Source of the DNA: Nitrospinota bacterium
GTDB lineage: Bacteria; 2-12-FULL-45-22; JACOWJ01
Length of the DNA: 46,529 bases
Assembly (NCBI GenBank): GCA_016176845.1
Contig: JACOWJ010000010.1
Location: 1-46,529, forward strand
Reading direction: 5' to 3'
In this document: one piece after another, positions 1 to 46,529 of the stretch
Numbering within the stretch: the first letter of the stretch is position 1
Layout of the letters: each line of letters starts with the position of its first letter
Translations under genes and position numbers: made by a program
Notes under the pieces: generated by a model
What the model was told of the DNA's origin: nothing
What the model saw: only the letters and a program-made list of their open reading frames with translations
Database searches by the model: none

Positions 1-64
1 TCGGTCATGGTTCGACAGGCTCACCATGACCGGTCACCCTGAGCTTGTCGAAGGGTCAAAGGGC
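1..64. repeat. Dispersed palindromic-type intergenic repeat ('GTTCGACAGGCTCACCATGACCGGTCACCCTGAGCTTGTCGAAGGG')
   Basis: GTTCGACAGGCTCA / TGAGCTTGTCGAA(C)-like inverted arms; non-coding, at the window edge. Confidence 0.6.
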
Positions 65-146
65 AAACCAACAAATCTCCAGATAGGTTTTCGTTCAGAT
101 ACTAAATAGACATTATCACGAATAAAAGAATGTCATTTCGATGGGC

Positions 147-1766
147 CTACTTCTCGGCCTTCGCCTGGTGGGGAGGCTCCGCTTTTTTCGGCAGGTGGAG
201 GAATTGGGAGAGGGCCTTCTTGCCCATCTCTGCCAGAAATCCCCATTCAGGGCTTTTCAACAGATGGGATAGGACCAGGTAGATCGCCAACGATAGGATG
301 ATGGCCCCTCCCAAGGAGAGGATCTTCTCTGGCCCCAGCCCCGGAGAGCTCCATGAGGCGGTCTGAGAGACGAGATAAGCCGCCCCCCCCATTCCCAAAG
401 AGGCCACGGAGATCCGGAGGGTAGAGGAGAGGATCTCCCGGCCCCCCATCCTCCCCAGCCGTCTCCTCAGGATGACCAAGAGGGTCAGCAGGTTGATCAT
501 CGAGGAGATGGAGGAGGAGAGGGCCAGCCCATTAAAGCTCAGCGGAGAGACCAGCAGGAGGCTGAGGAGGATGTGGGTCCCCAGGGCCAGAAAGGCCACC
601 TGAACGGGCGTCTTGGTGTCCTGGAGGGCGTAGAAGGCGGGGATCACGACCCGCAGCGCGGAGAAGGCCCAGAGCCCCAAAGCGTAGCAGATCAAGGCTT
701 GGGAAGTGGCCGTGGCCGTGTGTAGATCAAATTCTCCCCGTTGGAAGAGCACATTGACGATGGGGTGGCTGAGGACGATCAGCCCCATCATGGCCGGGAG
801 GTTGATGAAGAGGACGGTGCGTAAGGCGAAAGAAAGGCTCTTCATCAGCTCCTGAGGCCGGGCCTCGGCCACATGACGAGAAAAGGTGGGGAGGGCGACC
901 GTGCCCATGGCGATGGCGAACACCCCCAGAGGAAGCTCCATCAGACGGTCGGCATAATAGAGGTAAAAGTTGCTCCCCGCCTCGCAGTATGAGGCCAGGA
1001 GGGTGTTAAAGAAGACCGTGATCTGGGCCACGGCGACCCCGAAGACCCTGGGGATCATCAACCGACCAATCTTTACGGCCCCGGGATGAGAGAAGTCCGT
1101 GTCGAGCCTCAGGCGGATGCCTTTTTTCTTGAGGAAGGGGACCTGGAAGAGCAGCTGTGCCACTCCTCCCGCGATGACCCCCAGGGCCAGGGCCGTAGTG
1201 GGCTCCTGAAAACAGGAGGCCAACAGGATCGGGGCAGCGATCATACAGATATTCAGGAAGACGGGCGCCAGCGCCGGAGCCGCGAAGTGCTGGAGGGAGT
1301 TGAGCAGGCCCATATAGAAGGCCACCAGGCCAATAAAAAAGAGGTACGGAAAGAGGAGACGGGTGAGGTAGATGGTCAGCGCCATCTTTTCCGGATAGGC
1401 CTTAAACCCGGGGGTCATGAGCGTCACGATCCCGGGGGAAAAGATTACCCCCAGAATGACGATCCCGGTCAGGGAAAGCAGCAGAAAGGTGAAGATGACG
1501 TGGGCCAGCTTCTCGGCTTCTTGACGGGATTTGTTGGTGAGATATTCGGTGAAGACCGGGATGAAGGAAACGGTGAGAGAACCCTCGGCGACCAGTTGGC
1601 GCAACAGGTTGGGGATACGAAAGGCCACTACGAAGGCCTCGCCGGCAAACCTGGCCCCGAAATAATAGGCAATCACCATGTCCCGGATGACGCCCAAGAT
1701 GCGGCTTAGCAGGGTGGCCAGCCCCACAACACCCGCCGCCTTAACCATCTTTTCCTGGTCGGACAT
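147..1766 (-). CDS. murJ: Lipid II flippase MurJ (MviN family)
   Basis: 539 aa polytopic protein; N-term 'GLATLLSRILGVIRDMVIAYYFGA', 'NLLRQLVAEGSLTVSFIPVFTEY' typical of MurJ. Confidence 0.95.
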   Translation of the reverse strand: MSDQEKMVKAAGVVGLATLLSRILGVIRDMVIAYYFGARFAGEAFVVAFRIPNLLRQLVAEGSLTVSFIPVFTEYLTNKSRQEAEKLAHVIFTFLLLSLTGIVILGVIFSPGIVTLMTPGFKAYPEKMALTIYLTRLLFPYLFFIGLVAFYMGLLNSLQHFAAPALAPVFLNICMIAAPILLASCFQEPTTALALGVIAGGVAQLLFQVPFLKKKGIRLRLDTDFSHPGAVKIGRLMIPRVFGVAVAQITVFFNTLLASYCEAGSNFYLYYADRLMELPLGVFAIAMGTVALPTFSRHVAEARPQELMKSLSFALRTVLFINLPAMMGLIVLSHPIVNVLFQRGEFDLHTATATSQALICYALGLWAFSALRVVIPAFYALQDTKTPVQVAFLALGTHILLSLLLVSPLSFNGLALSSSISSMINLLTLLVILRRRLGRMGGREILSSTLRISVASLGMGGAAYLVSQTASWSSPGLGPEKILSLGGAIILSLAIYLVLSHLLKSPEWGFLAEMGKKALSQFLHLPKKAEPPHQAKAEK

Positions 1767-1814
1767 TCTCCTCCGATACCCGCTATACTTTGCGCGGCGT
1801 GATTTTGAGCTTTC

Positions 1815-1900
1815 CTTGCCCCCACCCCAGCCCTCCCCCGCTGGGGGAGGGAGCAGAGTTCCTCCCCCCAGCGGGGGGAGGTTAGGAGAGGGGAAAAAAA
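1815..1900. repeat. G/C-rich word-type inverted repeat (CCCTCCCCCGCTGGGGGAGGG ... CCTCCCCCCAGCGGGGGGAGG)
   Basis: Two adjacent self-complementary blocks in the intergenic region upstream of murJ. Confidence 0.6.
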
Positions 1901-1976
1901 CGCAGATGGTAGCCGTGCAGAGTATATCCCCGTCGTCAGACCTTTGACCCGCTCTCCAGAAGTTTTACCCCTTGTC

Positions 1977-2510
1977 TCACCCCTTGGTCCTTCCATCCTC
2001 CAACACTAACCGACGCAGCTCCTCCAACTCCAGGCAGTTATAAAGGTTCCCGATCTCCTCCAAAAGGTGGGCATCGCTATTTTTGAGAAGCAGAAGTCCG
2101 TTCTCCTGCGCGATCCGCAACGCCCCCTCTCGGTCGATGTAGTCGTTATGGAGGAAGTTTTCGATCTCGATCCCCTGGATCTCATAGCGGTTTCGCTGAA
2201 AGCCGTAAGTGCTCTGCGGGTGGGCTAGAAACTTAAAGGTCAGGGCATCGTCCAGATAGAGCTCGACCACCTCATGTTGGCCTACCCGGGTCTCCTGGCC
2301 GGGGATGATCAGGAGGGCCCCCGGAAAGTAGCGCTGCACAATCTCTCTCGCCCGAAAACCATAGCGAGGGCTGTAATGCTCCGTGATGGCAATGCCATCC
2401 AATCCCTTGGCCTTTGCGGCTCTGATGATTGCCCCGACGGATTTCTCATCGGGCGGGGGGAACCCCATGGCCTCGAAAGGGTGCGTATGCAGGTCCAGCT
2501 TTAGCTCCAT
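1977..2510 (-). CDS. PHP domain-containing metal-dependent phosphoesterase-like protein
   Basis: 'KLDLHTHPFEA', 'GLDGIAITEHYS', 'NSDAHLLEEIG' PHP motifs. Confidence 0.85.
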   Translation of the reverse strand: MELKLDLHTHPFEAMGFPPPDEKSVGAIIRAAKAKGLDGIAITEHYSPRYGFRAREIVQRYFPGALLIIPGQETRVGQHEVVELYLDDALTFKFLAHPQSTYGFQRNRYEIQGIEIENFLHNDYIDREGALRIAQENGLLLLKNSDAHLLEEIGNLYNCLELEELRRLVLEDGRTKG

Positions 2511-2527
2511 CGATCTTCCTTAATTGA

Positions 2528-2548
2528 ATCGTATAGGAATTTCCTTTT
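2528..2548 (+). repeat. Copy of dispersed 'ATCGTATAGGAATTTCCTTTT' element
   Basis: Same motif recurs at ~4022, 7506, 14293, 19004, 44329, 44509; followed by a CCCTGTCCCC word repeat to ~2615. Confidence 0.7.
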
Positions 2549-2635
2549 AACATGGGCCAGCATTTCTCTGATTCTCCATCCCTGTCCCCTGTACCCTGTT
2601 CCCTGTCCCCTAACTTGATCCTTTGGCCTTGCGGC

Positions 2636-3022
2636 TTAGGGTGCAGGTTCGTCCTCCCGCCGATTTCCCTTCCCTTCCAGGGTCTCTGAGACGATACCGA
2701 AGATTTCGTCGATGCTGAAAGGTTTCGGGACTACGCGGTCGATATGGTGCTGCCTGATCTTGCCTTCGTCCAATTGGGCCCACCAGCCGGTGATCAGAAT
2801 CACCGGGGTCTGGGGCTTGAGCTCCTTGATGGTCTGGGCCACTTCCCATCCATCCATCTCTGCCATGGCCAGATCCGTAAAGACCAGGTCATAATCGCCT
2901 CTCTGAAAGCAATCCACCCCCTCCTGACCACTGCTGGCCACGGTTACCTCGTGCCCCGTCAGGCTCAAGATATCATGCAGGCTTTCGCGGATCGCCTCTT
3001 CATCGTCAATTACCAGGATCAC
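2636..3022 (-). CDS. Single-domain response regulator (CheY-like receiver)
   Basis: 'ILVIDDEEAIRESL', 'DYDLVFTDLAMAEMDGWEV', 'PVILITG', 'VVPKPFSIDEI'. Confidence 0.9.
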   Translation of the reverse strand: MILVIDDEEAIRESLHDILSLTGHEVTVASSGQEGVDCFQRGDYDLVFTDLAMAEMDGWEVAQTIKELKPQTPVILITGWWAQLDEGKIRQHHIDRVVPKPFSIDEIFGIVSETLEGKGNRREDEPAP

Positions 3023-3040
3023 CGCCCTTACCCCTCCCTC

Positions 3041-3092
3041 TAATAGCTCAAAGCTGAAAGCTCAAAGTAGCTATGAGCTTTCAGCTTTCTCT
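3041..3092. repeat. Word-type palindromic repeat of AGCTCAAAGCTGAAAGCT / AGCTATGAGCTTTCAGCTTT
   Basis: Inverted arms; overlaps the mazG stop codon; family also at 18911, 27777, 44549. Confidence 0.65.
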
Positions 3093-3892
3093 TTCTCCTT
3101 GGCCTCCCCCCAGAGGGCATCCATCTCTGCCAGAGAAGTCTCCTTCCAATCCTTCCCGTCCTCCTTCAGCCTCTGCTCGAGGTAATGAAAGCGCTGAGTA
3201 AATCGCCGGTTGGCCTTCCGCAGGGCATCTTCAGCACTCAGTTTGAGAAAGCGGGCCAGGTTGACCATGGAGAAAAGCAGATCTCCCAACTCCCGCTCCA
3301 TTTCAGAACGATCGCCCTGAGAGTAAGCCTGCCGGAGCTCCCGCCATTCCTCTTCCACCTTTTCGATGACCGGGGGGAGATCTTCCCAATCAAAGCCTAC
3401 CAAGGAAGCCTTCTCTTGCAAGCGATGGGCCTGAAACAGGGCCGGTAGTTGCAAGGGCACCCCGTCCAGGATGGATCGGCGCGTCGAATTTTTTTCTTCG
3501 CCCCGTTTGATAGCCTCCCAGCGAGCCAGCGCCTCCTGGGAGCTCGCGGCCTTCTGCTGCCCGAAGACATGGGCATGTCGCCGGATCATCTTCTGCAAAA
3601 TAGTCTGGAGGATATCCTCCATGTTGAACTCTCCCAACTCCTGGGAGATCCGCGCATGGAAGACAACCTGGAACAGCAAGTCTCCCAGCTCTTCCTTGAT
3701 CTTTTCGGGGTCGCCCTGATCGATGGCCTCGAAGACTTCGTAGGCCTCCTCGATGAGGTAAGGCTTCAGGGATTGACGGGTCTGCTCTCGGTCCCAGGGA
3801 CAGCCACCCTCTGATCGCAGGATATCCATAATGGCCAACAGTTGATCAAAAGCGCGTGCCTTTTTTTCTTCCATGATTCGGGAGTGTAGCAA
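3071..3892 (-). CDS. mazG: Nucleoside triphosphate pyrophosphohydrolase MazG
   Basis: Tandem MazG domains 'GGCPWDREQTRQSLKPYLIEEAYEVFEAI', 'EELGDLLFQVVFHARI', 'ERELGDLLFSMVNLARFL'. Confidence 0.95.
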   Translation of the reverse strand: MLHSRIMEEKKARAFDQLLAIMDILRSEGGCPWDREQTRQSLKPYLIEEAYEVFEAIDQGDPEKIKEELGDLLFQVVFHARISQELGEFNMEDILQTILQKMIRRHAHVFGQQKAASSQEALARWEAIKRGEEKNSTRRSILDGVPLQLPALFQAHRLQEKASLVGFDWEDLPPVIEKVEEEWRELRQAYSQGDRSEMERELGDLLFSMVNLARFLKLSAEDALRKANRRFTQRFHYLEQRLKEDGKDWKETSLAEMDALWGEAKEKEKAESS

Positions 3893-3972
3893 AGAGGACC
3901 GGACGTGTCAAGCAGCTCTTTTGGCTTCCTTGGGGCTTGACGGAGGCCCATTGGCTTGTTACAATGAGGCCT

Positions 3973-4073
3973 TAAGTTAGGGGACAGGGGACAGGGTCCC
4001 AATAATCTGTACCTTAAAAATGGAAATTCCTATACGATCAAGTTAGGGGCTAGGGATTAGGGGTTAGGGGCTA
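3973..4073. repeat. Composite repeat: GGGGACAGGGGACAGG word, GGAAATTCCTATACGATC element, TTAGGGGCTAGGGATTAGGGG word
   Basis: Low-complexity words flanking an inverted copy of the ATCGTATAGGAATTTCC element (4022-4039). Confidence 0.7.
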
Positions 4074-4137
4074 GTAAAAAAGAGCTTTCGCCAATCCCCA
4101 GCCCCTGGTTCCTGGCTCCTCAAAAAAAGGAGGTTTG

Positions 4138-5988
4138 GTGAGCGGGCGGGTTCAAATCTTATCCGAGGAGGTGGCCAACCGGATCGCCGCGGGCGAGGTC
4201 GTAGAGAGGCCTGCCTCGGTGGTGAAGGAGCTGGTAGAGAACTCTGTCGATGCCCACGCCTCTTCCATAGGGATCGACTTGAGAGGGAGCGGCCGGCAGT
4301 CCATTCGGGTAGAGGATGATGGGGTTGGAATGGAGCGGGACGATGCGATCCTGGCCTTCGAGCGCTTCGCCACCAGCAAGATTGGATCCCTTCAAGATCT
4401 GAAGCGGATTCGGACCCTGGGGTTTCGAGGAGAGGCGCTCCCCAGCATCGCCGCCATCTCTCACTTCTGCATGATTACCACCCCCAGGGGGGAGCTCAAG
4501 GAATCCTTGGGCACGCGGATCGAACTGGAGGGCGGGATCATCCGGAGGGTGGAGGACGCGGCCCGGGCACCGGGGACCCTGGTAGAGGTCAGGCGGCTCT
4601 TCTACAATACGCCCGCTCGCCTCAAGTTCCTGAAGTCCAGCGCCACAGAGCTTCATCATATCTGCCAGGTGGTAACCCAGCAGGCCTTGGTCAAGCCATC
4701 CATCCGATTCAAGCTTTCCCACGAGGACCGCCCTTTGGTGAACGCCCCTCCTGCCAAGGACATTGGAGCGCGGCTGGCTTCCCTCTTCGGAGCGGAGTTT
4801 TCCCAGGGATTGCTCTCCCTGGAGCTTCTCGATCCCTATCTTCGGGGCGCCGGCTTCGTCTCGAAGCCCTCCTTCCATCGCAGCCAGACCGGCAACTATT
4901 ACGCCTTTGTGAATGGTCGCCATGTCCGAAGCCGGCTGATCCATCAAGCGATCGCCGAGGCCTATCGGTCCTTCCTTCCTAAGGATCGGCACCCGGTAGT
5001 TTTCCTCTTCCTCCAGATCGACCCGGAAGAGGTCGATGTGAACGTCCATCCCGCCAAGGCCGAGATCCGCTTTGGCAGGGAGCGGCAGGTGGCTATGTTA
5101 CTGCAGGAGGCTATTCAGGAGGTCCTTTCCAACCACCAAAGGTCGACCTTCTCCCTCTCGGCGTCTGAGGCCCCCCACCCCCCGGGAGAGGGAACGGAAT
5201 CGGCTCCCGGAAGGGGGGGGGTACTCCCTATAGAGCGTGAGCCAGAGGGCCGGATGCGGACCTGCGATCTTTCCTGGACGAATTTCTCTCCCATGGACGG
5301 GCTCCCCGGGGAACCCATCGGGCCTGCAGATACGGGAGGATCTGCGGTTTCCCCGGTCGAGGGGATTCCGCAACCCTCGGTTCCTTCCCTTTTTCATCGG
5401 GAGGGCGATCGCCCCCGTTGGGCCCCCATCGGCCAAATCCGGAACTCCTTCATCCTGTTGGAGACCCCGCAGGCCCTGTTGGTCCTGGACCAGCATGCGG
5501 CACACGAGCGGGTGCTCTACGAGGAGCTCAAGGAGAAGTTGAGGGGACAGAGCATTCCCCAGCAATCCCTCTTGGGCAACTCCTCCTTCACCCTGCCCCG
5601 GGGCGAGGCCCTCTTGCTCCAACAGCACTTGGGCCATTTTGAGCGGCTGGGCTTTATCCTGGAGCCCTTCGGGGGAGAGGCCTTCGTCCTCAGGGCCGTT
5701 CCCGCCCCGTTGGTGGGCCAGGACTACCTCAGGATCATCCAGGATCTGTTGGATGCCCTGGCCGGGCTGGGCAGGATGGGGACCCTGGAAGAGGTCATCG
5801 AGGAGATGATCCGCGTGATCGCCTGTCATGGGGCCATCAAGGCCAACCAACCCCTTCCCATCAAAGAGATGCAGGGATTGGTGGAGCGGCTCCAGGAGAT
5901 CGGCCCGCCCTATACCTGTCCGCATGGCCGCCCGATCCTCCAGAGCTTCGGCCTGGAGATGATCCGGAAGGGCTTTTTGAGGAGTTAG
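4138..5988 (+). CDS. mutL: DNA mismatch repair protein MutL
   Basis: 'IAAGEVVERPASVVKELVENSVDA', 'GFRGEALPSIAAI', C-terminal 'DQHAAHERVLYEEL'; GTG start after AAGGAGG. Confidence 0.96.
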   Translation: MSGRVQILSEEVANRIAAGEVVERPASVVKELVENSVDAHASSIGIDLRGSGRQSIRVEDDGVGMERDDAILAFERFATSKIGSLQDLKRIRTLGFRGEALPSIAAISHFCMITTPRGELKESLGTRIELEGGIIRRVEDAARAPGTLVEVRRLFYNTPARLKFLKSSATELHHICQVVTQQALVKPSIRFKLSHEDRPLVNAPPAKDIGARLASLFGAEFSQGLLSLELLDPYLRGAGFVSKPSFHRSQTGNYYAFVNGRHVRSRLIHQAIAEAYRSFLPKDRHPVVFLFLQIDPEEVDVNVHPAKAEIRFGRERQVAMLLQEAIQEVLSNHQRSTFSLSASEAPHPPGEGTESAPGRGGVLPIEREPEGRMRTCDLSWTNFSPMDGLPGEPIGPADTGGSAVSPVEGIPQPSVPSLFHREGDRPRWAPIGQIRNSFILLETPQALLVLDQHAAHERVLYEELKEKLRGQSIPQQSLLGNSSFTLPRGEALLLQQHLGHFERLGFILEPFGGEAFVLRAVPAPLVGQDYLRIIQDLLDALAGLGRMGTLEEVIEEMIRVIACHGAIKANQPLPIKEMQGLVERLQEIGPPYTCPHGRPILQSFGLEMIRKGFLRS

Positions 5989-7476
<1,488 letters not shown>

Positions 7477-7505
7477 ATGAACGCATAAGAATTTCCAGTC
7501 ACAAC

Positions 7506-7605
7506 TTGATCGTATAGGAATTTCCTTTTTAGACAGGATTTACGGGAAAGTTTTAAGTTTCAGGTTTTAAGTGTTAAGCAAGAAACCTAAAACTTAACAC
7601 CTAAA
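7506..7605. repeat. Composite intergenic repeat, copy 1 (TTGATCGTATAGGAATTTCC + AAGTTTCAGGTTTTAAGTGTTAAG palindrome)
   Basis: 7514-7605 is identical by eye to 14301-14392 (92 bp). Confidence 0.85.
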
Positions 7606-7614
7606 GCGAGAAAC

Positions 7615-9183
7615 GTGTCTATGCAAGATATCCATCAAGAAAAAATTCTCATCCTGGACTTCGGCTCCCAATACACCCAGCTGATTGCCCGCCGGGTCCG
7701 AGAGCTGCAGGTTTACAGCGAGATCGTCTCCCACGGCCTCAGCCTGGAGGAGATCCGGGCCCGCTCCCCCAGAGGGCTGATTCTCTCCGGCGGCCCCGCC
7801 AGCGTCTACGATTCTCAGGCCCCACGCTGTGACCCCGCCCTCCTTTCTTCGGGCCTTCCCATCCTGGGCATCTGCTATGGGATGCAGCTGATGGCGCATC
7901 TCCTGGATGGACAGGTGACCCCGGCCTCCAAGCGGGAGTTCGGGCCGGCCTGCCTGTGGGTGGATGCGCGGACGGACCTGTTCGCCGGGCTGGAGGAAAA
8001 CGGCGAGGGCTTACCCGTCTGGATGAGCCATGGCGACAGTATCTCCCGGCTGCCCCGGGGCTTCCGGGCCATCGCCCATACGGATAACTCCGCCCTGGCC
8101 GCCATCGGGGATGAAACGGGACGACGGTTCGGGGTGCAATTTCATCCCGAGGTGGCCCATACCCCGTCGGGGAAGGAGATCTTGCGCAATTTCCTCTATC
8201 GGATCTGCGGCTGTACCCCGAATTGGAGCATGCGCTCCTTTCTGGAATTCTCCCTGGAAGCCATCCGGGAATCCATCAAGGATCGAGGGGTGATCTGCGG
8301 GGTGAGCGGGGGGGTGGACTCGATGGTTACGGCGGCCCTGATCGAGCGAGCGCTGCCGGGCCGGGTGGATTGCATCTTTGTGGACAATGGCCTGCTCAGG
8401 GCCGGAGAGGCCGAGGAGGTTTCCCGGGCCTTCCGAGATGCCCTGGTGGGATGCCATCTGGTGCAGGTGGACGCCACGGCCCGCTTCCTGAAAGCCCTTC
8501 GAGGGGTGATCGATCCCGAAGAGAAGCGCAAGATCATCGGCCGGGAGTTCATCGCCGTCTTCGAGGAAGAGGCCGGGAAACTGAGGCAGCGAGCAGAGTT
8601 CTTGGCCCAGGGGACGCTTTACCCCGACGTGATCGAGAGCCTCTCTTTCAAGGGCCCTTCGGCGACCATCAAGAGCCACCACAACGTGGGCGGGCTCCCC
8701 AGTCGGATGGGCTTCCAACTGCTGGAGCCGCTCAGGGAGCTGTTCAAGGACGAGGTCCGAGAGCTTGGCCAGGAGTTGGGCCTCCCGGAAAAGCTGCTCA
8801 ACCGGCACCCCTTCCCTGGCCCGGGCCTCGCCGTCCGGATCCTGGGGGAGGTCGAGCCCGATTCCCTGGAGACCTTGCGGCAGGCCGATGCCATTCTGAT
8901 CAAAGAGTTGGAGGAGGCAGGCCTTTACGACCAGACATGGCAGGCCTTTGCCGTCCTCCTTCCCGTGCAGACCGTGGGGGTGATGGGGGACGAGAGGACT
9001 TACGAGAAGGTCATCGCACTGCGCGCCGTGACCAGCTCGGATGGGATGACAGCCGATTGGGCCCGCCTGCCCTACGACTTCCTGGCCCGGGTCTCCAACC
9101 GGATCATTAATGAGGTCAAGGGGGTCAATCGCGTCGTTTACGACATCAGCTCCAAACCTCCCAGCACCATCGAGTGGGAGTAG
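7615..9183 (+). CDS. guaA: GMP synthase (glutamine-hydrolysing)
   Basis: '[20 protein letters not shown]', '[11 protein letters not shown]', '[15 protein letters not shown]', C-term '[19 protein letters not shown]'. Confidence 0.97.
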
Positions 9184-9207
9184 CTCGCTGCGCGAGAATT
9201 GGAAAAA

Positions 9208-9338
9208 GGGTTTTAGGTTTTAAGTTTTAGGTTTTAAGGGGTTTTGGCTTTTAAGTTTCTGGTTTTAGGTTTTAAGAAAGAACCCTTCAGGCGCCGAACG
9301 AAACTTTCCCGCCTAAAACTTAAAACCTAAAACTTGGG
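9208..9338. repeat. Word-type inverted repeat (GTTTTAGGTTTTAAGTTTTAGG ... CCTAAAACTTAAAACCTAAAACTT)
   Basis: Repeated TTTTAGGTTTTAAG words with the complementary right arm just upstream of dnaE. Confidence 0.7.
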
Positions 9339-9359
9339 TCGGGAGGATTGATTAGACCA

Positions 9360-12300
9360 ATGGAAAACCTCGACTTCGTCCACCTCCACGTCCACACCGA
9401 ATACAGCCTGCTGGACGGGGCTCTCCGGTTGGGTTCCCTCCTCAAGAGGGCCTCCGAGTATCAGATGCCGGCCCTGGCCATCACCGACCATGGCAACCTC
9501 TTTGGGGCGATCAAGTTTTACAAGATGGCCCGACAACAGGGGATCAAGCCCATCATCGGCTGCGAGGTCTATGTGGCCCCCGGGTCCCGCCACGACCGGG
9601 GAGCAGGGGAGCAGAAGAGCAAGGGAGCAGGGGAGCAAGGGAGCAAGGGAGCCGAGGAACCGGGGAAAAATCACCTCGCCGCCCAATCCCCTTCCCCCCC
9701 AGGATCAAAGTCTGGGATCAGCGAGGCCTCCTTTCACCTGACCCTTCTGGCCAAGGACCTGACCGGGTACCGTAACCTGCTCGTGCTGGTGAGCAAGGGG
9801 TACCAGGAGGGCTTTTACTACCGGCCCCGGATCGACAAGGAGCTGTTGTCACAGCATGCCCAAGGGTTGATCGCATTGAGCGGTTGCCTCAAAGGGGAAA
9901 TCGATCAGCTCCTGCTGCAGGGGCAGAAGGAGAAGGCCGCGAGCGTGGCTGCTTATTACCAAGAGGTGATGGGGGAGGGGGACTTCTACCTGGAGATTCA
10001 GGATCAGGGGCTGGAGGAGCAGCGGCGCATCCAGGCCGACCTCCTCGAGCTCAGCCAGCGGATTGGGGTCCCGCTGGTGGCGACCAACGACTGTCATTAT
10101 CTCAAACGGGAGGATGCCAAGGCCCACGAGGTGCTGCTGGCCATCCAGACCGGCAAGACCATTAAGGAATCGAGCCGGCTGAAGTTCTCTTCGGACCAGT
10201 TCTATTTCCGCTCCCCGGACGAGATGGCCCAGCTTTTTCGGGAGGTGCCCCAGGCGGTCACCCGGACGCGAGAGATCGCTGATCGCTGCAACCTGGAGCT
10301 CACTTTTGGGGAGATGCATCTTCCCCAATACCAGGTGCCTGCCGGCCACTCCCTGGAAAGCTACCTGGAGGAGTTAGCCACGCGAGGGCTGGAAGAAAGG
10401 CTCCACAGCCGGAAGACGGCGGCCGATTCTCCCCTGCCGGAAGAGCACTATTGGGAGCGCCTCCGCTACGAGCTTGGCGTCATCCTGCAGATGGGCTATG
10501 CGGGCTACTTCCTGATCGTGTGGGACTTCATCCACTACGCCCGCCGGCAGGGCATCCCCGTGGGGCCCGGCCGGGGATCGGCCGCCGGCAGCCTGGTGGC
10601 CTACGCCTTGAAGATCACCGACTTAGACCCCCTGAAGTACCAGCTCCTCTTCGAGCGGTTCCTTAATCCCGAGCGGGTCACCCTGCCCGACATCGACATC
10701 GATTTCTGCATGGAGCGCCGGGATGAAGTGATCGACTACGTTGTCCAGAAATACGGCTCCGACAACGTCACGCAGATCATCACTTTTGGAACGATGATGG
10801 CCAAAGGGGTGATTCGGGATGTGGGCCGCTGCCTGGACGTGCCCTATGGGGAAGTAGACAAGATCGCTAAGCTGGTCCCCGCCCGCCTGAATATCACGTT
10901 GGAGGAGGCCCTTCAGGAGGAGCCCCGACTTCGGGAGCTTCGGGAGAAGGATGAGCAGGTCTCTCTATTGCTGGAGACCGCCCAAGTGTTGGAGGGGCTC
11001 CCCCGGCATGCCTCCACCCATGCTGCGGGCGTGGTGATCGCACCCCGACCCCTGACCGAGTACCTTCCCCTCTTCAAAGGGTCCAAGGGCGAGGTTACTA
11101 CGCAATATGCCATGGACGACCTCGAATTATTGGGCCTGCTCAAGATGGACTTTTTAGGGTTGAGGACCCTCACGGTCATCCAGAGCGCCCTGCGGATGAT
11201 CCAGCCCCCAAAGGGGGAATTGGAAATTGAAAATTGCAAATTGCAAATTGAAAATTTACCATCTCCCGTTTCAAACCTGCCACCCGCACTTCCTGAGCGC
11301 AGTTCGGGCCAGCCTTCTTCGGGAGACCTGGAGGATGAAAGAGGCAAACGGGAAAGTGCAGATTTTCAATTTTCAATTTTCAATCTTCAATCTTCAATCC
11401 TCCTTGAGGAGATCCCCCTGGATGATGCGGCTACCTACGAGCTCTTGGGGCAGGCGCGGACGATGGGCGTCTTCCAGCTGGAGAGCCGGGGGATGCGGGA
11501 GATCCTCAAGAAGCTCAAGCCCCAATCATTTGAGGACGTCGTGGCCCTGGTGGCCCTCTACCGACCCGGGCCCCTCGGCAGCGGCATGGTGGACGATTTC
11601 ATCCAGCGCAAGCACGGGAAGATCCCCATCCAGTACGAGCTTCCCGAGCTGGAAGGGATCCTGAAAGATACCTACGGCGTGATCCTTTACCAGGAGCAGG
11701 TGATGCAGATCGCCAGTGCCCTGGCGGGCTTCAGCCTGGGGGCCGCCGATGTCCTGCGCCGGGCGATGGGGAAGAAGAAGGCCGACGTGATGGCCCAGCA
11801 GCGCACGCAGTTCGTCCAGGGGGCGGTAGCCCACGGCTTTCCTAAAGAAAAGGCCGAGAAGATCTTTGACCAAATGGAGTACTTCGCGGGGTATGGCTTC
11901 AATCGTTCCCACAGCGCCGCTTATGGCCTGATCGCTTACCAAACTGCCTACCTCAAGGCCCACTATCCCGCCCAGTACATGGCGGCCCTGCTGACCAGCG
12001 AGGCCGATAACACCGATAAGGTCATGCTCTACTTGCGGGAGTGCCGGGAGATGGGGATCCAGGTCCTGCCGCCCGATATTCAACGAGGGGCGCGGGATTT
12101 CACCTTGTCAAAAGAAGGCCTGCGCTTCGGGCTGGCAGCGGTCAAGAACGTGGGGCAGGGCGCCATAGAGGCGATCATCGCCGCCCGGGAAGCCGGGGGC
12201 GACTTTCAGTCCCTGGAGGAGCTTTGCCAACGGATCGACTCCCGGGCCGTCAATCGGCGGGTCTTGGAGAGCCTGATCAAGGCGGGGGCCTGCGACTCCC

Positions 12301-13145
12301 TGGGAGAGAGCCGGGCCCGAATGGTGACCCAGTTGGAGCAGTGTTGGGGAACGGGACAGAAGAAGAAAAAGGAGCAGGCCAGCGGCCAGATGACCCTGTT
12401 CGCCCCGAAGTCCGATGGGCCCAAACCTCGCGGGCGGGCTTCGGCGGAAGCCCCTCCGGAGCCGAAGCCCCCGGCGGAGTGGGGGGCAGAGGCCAGGGGG
12501 GGTGACTGGGACCGAAAGGACCTCCTTCGCTACGAGAAGGAGGTCCTGGGCTTCTACCTGAGCGGTCACCCGCTGGATCCGTATGAGAAGGAGTTGAACC
12601 GCTACTCCAATGCCACCACCCAGAGTTGCACGGCAGTCAACCACGGAAAGGAGGTGCGGCTCGCCGGAACGGCCGCCCGGGTCAAGGTGCAACTGACCAA
12701 GAAGGGCGAGCCGATGGCCATTGTGACGTTGGAGGATCTCTACGGCTCCCTGGAGGTGGTCGTCTATCCTAACCTCTTCAAAGAGGTTCAAGCTCAGCTG
12801 GAGGGAGACGAACCCCTCATGGTCCAGGGAAAACTGAGGGCCAATGAGGACCGAATCAGCCTGATCGCGGAGAAGATCTTCCTCCTGGCCAGCCTGCCCA
12901 GGCTCAAATATAGCAAGGTTCACCTCCGCCTGCCCGCCGCCGAGGTGAATCGCGACACGCTTACCGCCCTGAGGGACATCGCCCTGGTCTACCCGGGGGC
13001 GTGCGACCTCTGCCTTCACTTTTTCTTCTCGAACGAGAAACAGGTCTCCCTGGAGGCCAGCAGTAGTTTGCGGGTCAGCCCCGATGAAGCCTTTCTCTCC
13101 CGAGTGGAAGCGCTCATCGGTTCCGATGTGGTCTTTTTGGAGTAA
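9360..13145 (+). CDS. dnaE: DNA polymerase III subunit alpha, with two atypical low-complexity in-frame insertions
   Basis: PHP 'FVHLHVHTEYSLLDGA', 'GPGRGSAAGSLVAYAL', 'PDIDIDFCMERRDEVI', 'RAMGKKKADVM'; insertions ~9599-9719 and ~11206-11402. Confidence 0.96.
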   Translation: MENLDFVHLHVHTEYSLLDGALRLGSLLKRASEYQMPALAITDHGNLFGAIKFYKMARQQGIKPIIGCEVYVAPGSRHDRGAGEQKSKGAGEQGSKGAEEPGKNHLAAQSPSPPGSKSGISEASFHLTLLAKDLTGYRNLLVLVSKGYQEGFYYRPRIDKELLSQHAQGLIALSGCLKGEIDQLLLQGQKEKAASVAAYYQEVMGEGDFYLEIQDQGLEEQRRIQADLLELSQRIGVPLVATNDCHYLKREDAKAHEVLLAIQTGKTIKESSRLKFSSDQFYFRSPDEMAQLFREVPQAVTRTREIADRCNLELTFGEMHLPQYQVPAGHSLESYLEELATRGLEERLHSRKTAADSPLPEEHYWERLRYELGVILQMGYAGYFLIVWDFIHYARRQGIPVGPGRGSAAGSLVAYALKITDLDPLKYQLLFERFLNPERVTLPDIDIDFCMERRDEVIDYVVQKYGSDNVTQIITFGTMMAKGVIRDVGRCLDVPYGEVDKIAKLVPARLNITLEEALQEEPRLRELREKDEQVSLLLETAQVLEGLPRHASTHAAGVVIAPRPLTEYLPLFKGSKGEVTTQYAMDDLELLGLLKMDFLGLRTLTVIQSALRMIQPPKGELEIENCKLQIENLPSPVSNLPPALPERSSGQPSSGDLEDERGKRESADFQFSIFNLQSSILLEEIPLDDAATYELLGQARTMGVFQLESRGMREILKKLKPQSFEDVVALVALYRPGPLGSGMVDDFIQRKHGKIPIQYELPELEGILKDTYGVILYQEQVMQIASALAGFSLGAADVLRRAMGKKKADVMAQQRTQFVQGAVAHGFPKEKAEKIFDQMEYFAGYGFNRSHSAAYGLIAYQTAYLKAHYPAQYMAALLTSEADNTDKVMLYLRECREMGIQVLPPDIQRGARDFTLSKEGLRFGLAAVKNVGQGAIEAIIAAREAGGDFQSLEELCQRIDSRAVNRRVLESLIKAGACDSLGESRARMVTQLEQCWGTGQKKKKEQASGQMTLFAPKSDGPKPRGRASAEAPPEPKPPAEWGAEARGGDWDRKDLLRYEKEVLGFYLSGHPLDPYEKELNRYSNATTQSCTAVNHGKEVRLAGTAARVKVQLTKKGEPMAIVTLEDLYGSLEVVVYPNLFKEVQAQLEGDEPLMVQGKLRANEDRISLIAEKIFLLASLPRLKYSKVHLRLPAAEVNRDTLTALRDIALVYPGACDLCLHFFFSNEKQVSLEASSSLRVSPDEAFLSRVEALIGSDVVFLE
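11216..11400. repeat. Word-type inverted repeat element inside dnaE (GGAAATTGAAAATTGCAAATTGCAAATTG ... TTTTCAATTTTCAATTTTCAATCTTCAATC)
   Basis: Complementary arms translate to ELEIENCKLQIEN and FQFSIFNLQSSI; same word family as the intergenic repeat at 33635-33743. Confidence 0.8.
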
Positions 13146-13153
13146 CTTTTACC

Positions 13154-13265
13154 GTGAAAATGCCCAAGTCTATCGAAGGTCCATTTTTATTTTCTTTGCG
13201 GCTTTGCGCCTTTGCGTGAGGAGAAAAAGTGAAAATGCCCAAGTCTATCGAAGGTCCATTTTTAT
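13154..13265. repeat. Perfect 37-bp direct repeat (13154-13190 and 13229-13265) flanking a CTTTGCGGCTTTGCGCCTTTGCGTGAGG word
   Basis: GTGAAAATGCCCAAGTCTATCGAAGGTCCATTTTTAT present twice, 75-bp period. Confidence 0.9.
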
Positions 13266-13308
13266 GCCCGGGGGTGGTCAACTTTGCCTGGCCATGTCGG
13301 TGTAGATC

Positions 13309-14265
13309 ATGATCCAGAGGCTGGATTTTGAGAAGCCAATTGGCGAAATGGAGAGGAAGATCGAAGAGTTGCGGCGTCTCTCCAATGGCGCGAGCTCCGA
13401 TCTCTCCCATGAGATCCTCAAGCTGGAGCATAAGCGTGCGCGGTTAACCCAGCAGATCTTCTCCAAGTTGAATCGTTGGCAGCGGACCCAGCTGGCCCGA
13501 CACCCCAACCGCCCCTATGCCCTGGACTACATCCAGGGCATGACGACCGACTTTCTGGAGCTCCATGGAGATCGTCTCTTCGGGGATGATCCGGCCATCA
13601 TCGGGGGATTGGTCAAGCTGGAGGGACGCTCCCTGGTGATCATCGGCCAACAGAAAGGCCGGAGCATTAAGGAAAAGATCCACCGGAACTTTGGCATGCC
13701 CCATCCGGAGGGGTTCCGCAAGGCCCTCCGATTGTTCCAATTGGCCGATAAGTTCCATCTTCCCGTGATTGCTCTGATCGATACCTCGGGCGCTTATCCT
13801 GGAATCGAAGCCGAGGAGAGAGGACAAGCGGAAGCGATCGCCCATAACCTTCGGATGATGGCTGAATTGAAAGTCCCCATGATCTCGGTGGTCATCGGAG
13901 AAGGGGGCAGTGGAGGGGCCCTGGCCTTGGGGATGGGCAACAGGGTGCTGATGCTGGAGTATGCCATTTACACCGTCATCACCCCCGAAGGGTGCGCCGC
14001 GATTCTATGGGAGGACAGCGAAAAGGCCCCTGAAGCTTCCGAAGCCTTGAAACTCACTGCCCAGGACCTCCTCGCCCTGGGGGTCATCGATGGGATTATC
14101 CCGGAACCTCTGGGAGGGGCCCACCGCGACCCTTGGGAGATGATGACGCGGTTGCAGGAGACCCTGGCGAGACATCTGGCGGAGCTGACGCACCTTTCCC
14201 CTGACGATCTTGCCAGGCAGCGGCACGAGAGGTTCCGGCAGATGGGGGTCTTCAAAGGACGTTGA
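13309..14265 (+). CDS. accA: Acetyl-CoA carboxylase carboxyltransferase subunit alpha
   Basis: 'LDFEKPIGEMERKIEELRRLS', 'ARHPNRPYALDYIQGMTTDFLELHGDR', 'GEGGSGGALALGMGNRVLMLE'. Confidence 0.96.
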   Translation: MIQRLDFEKPIGEMERKIEELRRLSNGASSDLSHEILKLEHKRARLTQQIFSKLNRWQRTQLARHPNRPYALDYIQGMTTDFLELHGDRLFGDDPAIIGGLVKLEGRSLVIIGQQKGRSIKEKIHRNFGMPHPEGFRKALRLFQLADKFHLPVIALIDTSGAYPGIEAEERGQAEAIAHNLRMMAELKVPMISVVIGEGGSGGALALGMGNRVLMLEYAIYTVITPEGCAAILWEDSEKAPEASEALKLTAQDLLALGVIDGIIPEPLGGAHRDPWEMMTRLQETLARHLAELTHLSPDDLARQRHERFRQMGVFKGR

Positions 14266-14292
14266 AAAAAGCTGGGGGGTTAAGCGCCTAAT

Positions 14293-14395
14293 TTGATTGC
14301 ATAGGAATTTCCTTTTTAGACAGGATTTACGGGAAAGTTTTAAGTTTCAGGTTTTAAGTGTTAAGCAAGAAACCTAAAACTTAACACCTAAACAC
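14293..14395. repeat. Composite intergenic repeat, copy 2
   Basis: 14301-14392 identical by eye to 7514-7605; lies between convergent accA and rpoH. Confidence 0.85.
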
Positions 14396-15481
<1,086 letters not shown>

Positions 15482-15597
15482 ACCAACTGGGTAGGATGGA
15501 TTTAAATATACTGGGGATTTTGGGAATTGGCAACAGATTCTTCCCTGGGGAAAAAAGAGAAGGGGGAGTGATCTTCACCCCCCCCTCCTCAACTCAG

Positions 15598-16053
15598 TTA
15601 GACCTTCTCCACCTCTACCGGGATCTGCTTGGGAACGACCGTCTCCACTTTGGGGAGGACTACCTCCAGGACGCCGTCCTTGTAACGGGCCTTGGCCTTG
15701 TCCTGCTGGACAGTGTTGGGCAGCGTAAAAGAGCGTTGGAAGGCCCCATAGCACCGCTCCATCTGGTAGTAGCCCTCCTCCCTGGCCTCCTTCTCCTGCT
15801 TGCGCTCGCCCTTCAGCGTGAGGGTGTTATCCCGTACCTCCACCGAGAAGTCGTCCTGGCTCATGCCTGGCAGCTCGGCCTTGAGGACGATCTCTTTCTC
15901 CGTCTCGTAGATATCCACGGGGGGAGCCCACTGTCTCATGGCGGTCCGTTCTCCCAAGCCCCTAAAGGGGAAGACTCCTTCCTCAAACAGCCGGTTCATT
16001 CTCTCCTGAAGAGATGCGATTTCCCTGAAAGGATCCCACCGTACCAATGCCAT
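15598..16053 (-). CDS. Hsp20/alpha-crystallin family small heat shock protein
   Basis: 'MALVRWDPFREIASLQERMNRLFEE', 'PPVDIYETEKEIVLKAELPGMSQDDFSVEV'; internal Met chosen as start. Confidence 0.92.
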   Translation of the reverse strand: MALVRWDPFREIASLQERMNRLFEEGVFPFRGLGERTAMRQWAPPVDIYETEKEIVLKAELPGMSQDDFSVEVRDNTLTLKGERKQEKEAREEGYYQMERCYGAFQRSFTLPNTVQQDKAKARYKDGVLEVVLPKVETVVPKQIPVEVEKV

Positions 16054-16504
16054 TGCCGTTGCCTCCATTCCATGAAAATGGGTGAATGATATTGATCCAC
16101 TCGAGCTGAGGCCGCCAGCCTTCATCGAGGAGCGCGGTGTCCTCATACCCCCTATTTATCGGGGAAATGGGGTATAGGCAGCCTTGGGGGAAGGCTGGAG
16201 GTCCATCAGCCATTCTCTAAAACCTCCCGGATAACCTGGACCGGGCCAACCGTTCTCTCGGGTTTTCTCAGCCCCGCGTCTGATCTTTATATAAAACCTT
16301 AGTCTTATCTTGTCAAGTTATATAAAAAAATTTTTTCGCTTCCTCAGAGGGGTAAAAGGGGAGGGTCTCCAGCGGGCTCGGGGAAGGATGCCGGCCTGGC
16401 GGGGGATGAAAAAACATTTGCCAAGCCTCCTCGCTCATGGTACAACAAGGGCCAGGAGCATGAGCCGAGGTCAAAAACACGCCATCTTAAGGAGGAGAGA
16501 AAGA

Positions 16505-17401
16505 ATGTTCTTCGAAGTCGAGCCCAGGGAGTACCACTCCGCCATCGTCGATGTGACCGACCGATGTAACCTCCGGTGCCAGCACTGCTACTATTATCGA
16601 GAGGAGCACGAGTCCCAAGAGCTGAGCAAAGAGGAGCTCCTGGACGGGATCCGGCTCCTACGGGATAGGCACCACATCCAGCATATGTCCTGGGCGGGAG
16701 GAGAGCCGCTGCTACGCAGGGACGTGATCGAAGAGGGGGCCGAGCTGTTCCCACGAAACGTCCTCAACACCAACGGGATGTTCCCCTTGCCCCGCCTGTC
16801 CCGCACGAACGTCTACGTCTCCATCGATGGCCCCCCGGAGATTCACGATCAGATCCGCGGGCAGGGGACCTATGAGAGGGTGATCCAGAACGTTCGCGAG
16901 GGCGCGTGCGATTTGGTGATCTTCTGCTCCACCGTCAATAAGCTGAACGAGCCCCACCTCGATGCCATGATCGCCGGGCTCAGCCGACTGAAGAACACCG
17001 CCCTGATCTTCGCGTTCTTCACCCCCTTGAAGAGCTACCATCGGGTCGAGCGCTATCCCCATTCCGAAACGCAGCGGCATCGAATGCCCTTTACCTTGGA
17101 GGAGCGCGACCCGGTGATTCACCGGGTCCTGGAGCTGAAGGAGAAGTACCCGGGCTATATCCTTAACCCCAGCCGGGCATTGGAGCTGATGCTATCCGAG
17201 AACGCCGCGGCGTGCACCCGCAACTGCAACATGACTGAGCGCTCCCTGACGTTGGACGTGCGGTTGAATCGGAGGCTCCCCTGTGTGGTGGGCTCCGATG
17301 TGGATTGTAATCTTTGCGGCTGCTTCTTCCCTTTTATGACCGTGGCCTCGAGGGAGAAGGACCCGGAGACCCTGGAGTTTTTTGCGCGAGGGATCCATTA
17401 A
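16505..17401 (+). CDS. Radical SAM protein with C-terminal Cys-rich region
   Basis: 'DRCNLRCQHCYYY' CxxxCxxC, 'WAGGEPLLRRDV'; C-term 'ACTRNC...CVVGSDVDCNLCGCF'; AAGGAGG upstream of ATG 16505. Confidence 0.85.
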   Translation: MFFEVEPREYHSAIVDVTDRCNLRCQHCYYYREEHESQELSKEELLDGIRLLRDRHHIQHMSWAGGEPLLRRDVIEEGAELFPRNVLNTNGMFPLPRLSRTNVYVSIDGPPEIHDQIRGQGTYERVIQNVREGACDLVIFCSTVNKLNEPHLDAMIAGLSRLKNTALIFAFFTPLKSYHRVERYPHSETQRHRMPFTLEERDPVIHRVLELKEKYPGYILNPSRALELMLSENAAACTRNCNMTERSLTLDVRLNRRLPCVVGSDVDCNLCGCFFPFMTVASREKDPETLEFFARGIH

Positions 17402-17538
17402 GGATCGTGGACTAAATAACTTGCCCATTTGGTTCCCTGCAGAAAGTTTTAGGTTTTAGGTTTTAAGTTTTAAGCCCTAAAACCTAAAACTTATATTATC
17501 CCATTCGACCATGGGAAAGTTATTTGGTCGCCAGTCCT
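17401..17538. repeat. Composite MITE-like repeat A: ~26-bp imperfect terminal arms with TTTTAGGTTTTAAG word core
   Basis: Left arm AGGATCGTGGACTAAATAACTTGCCC, right arm GGGAAAGTTATTTGGTCGCCAGTCCT (about 20/26 complementary); arms shared with 27981-28097. Confidence 0.65.
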
Positions 17539-18400
17539 AACTGTCTACGGCGACCTCCTCGCTCCGGAGCTTCCGAAGCCCAGCCAGGTTGCGCTCATCC
17601 GCCCCCTCCTCATCCTTGGGGGTCTCCAGGATCATGGGGAGAGGATCAAGCCGGGGATCGCGCAGGAAGTGGGCCAACCCGCTGAGGCCAATGGTCCCCC
17701 GTCCGATGTGCTCATGGCGATCGACCCGGGTGCCCAACTCTTTCTTGGAGTCGTTCAGGTGGATGACCTTCAAGGCGGAGAGCCCCACGAGGGAGTCGAA
17801 CCGCTCCATCATCCGGGCATATCCCTCTTCCGTCCGAAAGTCGTATCCGGCGGCGAACAGGTGGGCCGTATCCAAACAGACCCCAACCCGGCCAGGCTCC
17901 CGCGTCCTTTCCAGGATGTAGGCCAGGTGCTCGAACGCATAGCCGATCGAGGAGCCCTGACCGCTGGTGACCTCCAGCACGATTCCCGTCCGGAGGCCTC
18001 CGCCCCTTTCATTCACCCGGTGAATCGCCTCGACCACCCGGGCAAGGCCGGCCTCTTCGCCGGCCCCCAGGTGAAAACCCGGATGCACGACCAGATACGG
18101 GATGCCCAGGATCTCTGCCCGTAAGAGCTCCTGGTAAAAGGCCTCCAGAGATCTGCGAAAGAGGTCCGTCTGAGGCGCGGCGAGGTTCGCCAGGTAGGCT
18201 TCGTGGGCGATCACCGGGCAGATGCCCGTCTCCCGGCAGGTCTGCTGGAAGAGCTCCGCCTCCTGAGGGTGCAGCTCCTTCGCGGCCCACTGCCGCGCGC
18301 TCTTGGTGAAGAGCTGGATCGTCTCGCAGCCGATCTCTTTTCCCCTCACCAGGGCCCGGTGCAGACCCCCGCTGATGGACATGTGCGCACCCAGGGGCAT
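17537..18400 (-). CDS. nfo: Deoxyribonuclease IV (endonuclease IV, AP endonuclease)
   Basis: 'GAHMSISGGLHRAL', 'VGVCLDTAHLFAAGYD', 'VIHLNDSKKELGTRVDRHEHIGRGTIG'. Confidence 0.95.
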   Translation of the reverse strand: MPLGAHMSISGGLHRALVRGKEIGCETIQLFTKSARQWAAKELHPQEAELFQQTCRETGICPVIAHEAYLANLAAPQTDLFRRSLEAFYQELLRAEILGIPYLVVHPGFHLGAGEEAGLARVVEAIHRVNERGGGLRTGIVLEVTSGQGSSIGYAFEHLAYILERTREPGRVGVCLDTAHLFAAGYDFRTEEGYARMMERFDSLVGLSALKVIHLNDSKKELGTRVDRHEHIGRGTIGLSGLAHFLRDPRLDPLPMILETPKDEEGADERNLAGLRKLRSEEVAVDS

Positions 18401-18407
18401 TGCAATC

Positions 18408-18845
18408 TCATCTCCCCAGGACTACCCGGTTCAACAGTCCCATCAGCGAATCGGAGAGGAGGAAGTTCAGCCGGCTCTTCCAGATAAAGGTATCCCAGTA
18501 GCCGCGGTAATAATAGATCCTGCCGTCCCTCACCCGGAATACACTGGTCCCGTCCAGGCAAATCTTGGTTCCCAGGGTGAGCTCTGCGGACCACTCGACG
18601 CAGGCCTCCTCCTCGCTGGCGAAGATGTTCCTGGCCTCCCAAATCGGCCGGATGACCCGGTTTTCCCTCCCGGCATACTTGAGGTAGCGCGCGAAGCTCT
18701 CCTTGCCCTGGAAGGCGGGGAAGCGCGGGTCTATCCAGCAGACATCCTCCGTGACCAGATTGAGCGTCTCGGGCTCCTCTACCCGGTTCTCATTGAAGAC
18801 CGTCATGTAACACTTGACTACCTCGATCGTGCTTTCCGTTGTCAA
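18408..18845 (-). CDS. SnoaL/NTF2-like domain protein
   Basis: 145 aa; 'VKCYMTVFNENR', 'TEDVCWIDPRFPAFQGKESF', 'GTSVFRVRDGRIYYYRGYWD' NTF2-like pattern. Confidence 0.6.
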   Translation of the reverse strand: MTTESTIEVVKCYMTVFNENRVEEPETLNLVTEDVCWIDPRFPAFQGKESFARYLKYAGRENRVIRPIWEARNIFASEEEACVEWSAELTLGTKICLDGTSVFRVRDGRIYYYRGYWDTFIWKSRLNFLLSDSLMGLLNRVVLGR

Positions 18846-18910
18846 TAGAGGTCCTCCTCTCCCTTGGTCCCTTGGTCTCCATGGATCAGCTGGCTCCGAT
18901 GATCCTCTTA

Positions 18911-19020
18911 GTAAATTAGCTCATAGCTCATGGCTCATAGCTCAAAGCTTTTGCTATGAACTATGAGCTACGAGCTATTCGGCTCATGCTCACAGCGGAA
19001 AAAGAAAATTCCTATACGAT
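18911..19020. repeat. Composite repeat: AGCTCATAGCTCATGGCTC/ATGAGCTACGAGCT palindrome plus inverted GAAAATTCCTATACGAT element
   Basis: Word palindrome followed by element copy at 19004-19020. Confidence 0.7.
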
Positions 19021-19047
19021 TAAAATAAGTAAACAAACGTGGTTGTC

Positions 19048-19710
19048 CTACATTCTGTCAGGAGGGGCTACCGACTCCGCCCATTCCCTTCTTACCTTCC
19101 CCAACACCATCCCCTGCATCGCGTCCAGGGCGCCCAAGAGATGGAGGATGGCAAAGTGGCCCAGCATCAAGGGAATGCTCACGTAGGTCAGGATATCATG
19201 GATGGTAAAGGCCCACTCTACCAGCCGGTCGGAGAAGTAGTCCCGGCTTGCCCACATGATGGACCCGGTGAGGACGAAGGCCGACGCCATCCCGATGCTC
19301 CAGACGAGATGGGCCCGCTTGGCCAGGTTTAACCACCTGGCCCGGGAAACGTTTTGGGACACCTCGGTTGGCCCTCTCCCGCTCCTCGACTCCTCCGGCG
19401 CCTTTCCCCGCCTTTCGACCAGGAAGGCCAGGAGCAATAGGGTGGGAATCACGATAAAGGCGATGGCGAGCCATTCGTGCCAGTCCCGCAGCATGAAGGA
19501 GTACCCCCCAATCCGTTCCCGCGGGTGCACCTCGAATGGCTGCCAACCGTAAGGCAGCAGCAGGAAGCCTGTCCCCATAAGCCCCAAGAAGGCCAGGGTA
19601 TGAGTCCAGTGCAAGAGCCGCTGTTTTGAGGTATAACGGATCACGTACAGTTCATGTTCTTCAAGCTCGGCCTGGGCGGCCACCCTGGATGTCTTCTCCG
19701 TCTCCCGCAT
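19048..19710 (-). CDS. Cytochrome b561-type membrane subunit (formate dehydrogenase gamma / hydrogenase cytochrome b-like)
   Basis: 'RYTSKQRLLHWTHTLAFLGLMGTGF', 'LRDWHEWLAIAFIV', 'IHDILTYVSIPLMLGHFAILHLL'; multiple TM segments with His. Confidence 0.75.
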   Translation of the reverse strand: MRETEKTSRVAAQAELEEHELYVIRYTSKQRLLHWTHTLAFLGLMGTGFLLLPYGWQPFEVHPRERIGGYSFMLRDWHEWLAIAFIVIPTLLLLAFLVERRGKAPEESRSGRGPTEVSQNVSRARWLNLAKRAHLVWSIGMASAFVLTGSIMWASRDYFSDRLVEWAFTIHDILTYVSIPLMLGHFAILHLLGALDAMQGMVLGKVRREWAESVAPPDRM

Positions 19711-19890
19711 CTTCTCCTTTATGGTTTACAGAGCCTGGAAATTCCACCATCGCTCTGAAGGCTGCCTTTCTTCAGCCTGCAAAAGGGTTTTACCATGAAA
19801 CCGACATGGCCAACGCTGCCGGGCCATCATGGTTTCTTTGGAACGATGATTATGCGAAAATGGGGGAACCGACGAGCCATGGCGTGTTCT

Positions 19891-20901
19891 TCAGCAGATG
19901 CGAGGCAGGAGCTCGCCCGCTGGGATGTCCACGATACGGCTTCCGCCGATGGCCGTATTCAGAACAACCCTTCCCGGGTGGTCCGCCGTGACCCGGCCGA
20001 TGATCCGGGACTCCTGTCCGTATCGATGTCCCCTCATCCGGGATAGGATCTTACCAGCTTCGGCCGGGTGAACGCAAGCGATCATTTTGCCCTCGTTGGC
20101 CAGGTAAAGGGGATCCAGGCCCAGCAGCTCGCAAGCCGCGGCCACCGCTGGCTGGATGAGGAGTGCCTCCTCTTCCACGATCATCCCCACCCTGGAGGAT
20201 CGCGCGATCTCGTTCAGGGAGGCCGCCAGCCCGCCGCGGGTGGGATCCCTCAACGCACGAATTCCCTCCCCGGCCGAGAGCAGCTCCGCCACCAATCCGT
20301 TCAGGGGAGCGGTATCGCTGACCACCTCCGCCTCGAAGCCCAGCCCCTCCCGCTGCGAGAGGACTGCGATGCCGTGTTCGCCCAAGCCGCCGTTGAGGAT
20401 CAGTGAATCGCCCACCTGGGCATTGGCCGCCGAGATCGCGATGCCCGGGGGAACCAGCCCCACCCCCGAGGTGTTGACGAAGAGACCATCGGCCTGCCCG
20501 CGGGCCACCACCTTGGTGTCCCCGGTGACCACCTGGACGTGGGCCTCCAGGGCCGCCTGTCCCATGGAGTCCAGGATGCGCTCCAGGTCCGCCAGGGGGA
20601 ACCCCTCCTCCAGGATCAGCCCCAGGCTGAGGTAGCGAGGGATGGCCCCGCGCATGGCCAGGTCGTTGACGGTGCCGTTGATGGCCAACCGGCCGATATC
20701 TCCCCCGGGAAAGAAGAGGGGCGAAACCACATACGAATCGGTGGAAAAGGCGAGGGTTGCCCCTTCTAGCGGGAGGAGTGCGGCATCTTCCTCCCCCTGG
20801 AAGAGGGGGTTGTTCAGCCGGGGAAAGATGACCTTCTCCAGCAAGGCGTGCATTGCCCGCCCGCCGCTGCCGCAGGCCAGAGAGATCCGTTCATCGATCA
20901 T
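19891..20901 (-). CDS. hypE: Hydrogenase expression/formation protein HypE
   Basis: 'ISLACGSGGRAMHALLEKVIFPRL', 'FSTDSYVVSPLFFPGGDIGRLAINGTVNDLAMRGA', 'DPTRGGLAASLNEIA'; C-term 'RIVDIPAGELLPRIC'. Confidence 0.95.
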   Translation of the reverse strand: MIDERISLACGSGGRAMHALLEKVIFPRLNNPLFQGEEDAALLPLEGATLAFSTDSYVVSPLFFPGGDIGRLAINGTVNDLAMRGAIPRYLSLGLILEEGFPLADLERILDSMGQAALEAHVQVVTGDTKVVARGQADGLFVNTSGVGLVPPGIAISAANAQVGDSLILNGGLGEHGIAVLSQREGLGFEAEVVSDTAPLNGLVAELLSAGEGIRALRDPTRGGLAASLNEIARSSRVGMIVEEEALLIQPAVAAACELLGLDPLYLANEGKMIACVHPAEAGKILSRMRGHRYGQESRIIGRVTADHPGRVVLNTAIGGSRIVDIPAGELLPRIC

Positions 20902-21988
20902 AGCGATAATAGGCCGCACAGGTGCCCTCGCCGGAGACCATGCAAGGGCCCTGGGGATCTTCCGGGGTGCACCACCGGGCAAAAGCGGGGCAGTCAGGAG
21001 GGGTCTTGGCCCCCTTCAGGATCTCCCCGCAGAGGCAGCCGGCCGGGTCTCCCTCGCCGGTCTCGGGCGAGGGCAATCCGAATCGGTGGGTGGCGTCCCA
21101 TGGGCGATAGTTTTCCCGAAGGAAGAGCCCGCTATCTGGGATGAGGCCCAATCCCCGCCAGCAGCCAGGTCCCACCTGGTAGACCTCCTCCATGATCGCC
21201 AGGGCCTCCGGGTTTCCCTCTTCCTGGACGGCCCGCCGGTATTGGATCTCCACCCGCGGCCTGCCCTCGATCCGCTGATGGAGCAGCATCAGGATCCCTT
21301 GCAGGATGTCCAGCGGCTCGAAGCCGGTGATCGCGCAGGGGATGCCGTATTCCTCCGCCAGAAAGCGGTAAGCCTGGGCGCCGAGGATAGCGCTTACATG
21401 GGGCGGGCAGATGAGGCCGTCCAGCTGCAGGTCCGGGGACTCGGCGAGCAGCCTCAGGGCTGGGGGGATCCGCTTGTGGGCGCTGTAGACCAAGTAGTTC
21501 TCCAGCCCCCTCTCCCGGGCTTCCAAGAGGGAGGCGGCAATGGTCGGGGCGGTGGTCTCAAAGCCTACGCCGAGAAAGACCACCCGGGCCTGCGGGTTGT
21601 CTTTGGCAATTTTCAAGGCCTCCAGAGGGGAGTAAACCGGACGGATCTGTCGCCCTCGCGCTCTCTCCGCCTCCAGGCTGGAATGGGAGCCCGGCACCCG
21701 CATCATATCGCCGAAGGTGGCCACGATCACTCCCTCCTGCTGGGACAGGATCATCGCTCCATCCATATAGCCCTGTGGGGTGACGCAGACCGGGCAGCCC
21801 GGGCCGGATAGGAGCCTCAGCCCCGAGGGCAGGATGGACCGGATGCCATGGCGGGCGATCGACCAGGTGTGCGTGCCGCACACCTCCATCAAGGTCTGGG
21901 GCTGCCCCAGCTTCTGGATGGCCTGGCCTATGGCTCGCTGCAATCCCGCCGCCATCTCTTTATCGCGGAACGCTGAGAGAAAATTCAC
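20891..21988 (-). CDS. hypD: Hydrogenase formation protein HypD
   Basis: 'LMEVCGTHTWSIARHGIRSILPSGLRLLSGPGCPVCVTP', 'FETTAPTIA', 'CAITGFEPLDIL'. Confidence 0.95.
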   Translation of the reverse strand: MNFLSAFRDKEMAAGLQRAIGQAIQKLGQPQTLMEVCGTHTWSIARHGIRSILPSGLRLLSGPGCPVCVTPQGYMDGAMILSQQEGVIVATFGDMMRVPGSHSSLEAERARGRQIRPVYSPLEALKIAKDNPQARVVFLGVGFETTAPTIAASLLEARERGLENYLVYSAHKRIPPALRLLAESPDLQLDGLICPPHVSAILGAQAYRFLAEEYGIPCAITGFEPLDILQGILMLLHQRIEGRPRVEIQYRRAVQEEGNPEALAIMEEVYQVGPGCWRGLGLIPDSGLFLRENYRPWDATHRFGLPSPETGEGDPAGCLCGEILKGAKTPPDCPAFARWCTPEDPQGPCMVSGEGTCAAYYRYDR

Positions 21989-21991
21989 TCT

Positions 21992-22222
21992 TCATCTTTC
22001 CTCATCGATCCGCTCCAGGATTTCCCGGATCAATTCCAGGGTCTCCTGAGCGGCCTGAGGGTCTACCCGTTGGATAGCGAAGCCCGCGTGCACCAGGACA
22101 TACTCTCCCGGTTCCACCTGAGGCAGGAGGCGCAGGTTGACCTCCCGGCGGACCCCATCCACTTCCACCATGGCATGATGGCCCTCAATGGATACCACCC
22201 TCATGGGAATGGCTACACACAT
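21992..22222 (-). CDS. hypC: HypC/HybG/HupF family hydrogenase maturation chaperone
   Basis: 'MCVAIPMRVVSIEGHHAMVEVDGVRREVNL', 'VEPGEYVLVHAGFAIQRVD'. Confidence 0.95.
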   Translation of the reverse strand: MCVAIPMRVVSIEGHHAMVEVDGVRREVNLRLLPQVEPGEYVLVHAGFAIQRVDPQAAQETLELIREILERIDEER

Positions 22223-22262
22223 GATCCGATTTCCTTAAACCTCACCTTGCGGTTAGAGGGTA

Positions 22263-24680
22263 CTATAGAAGGCGGGAAGATTCAAGTCGGAATTGGAGAA
22301 ACCGGCGGGCGATCGCCGCCTGTCCCAGGGAGATCCCCCCATCATTGGGAGGCACCTCCCGGGGGATCAGGACCCTGAAGCCCTCCGCCTCCAGCTTCTC
22401 CGCCGTTTTGGCGAGGAGATAGGCGTTTTGGAAGACCCCGCCCGTCAGCACCACGGTCCCCAGCCCTTCCTCCTCCCGCAATCTCCGGCAGACCTGCAGG
22501 ATGGACCGGACGATGGCGTTATGGAATTTCAGGCTGATCTGTCCTAAGGCCGTCCCTCGGAGGAGATCCTCCACCACCTCCCGGATCAGGGGCTGCCAGC
22601 CGACCACCCGAACCCGCTCCCCGCCCTCGAGCTCTTCCGCCATCGAATGGTCGTAGGCCTCGTCTCCCTCCCCCTCCAGGGCCATCTCGAGCTCCATGGC
22701 GGCCTGCCCCTCGAAGGAGACCTCTCCCCTCAGGCCCACCAGGGCCGCCACCGCATCGAAGAGCCGGCCGCAGCCGGCGGTCAGGGGAGAGCTCAGGCCG
22801 CGCCGGATCATCCGCAGCAGCACTTCTAGCTCTGCGGTCGAGATCCTCTCCAGCAGGGGGAGCCTCAGCCGTGCCAGCTCCTTTCCAAAGGCCTGGTCGA
22901 GGTAGCTGATCGCCATCCGCGCGGGGCGTCGGATCGCCGCCGCCCCTCCGGGCAAAGACAGGTAGGCGAAATGGGCAGCCCGCCGGAAATCGAGGTCGTC
23001 ACCCACCAGGAACTCTCCTCCCCAGAGATGGCCGTCCAGCCCGTAGCCCGTCCCATCGAAAACCACGCCGATGACCTTCCCTTCCCTCCATCCATGCTCT
23101 GCCAGGCAGCTGACCAGGTGGGCATGGTGATGCTGCACCCCGACCTTCTCCGGTCCCGCTCGCTCGAGGGCATACTGCGTGCTTAGATAGTCAGGATGTA
23201 AATCGTAAGCCAGGATCTCTGGCTCGGCCTCTAAAATCCCCTCGAAGTGCCGGATCGTCTCCAGGAAGACCTGGTAGGTCTCGCCATTCTCCAGATCGCC
23301 GATATGCTGGCTCAGATAGGCCCGCCTTCCTTGGATCAGACAGAGGGTGTTCTTGAGCTCCCCGCCTACCGCCAGGACCGTTGGCCCTGTCCCAGGAAGC
23401 TGAATCGGTTCGGGGACGTACCCCCGCGCACGGCGCAGCAACTGGCGCTTCCCTCGGACCACCCGGGTGACGGAATCGTCGGCCCTGGCGAAGATCTCCC
23501 GGTTGTGCACCAGGAAGTAGTCCGCGATCCCTCCCAGGCGTGTCATGGCCTCGGCATCGTCCTTAGCCAGGGGCAGATGGCTGAGGTTGCCGCTGGTCAT
23601 CACGAGGGCAAGGAAGGGCCGTTCGTTGGAACCGCTGCGGTCGCCCCCTCCGGAAGCCCCTGCTTCCTCCGGCGGGTGGGCTGCAGCAGCGCCTTGAGAA
23701 GATGTTTTCGGGTCGGCCCTCAGCAGCAAGTAATGCAGGGGGGCGTAGGGAAGCATCACCCCATGGACCTTTTGCCCCGGGGCCACCGAGGGGGCCAGGG
23801 GATCGGGGGAGCGTTTGGGCAGGAGAACGATGGGTCGGGGGCCGCTGGTCAGCAGTTCGACCTCCTGTTCTCCCCATTGGCAGAAGCGCCCCACCCCTTC
23901 CAGAGCGTAAGCCATCACCGCCAGAGGCTTCTCCTCTCGCTGTTTTCTCTCTCGCAGCCGGCACACCGCAGGCTCCTGGCAGGCATCCACCGCCAGGTGA
24001 AAGCCCCCCAGCCCTTTGATGGCCACGATCCTCCCGGCTTGCAGGAGGCGAATCGCCAATTCTATGGGGTCCTCCACCGACAGAGGAGCGCCGTTTCTCT
24101 CCAGCAGCTGCAGCCTTGGACCGCAGTCCCGGCAGGCGTTGGGCTGGGCATGAAAGCGGCGGTCCAACGGATTATGGTACTCTTGCTCGCAGGCCGGGCA
24201 CATCCGGAAGGAGGCCATGGTGGTTTGGCTGCGATCATAGGGGATATCTCGGATGATGGTGAACCGCGGGCCACAGTTGGTACAATTGATAAAGGGGTAG
24301 CGGTAGCGGCGGTTGGCCGGATCGAACAGCTCCCGCCGGCAATCCTCGCAGATCGCCATATCGGCCGGGACGGCCAGCTCGGAGAGGAAGCCTCCGCCGC
24401 TTTGTTGGATGGCAAACTGGGCCTCTCCGCGGGGGACCGCCTCTCGCCAGGTGAGGTCGGTGATCCGGGCCAAAGGCGGCGCCTCCTGTCTCAGCTCCAC
24501 CAGGAATTGCGCGATCTCATGCTCCTCCCCCTCCACCTCAATCTCCACCCCGGCGGGGTGATTGAACACCCAACCGCCGAGGTGATGGCGATGAGCCAGG
24601 CGATAAACGAAGGGCCGAAACCCCACCCCTTGCACCGTTCCTTCCACCTGAATCTGCATGCGCATCGGGTTGAAATTCAT
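22263..24680 (-). CDS. hypF: Carbamoyltransferase HypF
   Basis: Acylphosphatase N-term 'VEGTVQGVGFRPFVYRLA', Zn fingers 'CEDCRRE'/'CTNCGPRFTI', 'VGVQHHHAHLVSCLAEHG', 'VVLTGGVFQNAYL'. Confidence 0.95.
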   Translation of the reverse strand: MNFNPMRMQIQVEGTVQGVGFRPFVYRLAHRHHLGGWVFNHPAGVEIEVEGEEHEIAQFLVELRQEAPPLARITDLTWREAVPRGEAQFAIQQSGGGFLSELAVPADMAICEDCRRELFDPANRRYRYPFINCTNCGPRFTIIRDIPYDRSQTTMASFRMCPACEQEYHNPLDRRFHAQPNACRDCGPRLQLLERNGAPLSVEDPIELAIRLLQAGRIVAIKGLGGFHLAVDACQEPAVCRLRERKQREEKPLAVMAYALEGVGRFCQWGEQEVELLTSGPRPIVLLPKRSPDPLAPSVAPGQKVHGVMLPYAPLHYLLLRADPKTSSQGAAAAHPPEEAGASGGGDRSGSNERPFLALVMTSGNLSHLPLAKDDAEAMTRLGGIADYFLVHNREIFARADDSVTRVVRGKRQLLRRARGYVPEPIQLPGTGPTVLAVGGELKNTLCLIQGRRAYLSQHIGDLENGETYQVFLETIRHFEGILEAEPEILAYDLHPDYLSTQYALERAGPEKVGVQHHHAHLVSCLAEHGWREGKVIGVVFDGTGYGLDGHLWGGEFLVGDDLDFRRAAHFAYLSLPGGAAAIRRPARMAISYLDQAFGKELARLRLPLLERISTAELEVLLRMIRRGLSSPLTAGCGRLFDAVAALVGLRGEVSFEGQAAMELEMALEGEGDEAYDHSMAEELEGGERVRVVGWQPLIREVVEDLLRGTALGQISLKFHNAIVRSILQVCRRLREEEGLGTVVLTGGVFQNAYLLAKTAEKLEAEGFRVLIPREVPPNDGGISLGQAAIARRFLQFRLESSRLL

Positions 24681-25053
24681 GGCAGCCACGATAACCGATT
24701 CCCCCCCGAAAGTCAATCGGATCGCCAGACCCTCCGAAATTCCAAGTTAGGGGGGTAGGGATTAGGATCTCGCATAGGATCCTCCCGACAAAACTATTGA
24801 CAAAAGGTCGTGAGAATGAGATAAAAGCGGATAGCCTGAATCTTCCCGACGGTTGCCGAATTCTGCTATTGCCCTTGCTTGCCTCTGCTGCTCTTCCTAT
24901 GCTCCGATTCTGCCTCCGCTTTTCTTGAGCCCTCGCGCCTTTGGTCCTTTTTCCGATGAGGGGCGGGCCCGCACAGCGGGGAAATGATGTGGGCCCTCTA
25001 GGGGAGATCTTTCTCTTAAGGATGGGGAAGACGGATAGGGAGGGGGAAAGCGC

Positions 25054-26433
25054 ATGACAAACATCGGCAAGCAAGGCAATTGGATCTTTTACGGTTGGAT
25101 CGTGGTACTGATCGCGTTCCTGACCATGGCCTTGAACTACTCTATCCGGTACTCCTACCCCATCTTCTTCGTGGCCCTGGAGGAGAAATTCGGGTGGAGC
25201 CGGACGGCCACCTACTTTGCCTACACCTTGCAGCTGCAGATCTATGGCTTCCTGGGAGTCATCGCCGGGGCCATCTACGACAAGGTGGGGCCCAGGGTGC
25301 TCTTTCCCATCGGGGCCGTCATCGTCTTTGCGGCCATGATCTTCTGTAGCCAGCTCGATTCGCTGTGGCAGCTCTATCTGTTTGCGGGGGTCATGGTCCC
25401 CCTGGGCACCATCTGCATCGGCATCGTCCCTCACACGGCCCTGATCAACACCTGGTTCGCGAAGAAGCGGGGGCTGGCCTCGGGACTGGCCACGGCAGGC
25501 TTGGGGGTGGGCATGGGCCTCAGCGGGCTGCTGGGCCAATCGCTCATCTCGGCCTTCGGGTTCCGTTGGGCTTATGCGATCTTTGGAATGATGGTCCTGG
25601 GAGGGGTGGTCCCCCTGGCCCTCTTGTTCCAAAGGCGCCGGCCGGAAGACCTGGGACTGCTTCCCGACGGGGACCGGTCAGGCTCAGAGGTCCGGGTGAT
25701 CTCGCAGAGAAAAAGGAAAAAGGAAAGGCCCCAGGTGGACGCCATCGTGGACAAAGAATGGGCCAGCCGAGAGTGGCCGCTCAGGGAGATCGTACGGACC
25801 GGCAGGTTCTGGGTCTTCTTTGCCATGAAGTTCTTCCTGGTCTTCGGTGTCTACGCCGTCCTGATCCACCAGGTCCATTACGCGGTGGGGCTGGGCTTCT
25901 CCAAGATGGCGGCGGCGGCGGCCTTTGGCATCACGGGCCTGGTCGGCGCCCTGGGGAAGATTGTCATGGGCCATCTCTCGGACCGGATTGGGAGGGAGGT
26001 CATCCATACCCTGATTATGGTCCTGGCCTCGTTAGGGATCGTGGTCCTGATGAACATCGAGGACCCCTCCCAGGCCTGGATGCTGTACACCTATGCGGCG
26101 TTGTACGGGGTCGGCTATGGCGCGATCGCGGCCATTCTCCCCCCCATGCTGGCCGATGTTTACGGGGTGAAGGCCCTGGGGGCCAGCTATGGCCTGTCGG
26201 TGCTGGGGAGCGGGCTGGGGGGGTCCCTGGGCCCTCTGTTCGCCGCCTATCTCTACGATACCACGGGCAGTTACCAGACCGCCTTCACCGTGGCCATTGC
26301 CTTCCTGGCCTTCACCGTCGTTCTGGTCTGGATCTTCGCCCCCCGGAAGGTGAGGCTGGTCCATGGGAGGGCCCTGGCGCGGGCCAGGAAGGTGGCCCCA
26401 GCGGCGGTGGTGGCGAGCCAGGAGGCACTGTAA
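25054..26433 (+). CDS. MFS transporter (oxalate/formate antiporter-like OFA/monocarboxylate type)
   Basis: 12-TM pattern; 'FYGWIVVLIAFLTMALNYSIRYSYPIFFVALEEKFGWSRT', 'KRGLASGLATAGLGVGMGLSG'. Confidence 0.85.
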   Translation: MTNIGKQGNWIFYGWIVVLIAFLTMALNYSIRYSYPIFFVALEEKFGWSRTATYFAYTLQLQIYGFLGVIAGAIYDKVGPRVLFPIGAVIVFAAMIFCSQLDSLWQLYLFAGVMVPLGTICIGIVPHTALINTWFAKKRGLASGLATAGLGVGMGLSGLLGQSLISAFGFRWAYAIFGMMVLGGVVPLALLFQRRRPEDLGLLPDGDRSGSEVRVISQRKRKKERPQVDAIVDKEWASREWPLREIVRTGRFWVFFAMKFFLVFGVYAVLIHQVHYAVGLGFSKMAAAAAFGITGLVGALGKIVMGHLSDRIGREVIHTLIMVLASLGIVVLMNIEDPSQAWMLYTYAALYGVGYGAIAAILPPMLADVYGVKALGASYGLSVLGSGLGGSLGPLFAAYLYDTTGSYQTAFTVAIAFLAFTVVLVWIFAPRKVRLVHGRALARARKVAPAAVVASQEAL

Positions 26434-26460
26434 TCTCTGTGAACCATGGCCAAATTCTTC

Positions 26461-26586
26461 TAGCAGCCTGTCGGAGAATTCCGTAAGCTATTGATTTTAC
26501 TGGGGCCGCTGTTAATCTCAATTAGGTGGTCAACCCAAGCAAAATCAGCACTTCAGGGGTAGGTCGATCTCTCCGACAGGCTGCTA
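26461..26586. repeat. 126-bp MITE-like element with perfect 17-bp terminal inverted repeats
   Basis: TAGCAGCCTGTCGGAGA (26461-26477) vs TCTCCGACAGGCTGCTA (26570-26586); ends TA...TA. Confidence 0.75.
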
Positions 26587-26639
26587 GGGCGGCAATTTCA
26601 CCCTCCAGGTACCCGGCCAACAGGAAAAGGAGGCAGATT

Positions 26640-27779
26640 ATGACCAAGGAATTAGAAACCGTCAAGCAGTTTCGGACCCTCTTCACGAATCGGTATCAGG
26701 GGGCCAGGGAGCTCAAGGCCCAGGGGCAGCGGATCGTCGGCTGGATCTGCACCTACGTTCCAGAAGAGATCATCCATGCAGCAGGACTATTCCCCTTCCG
26801 GGTGATCGGGGGCTCCCCCGAGACCCCCAGGGCCGACGCCTTCCTCTACTCCAACAACTGCACCTTCGTGCGCAATTGCCTGGAGCAAGGGCTCAACGGG
26901 AGCCTGGACTTCCTGGACGGGATTGTCGCCTGCAACACCTGAGACCACATTCGGCGTCTGTATGACGCCTGGATGAAGTACCTGCCCACGCCCTTTAAGA
27001 AGCTCATGGGCATTCCCTGCAAGGTCTCCAGGGCCACGCTGTCCTACTTTGAGGACGAGTTCGACCTCTTCCGGCGGGATCTGGAGGAGCACTTTGGGGT
27101 GGCGATCACCCCCGAGGCCCTGGACCAGTCGATCCGCCTTTACAACCGGAGCCGGGAGCTGCTGGAGCAGCTCTACGAGCTCAGAAAGGCCGATCCGCCC
27201 CCCATCACCGGGGCGGAGGTGATCGAAGTGATCCGGGCGGGCTGGATCATGCCCCGGGAGCAGTACAATCCCCTGTTAGAGGCCCTGCTGCAGGAGGTGA
27301 CCTCTAAGCCCGATCGGCTCGCCGGGAGCGATAGCTACCGGCTGCTGGTCTACGGCAGCGAGCTGGACGAGCCCGACTATCTCAAGGTTATCGAGGACCT
27401 CGGGGGCATGGTGGTGGCCGATGACCTGTGCACCGGGTCGCGCTACTTCACCCTACCGGTGGAGGAGGATGGGAATCCCCTGAGGGCACTGGCCATCCGC
27501 TACCTGACCCGCCCCTTCTGTGCCCGGATGCATCCCACCTCCGAGCGGGTCGAGCGCCTGCAGCAGCTCGCTCGGGACTTCCAGGTCGAAGGGGTCATCC
27601 ACGAGACCATCAAGTTCTGCGATATTAACGTAGGTAACTACCCCATCACCAAGGCCGGCCTGGACGAGTTGGGCTTGCCCAGCCTGTGCCTGGAGCGGGA
27701 GTACATCATGGCCGGGGCGGGCCAGATGAAGACCCGGGTGGGGGCCTTTCTGGAGAGCTTAGAGGGACGGCGCGGATAA
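26640..27779 (+). CDS. 2-hydroxyacyl-CoA dehydratase / benzoyl-CoA reductase family subunit (HgdB/BcrC-like) with in-frame TGA (26940-26942), candidate selenoprotein (Sec101)
   Basis: ORFs 26526-26942 and 26973-27779 share one frame; read-through gives '...GSLDFLDGIVACNT-U-DHIRRLYDAWMKYLPTPFKK...GAEVIEVIRAGWIMPREQYN...'; family normally has Cys at U; SD 'AAAAGGAGG' upstream. Confidence 0.8.
26953..26969 (+). promoter_or_regulatory. Candidate bacterial SECIS hairpin (GGCGTC-TGTAT-GACGCC)
   Basis: Perfect 6-bp stem, 5-nt loop with G at loop position 2; 16 nt between TGA and apical loop. Confidence 0.6.
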
Positions 27780-27842
27780 GCTCGTAGCTGATAGCTCATG
27801 GCTCATCAGGTGAGCGATATCAGCTATCAGCTACGAGCTAAG
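27777..27842. repeat. Word-type palindrome AGCTCGTAGCTGATAGCTC...CAGCTATCAGCTACGAGCT
   Basis: Inverted AGCT words directly after the dehydratase stop codon. Confidence 0.7.
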
Positions 27843-27872
27843 GCAATTTCCGGAAAAGGTTATACCCCTTTT

Positions 27873-27945
27873 GAGATTGCTTCGTCGCTGACGCTCCTCG
27901 CAATGACCCAATATTCTGTCATTGCGAGCGAAGCGAAGCAATCTC
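27873..27945. repeat. Dispersed hairpin repeat GAGATTGCTTCGTCGC...GCGAAGCAATCTC
   Basis: Long near-perfect palindrome; same family as 42179-42252. Confidence 0.8.
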
Positions 27946-27980
27946 ACAATAGAGGGATATTCTTTTTCAGAAATCGCCTA

Positions 27981-28097
27981 AGGATCATGGACTCAATAGC
28001 TTTCCCGTGATCGTGATCGTAATTCGAGAACGATTACGATCACGATTACAACACCCAGGGGCATATTCAATGGGAAAGTTATTCGGTCACCATTCCT
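27981..28097. repeat. Composite MITE-like repeat B: arms as in 17401-17538 with CGTGATCGTAAT/ATTACGATCACG core
   Basis: Left arm AGGATCATGGACTCAATAGCTTTCCC, right arm GGGAAAGTTATTCGGTCACCATTCCT. Confidence 0.65.
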
Positions 28098-28112
28098 AAA
28101 AAGGAGGGAGAG

Positions 28113-29435
28113 ATGAAAAAGGCAGTGGACGATTACCAACATATGGATGCGATGGCGGTCGAGAGCCTCAAGCTGGAGGCGACCTACAAGACCTTCCAGA
28201 AGAGGTTCAAATGGCAACAGGATCACGGCGTGGCCTTAAGCAAGCAGCTCTACACTCAGGCCATGGCCGACTATTTCATCCGGACGGCCCAGGCCAGGCA
28301 GAACGGCAACACCCTGGCTTATACCAGCGTGGCCTTCTTCCCCGAGCTGCTCCATGCCATGGATGTGGTCAACTTTGCCCCCACCCAATATGCCATCCAG
28401 ATCATGGTCCAAGGCAATCACGTCAAGTACATCCAGAAGGGGCTGCAGACCGGCCTCTCCACCGAGCTCTGCTCCTGCATCACGGGGGCCGCCGGCATGG
28501 TAGTGGACGGGCTCTTCCCCGCCCCCGATCTCATCCTGGCCACGGGACAGCAGCCCTGCGATTCGGCCACCATCGAGGCCGAGCTCTTCAAGCAGCACTG
28601 GGACGTCCCCTTCTTCTGGTACAGCATCCCCTCCCGCAGGGATGAGCGCACGGCGGCCTTTCTGCGGGAGCAGTTCGAGGAGATGATCGAATTCGTCGAG
28701 CAGAACAGCCCCAACCGCTACGACGAAGAGAAGATGCGGGAGGTGATGGAGAACGCTAAGGCGGCCCACAGCTGGTATACGCAGACCCAGGAGCTGCGCA
28801 TGGCGACCCCCTGCCCCCTGAGGTCGCGCGATAGCCGCCAGATCCGGGGTCTGAGGACCTTCCTGGATGGACGGCCCGAGACGGTGGAGGCCCTGCGGGC
28901 CCAGTATGAGGAGACCCGGGAGAAGGTAGAGAAGGGGGAAGGGGCCATCCCCGAGGAGCGCCACCGGCTGGTGGTCAATGGGGTGCCGCCCTTCTGGAAC
29001 ATGAAGCTCTTCGACTGGATGGAGGAGACCTTTGGGGCGGTGGTGGTGGTCGATCTGTGCAACCGCTTCTACCCCTATGACATGGGGGCTACCTCCGATC
29101 CCCTGGGGTGCCTGGCCCGCAAGGTGCTGAACTACAACATGAAGGCGGGCATCGACACTTCGGTGGTCTCGGGGGAGGAGCTGGCCCATCAGGCCGAGAA
29201 GGCCAACTGCGACTCCTCCATCTATTTTGCCCACTTCGGTTGCAAGGTCGGCTGCGGGGCCGCCAAGGTCACCACGGACACTATCCGGGAGATCACCGGA
29301 GTCCCCAGCGTGACCCTGGATATCGATGCCTACGACCCGCGGGTGGTCTCCGATCAGAAGATGAAGGCGGTCCTCACGGAGTACTTCGAGACCCTGGAGA
29401 CCAGCAAGAGGAGCTTCGCCCTGGCCGGCGTTTAA
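28113..29435 (+). CDS. 2-hydroxyacyl-CoA dehydratase / benzoyl-CoA reductase family subunit
   Basis: 440 aa; 'AYTSVAFFPELLHAMDVVNFAP', 'ELCSCITGAAGMVVDGLFPAPDLILAT', 'GVPPFWNMKLFDWMEETFGAVVVVD', 'GCKVGCGAAK'; SD AAGGAGG. Confidence 0.85.
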   Translation: MKKAVDDYQHMDAMAVESLKLEATYKTFQKRFKWQQDHGVALSKQLYTQAMADYFIRTAQARQNGNTLAYTSVAFFPELLHAMDVVNFAPTQYAIQIMVQGNHVKYIQKGLQTGLSTELCSCITGAAGMVVDGLFPAPDLILATGQQPCDSATIEAELFKQHWDVPFFWYSIPSRRDERTAAFLREQFEEMIEFVEQNSPNRYDEEKMREVMENAKAAHSWYTQTQELRMATPCPLRSRDSRQIRGLRTFLDGRPETVEALRAQYEETREKVEKGEGAIPEERHRLVVNGVPPFWNMKLFDWMEETFGAVVVVDLCNRFYPYDMGATSDPLGCLARKVLNYNMKAGIDTSVVSGEELAHQAEKANCDSSIYFAHFGCKVGCGAAKVTTDTIREITGVPSVTLDIDAYDPRVVSDQKMKAVLTEYFETLETSKRSFALAGV

Positions 29436-29486
29436 GGCGCAGGTGGCTGCGGTGATCTCTAACCCTTGGGGGAGGAGGCAGAAAAG

Positions 29487-31898
29487 ATGGAGAGACCTTT
29501 GGCTGGGCTCCGGGTTTTGGAGATCGGCTCGGCCCTGGCAGGCCCGTTTGGGCCAAGCCTCCTGGCCGATTTTGGGGCCGAGGTGATCAAGGTCGAGATG
29601 CCGGGGGAAGGGGACATGGTCCGCCAGACCCTGCCCCTTTACCAGGGGAAGGCCCTACGGTGGGAAGTGGAGGCCAGAAACAAGAAGGTGATCACCCTGG
29701 ATTTCCACGCGGAAGAGGACCGGGAGACCTTTAAGCAGCTGGTCGCGGTGTCGGATGCCATCGTGGAGAACTTCCGGGCCGGCACCCTGGAGAGGTGGGG
29801 CTTGGGGTACCCGGAGCTGAGCCAGAGGAACCCCGGGATCGTGATAACCCGGGTGACCGGTTTCGGACAGGACGGTCCTTACAGCCACCGGGTCTCTTAC
29901 GACCGGATGGGGATCGCCATGGGGGGCCTGACCTACTTGAGTGGGGATCCCGATCGGATTCCGGTCAGGCCCGGTCTGGCCATTTGCGATTACATCACCG
30001 GGGCCTTCAATGCCCTGGCTACCCTGGTCGCCCTGTACTACCGGGATGGGAAGGGGGGCGGGAGGGGCCAATGGATCGACGTGGCCCAGTACGAGACCAT
30101 CTACCGCATTACCGGCTTCCTCACCACCGAGTATCAACTGCGGGGCCGGATCCGGGAGCGAGAGGGGAACCGGTACCCCAAGGTGGCCCCTGGCGAGAGC
30201 TACCGGACGCGGGAGGGGAAATGGGTCCACCTCTTCGTCCCTTCTGACGAGGAGCTCTCTCGCCTGGCCCGGGCCATGGGAAGGGAGGACCTCCTGGAGG
30301 ACCCTCGATTTCACACGGCCCGGCGACGGGCCGAGCATGGGGCGGAGATCAATGACATGGTGGCCCAATGGATGGCGGAGCATACCTTGCCGGAGATCCT
30401 CTCCATTTTAGAGGAGGCCAGGTTGCCCTTCAGCCTCATCTATAACCTCCAGGAGATCTTCGAAGATCCTCACTACCGCGCCCGGCGGACCCTGATCTCG
30501 CTGCCCGATACGGCCCTGGGGGAGCTCCAGATGCAGGGGGTGGTCCCCCGGCTTTCCTTGACTCCCGGCCGGGTCGAGAGACCCGCCCCTGGATCCATCG
30601 GCCAGGATAACGAGGAGGTCTTTTCCCGCCTATTCCAAGGCCTTATGGAGAGACCTCCGGCCAAGAGTGCCCCTGCCAGCTCGGAGGAGGTCCGAGAGGG
30701 GGAGGCCCTGCAGGGCTTAAGGGTCCTGGATCTGGGGACGGGACTGGCGGGCAACTTCGGCGCCGTCCTGCTGGCGGACTACGGGGCAGAGGTCATCAAG
30801 GTGGAGGAGCCCAGGGGGAGTCAGAACATCCGGCATATCCCCCCATACTACGAAGAGGCCCCCCTCCTGTGGGCCGTCGATGGAAGAAACAAGAGATCGA
30901 TCACCCTGGACCTGTCCCAAGAGCAGGGAGAGGCGCTCTTCAAGCAGCTGGTAAGGGTCTCGGACCTGGTGATAGAGAGCTATCCGCCGGGCACCTTAGA
31001 GGCGTATAACCTGGGGTGCGAACGGCTGCGAGAGATCAACCCCGGGCTCATCCTGGTGCATGTCACCGGCTTTGGGCAGGAGGGCCCTTATCGCCAGAGG
31101 CCCTGGTCCGACCGGGTGGCCGAGGCCATGAGTGGCTTGACCTATTTGACCGGATATCCCGATCGCCCCCCCACCAGCCTGGGGCTCCCGGTCACGGAAT
31201 ACGTCACCGGGGTCTTCAGCGCCCTGGGGGCTATGCTGGCCCTCTATTACCGGGATGCAAAAAGAACGGGACGCGGGCAGTGCGTCGATGTCGCCCTGTA
31301 CGAGGCCATCTTCCGGATCCAGGGACCCACCGCCGTCGAATATTCTAAGACCGGAATCGTGAGCGAGCGGACGGGAAATCGCAACCCGAGCGCGCCCCTG
31401 GACGATATCTATCGGTGCGCTGATGGGAAATTGATCGCCATCCTGGCTGCCGGGGACCGGATGTTCGTCCGGGCCATGAAGGCGATCGGCCGGGAAGACC
31501 TGCTTTCGGATCCCCGGTTTCGAGATCGGGCCGGGAGGGCCAGGCCGGAGCACAATGCCCTGATCCATAAGGTGATGGAGGAGTGGATCACTCCCAGGCC
31601 TCTCGGGGAAGTGGAAGAGGTCCTGGATCGGGGCGAGGTCCCCTACTGCAAAGTGTACAGCATCCAGGACATCTGCGAGGATCTCCATTACCAGGCCCGG
31701 GAGATCATTGCCCAGGTCAAGGATCCAACCCTGGGCGAGATCCGCATGCAGGGAATCGTCCCCAGGTTCTCCCTCACCCCCGGCCGGATAGAGAGAGGGG
31801 CCCCCGCTTTGGGACAGGACAACGGGGAGATCTATGGGGGGCTATTGGGTCTCTCAGAGGGGGAGATCCGCAGGCTGAAGGAGACGGGAATCATCTAA
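29487..31898 (+). CDS. Tandem (double-domain) CaiB/BaiF family CoA-transferase
   Basis: Two homologous halves: 'LAGLRVLEIGSALAGPFGPSLLADFGAEVIKVE' and 'LQGLRVLDLGTGLAGNFGAVLLADYGAEVIKVE'; each has 'NPG(I/L)(V/I)(I/L)..VTGFGQ(D/E)GPY'. Confidence 0.92.
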   Translation: MERPLAGLRVLEIGSALAGPFGPSLLADFGAEVIKVEMPGEGDMVRQTLPLYQGKALRWEVEARNKKVITLDFHAEEDRETFKQLVAVSDAIVENFRAGTLERWGLGYPELSQRNPGIVITRVTGFGQDGPYSHRVSYDRMGIAMGGLTYLSGDPDRIPVRPGLAICDYITGAFNALATLVALYYRDGKGGGRGQWIDVAQYETIYRITGFLTTEYQLRGRIREREGNRYPKVAPGESYRTREGKWVHLFVPSDEELSRLARAMGREDLLEDPRFHTARRRAEHGAEINDMVAQWMAEHTLPEILSILEEARLPFSLIYNLQEIFEDPHYRARRTLISLPDTALGELQMQGVVPRLSLTPGRVERPAPGSIGQDNEEVFSRLFQGLMERPPAKSAPASSEEVREGEALQGLRVLDLGTGLAGNFGAVLLADYGAEVIKVEEPRGSQNIRHIPPYYEEAPLLWAVDGRNKRSITLDLSQEQGEALFKQLVRVSDLVIESYPPGTLEAYNLGCERLREINPGLILVHVTGFGQEGPYRQRPWSDRVAEAMSGLTYLTGYPDRPPTSLGLPVTEYVTGVFSALGAMLALYYRDAKRTGRGQCVDVALYEAIFRIQGPTAVEYSKTGIVSERTGNRNPSAPLDDIYRCADGKLIAILAAGDRMFVRAMKAIGREDLLSDPRFRDRAGRARPEHNALIHKVMEEWITPRPLGEVEEVLDRGEVPYCKVYSIQDICEDLHYQAREIIAQVKDPTLGEIRMQGIVPRFSLTPGRIERGAPALGQDNGEIYGGLLGLSEGEIRRLKETGII

Positions 31899-32104
31899 CC
31901 CTGTAAGCGCTGGGAGAGGCTGGACGAGAAGGCCTGTTTAACCTCCATGGGGAAAGGGGGGGTGATGGCTATGAGGGTCGCTTGAGATGGCAGATTATGG
32001 AGAATTGAGCCCATCTCAATGGGTCACTGGCCCTCAGCCATCGAGCAATCTTCAACACGGTGGCTGAGGGCCGAAAGCTTCCATTTATTCGGGGAGGATC
32101 AATC

Positions 32105-33616
32105 ATGAAGGTCAAGGCTTACCTGTCAGGAGGATTGTTCCTGATTTTCCTGCTGGCGTTTCTCCCGCTTTCTCATGCAGCACCGCCCGGGGTCGTCGGC
32201 CACGGGCAGGGAGACTATCTCGACACATCCAAACAGACCTGGAAGGAGTACTCCCCACCCATCAGGGACCCGCTGGGCCACCCCAAGTGGCCCTGGCTCC
32301 CCAAGGACCCCTACCCCTTCACCCAGCCCTATACCGGGACGGAGCTGGCCTATCTCTCCAACACCGACCACAGGACTTACGGGGCCAAGTATTCGGATTA
32401 CGCGCTGAACTCGGCCCGGCTGAACAAGCGGGGGCTGCTGACCCAGCGGAAGGGGTATATCAAACGGGAGCTCTTCTATGACCACTACAGCGACATCATG
32501 GACTACAACGATGGAAAGATCAAGATCGGGGGTGAGATAACCAACCGTCTCATCATCTACGAGACCCCGGCGGATGTGCGGGGGACCCAGTCGATCAAGA
32601 ACCACCACCTCAACAGCCCGATCACGCCCTGGCTGATGGCGGACTCCTGGAGCTATTCCCCGGGCCTGCGGCGGGTCACCCGCTCCCAGGGAGGAGACCG
32701 GCAGGACGAGATCCTGGGGACCCCGGTGACCAACGACGACGAGGGGGACCGGGAGGTCTGGGAAGAGGAACAGGAACTGATCGGCGAGGACGTCCTCTAC
32801 ATGCAGATGGTCGATCCCCAGTTCCTCGCCATGGACCGCCGGGCGAACACGGGGGACCTGAAGGTGGACGGCGAGTGGTTCGTGAAGAACGCGGACCCCA
32901 CCCGGGGCGAGCTGAAGCTGAACCCCTACCGGCCCGATGGCGGCGTCGAGTGCTTTGTGGTCAAGAACACCTGGGCCAAACGAAGGGAAGGGTTCGGCTC
33001 CCACGTCTACCCCGACCCCAAGCAGTATTACCTGAAGTATCGACTCGTCTGGATCGAGAAGGTCACCAAGGCCTACATCCGGGATGAGCAATATGATCAC
33101 GACAACCGGCTGATCAAGGTCTACCGGATCAACCCCGAGTTCTTTGCCGGGGGCGTGATCGAAGGCGGCCTCAACCGCACCCAGTACATGCAGTACGACT
33201 ACCGACGCCACTTCCGCTCCTGGGGGTCCTACGACCGCGCCGACATGGGGCCCAAGTTCAAGGCCCCAAGAGACTGGTTCTCCCCTGAGCATATGTTCCG
33301 GGAGTACTTCTGGCGGAAGCTCAAGATCCCCTTGCTTAAGGATATGAAGGAGTTCGCCCCTCCTCCCGAGCTGTGGCGGGCCAAGTTCCCCAAATACCGC
33401 AAGGGGACGAGCGATTGGCTGGTGAACTCCAAGGAAGACATCGACTACATGAACAGCATCTGGAGGGAGCACGGCTATACCGATGAGGAGATCGATGCCC
33501 TCCAGAATGGGGATGGGATGGTCCGCAAGGGCGGCAAGATGATCCCGGTCCGGCGCAGCTTCCGGCCCTCCCATATCCACGGCAAGCCCCTGCCGGTGAA
33601 GTTCCCCACGGGCTAG
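32105..33616 (+). CDS. DUF1329 family (outer membrane lipoprotein-sorting-like) periplasmic protein
   Basis: Signal peptide 'MKVKAYLSGGLFLIFLLAFLPLSHAA'; 'RGTQSIKNHHLNSPITPWLMADSWSYSPGLRRVTRSQGGDRQDEILGTPVTNDDEG' DUF1329-like. Confidence 0.75.
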   Translation: MKVKAYLSGGLFLIFLLAFLPLSHAAPPGVVGHGQGDYLDTSKQTWKEYSPPIRDPLGHPKWPWLPKDPYPFTQPYTGTELAYLSNTDHRTYGAKYSDYALNSARLNKRGLLTQRKGYIKRELFYDHYSDIMDYNDGKIKIGGEITNRLIIYETPADVRGTQSIKNHHLNSPITPWLMADSWSYSPGLRRVTRSQGGDRQDEILGTPVTNDDEGDREVWEEEQELIGEDVLYMQMVDPQFLAMDRRANTGDLKVDGEWFVKNADPTRGELKLNPYRPDGGVECFVVKNTWAKRREGFGSHVYPDPKQYYLKYRLVWIEKVTKAYIRDEQYDHDNRLIKVYRINPEFFAGGVIEGGLNRTQYMQYDYRRHFRSWGSYDRADMGPKFKAPRDWFSPEHMFREYFWRKLKIPLLKDMKEFAPPPELWRAKFPKYRKGTSDWLVNSKEDIDYMNSIWREHGYTDEEIDALQNGDGMVRKGGKMIPVRRSFRPSHIHGKPLPVKFPTG

Positions 33617-33790
33617 CGGCCTTCTGCGAAGGCCGCAATTGCAAATTGAAAATTGAAAATTGAAAATTCAAAATTGCAAAATCTGAAAAAGACACATGCT
33701 TCAAGTTTTTTCAATTTGCACTTTCCAATTTTCAATTTGCAATGGAGCGAAGCGACTGGCCCCTGCCGGTGAAGTTCCCCACGGGCTAGC
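33587..33790. repeat. Perfect 31-bp direct repeats (33587-33617, 33760-33790) flanking an AATTGAAAATTG inverted-repeat cassette
   Basis: CCCCTGCCGGTGAAGTTCCCCACGGGCTAGC twice; first copy encodes the CDS 3' end. Confidence 0.9.
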
Positions 33791-33810
33791 CATCGCTGCG
33801 GGCTGATCCG

Positions 33811-33860
33811 AAAAGAGGGGGGGCGCCTCTGACAAGGCAAGAGGCGCCCCCCTCTTTTCC
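33811..33860 (+). terminator. Strong GC-rich hairpin (AAAAGAGGGGGGGCGCCTCT...AGAGGCGCCCCCCTCTTTT), putative terminator
   Basis: ~19-bp stem with one bulge, A-tract/T-tract ends. Confidence 0.75.
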
Positions 33861-34022
33861 TGGCGGATGCCAGACAAAACCAGGGCTTTTACTTCGCCTC
33901 CATACTCTTGAGCCCTTGTGCGGTTGAGCTTTATTCCCGAAGGCCGGTCCCCAGGGACCCCATCGCCATCGGCCTCGTCGAGGCGGCGTTTGCTCAAGCT
34001 CCCAAAAGAGGAGTTTCATCCC

Positions 34023-35555
34023 GTGCAGCCAGGATCCCGTCTTTGGTTATCCTTCGTCGCGATGCTAACGATCCTGTCCTCCGAAACCCCCAGCAGCGTT
34101 GGCATGGAGCTCGAAAACCCCTTTCAAACCTTCCTGGTTAGACCGCTGGTAGAAAGCTTCCCCAATTTAGAGCTGAGGGGCTCTCTAACGAGCGAAACGG
34201 ATTTTCTCTTGCACAACATCAACGGTGAGGCGAGGTCCAGGGGGTTTGACTTCCGAGGAGACAACCCCACGATCTCCCGTTCGGAGCAGATCTTCGAGTT
34301 GAAATACAAGTACCATCTTGCCAAGGGGATGTCCCTTGGGGGACAGTTAGACTTCCTTTATGAGGCGAGCTTCGCATTGGATGGGGGGGCGGATCGGCGC
34401 CCGAGGAAGGCCCAGAACAACTTTGAATATTTCAGGTCCTTCAAAAGGTGGTTCAGAGAGTTTTTCCTGGAAGTGCATCGAGGAAATTGGGACTTCGTGG
34501 TGGGAAAGCAGCAGCTCGTCTGGGGACGGATCGATACCGTTCGGATGATGGATCAGATCCAGCCCCGGGATATCCGGGAGTTTCACGACGATGCTACAGA
34601 TGACTGGGAGTTTACCCGACAACCCACTTGGATGGCCGTCGTTCGATACTGGCCCCTGGGAGAGACTTTAGGCCTGGAGTTTCTATTCAAGCCAGACTTT
34701 GAGCCGGATTACGTCGCCCCGGCTGGCTGGCTGCAATCGATGAGGACCATCTACCCCCTGCCCAGGAGCGTCCGCATTCTCGACATCGATCGGCCCGAAG
34801 ATACCGATCCCAGCGATTGGGAGTACGGGTTCCTGACGACCCTGCTCATCGGCTCATGGGATATGGGGCTCTCTTACTACTACGCGTGGGATAAATCGCC
34901 CACCAGCTTCACCCGGAGGATCACCGGCAGCCCAGGCCGGCCGTTGAGCCTGGTCGAACAGAAGCACACCCGACTCCATAAGCTCGGCAGCTACGTCAAC
35001 TTCTCCCCTTCCATCGGGGGAAAAGAGTGGACGTTCCGCTGGGAGAGCGTCCTGGATGTGAACAAATACCTGCCGACCCGGGCCGAATCCAGGTCCCGCA
35101 CCAACGCGTTCAGGAGAACGGGTCGTGATACCCTATCGGGATATGATGGAGTCACCAAAAGGAATCAGCTCCAGTTCTCCCTCAATGCGGATACGGCCCT
35201 CAATATCGCCCGGACCACCGATTGGTCCCTGACCCTCCAATACCTGGGGACGTATACCTTCGGGCATGACAATGACCTGTTCGGCCGGAGCTCGGGGGCG
35301 ATCGAGAAGTGGTGGCATGCCGCATCCTGGAGCATCTCGAAACCCTTCTCGGGCCGGAGGGGGATGTTCTCCACCGGCCTGACCTGGATACACGATGGCA
35401 ACTTCGGCAGCCGGACCAAGGTTAGCTGGGATCTGACGGATTATCTCACGCTCTCTGCGGCCGTTCGGTGGTTTTCCGGAAAGGATGATGACACCTATGG
35501 GGTTTTAGAGGAGATCGGCGATGAGATCGAAACGGAGATCAGTTATTCTTTTTGA
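34023..35555 (+). CDS. DUF1302 family outer membrane (porin-like) protein
   Basis: 'ELKYKYHLAKGMSLGGQLDFLYEA', 'VVGKQQLVWGRIDTVRMMDQIQPRDIREF'; C-term aromatic 'ISYSF'; GTG 34023 with AGGAG upstream chosen as start; next to DUF1329. Confidence 0.8.
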   Translation: MQPGSRLWLSFVAMLTILSSETPSSVGMELENPFQTFLVRPLVESFPNLELRGSLTSETDFLLHNINGEARSRGFDFRGDNPTISRSEQIFELKYKYHLAKGMSLGGQLDFLYEASFALDGGADRRPRKAQNNFEYFRSFKRWFREFFLEVHRGNWDFVVGKQQLVWGRIDTVRMMDQIQPRDIREFHDDATDDWEFTRQPTWMAVVRYWPLGETLGLEFLFKPDFEPDYVAPAGWLQSMRTIYPLPRSVRILDIDRPEDTDPSDWEYGFLTTLLIGSWDMGLSYYYAWDKSPTSFTRRITGSPGRPLSLVEQKHTRLHKLGSYVNFSPSIGGKEWTFRWESVLDVNKYLPTRAESRSRTNAFRRTGRDTLSGYDGVTKRNQLQFSLNADTALNIARTTDWSLTLQYLGTYTFGHDNDLFGRSSGAIEKWWHAASWSISKPFSGRRGMFSTGLTWIHDGNFGSRTKVSWDLTDYLTLSAAVRWFSGKDDDTYGVLEEIGDEIETEISYSF

Positions 35556-36585
35556 GACGCTCTTCCTATTGGCCATGACGAGCTCCTTATATGGGGGGCA
35601 ATGGATCAACCCGAAAGATGTGATTAAAGATCCAAATGTCGCGAGGCTAAACCATAATAAGCAAGGGCTTACAAAGCAAGAGAGCGAAGAGGTCAATCGA
35701 TATGGTCACACAGGCCTTGAGGTAATGACCTATCTAGACTGCAATGCTATGCCTGGAAAGGATAGCGACTACACACAGTACATGATTCAAGTGAACTCGT
35801 GGGGCCATATTACTCATAGGAAGCAACTGGTCAAGATCAAGTATTATTTTAAAGATTATAGAGCGTTGTTGGCCAGAGATGGGATTCAAATCGGAGATGT
35901 CGAGTATAAACGACATTTTTTCAATTTTCACCCACCAAGGACGAAGGGACGAGCAGGGGTTATGCGCCACTATGTCAGAGGAGAAGGATTTAATAAAATA
36001 GAAGACGGTTGGTCTTGGGACAACAAATTGAGAAAGATAAGTAAGAGCACAACGAGAAACAGGACGGATAGCTATGTTAACTCCGATGTTACCCTTGATG
36101 ATTTACAATATAGGGAGCCATGGGAGGAAAATCATCGGATACTTGGAATAGATAACTTCAAAGATCGCGAATGTTTTGTAATAGAATCTATAAACAAAGA
36201 CCCAAATTATTATCTAAGTAAAAGAATAATTTGGGTGGAAAAAGAAAATTTCTTGGATCTGCATATAGAGGAATACGACAGGAAAGGGCAATTGTTTAAA
36301 GTAATCGATAAGGACTGGGCCCAAGAGAAACCTTGGAACTATTGGGTGGTCCGATCTTGGGATACGTTCAATCTCCTCACGAAGTATCGGACGATCATCC
36401 TGTACTATGATTGGGTATTCGACCAGGATTTCAGCGAAAGGGAATTTTCCCAAAGGGAGCTCCCCAAAGAGAACCTGTGGAGGAGACCGAAAGACCCCCC
36501 AATCTCCGTGAACCGCGTGTCCGATTTGCCCCCACCCCCGAAGGTCAAAGGAGATTTTGGGGAGAGGGTGGAGAACCAAGGGTAA
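35521..36585 (+). CDS. Second DUF1329-like periplasmic protein, AT-rich gene overlapping the DUF1302 gene end
   Basis: 'PWEENHRILGIDNFKDRECFVIESINKDPNYYLSKRIIWVEKENFLDLHIEEYDRKGQLFKV' resembles 32105 product 'YYLKYRLVWIEKVTKAYI'. Confidence 0.65.
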   Translation: MRSKRRSVILFETLFLLAMTSSLYGGQWINPKDVIKDPNVARLNHNKQGLTKQESEEVNRYGHTGLEVMTYLDCNAMPGKDSDYTQYMIQVNSWGHITHRKQLVKIKYYFKDYRALLARDGIQIGDVEYKRHFFNFHPPRTKGRAGVMRHYVRGEGFNKIEDGWSWDNKLRKISKSTTRNRTDSYVNSDVTLDDLQYREPWEENHRILGIDNFKDRECFVIESINKDPNYYLSKRIIWVEKENFLDLHIEEYDRKGQLFKVIDKDWAQEKPWNYWVVRSWDTFNLLTKYRTIILYYDWVFDQDFSEREFSQRELPKENLWRRPKDPPISVNRVSDLPPPPKVKGDFGERVENQG

Positions 36586-36655
36586 GGGTCCCGAGGGTGC
36601 CGCTCCGGCTCTCAAGGGCGTTTCGAGGCGTGAGAGGCCAGAGGGAGGGGAAGAG

Positions 36656-38089
36656 ATGACGCAGGGTCCTCGGAAGAGAGAGGCGTCGAGGCAGGCGAGG
36701 GCAGGGGTCGCGGTGGAGGACTGGCCAGCGCGGGAGGGACCCGGCCCGGAGGAGGGACAGGAAAAGCAACGCTTTCGCTTCGTGGTCCTGTCCGCGGTGT
36801 GGCTGGCCGGCCTCCTCCTGATCCTCGACCGGGTGAACATCTCCCTGGCCGCTCCGATCCTCATGGACGAGCTCCGGCTCAATGGGACCCAGATGGGCAT
36901 GATCCTGAGCGCCTTCTTCTGGGGCTACATGCTGGGGAACCCCCTGGGCGGGCTCTTCGCCGATCATCTGGGCTTGCGGCGGGCAGGCACGGCCCTCCTG
37001 GTTGGCTGGTGCCTCTTCACCGTCATGACGGGGCTCTGTACCACCCCCCGGCAGTTCTACCTGGTGCGGTTCCTGATGGGGCTCACCGAGGGGGCCTCGG
37101 TCCCCTTCTTCCAGAAGCTGCAGCGCACCTGGCTGCTGCCCCAGGAGCGGGGCCGGGGCTACGCGATCTTCGAGGCCTTCGTCAAGCTGGGGGCCTGCAT
37201 TGGCTTCCCCTTCATCGGCTGGCTGATCACCCTGTTTGCCTGGTGGGGGATGTTCTTCGCCACGGCCGCCCTCACTTCCCTCGGATGCATCTACTTTTAC
37301 GTCATGATCCGGGACAGCCCCGACGGGCATCCCTGGGTCTCCGCTGGGGAAAAGGAGCGACTGCGGGAGGCCCTGGAGCAGGATGAGGTGACCAACGCCC
37401 CTGCCGCCGGCCAGGCCCAAAAGGCCTCATTCGGGGAGAACCTTCGGCAGCTGGTGGGCGATTGGGCCTTCTGGCTCCTGGCCCTCCTGGCCTTCCTGAC
37501 GACCTCCTTCTACTTTGCTGGCATGACCTGGCTTCCCGGCTACCTGGCCAAAGAGCGGGGCTATACCGTCATGAAGACGGGGATCTACCTGGTCCTACCT
37601 TACCTGGGCTCCATCGCCGGGGGGATCGCCTGCGGCTACCTGGGGGACAGGTCGGGCCGCCGGAGCCTGGTGGGAGCGGCCTTCTGTGCCCTGGGCTGCC
37701 CGGCCCTGATCGGGGCCGTATGGGTCGAGAGCCTGACGGGGGTGGTGGTCCTTCTCACCATCGCCCTCTTCTTCGCCATCGGGGCCCTCAACAGCCTGGT
37801 CACCCTGATCTACGACCTCTTCCCCTTAGAATCTTTCGGGACGAGGGTCGGGCTGCTGGGGGGGCTGGGCGGGGGTCTCTCGGGGGTGATCTCTCCCCTC
37901 CTCATCGGCTTCCTGCTGGACGTGACGGGCTCCTTCTTCTGGGGCTTCACTGTCATCGCCCTCTTCACCCTGGCGGGCGGGGTCAACTTTCTTCTGCTAT
38001 CGGCCCGAGAGAAGAATATCCGGCAGGAGAGGGAGGCCCGGGCAGCCCTATCGGCGGGAGTGGCCGCCGGGGTCCTCCAGAAGGGCTAG
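36656..38089 (+). CDS. MFS transporter (ACS/hexuronate-type)
   Basis: 'LILDRVNISLAAPILMDELRLNGTQMGMILSAFFWGYMLGNPLGGLFADHLG' ; 12-TM pattern. Confidence 0.85.
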   Translation: MTQGPRKREASRQARAGVAVEDWPAREGPGPEEGQEKQRFRFVVLSAVWLAGLLLILDRVNISLAAPILMDELRLNGTQMGMILSAFFWGYMLGNPLGGLFADHLGLRRAGTALLVGWCLFTVMTGLCTTPRQFYLVRFLMGLTEGASVPFFQKLQRTWLLPQERGRGYAIFEAFVKLGACIGFPFIGWLITLFAWWGMFFATAALTSLGCIYFYVMIRDSPDGHPWVSAGEKERLREALEQDEVTNAPAAGQAQKASFGENLRQLVGDWAFWLLALLAFLTTSFYFAGMTWLPGYLAKERGYTVMKTGIYLVLPYLGSIAGGIACGYLGDRSGRRSLVGAAFCALGCPALIGAVWVESLTGVVVLLTIALFFAIGALNSLVTLIYDLFPLESFGTRVGLLGGLGGGLSGVISPLLIGFLLDVTGSFFWGFTVIALFTLAGGVNFLLLSAREKNIRQEREARAALSAGVAAGVLQKG

Positions 38090-38204
38090 AGGAGCTCCGC
38101 CTCAACGCGACCTGTGGGAATGGAAAATAGGGCAGACTGGTATATAATGGTTTCCCGTATAACAGGGTCAAGGTAAAGATCTCCGCCGTAGGGAGGGAAG
38201 GGAA

Positions 38205-39398
38205 ATGATTGACCTGGAAGGGATCGCGTTCGATCTCCCCCGGGCGACCCGGGGATATCAGCGGTTCGTAGCGGGCTTCCTGGGCGAGCCGGACGTTGTC
38301 CCCGTGAGCGCCCAGAGCAACGATCACACCGTCTTCCTGCTAGGCCTGAACGCCCGGCAATTTTACACCCAGCCCACCGTCGCCGTCCGGGCCCAGCTGC
38401 TGGTGGGGGAATATTACGACCTGGACCTGGTCCCCCTCTCCTACGATGTCTACAACATCGAGGCCGAGGCCCTGGGGCAGCGGCTCATCTACACCGATGC
38501 CGGCATGCCCGACGTGGACACCGACCGGCCCCTCATCGCGAAAAAAGGGGACCTGGACCGACTCGTCCCGCCCGTGCCGGGCTGTTCGGGGAGGATGCCT
38601 TACGTCCTGGAAATGTTCCGGCTCCTGCGGGAATATAGCGGGCTGCCAGCGCGCCCCTCGTTCTGCGCCCCCTTTAGCCTGGCGGTGGCCGTGAGGGGGT
38701 ACCACAACCTGATCCAGGACATCCGGCGGGATCCCCCCTTCGCCCACCGGCTCTTCGCCTTCCTGGTGGACGAGGTCCTGATCCCTTGGGTAGGAAAAAT
38801 CCGCGAGGTGATCCCTGAGGCGATCTTCCTGGTGGGGGCTGACGCCTGGTCGGCCCCTCCGCTCATCGATCTCCAGATCCAGGAGGAATATATCGTCCCC
38901 TATGCCCTCCGCCTGCAGGAGAAGGTCCCGGGGGCCTTTGTCATGCAGGGCTGGGGGGCCTCCGCCTTCTCCGAGCCGGAGCGGTTCCTGGAGACGCTCC
39001 TCCGAATGAACGTCCCCTATATCTACGCCATGGATCCGGACCCGGAGCGGATCGGGCCTGAACGCTACAAGTCCTTCGCCGCCGCGCATGATCGGCCCCT
39101 CTCCCTGGGGATCGATGCCGACCTCCTGCGAGATGGCCCCATCGAGCGGATCGTCGAGCGGATCCGGCGCTATGTGCGGGCCGGTGCCCTGGGGGGACGA
39201 TTTAGCTTCTTCTTGAATGCCATCCCTGCCGATACCCCTCCGGCCCATGTCCAGGCGGCCATTGCGGCCGTGCGGCAGTTCGGCCGCTACCCCCTGAGGG
39301 AGATCGACCGGATGGAGTTCCAGATGCCGGAGGTGGAATCGCTGGAGGCCTTCCTTCGAAGGAAAGGCGCAGCCGTCCGGGACGCTTCTTATGTTTAA
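38205..39398 (+). CDS. Uroporphyrinogen decarboxylase (URO-D) family / MtaA-like methyltransferase-type protein
   Basis: 'VVPVSAQSNDHTVFLLG', 'YDLDLVPLSYDVYNIEAEALG', 'PSFCAPFSLAVAVRGYHNLIQDIRRDP', 'SLGIDADLLRDGPIERIVERIRR'. Confidence 0.75.
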   Translation: MIDLEGIAFDLPRATRGYQRFVAGFLGEPDVVPVSAQSNDHTVFLLGLNARQFYTQPTVAVRAQLLVGEYYDLDLVPLSYDVYNIEAEALGQRLIYTDAGMPDVDTDRPLIAKKGDLDRLVPPVPGCSGRMPYVLEMFRLLREYSGLPARPSFCAPFSLAVAVRGYHNLIQDIRRDPPFAHRLFAFLVDEVLIPWVGKIREVIPEAIFLVGADAWSAPPLIDLQIQEEYIVPYALRLQEKVPGAFVMQGWGASAFSEPERFLETLLRMNVPYIYAMDPDPERIGPERYKSFAAAHDRPLSLGIDADLLRDGPIERIVERIRRYVRAGALGGRFSFFLNAIPADTPPAHVQAAIAAVRQFGRYPLREIDRMEFQMPEVESLEAFLRRKGAAVRDASYV

Positions 39399-39418
39399 CT
39401 CAAGAGGAGGTCTTCACC

Positions 39419-39634
39419 ATGGTCACGGAACAGGGGAGTCAGACGGCCAAAAGGGCTGCGGCCCTCCGGGCGGTCGAATCGGAGCGGCCCGCTGAAGAGA
39501 GGATCCTTGATGATCCCTACGCCGCCACCTTTGCCGGTCCGGAGGAGGTCGAGCAGGCCTGCCAGCGATACGCCCCCAGGGAGAATGCTCCCCTGGAGCC
39601 GACGTATCACATTGCTACTGCCGTGGCCCTGTGA
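39419..39634 (+). pseudogene. Truncated N-terminal fragment resembling LCM-type SAM-dependent methyltransferase
   Basis: 71 aa 'RAAALRAVESERPAEERILDDPYAATFAG' typical N-terminal motif; no downstream domain. Confidence 0.5.
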
Positions 39635-39779
39635 GGGCGCCCATCTTCCAAGGGCTGCGGCATCGCCAGGGGCCCCCCTTGGAGTCCACCCCGGCCCATT
39701 CCATCCAGGGGGTCGCGGAGGGAACCGAAGGAGATTCGGAAGGCACCGGAAAACGAAGGGACGAAGGAAGGAGAGCGAG

Positions 39780-40621
39780 ATGCGTGCACTCAGAGCACTG
39801 GAAGAGATCCGAGGCGTCAATATCCCCACGCCCTTCTTCTTCGTATTCACCATCCCAAGAGGTTCGACCATGGCGCCCTCCAGCTCTATCAGACCCAGGT
39901 CGAGCGATTCAAGGAGGGACTCGAGGGGCTCATCGGCGCCGAGATCTCCGACGAGTCGCTCCGGGAGGCCATCCGGGTCTACAACCGGAACCGGGAGCTC
40001 CTGAAAGAACTGTTCGACCTGCGAAGATCGGACACCCCGCCACTCTCCGGCGCTGAGGCCCTCGAGATCCTCAACGCGGGGTTCCGGATGCCTAAGGAGG
40101 AGCACACGGCGCTGCTGGAAAGACTGCTCCAGGAGATCTCCCAGAGTCCTCCGGCCCCGAGGGGAGGTCCCCAATACCGGCTGATGATCAATGGCAGCCC
40201 CCTGAACAATCCCGAATTTATCCAGACCATCGAGGAGCTGGGGGGCCTGGTGGTGATCGATGAGTTGTGCACGGGCGCCCGGTACTTCTGGGACCCGGTG
40301 GATGCCTCCCTGCCCCCCCTCGAAGCCCTCTCGATGCGCTACCTGTATCATTTCCCCTGTGCCAGGATGTACCCCTCGGAGGAGCGGTTTAAACGGGTGA
40401 TCAACCTGGCCAAGGAGTACAAGGTTCATGGGGTGATCACGCAAATGATCCGCTACTGCACGCCGTACACGCGCGATCAGGTCCTGCTGCAGGAGAAGCT
40501 GGAGGAAGAGGGGATCCCGGTCCTCTCCCTGGATGTGGAATATGGCCAGGGAGGCGTCGGGGCGATCCGGACCCGGGTCCAGGCCTTTTTGGAGATGTTG
40601 GAAGGGAGGAGTGCGCGATGA
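39780..40621 (+). pseudogene. N-terminally truncated, frameshifted HgdB/BcrC-like dehydratase subunit
   Basis: Frame 39780 'MRALRALEEIRGVNIPTPFFFVFTIP' shifts near 39852-39857 into '..KRFDHGALQLYQTQVERFKEGLEGLIGAEISDESLREAIRVYNRNRELLKELFDLRRSD...MPKEEH...' continuous to 40621. Confidence 0.65.
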
Positions 40622-41886
40622 AGCGGCTAGAAAAAACCGATTTGAGCAAATGCGAGGAATTGATCCGGGTTCTCGAGGAGGCGAAATCCCAGGCCGAGAC
40701 CCCGGTCGATGCCGCGGCGTATGATCTGTGGGCCCAGTATTATCGAAGGTTGATCCGGGCCAAATCCCAAGGGAGGCTGATCGTGGGCCACAACTGGTTC
40801 ACCCCCATCGACATCTGCCGGGCGATGGAGATGGAGCCCCTGTGCATCAACGGGTACGCCCAGATCATGGCAGTGACGCTGGGCCTGGAGGGAGGAGTCT
40901 CCGGGGCGTCCAAGGCCGCCGGGCTGGCCCCCGAGCTGTGCGGGAGCCATATCTCCAGCCCGGGCGTGGCCTTGAAGGGGTGGATGGTCGAGCCGGACGT
41001 GGCCGTCTGGAATCACGGCCCCTGCGACAACACCGCCAAGCACGGGGAGCTCTTCACGGAGCTCTTCGGCATCCCGGGCTTCTTCCTGGACCCGCCCTAC
41101 CGGGGGGAGGACGAGGCCGAGATCGCCTACTATACCGAGCAGCTGAGGGGATTGGTCCGGTTCCTGGAGGACCTGACCGGCCGGCCGATGGATTGGGATC
41201 GGTTGCGGGAAGTGATGCGGCTCTCGGCGGAGATCGTCAACCTGCGCAAAGAGATCAACGAGTTGAGGAAGGCCGTCCCCTGTCCCTCCAGCATCCGGTG
41301 GACGGGGAATTACCTGACCATCTTCTCCTTCATCTGGTCCGGGACCCCCGAAGGGGTGGCGTTTCACCGGCTGATGCGGGACGAGATGAAGAAGCGGGTC
41401 GCGCAGGGCCAGGGCTTCATCCCTCAGGAGAACTACCGGGTGATGTTCGTGGGGCTGCCCGCCGCCTATGATGCGGATTTCATCAACTGGATGCAGGTAG
41501 AGAAGGGGATCAGCGTAGTCTCAGAGCCCGGCATTTCCCATTACCTCGGCTGGGAGCCTGATTACAGCAAGCCCCTGGAGAGCCTGGCCCGCTGCCGGAC
41601 CTACACCACCTGCTGGGCGATGCAGGGGCCTTTGAAGGAGATGTGGATCCCCGATGCCGTGGCCGCCGCCAGGGAGTATCACGTCGATGGCGTGATGTGC
41701 TGGCCGGCCCGGGGATGCCGTCAGTACCCGGCGGCCCTGCGCGCGGTGGCCGATGCGATCAAGCGGGAGGTGGGGATTCCCGTCGTCATGATGGTGGACT
41801 CCGACTTCAACGATCCCTTCTTCGTCTCCGCCGAAGAGCTGATGGACAATGTGGAGAAGGCCCTGGAGATCATCGACAAAAAGTAG
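40618..41886 (+). CDS. 2-hydroxyacyl-CoA dehydratase / benzoyl-CoA reductase family subunit
   Basis: 422 aa; 'GHNWFTPIDICRAMEMEPLCINGYAQ', 'ELCGSHISSPGVALKGWMVEPDVAVWNHGPCDN', 'GVMCWPARGCRQYPAALRAVADAIKREVGIPVVMMVDSDFND'. Confidence 0.85.
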   Translation: MKRLEKTDLSKCEELIRVLEEAKSQAETPVDAAAYDLWAQYYRRLIRAKSQGRLIVGHNWFTPIDICRAMEMEPLCINGYAQIMAVTLGLEGGVSGASKAAGLAPELCGSHISSPGVALKGWMVEPDVAVWNHGPCDNTAKHGELFTELFGIPGFFLDPPYRGEDEAEIAYYTEQLRGLVRFLEDLTGRPMDWDRLREVMRLSAEIVNLRKEINELRKAVPCPSSIRWTGNYLTIFSFIWSGTPEGVAFHRLMRDEMKKRVAQGQGFIPQENYRVMFVGLPAAYDADFINWMQVEKGISVVSEPGISHYLGWEPDYSKPLESLARCRTYTTCWAMQGPLKEMWIPDAVAAAREYHVDGVMCWPARGCRQYPAALRAVADAIKREVGIPVVMMVDSDFNDPFFVSAEELMDNVEKALEIIDKK

Positions 41887-41916
41887 TTGTCTACTTTCCT
41901 GATTTTCTTGCGATCT

Positions 41917-41942
41917 GGTGCCATCGAAAGGCCGATGGCACC
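41917..41942 (+). terminator. Hairpin GGTGCCATCG-aaaggc-CGATGGCACC downstream of dehydratase operon
   Basis: Perfect 10-bp stem 31 nt after the stop codon; no clear U-tract. Confidence 0.45.
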
Positions 41943-42178
41943 AGCCGGTACATCTCTGGATTCTCCCGCCGATTCTGCTCGTAGGAGATGGGACAAAAGA
42001 GGTCTGTCTTCATGCGACAATGGCAACGCAAATCGCTAAAAAATTTACTAACAAAAGTACTGTGCCCTCAGACCATCATGAAGTGGGTTGCCAGGCTGTC
42101 CATCAAACGTATCCAGCAAGAAACTCATACGGTTGGCACTCAGTACAGCTCCACAGAATTAAGTGCCCAGTGGGATGG

Positions 42179-42252
42179 GATTGCTTCGTCGCTAGCGCTC
42201 CTCGCAATGACAAAATCAGGTCATTGCGAGGAGCGCTAGCGACGAAGCAATC
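42179..42252. repeat. Perfect 33-bp-stem hairpin repeat (GATTGCTTCGTCGCTAGCGCTCCTCGCAATGAC / revcomp, 8-nt loop)
   Basis: Stem arms 42179-42211 and 42220-42252 fully complementary. Confidence 0.9.
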
Positions 42253-42895
42253 TCTAACAGGACAACCTTTTACGTGGAGGGGTACTCAGGGTTACGGCGA
42301 GCCGTTTTCTAACGGCTTTCTTTGGATAATCGACACCCGTATTGCCTCGAGTGCCGGGAAAATTCTTGCTGTGCTGGCCTTCAACGTCCTCCATCACCAT
42401 TTGAGCGCGGCAGCGCCGTCGCTGCAAAGCGTCCACTGCGTCGCGGTCTCTGTGGCGATATCGTGGACGGGTGAAGCCATAGCCGATTTCCTCCAAAGAG
42501 CCTGCCCTGGACCTGATCCACCCACCTCCCCTGTGCGCATCGGTTTCACGAACTGGATCTTGGAAAACAGACCCATGTCTCCGCCGAGGGATCGTCCGTT
42601 GGGACTCGCAATGGCTAAATGACCAGAGGATCGAGAAACTCTAAAGCCAACAACTGGGGAAAGTTTCATAGTCGATTTAGACGCCCCACATTAAGGCCCT
42701 TAACGATAACATTTAACCTCAAGAAGGCTACATCCATAAGTAGGGGAAGTCAAGCAAGTTTTTTGGCTTACGTCAGGTCTTAAGCAGATGGCCAAGTACC
42801 AGATCCTCAAAGGGGAAAGGACGGAAAGAGGCAAGGCTAGTGTCGAAGAGGGAAGACTGTGGTCCCCTCTTTAATTTTTAAGGATTGTTGAGTGT

Positions 42896-43690
42896 TTATC
42901 CTTTTTGCCCTTCCATAGCCTGGAAAAAGCCTTCCAATTGGCTTTGGAACTGCATCAACACCCCAGCCATCCCTTCTGCCGGGGGACGCAGCCTGACCCA
43001 TTCCAGCTCATAGCCATAGGCATGGCGGAAAAAGTGGCGAAAATCCAGGTAGTCCTTGAGCATGGCCCACAAGGCTTCATCAATAACCGCTGGACGCCCT
43101 CCTCCCCGGGCTGTGGCCATCTGCTCCAACAGGTCCAGGTGCCAGTGAGATCCCCGCGGAAGCCCTTCGCCCATGTGAGTGGCGATGCGCCTGAAGATGC
43201 TTTCGATGGCCGCGTAGAATTCGTGCAGGAGGGCAGACATCGAACGCAATTCTCGTGGCGTTGGCGGATTCGATCGTTGGGTCAGATCCTCATCCATTGC
43301 GGTTACCACCCGTTCCAGCCCCTTTAGCTCGTCCTCGATCAGTCCCTTCAAGGCTTCCAAAGAGTACTGCGGCATAGCGACCTCCTCTAGAATCCGGCGC
43401 CGCAACTCGGGCCAGGCCCCTTCCAGCAGCACCAGGTCTACGCTCAGATCTGGGGGTACCACCTGCTTCAACGCCCGCCAGGCCTCCCAAAAATGTTCTG
43501 GCGCCATTCCCTCTACCGCCAGGTCCAGGTCCGAATTTTCGTGCCATGGGCCTTGTCCAACCACGGACCCAAACGGGATTACCCGTCGGGCACCAAAATT
43601 TTCCCGCAACAGGCGAGCGCACGCCTCGGCCACTGCCAACGCCTTCCTGCGCCGCATGTCCTGGCTTTCATTCTCTGTCCCTCTGTCCAT
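42896..43690 (-). CDS. Single-chain nucleotidyltransferase (MNT)-HEPN-like fusion protein
   Basis: N-term 'PFGSVVGQGPWHENSDLDLAVEG' (GSx11DxD); C-term 'RHFFRHAYGY' matching HEPN Rx4HxY. Confidence 0.7.
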   Translation of the reverse strand: MDRGTENESQDMRRRKALAVAEACARLLRENFGARRVIPFGSVVGQGPWHENSDLDLAVEGMAPEHFWEAWRALKQVVPPDLSVDLVLLEGAWPELRRRILEEVAMPQYSLEALKGLIEDELKGLERVVTAMDEDLTQRSNPPTPRELRSMSALLHEFYAAIESIFRRIATHMGEGLPRGSHWHLDLLEQMATARGGGRPAVIDEALWAMLKDYLDFRHFFRHAYGYELEWVRLRPPAEGMAGVLMQFQSQLEGFFQAMEGQKG

Positions 43691-44012
43691 CCCTTCTCCC
43701 TGGTCGAGCGCTGACTCTATCGCTCGACCTGCACAACGGGCAGCACACTCGTGACGACTCCCTAGCGCAATACATCCCCTCCCGTTTACGGGAGAGGTCT
43801 TCTCGCGCATTTTTTACAACTTGCCCGTTGCCCGACCTGCCCAGCCAAAAAGAACCTCGTTACCGTATTAATTAATAATTGTTGCAGCCCTGACAACCCA
43901 ATGCAAGATTGCCCGGGGAGGACGACTGTGTGCCGGCTGATCGACTTGTCCTGGGAGATTCGACCATGCTGGAGCTTGCTTTAGGGCAGATTACATCGAA
44001 GGGCAAAGAAAG

Positions 44013-44246
44013 TCAAGCTTCCAGGAGCAGCTTTGCCTCCTTCAAGTCTGCCGTGTCAAACCCCTCGGTGAACCAACCGTAGACCTCCTCCAGCCGCTGC
44101 CAGGCTCCTTCTCTCTTGCCCTGCCCCTGCCACAGACGGCTCAGGCTCATCACCGCCCGCAGCTCGAAGAGCCGCCCCATCATGCATCTGCGGACGGCTC
44201 TCTCTTCGGGCAAAAAGGGGTCTCTTTTCCACCTTATTTTAGCCAT
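44013..44246 (-). pseudogene. C-terminal remnant of a TPR/ATPase (adenylate-cyclase-associated type) protein
   Basis: 'WQGQGKREGAWQRLEEVYGWFTEGFDTADLKEAKLLLEA' resembles the C-terminal end of large predicted ATPase/TPR regulators; only 77 aa. Confidence 0.5.
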
Positions 44247-44321
44247 TTTTGGGTCTTGACATTGGGGCCAACCTTAGGGCTAGTGAAGAAGAACTTTTGC
44301 AAACCCCTAACCTCTAGCCAC

Positions 44322-44350
44322 TTAAAAATGGAAATTCCTATGCTATCGAG
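44322..44350 (-). repeat. Copy of GGAAATTCCTATnC(G)ATC dispersed element
   Basis: TTAAAAATGGAAATTCCTATGCTATCGAG. Confidence 0.6.
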
Positions 44351-44508
44351 TTATAAACGTTGCACGCCATCGTTGCAAGTGTTGCAACAGCCAGGCCTTC
44401 GAAGGGAAAAGGCCGCTCCTGATGAGGAGGCCGCGCCCCAGGCCCTCTTCTGTTGCAACACCTGCGGGGCAACTGTCCCCCACCGCTCCTCGATATCCTG
44501 TTAATTTA

Positions 44509-44582
44509 ATCGCATAGAATAATTCCAGGATAGGAATTTCGTTTTTCAGCTATGAGCTTTGAGCTATGAGCTATGAGCTAAT
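44509..44582. repeat. Composite repeat: degenerate GGATAGGAATTTCGTTTTT element + AGCTATGAGCTTTGAGCTATGAGCT words
   Basis: Same pairing of element and AGCT words as at 18911-19020. Confidence 0.65.
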
Positions 44583-44695
44583 TTACGGGCTCGGGCAATT
44601 GGCAAGATATTTGCTTCATTTAGTTGCAACCTTTCAATTCAGGATAAGATGATCCATTCACCCAAAAGAAATCTTTGCAAAAGGAGGAGAAACCC

Positions 44696-45118
44696 ATGTT
44701 AGACCTGATCAATGAAAATAAACTGGGAATTGCCAAGGGGAGCGAGGTGGAGAAGGCTGTGGAGGCCAATTTCCGCGGGGAGACCAGTGAAGTGGGGCTC
44801 TACCTGGCTATGGCTCGACAGGCCCAGCGAGAGGGCTATCCCGAGGTCGGTGCCGCCTTGGAATCGATCGCCTGGGATGAGGCCTGGCATGCTGCCAACT
44901 TCGCCGAGCTAAATGGTCTGATCTCCGAGAGCACCAAGGAGAACCTGGAGAGAATGTTGGCAGGAGAGCAGGCCGCCAACCGGGGCAAGCGCGAGTCCGC
45001 TCTGAGGGCCAAGGAAGCCGGACTGGATGCCGCCCATGATGTCTTCGACATCTCCTCGCGAGACGAAGGGAGGCATGCTCGGGCGCTGCAGGGGCTGCTA
45101 GAGAGGTACTTTAAGTAA
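44696..45118 (+). CDS. Rubrerythrin-like ferritin-like diiron protein without rubredoxin domain
   Basis: '[46 protein letters not shown]', '[21 protein letters not shown]'. Confidence 0.85.
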
Positions 45119-45233
45119 CAGAACCTTTTTGTACTGCTACCGATCATGCTGCACATTTTCAGTAGGGGCGGTTCGCGAACCCCCCCTATATAGGAACAGT
45201 TTGCCATAAAACCCCCGCCTATCAAGCCATAAA

Positions 45234-45653
45234 GTGAATTTTGCGGTATTGCCTAAAAAGGCACTTGACTCCGGCAAGCCGGCCTTCAAGACGGTGCCGG
45301 TTCCCCTTGACACAATATACGACGGCTTGATCATCGATGCCATCGAGCAGAACTTCAAACCAGCCCTTATCAACCGGATATTTACCGCCAAGGGAGAGGT
45401 CCTTTACGACCCGGCCAAGATCGGCAAGAAGTTCTTGGTTGAACAGGGGTGCGGCGAGTACGCCAACAGCATCGACAAAGCAAAAGCCGCTCTGGCGATT
45501 CGGGCGGTAAAGAAGCCCCTCATCATCAAAGCTGCCGGCAGCGTGAGTCAAACCGACCTGCAGGTTGCGGATGAAGATGCGCTCACCATATTCTCAGCCA
45601 ACCTGAAGAGCGGCTTTTTTGCCAGTGCCAAAGTGGCGTTTGTCCTGCAGTAG
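45234..45653 (+). CDS. Hypothetical protein, possibly LPP20-like periplasmic domain (possibly truncated)
   Basis: 139 aa ORF, GTG start; 'LYDPAKIGKKFLVEQGCGEYANSIDKAKAALAIRAVKKPLIIKA'. Confidence 0.4.
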   Translation: MNFAVLPKKALDSGKPAFKTVPVPLDTIYDGLIIDAIEQNFKPALINRIFTAKGEVLYDPAKIGKKFLVEQGCGEYANSIDKAKAALAIRAVKKPLIIKAAGSVSQTDLQVADEDALTIFSANLKSGFFASAKVAFVLQ

Positions 45654-46173
45654 AGCCGCAGGCAAGTTATGGGACATAGGGGTAGATAAGGGGAGGCTAC
45701 TTTTTGAGGAGCTAAGGTGCCCAGGAGGCAAGAATAAATCCGTCCCCTTTTCCCCCCTTCTATCCAATTCCTAGATCGGCGCGAAAAAACAACCCTTGAA
45801 AACCCGAACATCGTAGTGTACATATCTTTACAAATAGTGAAAGATCATGCCACGCTGAAGCGATTGGTCGAAATCAAAAAATTTGAAAGGAAGAGCGGAA
45901 GACCATCGTCTATATTCCTGACAGCCTACTGAGAGAGGCCAAGGGAAAACAGGTTTATGCAGGGCAAGAAATCATAGGTAGATACTTAAGGAATTTGTAG
46001 GATCCAGCAGGCTGAGAACTACTATATATAGATATAAATCCTGCAATTATATACATTATATTGTGTGTAAATGCCTGATTGGGTGAGTCTTCAATATTAT
46101 GATGATTTTGTTATAATCCATCCAATTCCCTAATACAATAAAGCCCATTAATAATTAGCGAGGAGGAACACGG

Positions 46174-46529
46174 ATGGATAATAAGCAACTGACTACAATT
46201 GCAGAGAAATTCCAAAATATCTTTTCCGAGTCAAAACTCAACATGTTAGGAAAATAAATCGAGTTTTGCCAGCGAAAACGTATCATTACCCCCTTCCGAC
46301 TGGTACTTTCTCTAACATCTAGCTTTGCTTGTAAGCAAACAGAGACCGTTGCAGACTTGCATCGTGACTTTAACGCATTATTTAACGCCGAAGTTACCTA
46401 CAAAGCCTTTCGGGATCAGCTAGCTAAAAGTCAGTTTCCGAATCTCATGGGCCAAATGTTATCTTTGACGATCCATGAGACGATCTTAAAAGTGTTAAGT
46501 TTCCAAAAAGGTCAGGCCTTTTCGGAGTT
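46174..46529 (+). mobile_element. IS4-like transposase N-terminus interrupted by in-frame TAA, running off the window
   Basis: 'MDNKQLTTIAEKFQNIFSESKLNMLGK*IEFCQRKRIITPFRLVLSLTSSFACKQTETVADLHRDFNALFNAEVTYKAFRDQL'; SD AGGAGG. Confidence 0.6.

Follow-up and report, generated by a model that had tools for sequence, protein, structure and literature searches.

A candidate selenoprotein of the HGD-D family with selenocysteine predicted at a double-cubane ligand position

Enzymes of the HGD-D family carry out ATP-driven reductions at very low potential, including the Birch-type reduction of benzoyl-CoA and radical dehydrations. The described systems closest to the gene reported here are the class I benzoyl-CoA reductase BzdNO, the double-cubane proteins (DCCP) and (R)-2-hydroxyisocaproyl-CoA dehydratase HadBC (PDB 3O3M). 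In the BzdNO structure (PDB 8S02; PMC11971306), Cys36, Cys73, Cys100, Cys263, Cys293 and Cys327 of BzdN coordinate an [8Fe-9S] double cubane, and the single cluster of BzdO and of HadB occupies the site of the proximal sub-cluster. The known DCCPs (PDB 6ENO and 7YYL; NF040772) are homodimeric and have Cys only; a provisional link of DCCP genes to selenium metabolism has been made (PMC10418091), but no report of DCCPs as selenoproteins was found. Selenocysteine (Sec) takes the place of Cys in HdrA and other iron-sulfur selenoproteins (PMC13188914, Table 1), which resemble our candidate as iron-sulfur redox enzymes of anaerobes and are unrelated to it in fold and family. No Sec form of the HGD-D/double-cubane family is described in the literature examined, which did not extend to unindexed GenBank annotations or subscription papers. 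A 2026 review of 119 prokaryotic selenoprotein families or subfamilies contains no HGD-D, BCR or DCCP entry, the words "dehydratase" and "benzoyl" are absent both from it and from a 2022 review, and no selenoprotein model for HGD-D came up in an NCBIfam scan. An earlier note on this DNA did not count the family among the well-known bacterial selenoproteins; the HGD-D selenoprotein proposed here, whose UGA most likely encodes Sec, would be a family missing from the current catalogue.

The DNA analysed (the window, 46,529 nt) comes from a genome assembly of 1.53 Mb in 61 contigs that is 68% complete. A single frame is observed on the forward strand from ATG 26640 to TAA 27777-27779, its sole interruption being the TGA at 26940-26942. 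The mechanical list of open reading frames accordingly has two entries, 26526-26942 and 26973-27779; translation of 26640-27779 with TGA as Sec gives 379 amino acids with a single internal stop, at residue 101. The sequence aaaaggaggcagatt provides a good ribosome site immediately 5ˊ of ATG 26640 (binding site region 26625-26639, assigned from sequence), in agreement with the Shine-Dalgarno element claimed before, and the gene likely starts at 26640 and not at 26526. The read-through product matches the HGD-D profile PF06050 as one stretch (residues 37-374, 326 bits against a gathering score of 28.4 bits) that covers the whole profile, positions 1-342 of 342. The homology therefore spans the TGA, and the description of two same-frame ORFs split only by this codon, with homology on both sides, is upheld.

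The TGA was said to sit exactly at a cysteine that ligates the cluster. Of 77 distinct homologous stretches, 76 have Cys at column 101 (TGC in 55, TGT in 21), and alignment to solved relatives pairs residue 101 with BzdN Cys100, an [8Fe-9S] ligand, which supports the placement and makes it more precise. Homologues with a residue other than Cys or Sec in this column would have spoken against the claim, and only one was found, with Ser. It is homologue L055 (G032), in which many conserved sites differ and which perhaps has another cluster or function. If Sec is counted, the six double-cubane ligand columns are complete in the candidate (C37, C74, U101, C264, C294 and C327), and an alignment of 47 proteins, in which the query's Sec was entered as Cys, shows no variation at residues 74, 101 and 327.

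The earlier assignment to an HgdB/BcrC-type dehydratase subunit calls for a small correction: the HGD-D family stands, and within it the product lies nearer the BzdN/double-cubane (DCCP) branch than HgdB. NCBIfam ranks the double-cubane reductase model first (NF040772, 232 bits, cut-off 350), followed by BzdN (TIGR03190, 196 bits, cut-off 454), HadC (177 bits) and BcrC (161 bits). All of these scores are under the equivalog cut-offs, so that membership failed for NF040772 and for TIGR03190 and the product is best described as an HGD-D subunit without a named subtype. Judged by sequence, BzdN is the closest relative of known structure. An AlphaFold2 model (47 aligned window and locus proteins, Cys in place of Sec, no cluster) has a mean pLDDT of 94.9 and a pTM of 0.93; in the PDB it matches BzdN chain 8s02_B best (TM 0.94, 31% identity in the structural alignment), with DCCP and HadC next. 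The candidate thus shares with BzdN the fold, the six ligand positions and a gene that adjoins a second HGD-D subunit, but BzdN has Cys100 where the candidate has Sec, and in contrast to BzdNO the partner subunit is nearer HadB than BzdO and a CoA-transferase gene adjoins the locus. DCCP gives the best NCBIfam score and has the same six ligand columns, whereas the candidate is followed by a second subunit gene. HadBC is likewise a heterodimer in a CoA-ester context and has three Cys ligand columns in common with the candidate; in the alignment, however, two of the six double-cubane columns hold no Cys in HadC.

The presence of Sec machinery had been named as a check, and the check was met in the same genome by a tRNA-Sec with anticodon UCA (70.4 bits) and by matches to SelA (608 bits), SelB (378 bits) and SelD (381 bits). 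The SelD match itself contains one TGA, in the context SHGAG-TGA-ACKLSP (GAG-U-ACK), which we take to be the usual catalytic Sec/Cys site. From this position we infer that, the candidate aside, at least one gene of the genome very probably has a UGA read as Sec. SelD (L016/L066, G000:C23:19348-20271) is thus likely a selenoprotein itself, its TGA being followed by a strong hairpin, CUGGCGCAGGUCCUGCGCCAG. The candidate resembles it in having UGA at a Sec/Cys site and a hairpin downstream; the SelD hairpin differs in its longer stem, its other loop sequence and a loop at about +32, against +17 for the candidate, and the mismatch in loop sequence and distance counts against the proposal.

A bacterial SECIS of the E. 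coli type is a hairpin just past the UGA with a G early in the apical loop, and E. coli fdhF has a UGA-to-loop distance similar to that seen here. The hairpin at 26943-26981 (+) fits this criterion. Its upper stem of 6 bp (GGCGUC/GACGCC) pairs 26953-26958 with 26964-26969 above a bulged lower stem, its loop UGUAU (26959-26963) has G in second place and begins 17 nt past the UGA, and its folding energy was computed as -15.8 and as -16.2 kcal/mol, the latter with z -2.5. Because the region is coding, the null consisted of 20,000 synonymous sequences, of which 0.38% were equally stable and 0.26% were both equally stable and SECIS-like in shape (p ~0.003); the hairpin is therefore rarer than codon choice predicts. 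The relaxed shape alone occurred in 27% of the synonymous sequences, so the weight rests on the strength of the fold, and the limits on shape were chosen manually once the hairpin was known. Only one of the 77 homologues reaches this stability (mean -6.8, sd 3.8), and a comparable hairpin follows 1.0% of the 1261 TGA triplets in the window. The window contains no match to a known RNA in Rfam.

None of the 32 near-invariant columns (conserved in at least 85% of homologues) is altered in the candidate, neither the 9 before the UGA nor the 23 after it. In a maximum-likelihood tree the candidate is nested among Cys forms and pairs, with 99/95 support, with a Cys copy that its own genome carries on contig C19, the simplest history consequently being one Cys-to-Sec change after duplication. 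The two end branches are equal (0.37 each), and past the UGA the candidate differs from its closest relative in G001, the only other genome of the phylum, at 115 of 271 sites, against 125 for the Cys sister. The absence of downstream decay claimed by the earlier note is supported to this extent: no excess change or decay is seen after the TGA, although a true dN/dS is lacking, as the nearest relative is only 61% identical. The candidate's own genome (G000) and G001, the two genomes of this small phylum, are both rich in HGD-D matches (about a dozen or more each), many of which form two-subunit pairs, an unusual expansion.

The expectation that relatives would also carry TGA was not fulfilled. 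No second TGA at this column was found in the candidate's own genome, in related genomes of small phyla or in any of the 386 genomes searched, and all copies inspected in G001 have Cys. Three TGA-bearing matches (G033:C71, G025:C103 and G120:C38) were rejected as second cases: each of them has Cys at column 101, and such stops as occur are at the normal C terminus. Since the phylum is represented here by two genomes, the missing second TGA is weak evidence, yet it is the main gap, and the case rests on one instance, supported by the hairpin, by SelD as a control and by the tests of constraint.

With a single TGA in a single incomplete genome, which is the main weakness of the proposal, neither a nonsense change nor a base error can be fully excluded. 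A recent nonsense mutation would make the gene a very young pseudogene whose role is covered by the C19 Cys paralogue and other copies; about a dozen HGD-D matches are available in the genome, repeats flank the gene on both sides, no relative shares the TGA, and a truncated copy in the same window (39635-40621) indicates that HGD-D copies do decay here. Such a mutation would nevertheless have had to fall on a ligand Cys, where only 6 of the 122 single-base nonsense changes possible in the gene would lie and which 95% would miss, and to produce TGA, of the three stops the one that the genome very probably reads as Sec in selD, ahead of a hairpin of p ~0.003 and with neither another lesion nor a rate excess; we judge it improbable. 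Somewhat less credence still is given to a one-base sequencing or assembly error, TGC read as TGA. The assembly is a draft, there is one instance and a third-position change would suffice, but coincidence would then have to account for the hairpin, for the ligand position and for TGA as the stop, and the other HGD-D copies listed in the genome have no stop within their conserved part; no read data bear on the question. An altered code that routinely reads TGA as Trp or Gly would account for an in-frame TGA as such and can practically be dismissed: the column is Cys, TGA ends other genes of the window, and an in-frame stop is present in none of the 20 other genes checked.

The alternative that retains most force accepts the selenoprotein and denies that Sec101 is a double-cubane ligand, the protein having instead a single [4Fe-4S] cluster, or Sec101 being a redox-active or substrate-contacting residue. 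HadC-like members do have one [4Fe-4S], the product falls under the NCBIfam cut-offs for the double-cubane and BzdN families, and the structural model contains no cluster. Against this, all six double-cubane ligand columns are Cys or Sec in the candidate, three of them (74, 101 and 327) do not vary in the aligned set, and the best fold match is BzdN, so that we hold this alternative to be unlikely, if less so than the others.

We have good confidence in the full proposal, that the gene encodes a selenoprotein into which Sec is inserted at codon 101, that Sec is probably a ligand of a double cubane and that the product belongs to a two-subunit CoA-ester enzyme. The UGA would be read by SelB and tRNA-Sec under the direction of the hairpin just downstream. 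The protein would be the electron-storing subunit of an oxygen-sensitive, ATP-dependent 2-hydroxyacyl-CoA dehydratase or CoA-ester reductase, with a [4Fe-4S]-S-[4Fe-4S] double cubane probably held by Cys 37, 74, 264, 294 and 327 and Sec 101. From the location of the single cluster in BzdO and HadB it is inferred that Sec101 lies on the proximal sub-cluster, which would be the one nearest the catalytic [4Fe-4S] cluster of the partner. This partner is an HGD-D subunit gene at 28113-29435 (+), nearest HadB in a PDB sequence search (HadB/BzdO-like) and probably catalytic; its Cys149 and Cys377 occupy ligand positions, and Cys120/122 lie close to the first of these. Electrons would come from a BcrAD/HgdC-type ATPase encoded elsewhere in the genome, where four such genes score over the cut-off. 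The adjacent tandem family III CoA-transferase (29466-31898, +; two CaiB-type domains) is a probable substrate-activating enzyme that would make the CoA ester of a carboxylic acid, which the two-subunit enzyme would then dehydrate or reduce. Upstream, an MFS transporter of carboxylate type (25054-26433, +), which scores best against carboxylate carriers, possibly serves the substrate. By analogy with other selenoenzymes, one may guess that selenolate in place of thiolate tunes the cluster potential or helps repair after oxidation. The computations show the frame, the conservation, the machinery, the hairpin and the alignment of the ligands; Sec insertion, cluster type, Sec as a ligand, substrate and the benefit of selenium are all inferences, without expression, mass or selenium data behind them.

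On balance we favour, with a good deal of reserve, the more specific idea that Sec is a direct iron ligand of a natural [8Fe-9S] double cubane, having replaced Cys in a single lineage of the expanded HGD-D family, and that selenium tunes this very low-potential centre. If true, selenium would be tuning one of the lowest-potential redox centres in biology. A native Sec ligand would offer, within one genome, two natural forms with Sec and with Cys (61% identical) to probe selenium in a complex iron-sulfur cluster, and it would add a selenoprotein family that standard gene callers split at the UGA.

Several further features were observed around the gene. A perfect 18-nt inverted repeat (26460-26477 and 26570-26587, 92 nt between the arms) lies just 5ˊ of it and resembles a small mobile or repeat element; a diverged single arm of the repeat occurs also at 19218. 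The Sec gene and its partner are separated by about 330 nt of DNA filled with several inverted repeats (27779-28049), versus about 23 nt in the pair containing the Cys copy on C19, a difference that counts against the proposal. The truncated HGD-D copy (39635-40621, +) is without about the first 125 residues, lies directly 5ˊ of an intact second-subunit gene (40618-41886) and is apparently a broken copy. At 32060-36585 (+), two LolA-like/DUF1329 genes flank a gene for a 545-amino-acid protein without a Pfam or NCBIfam match.
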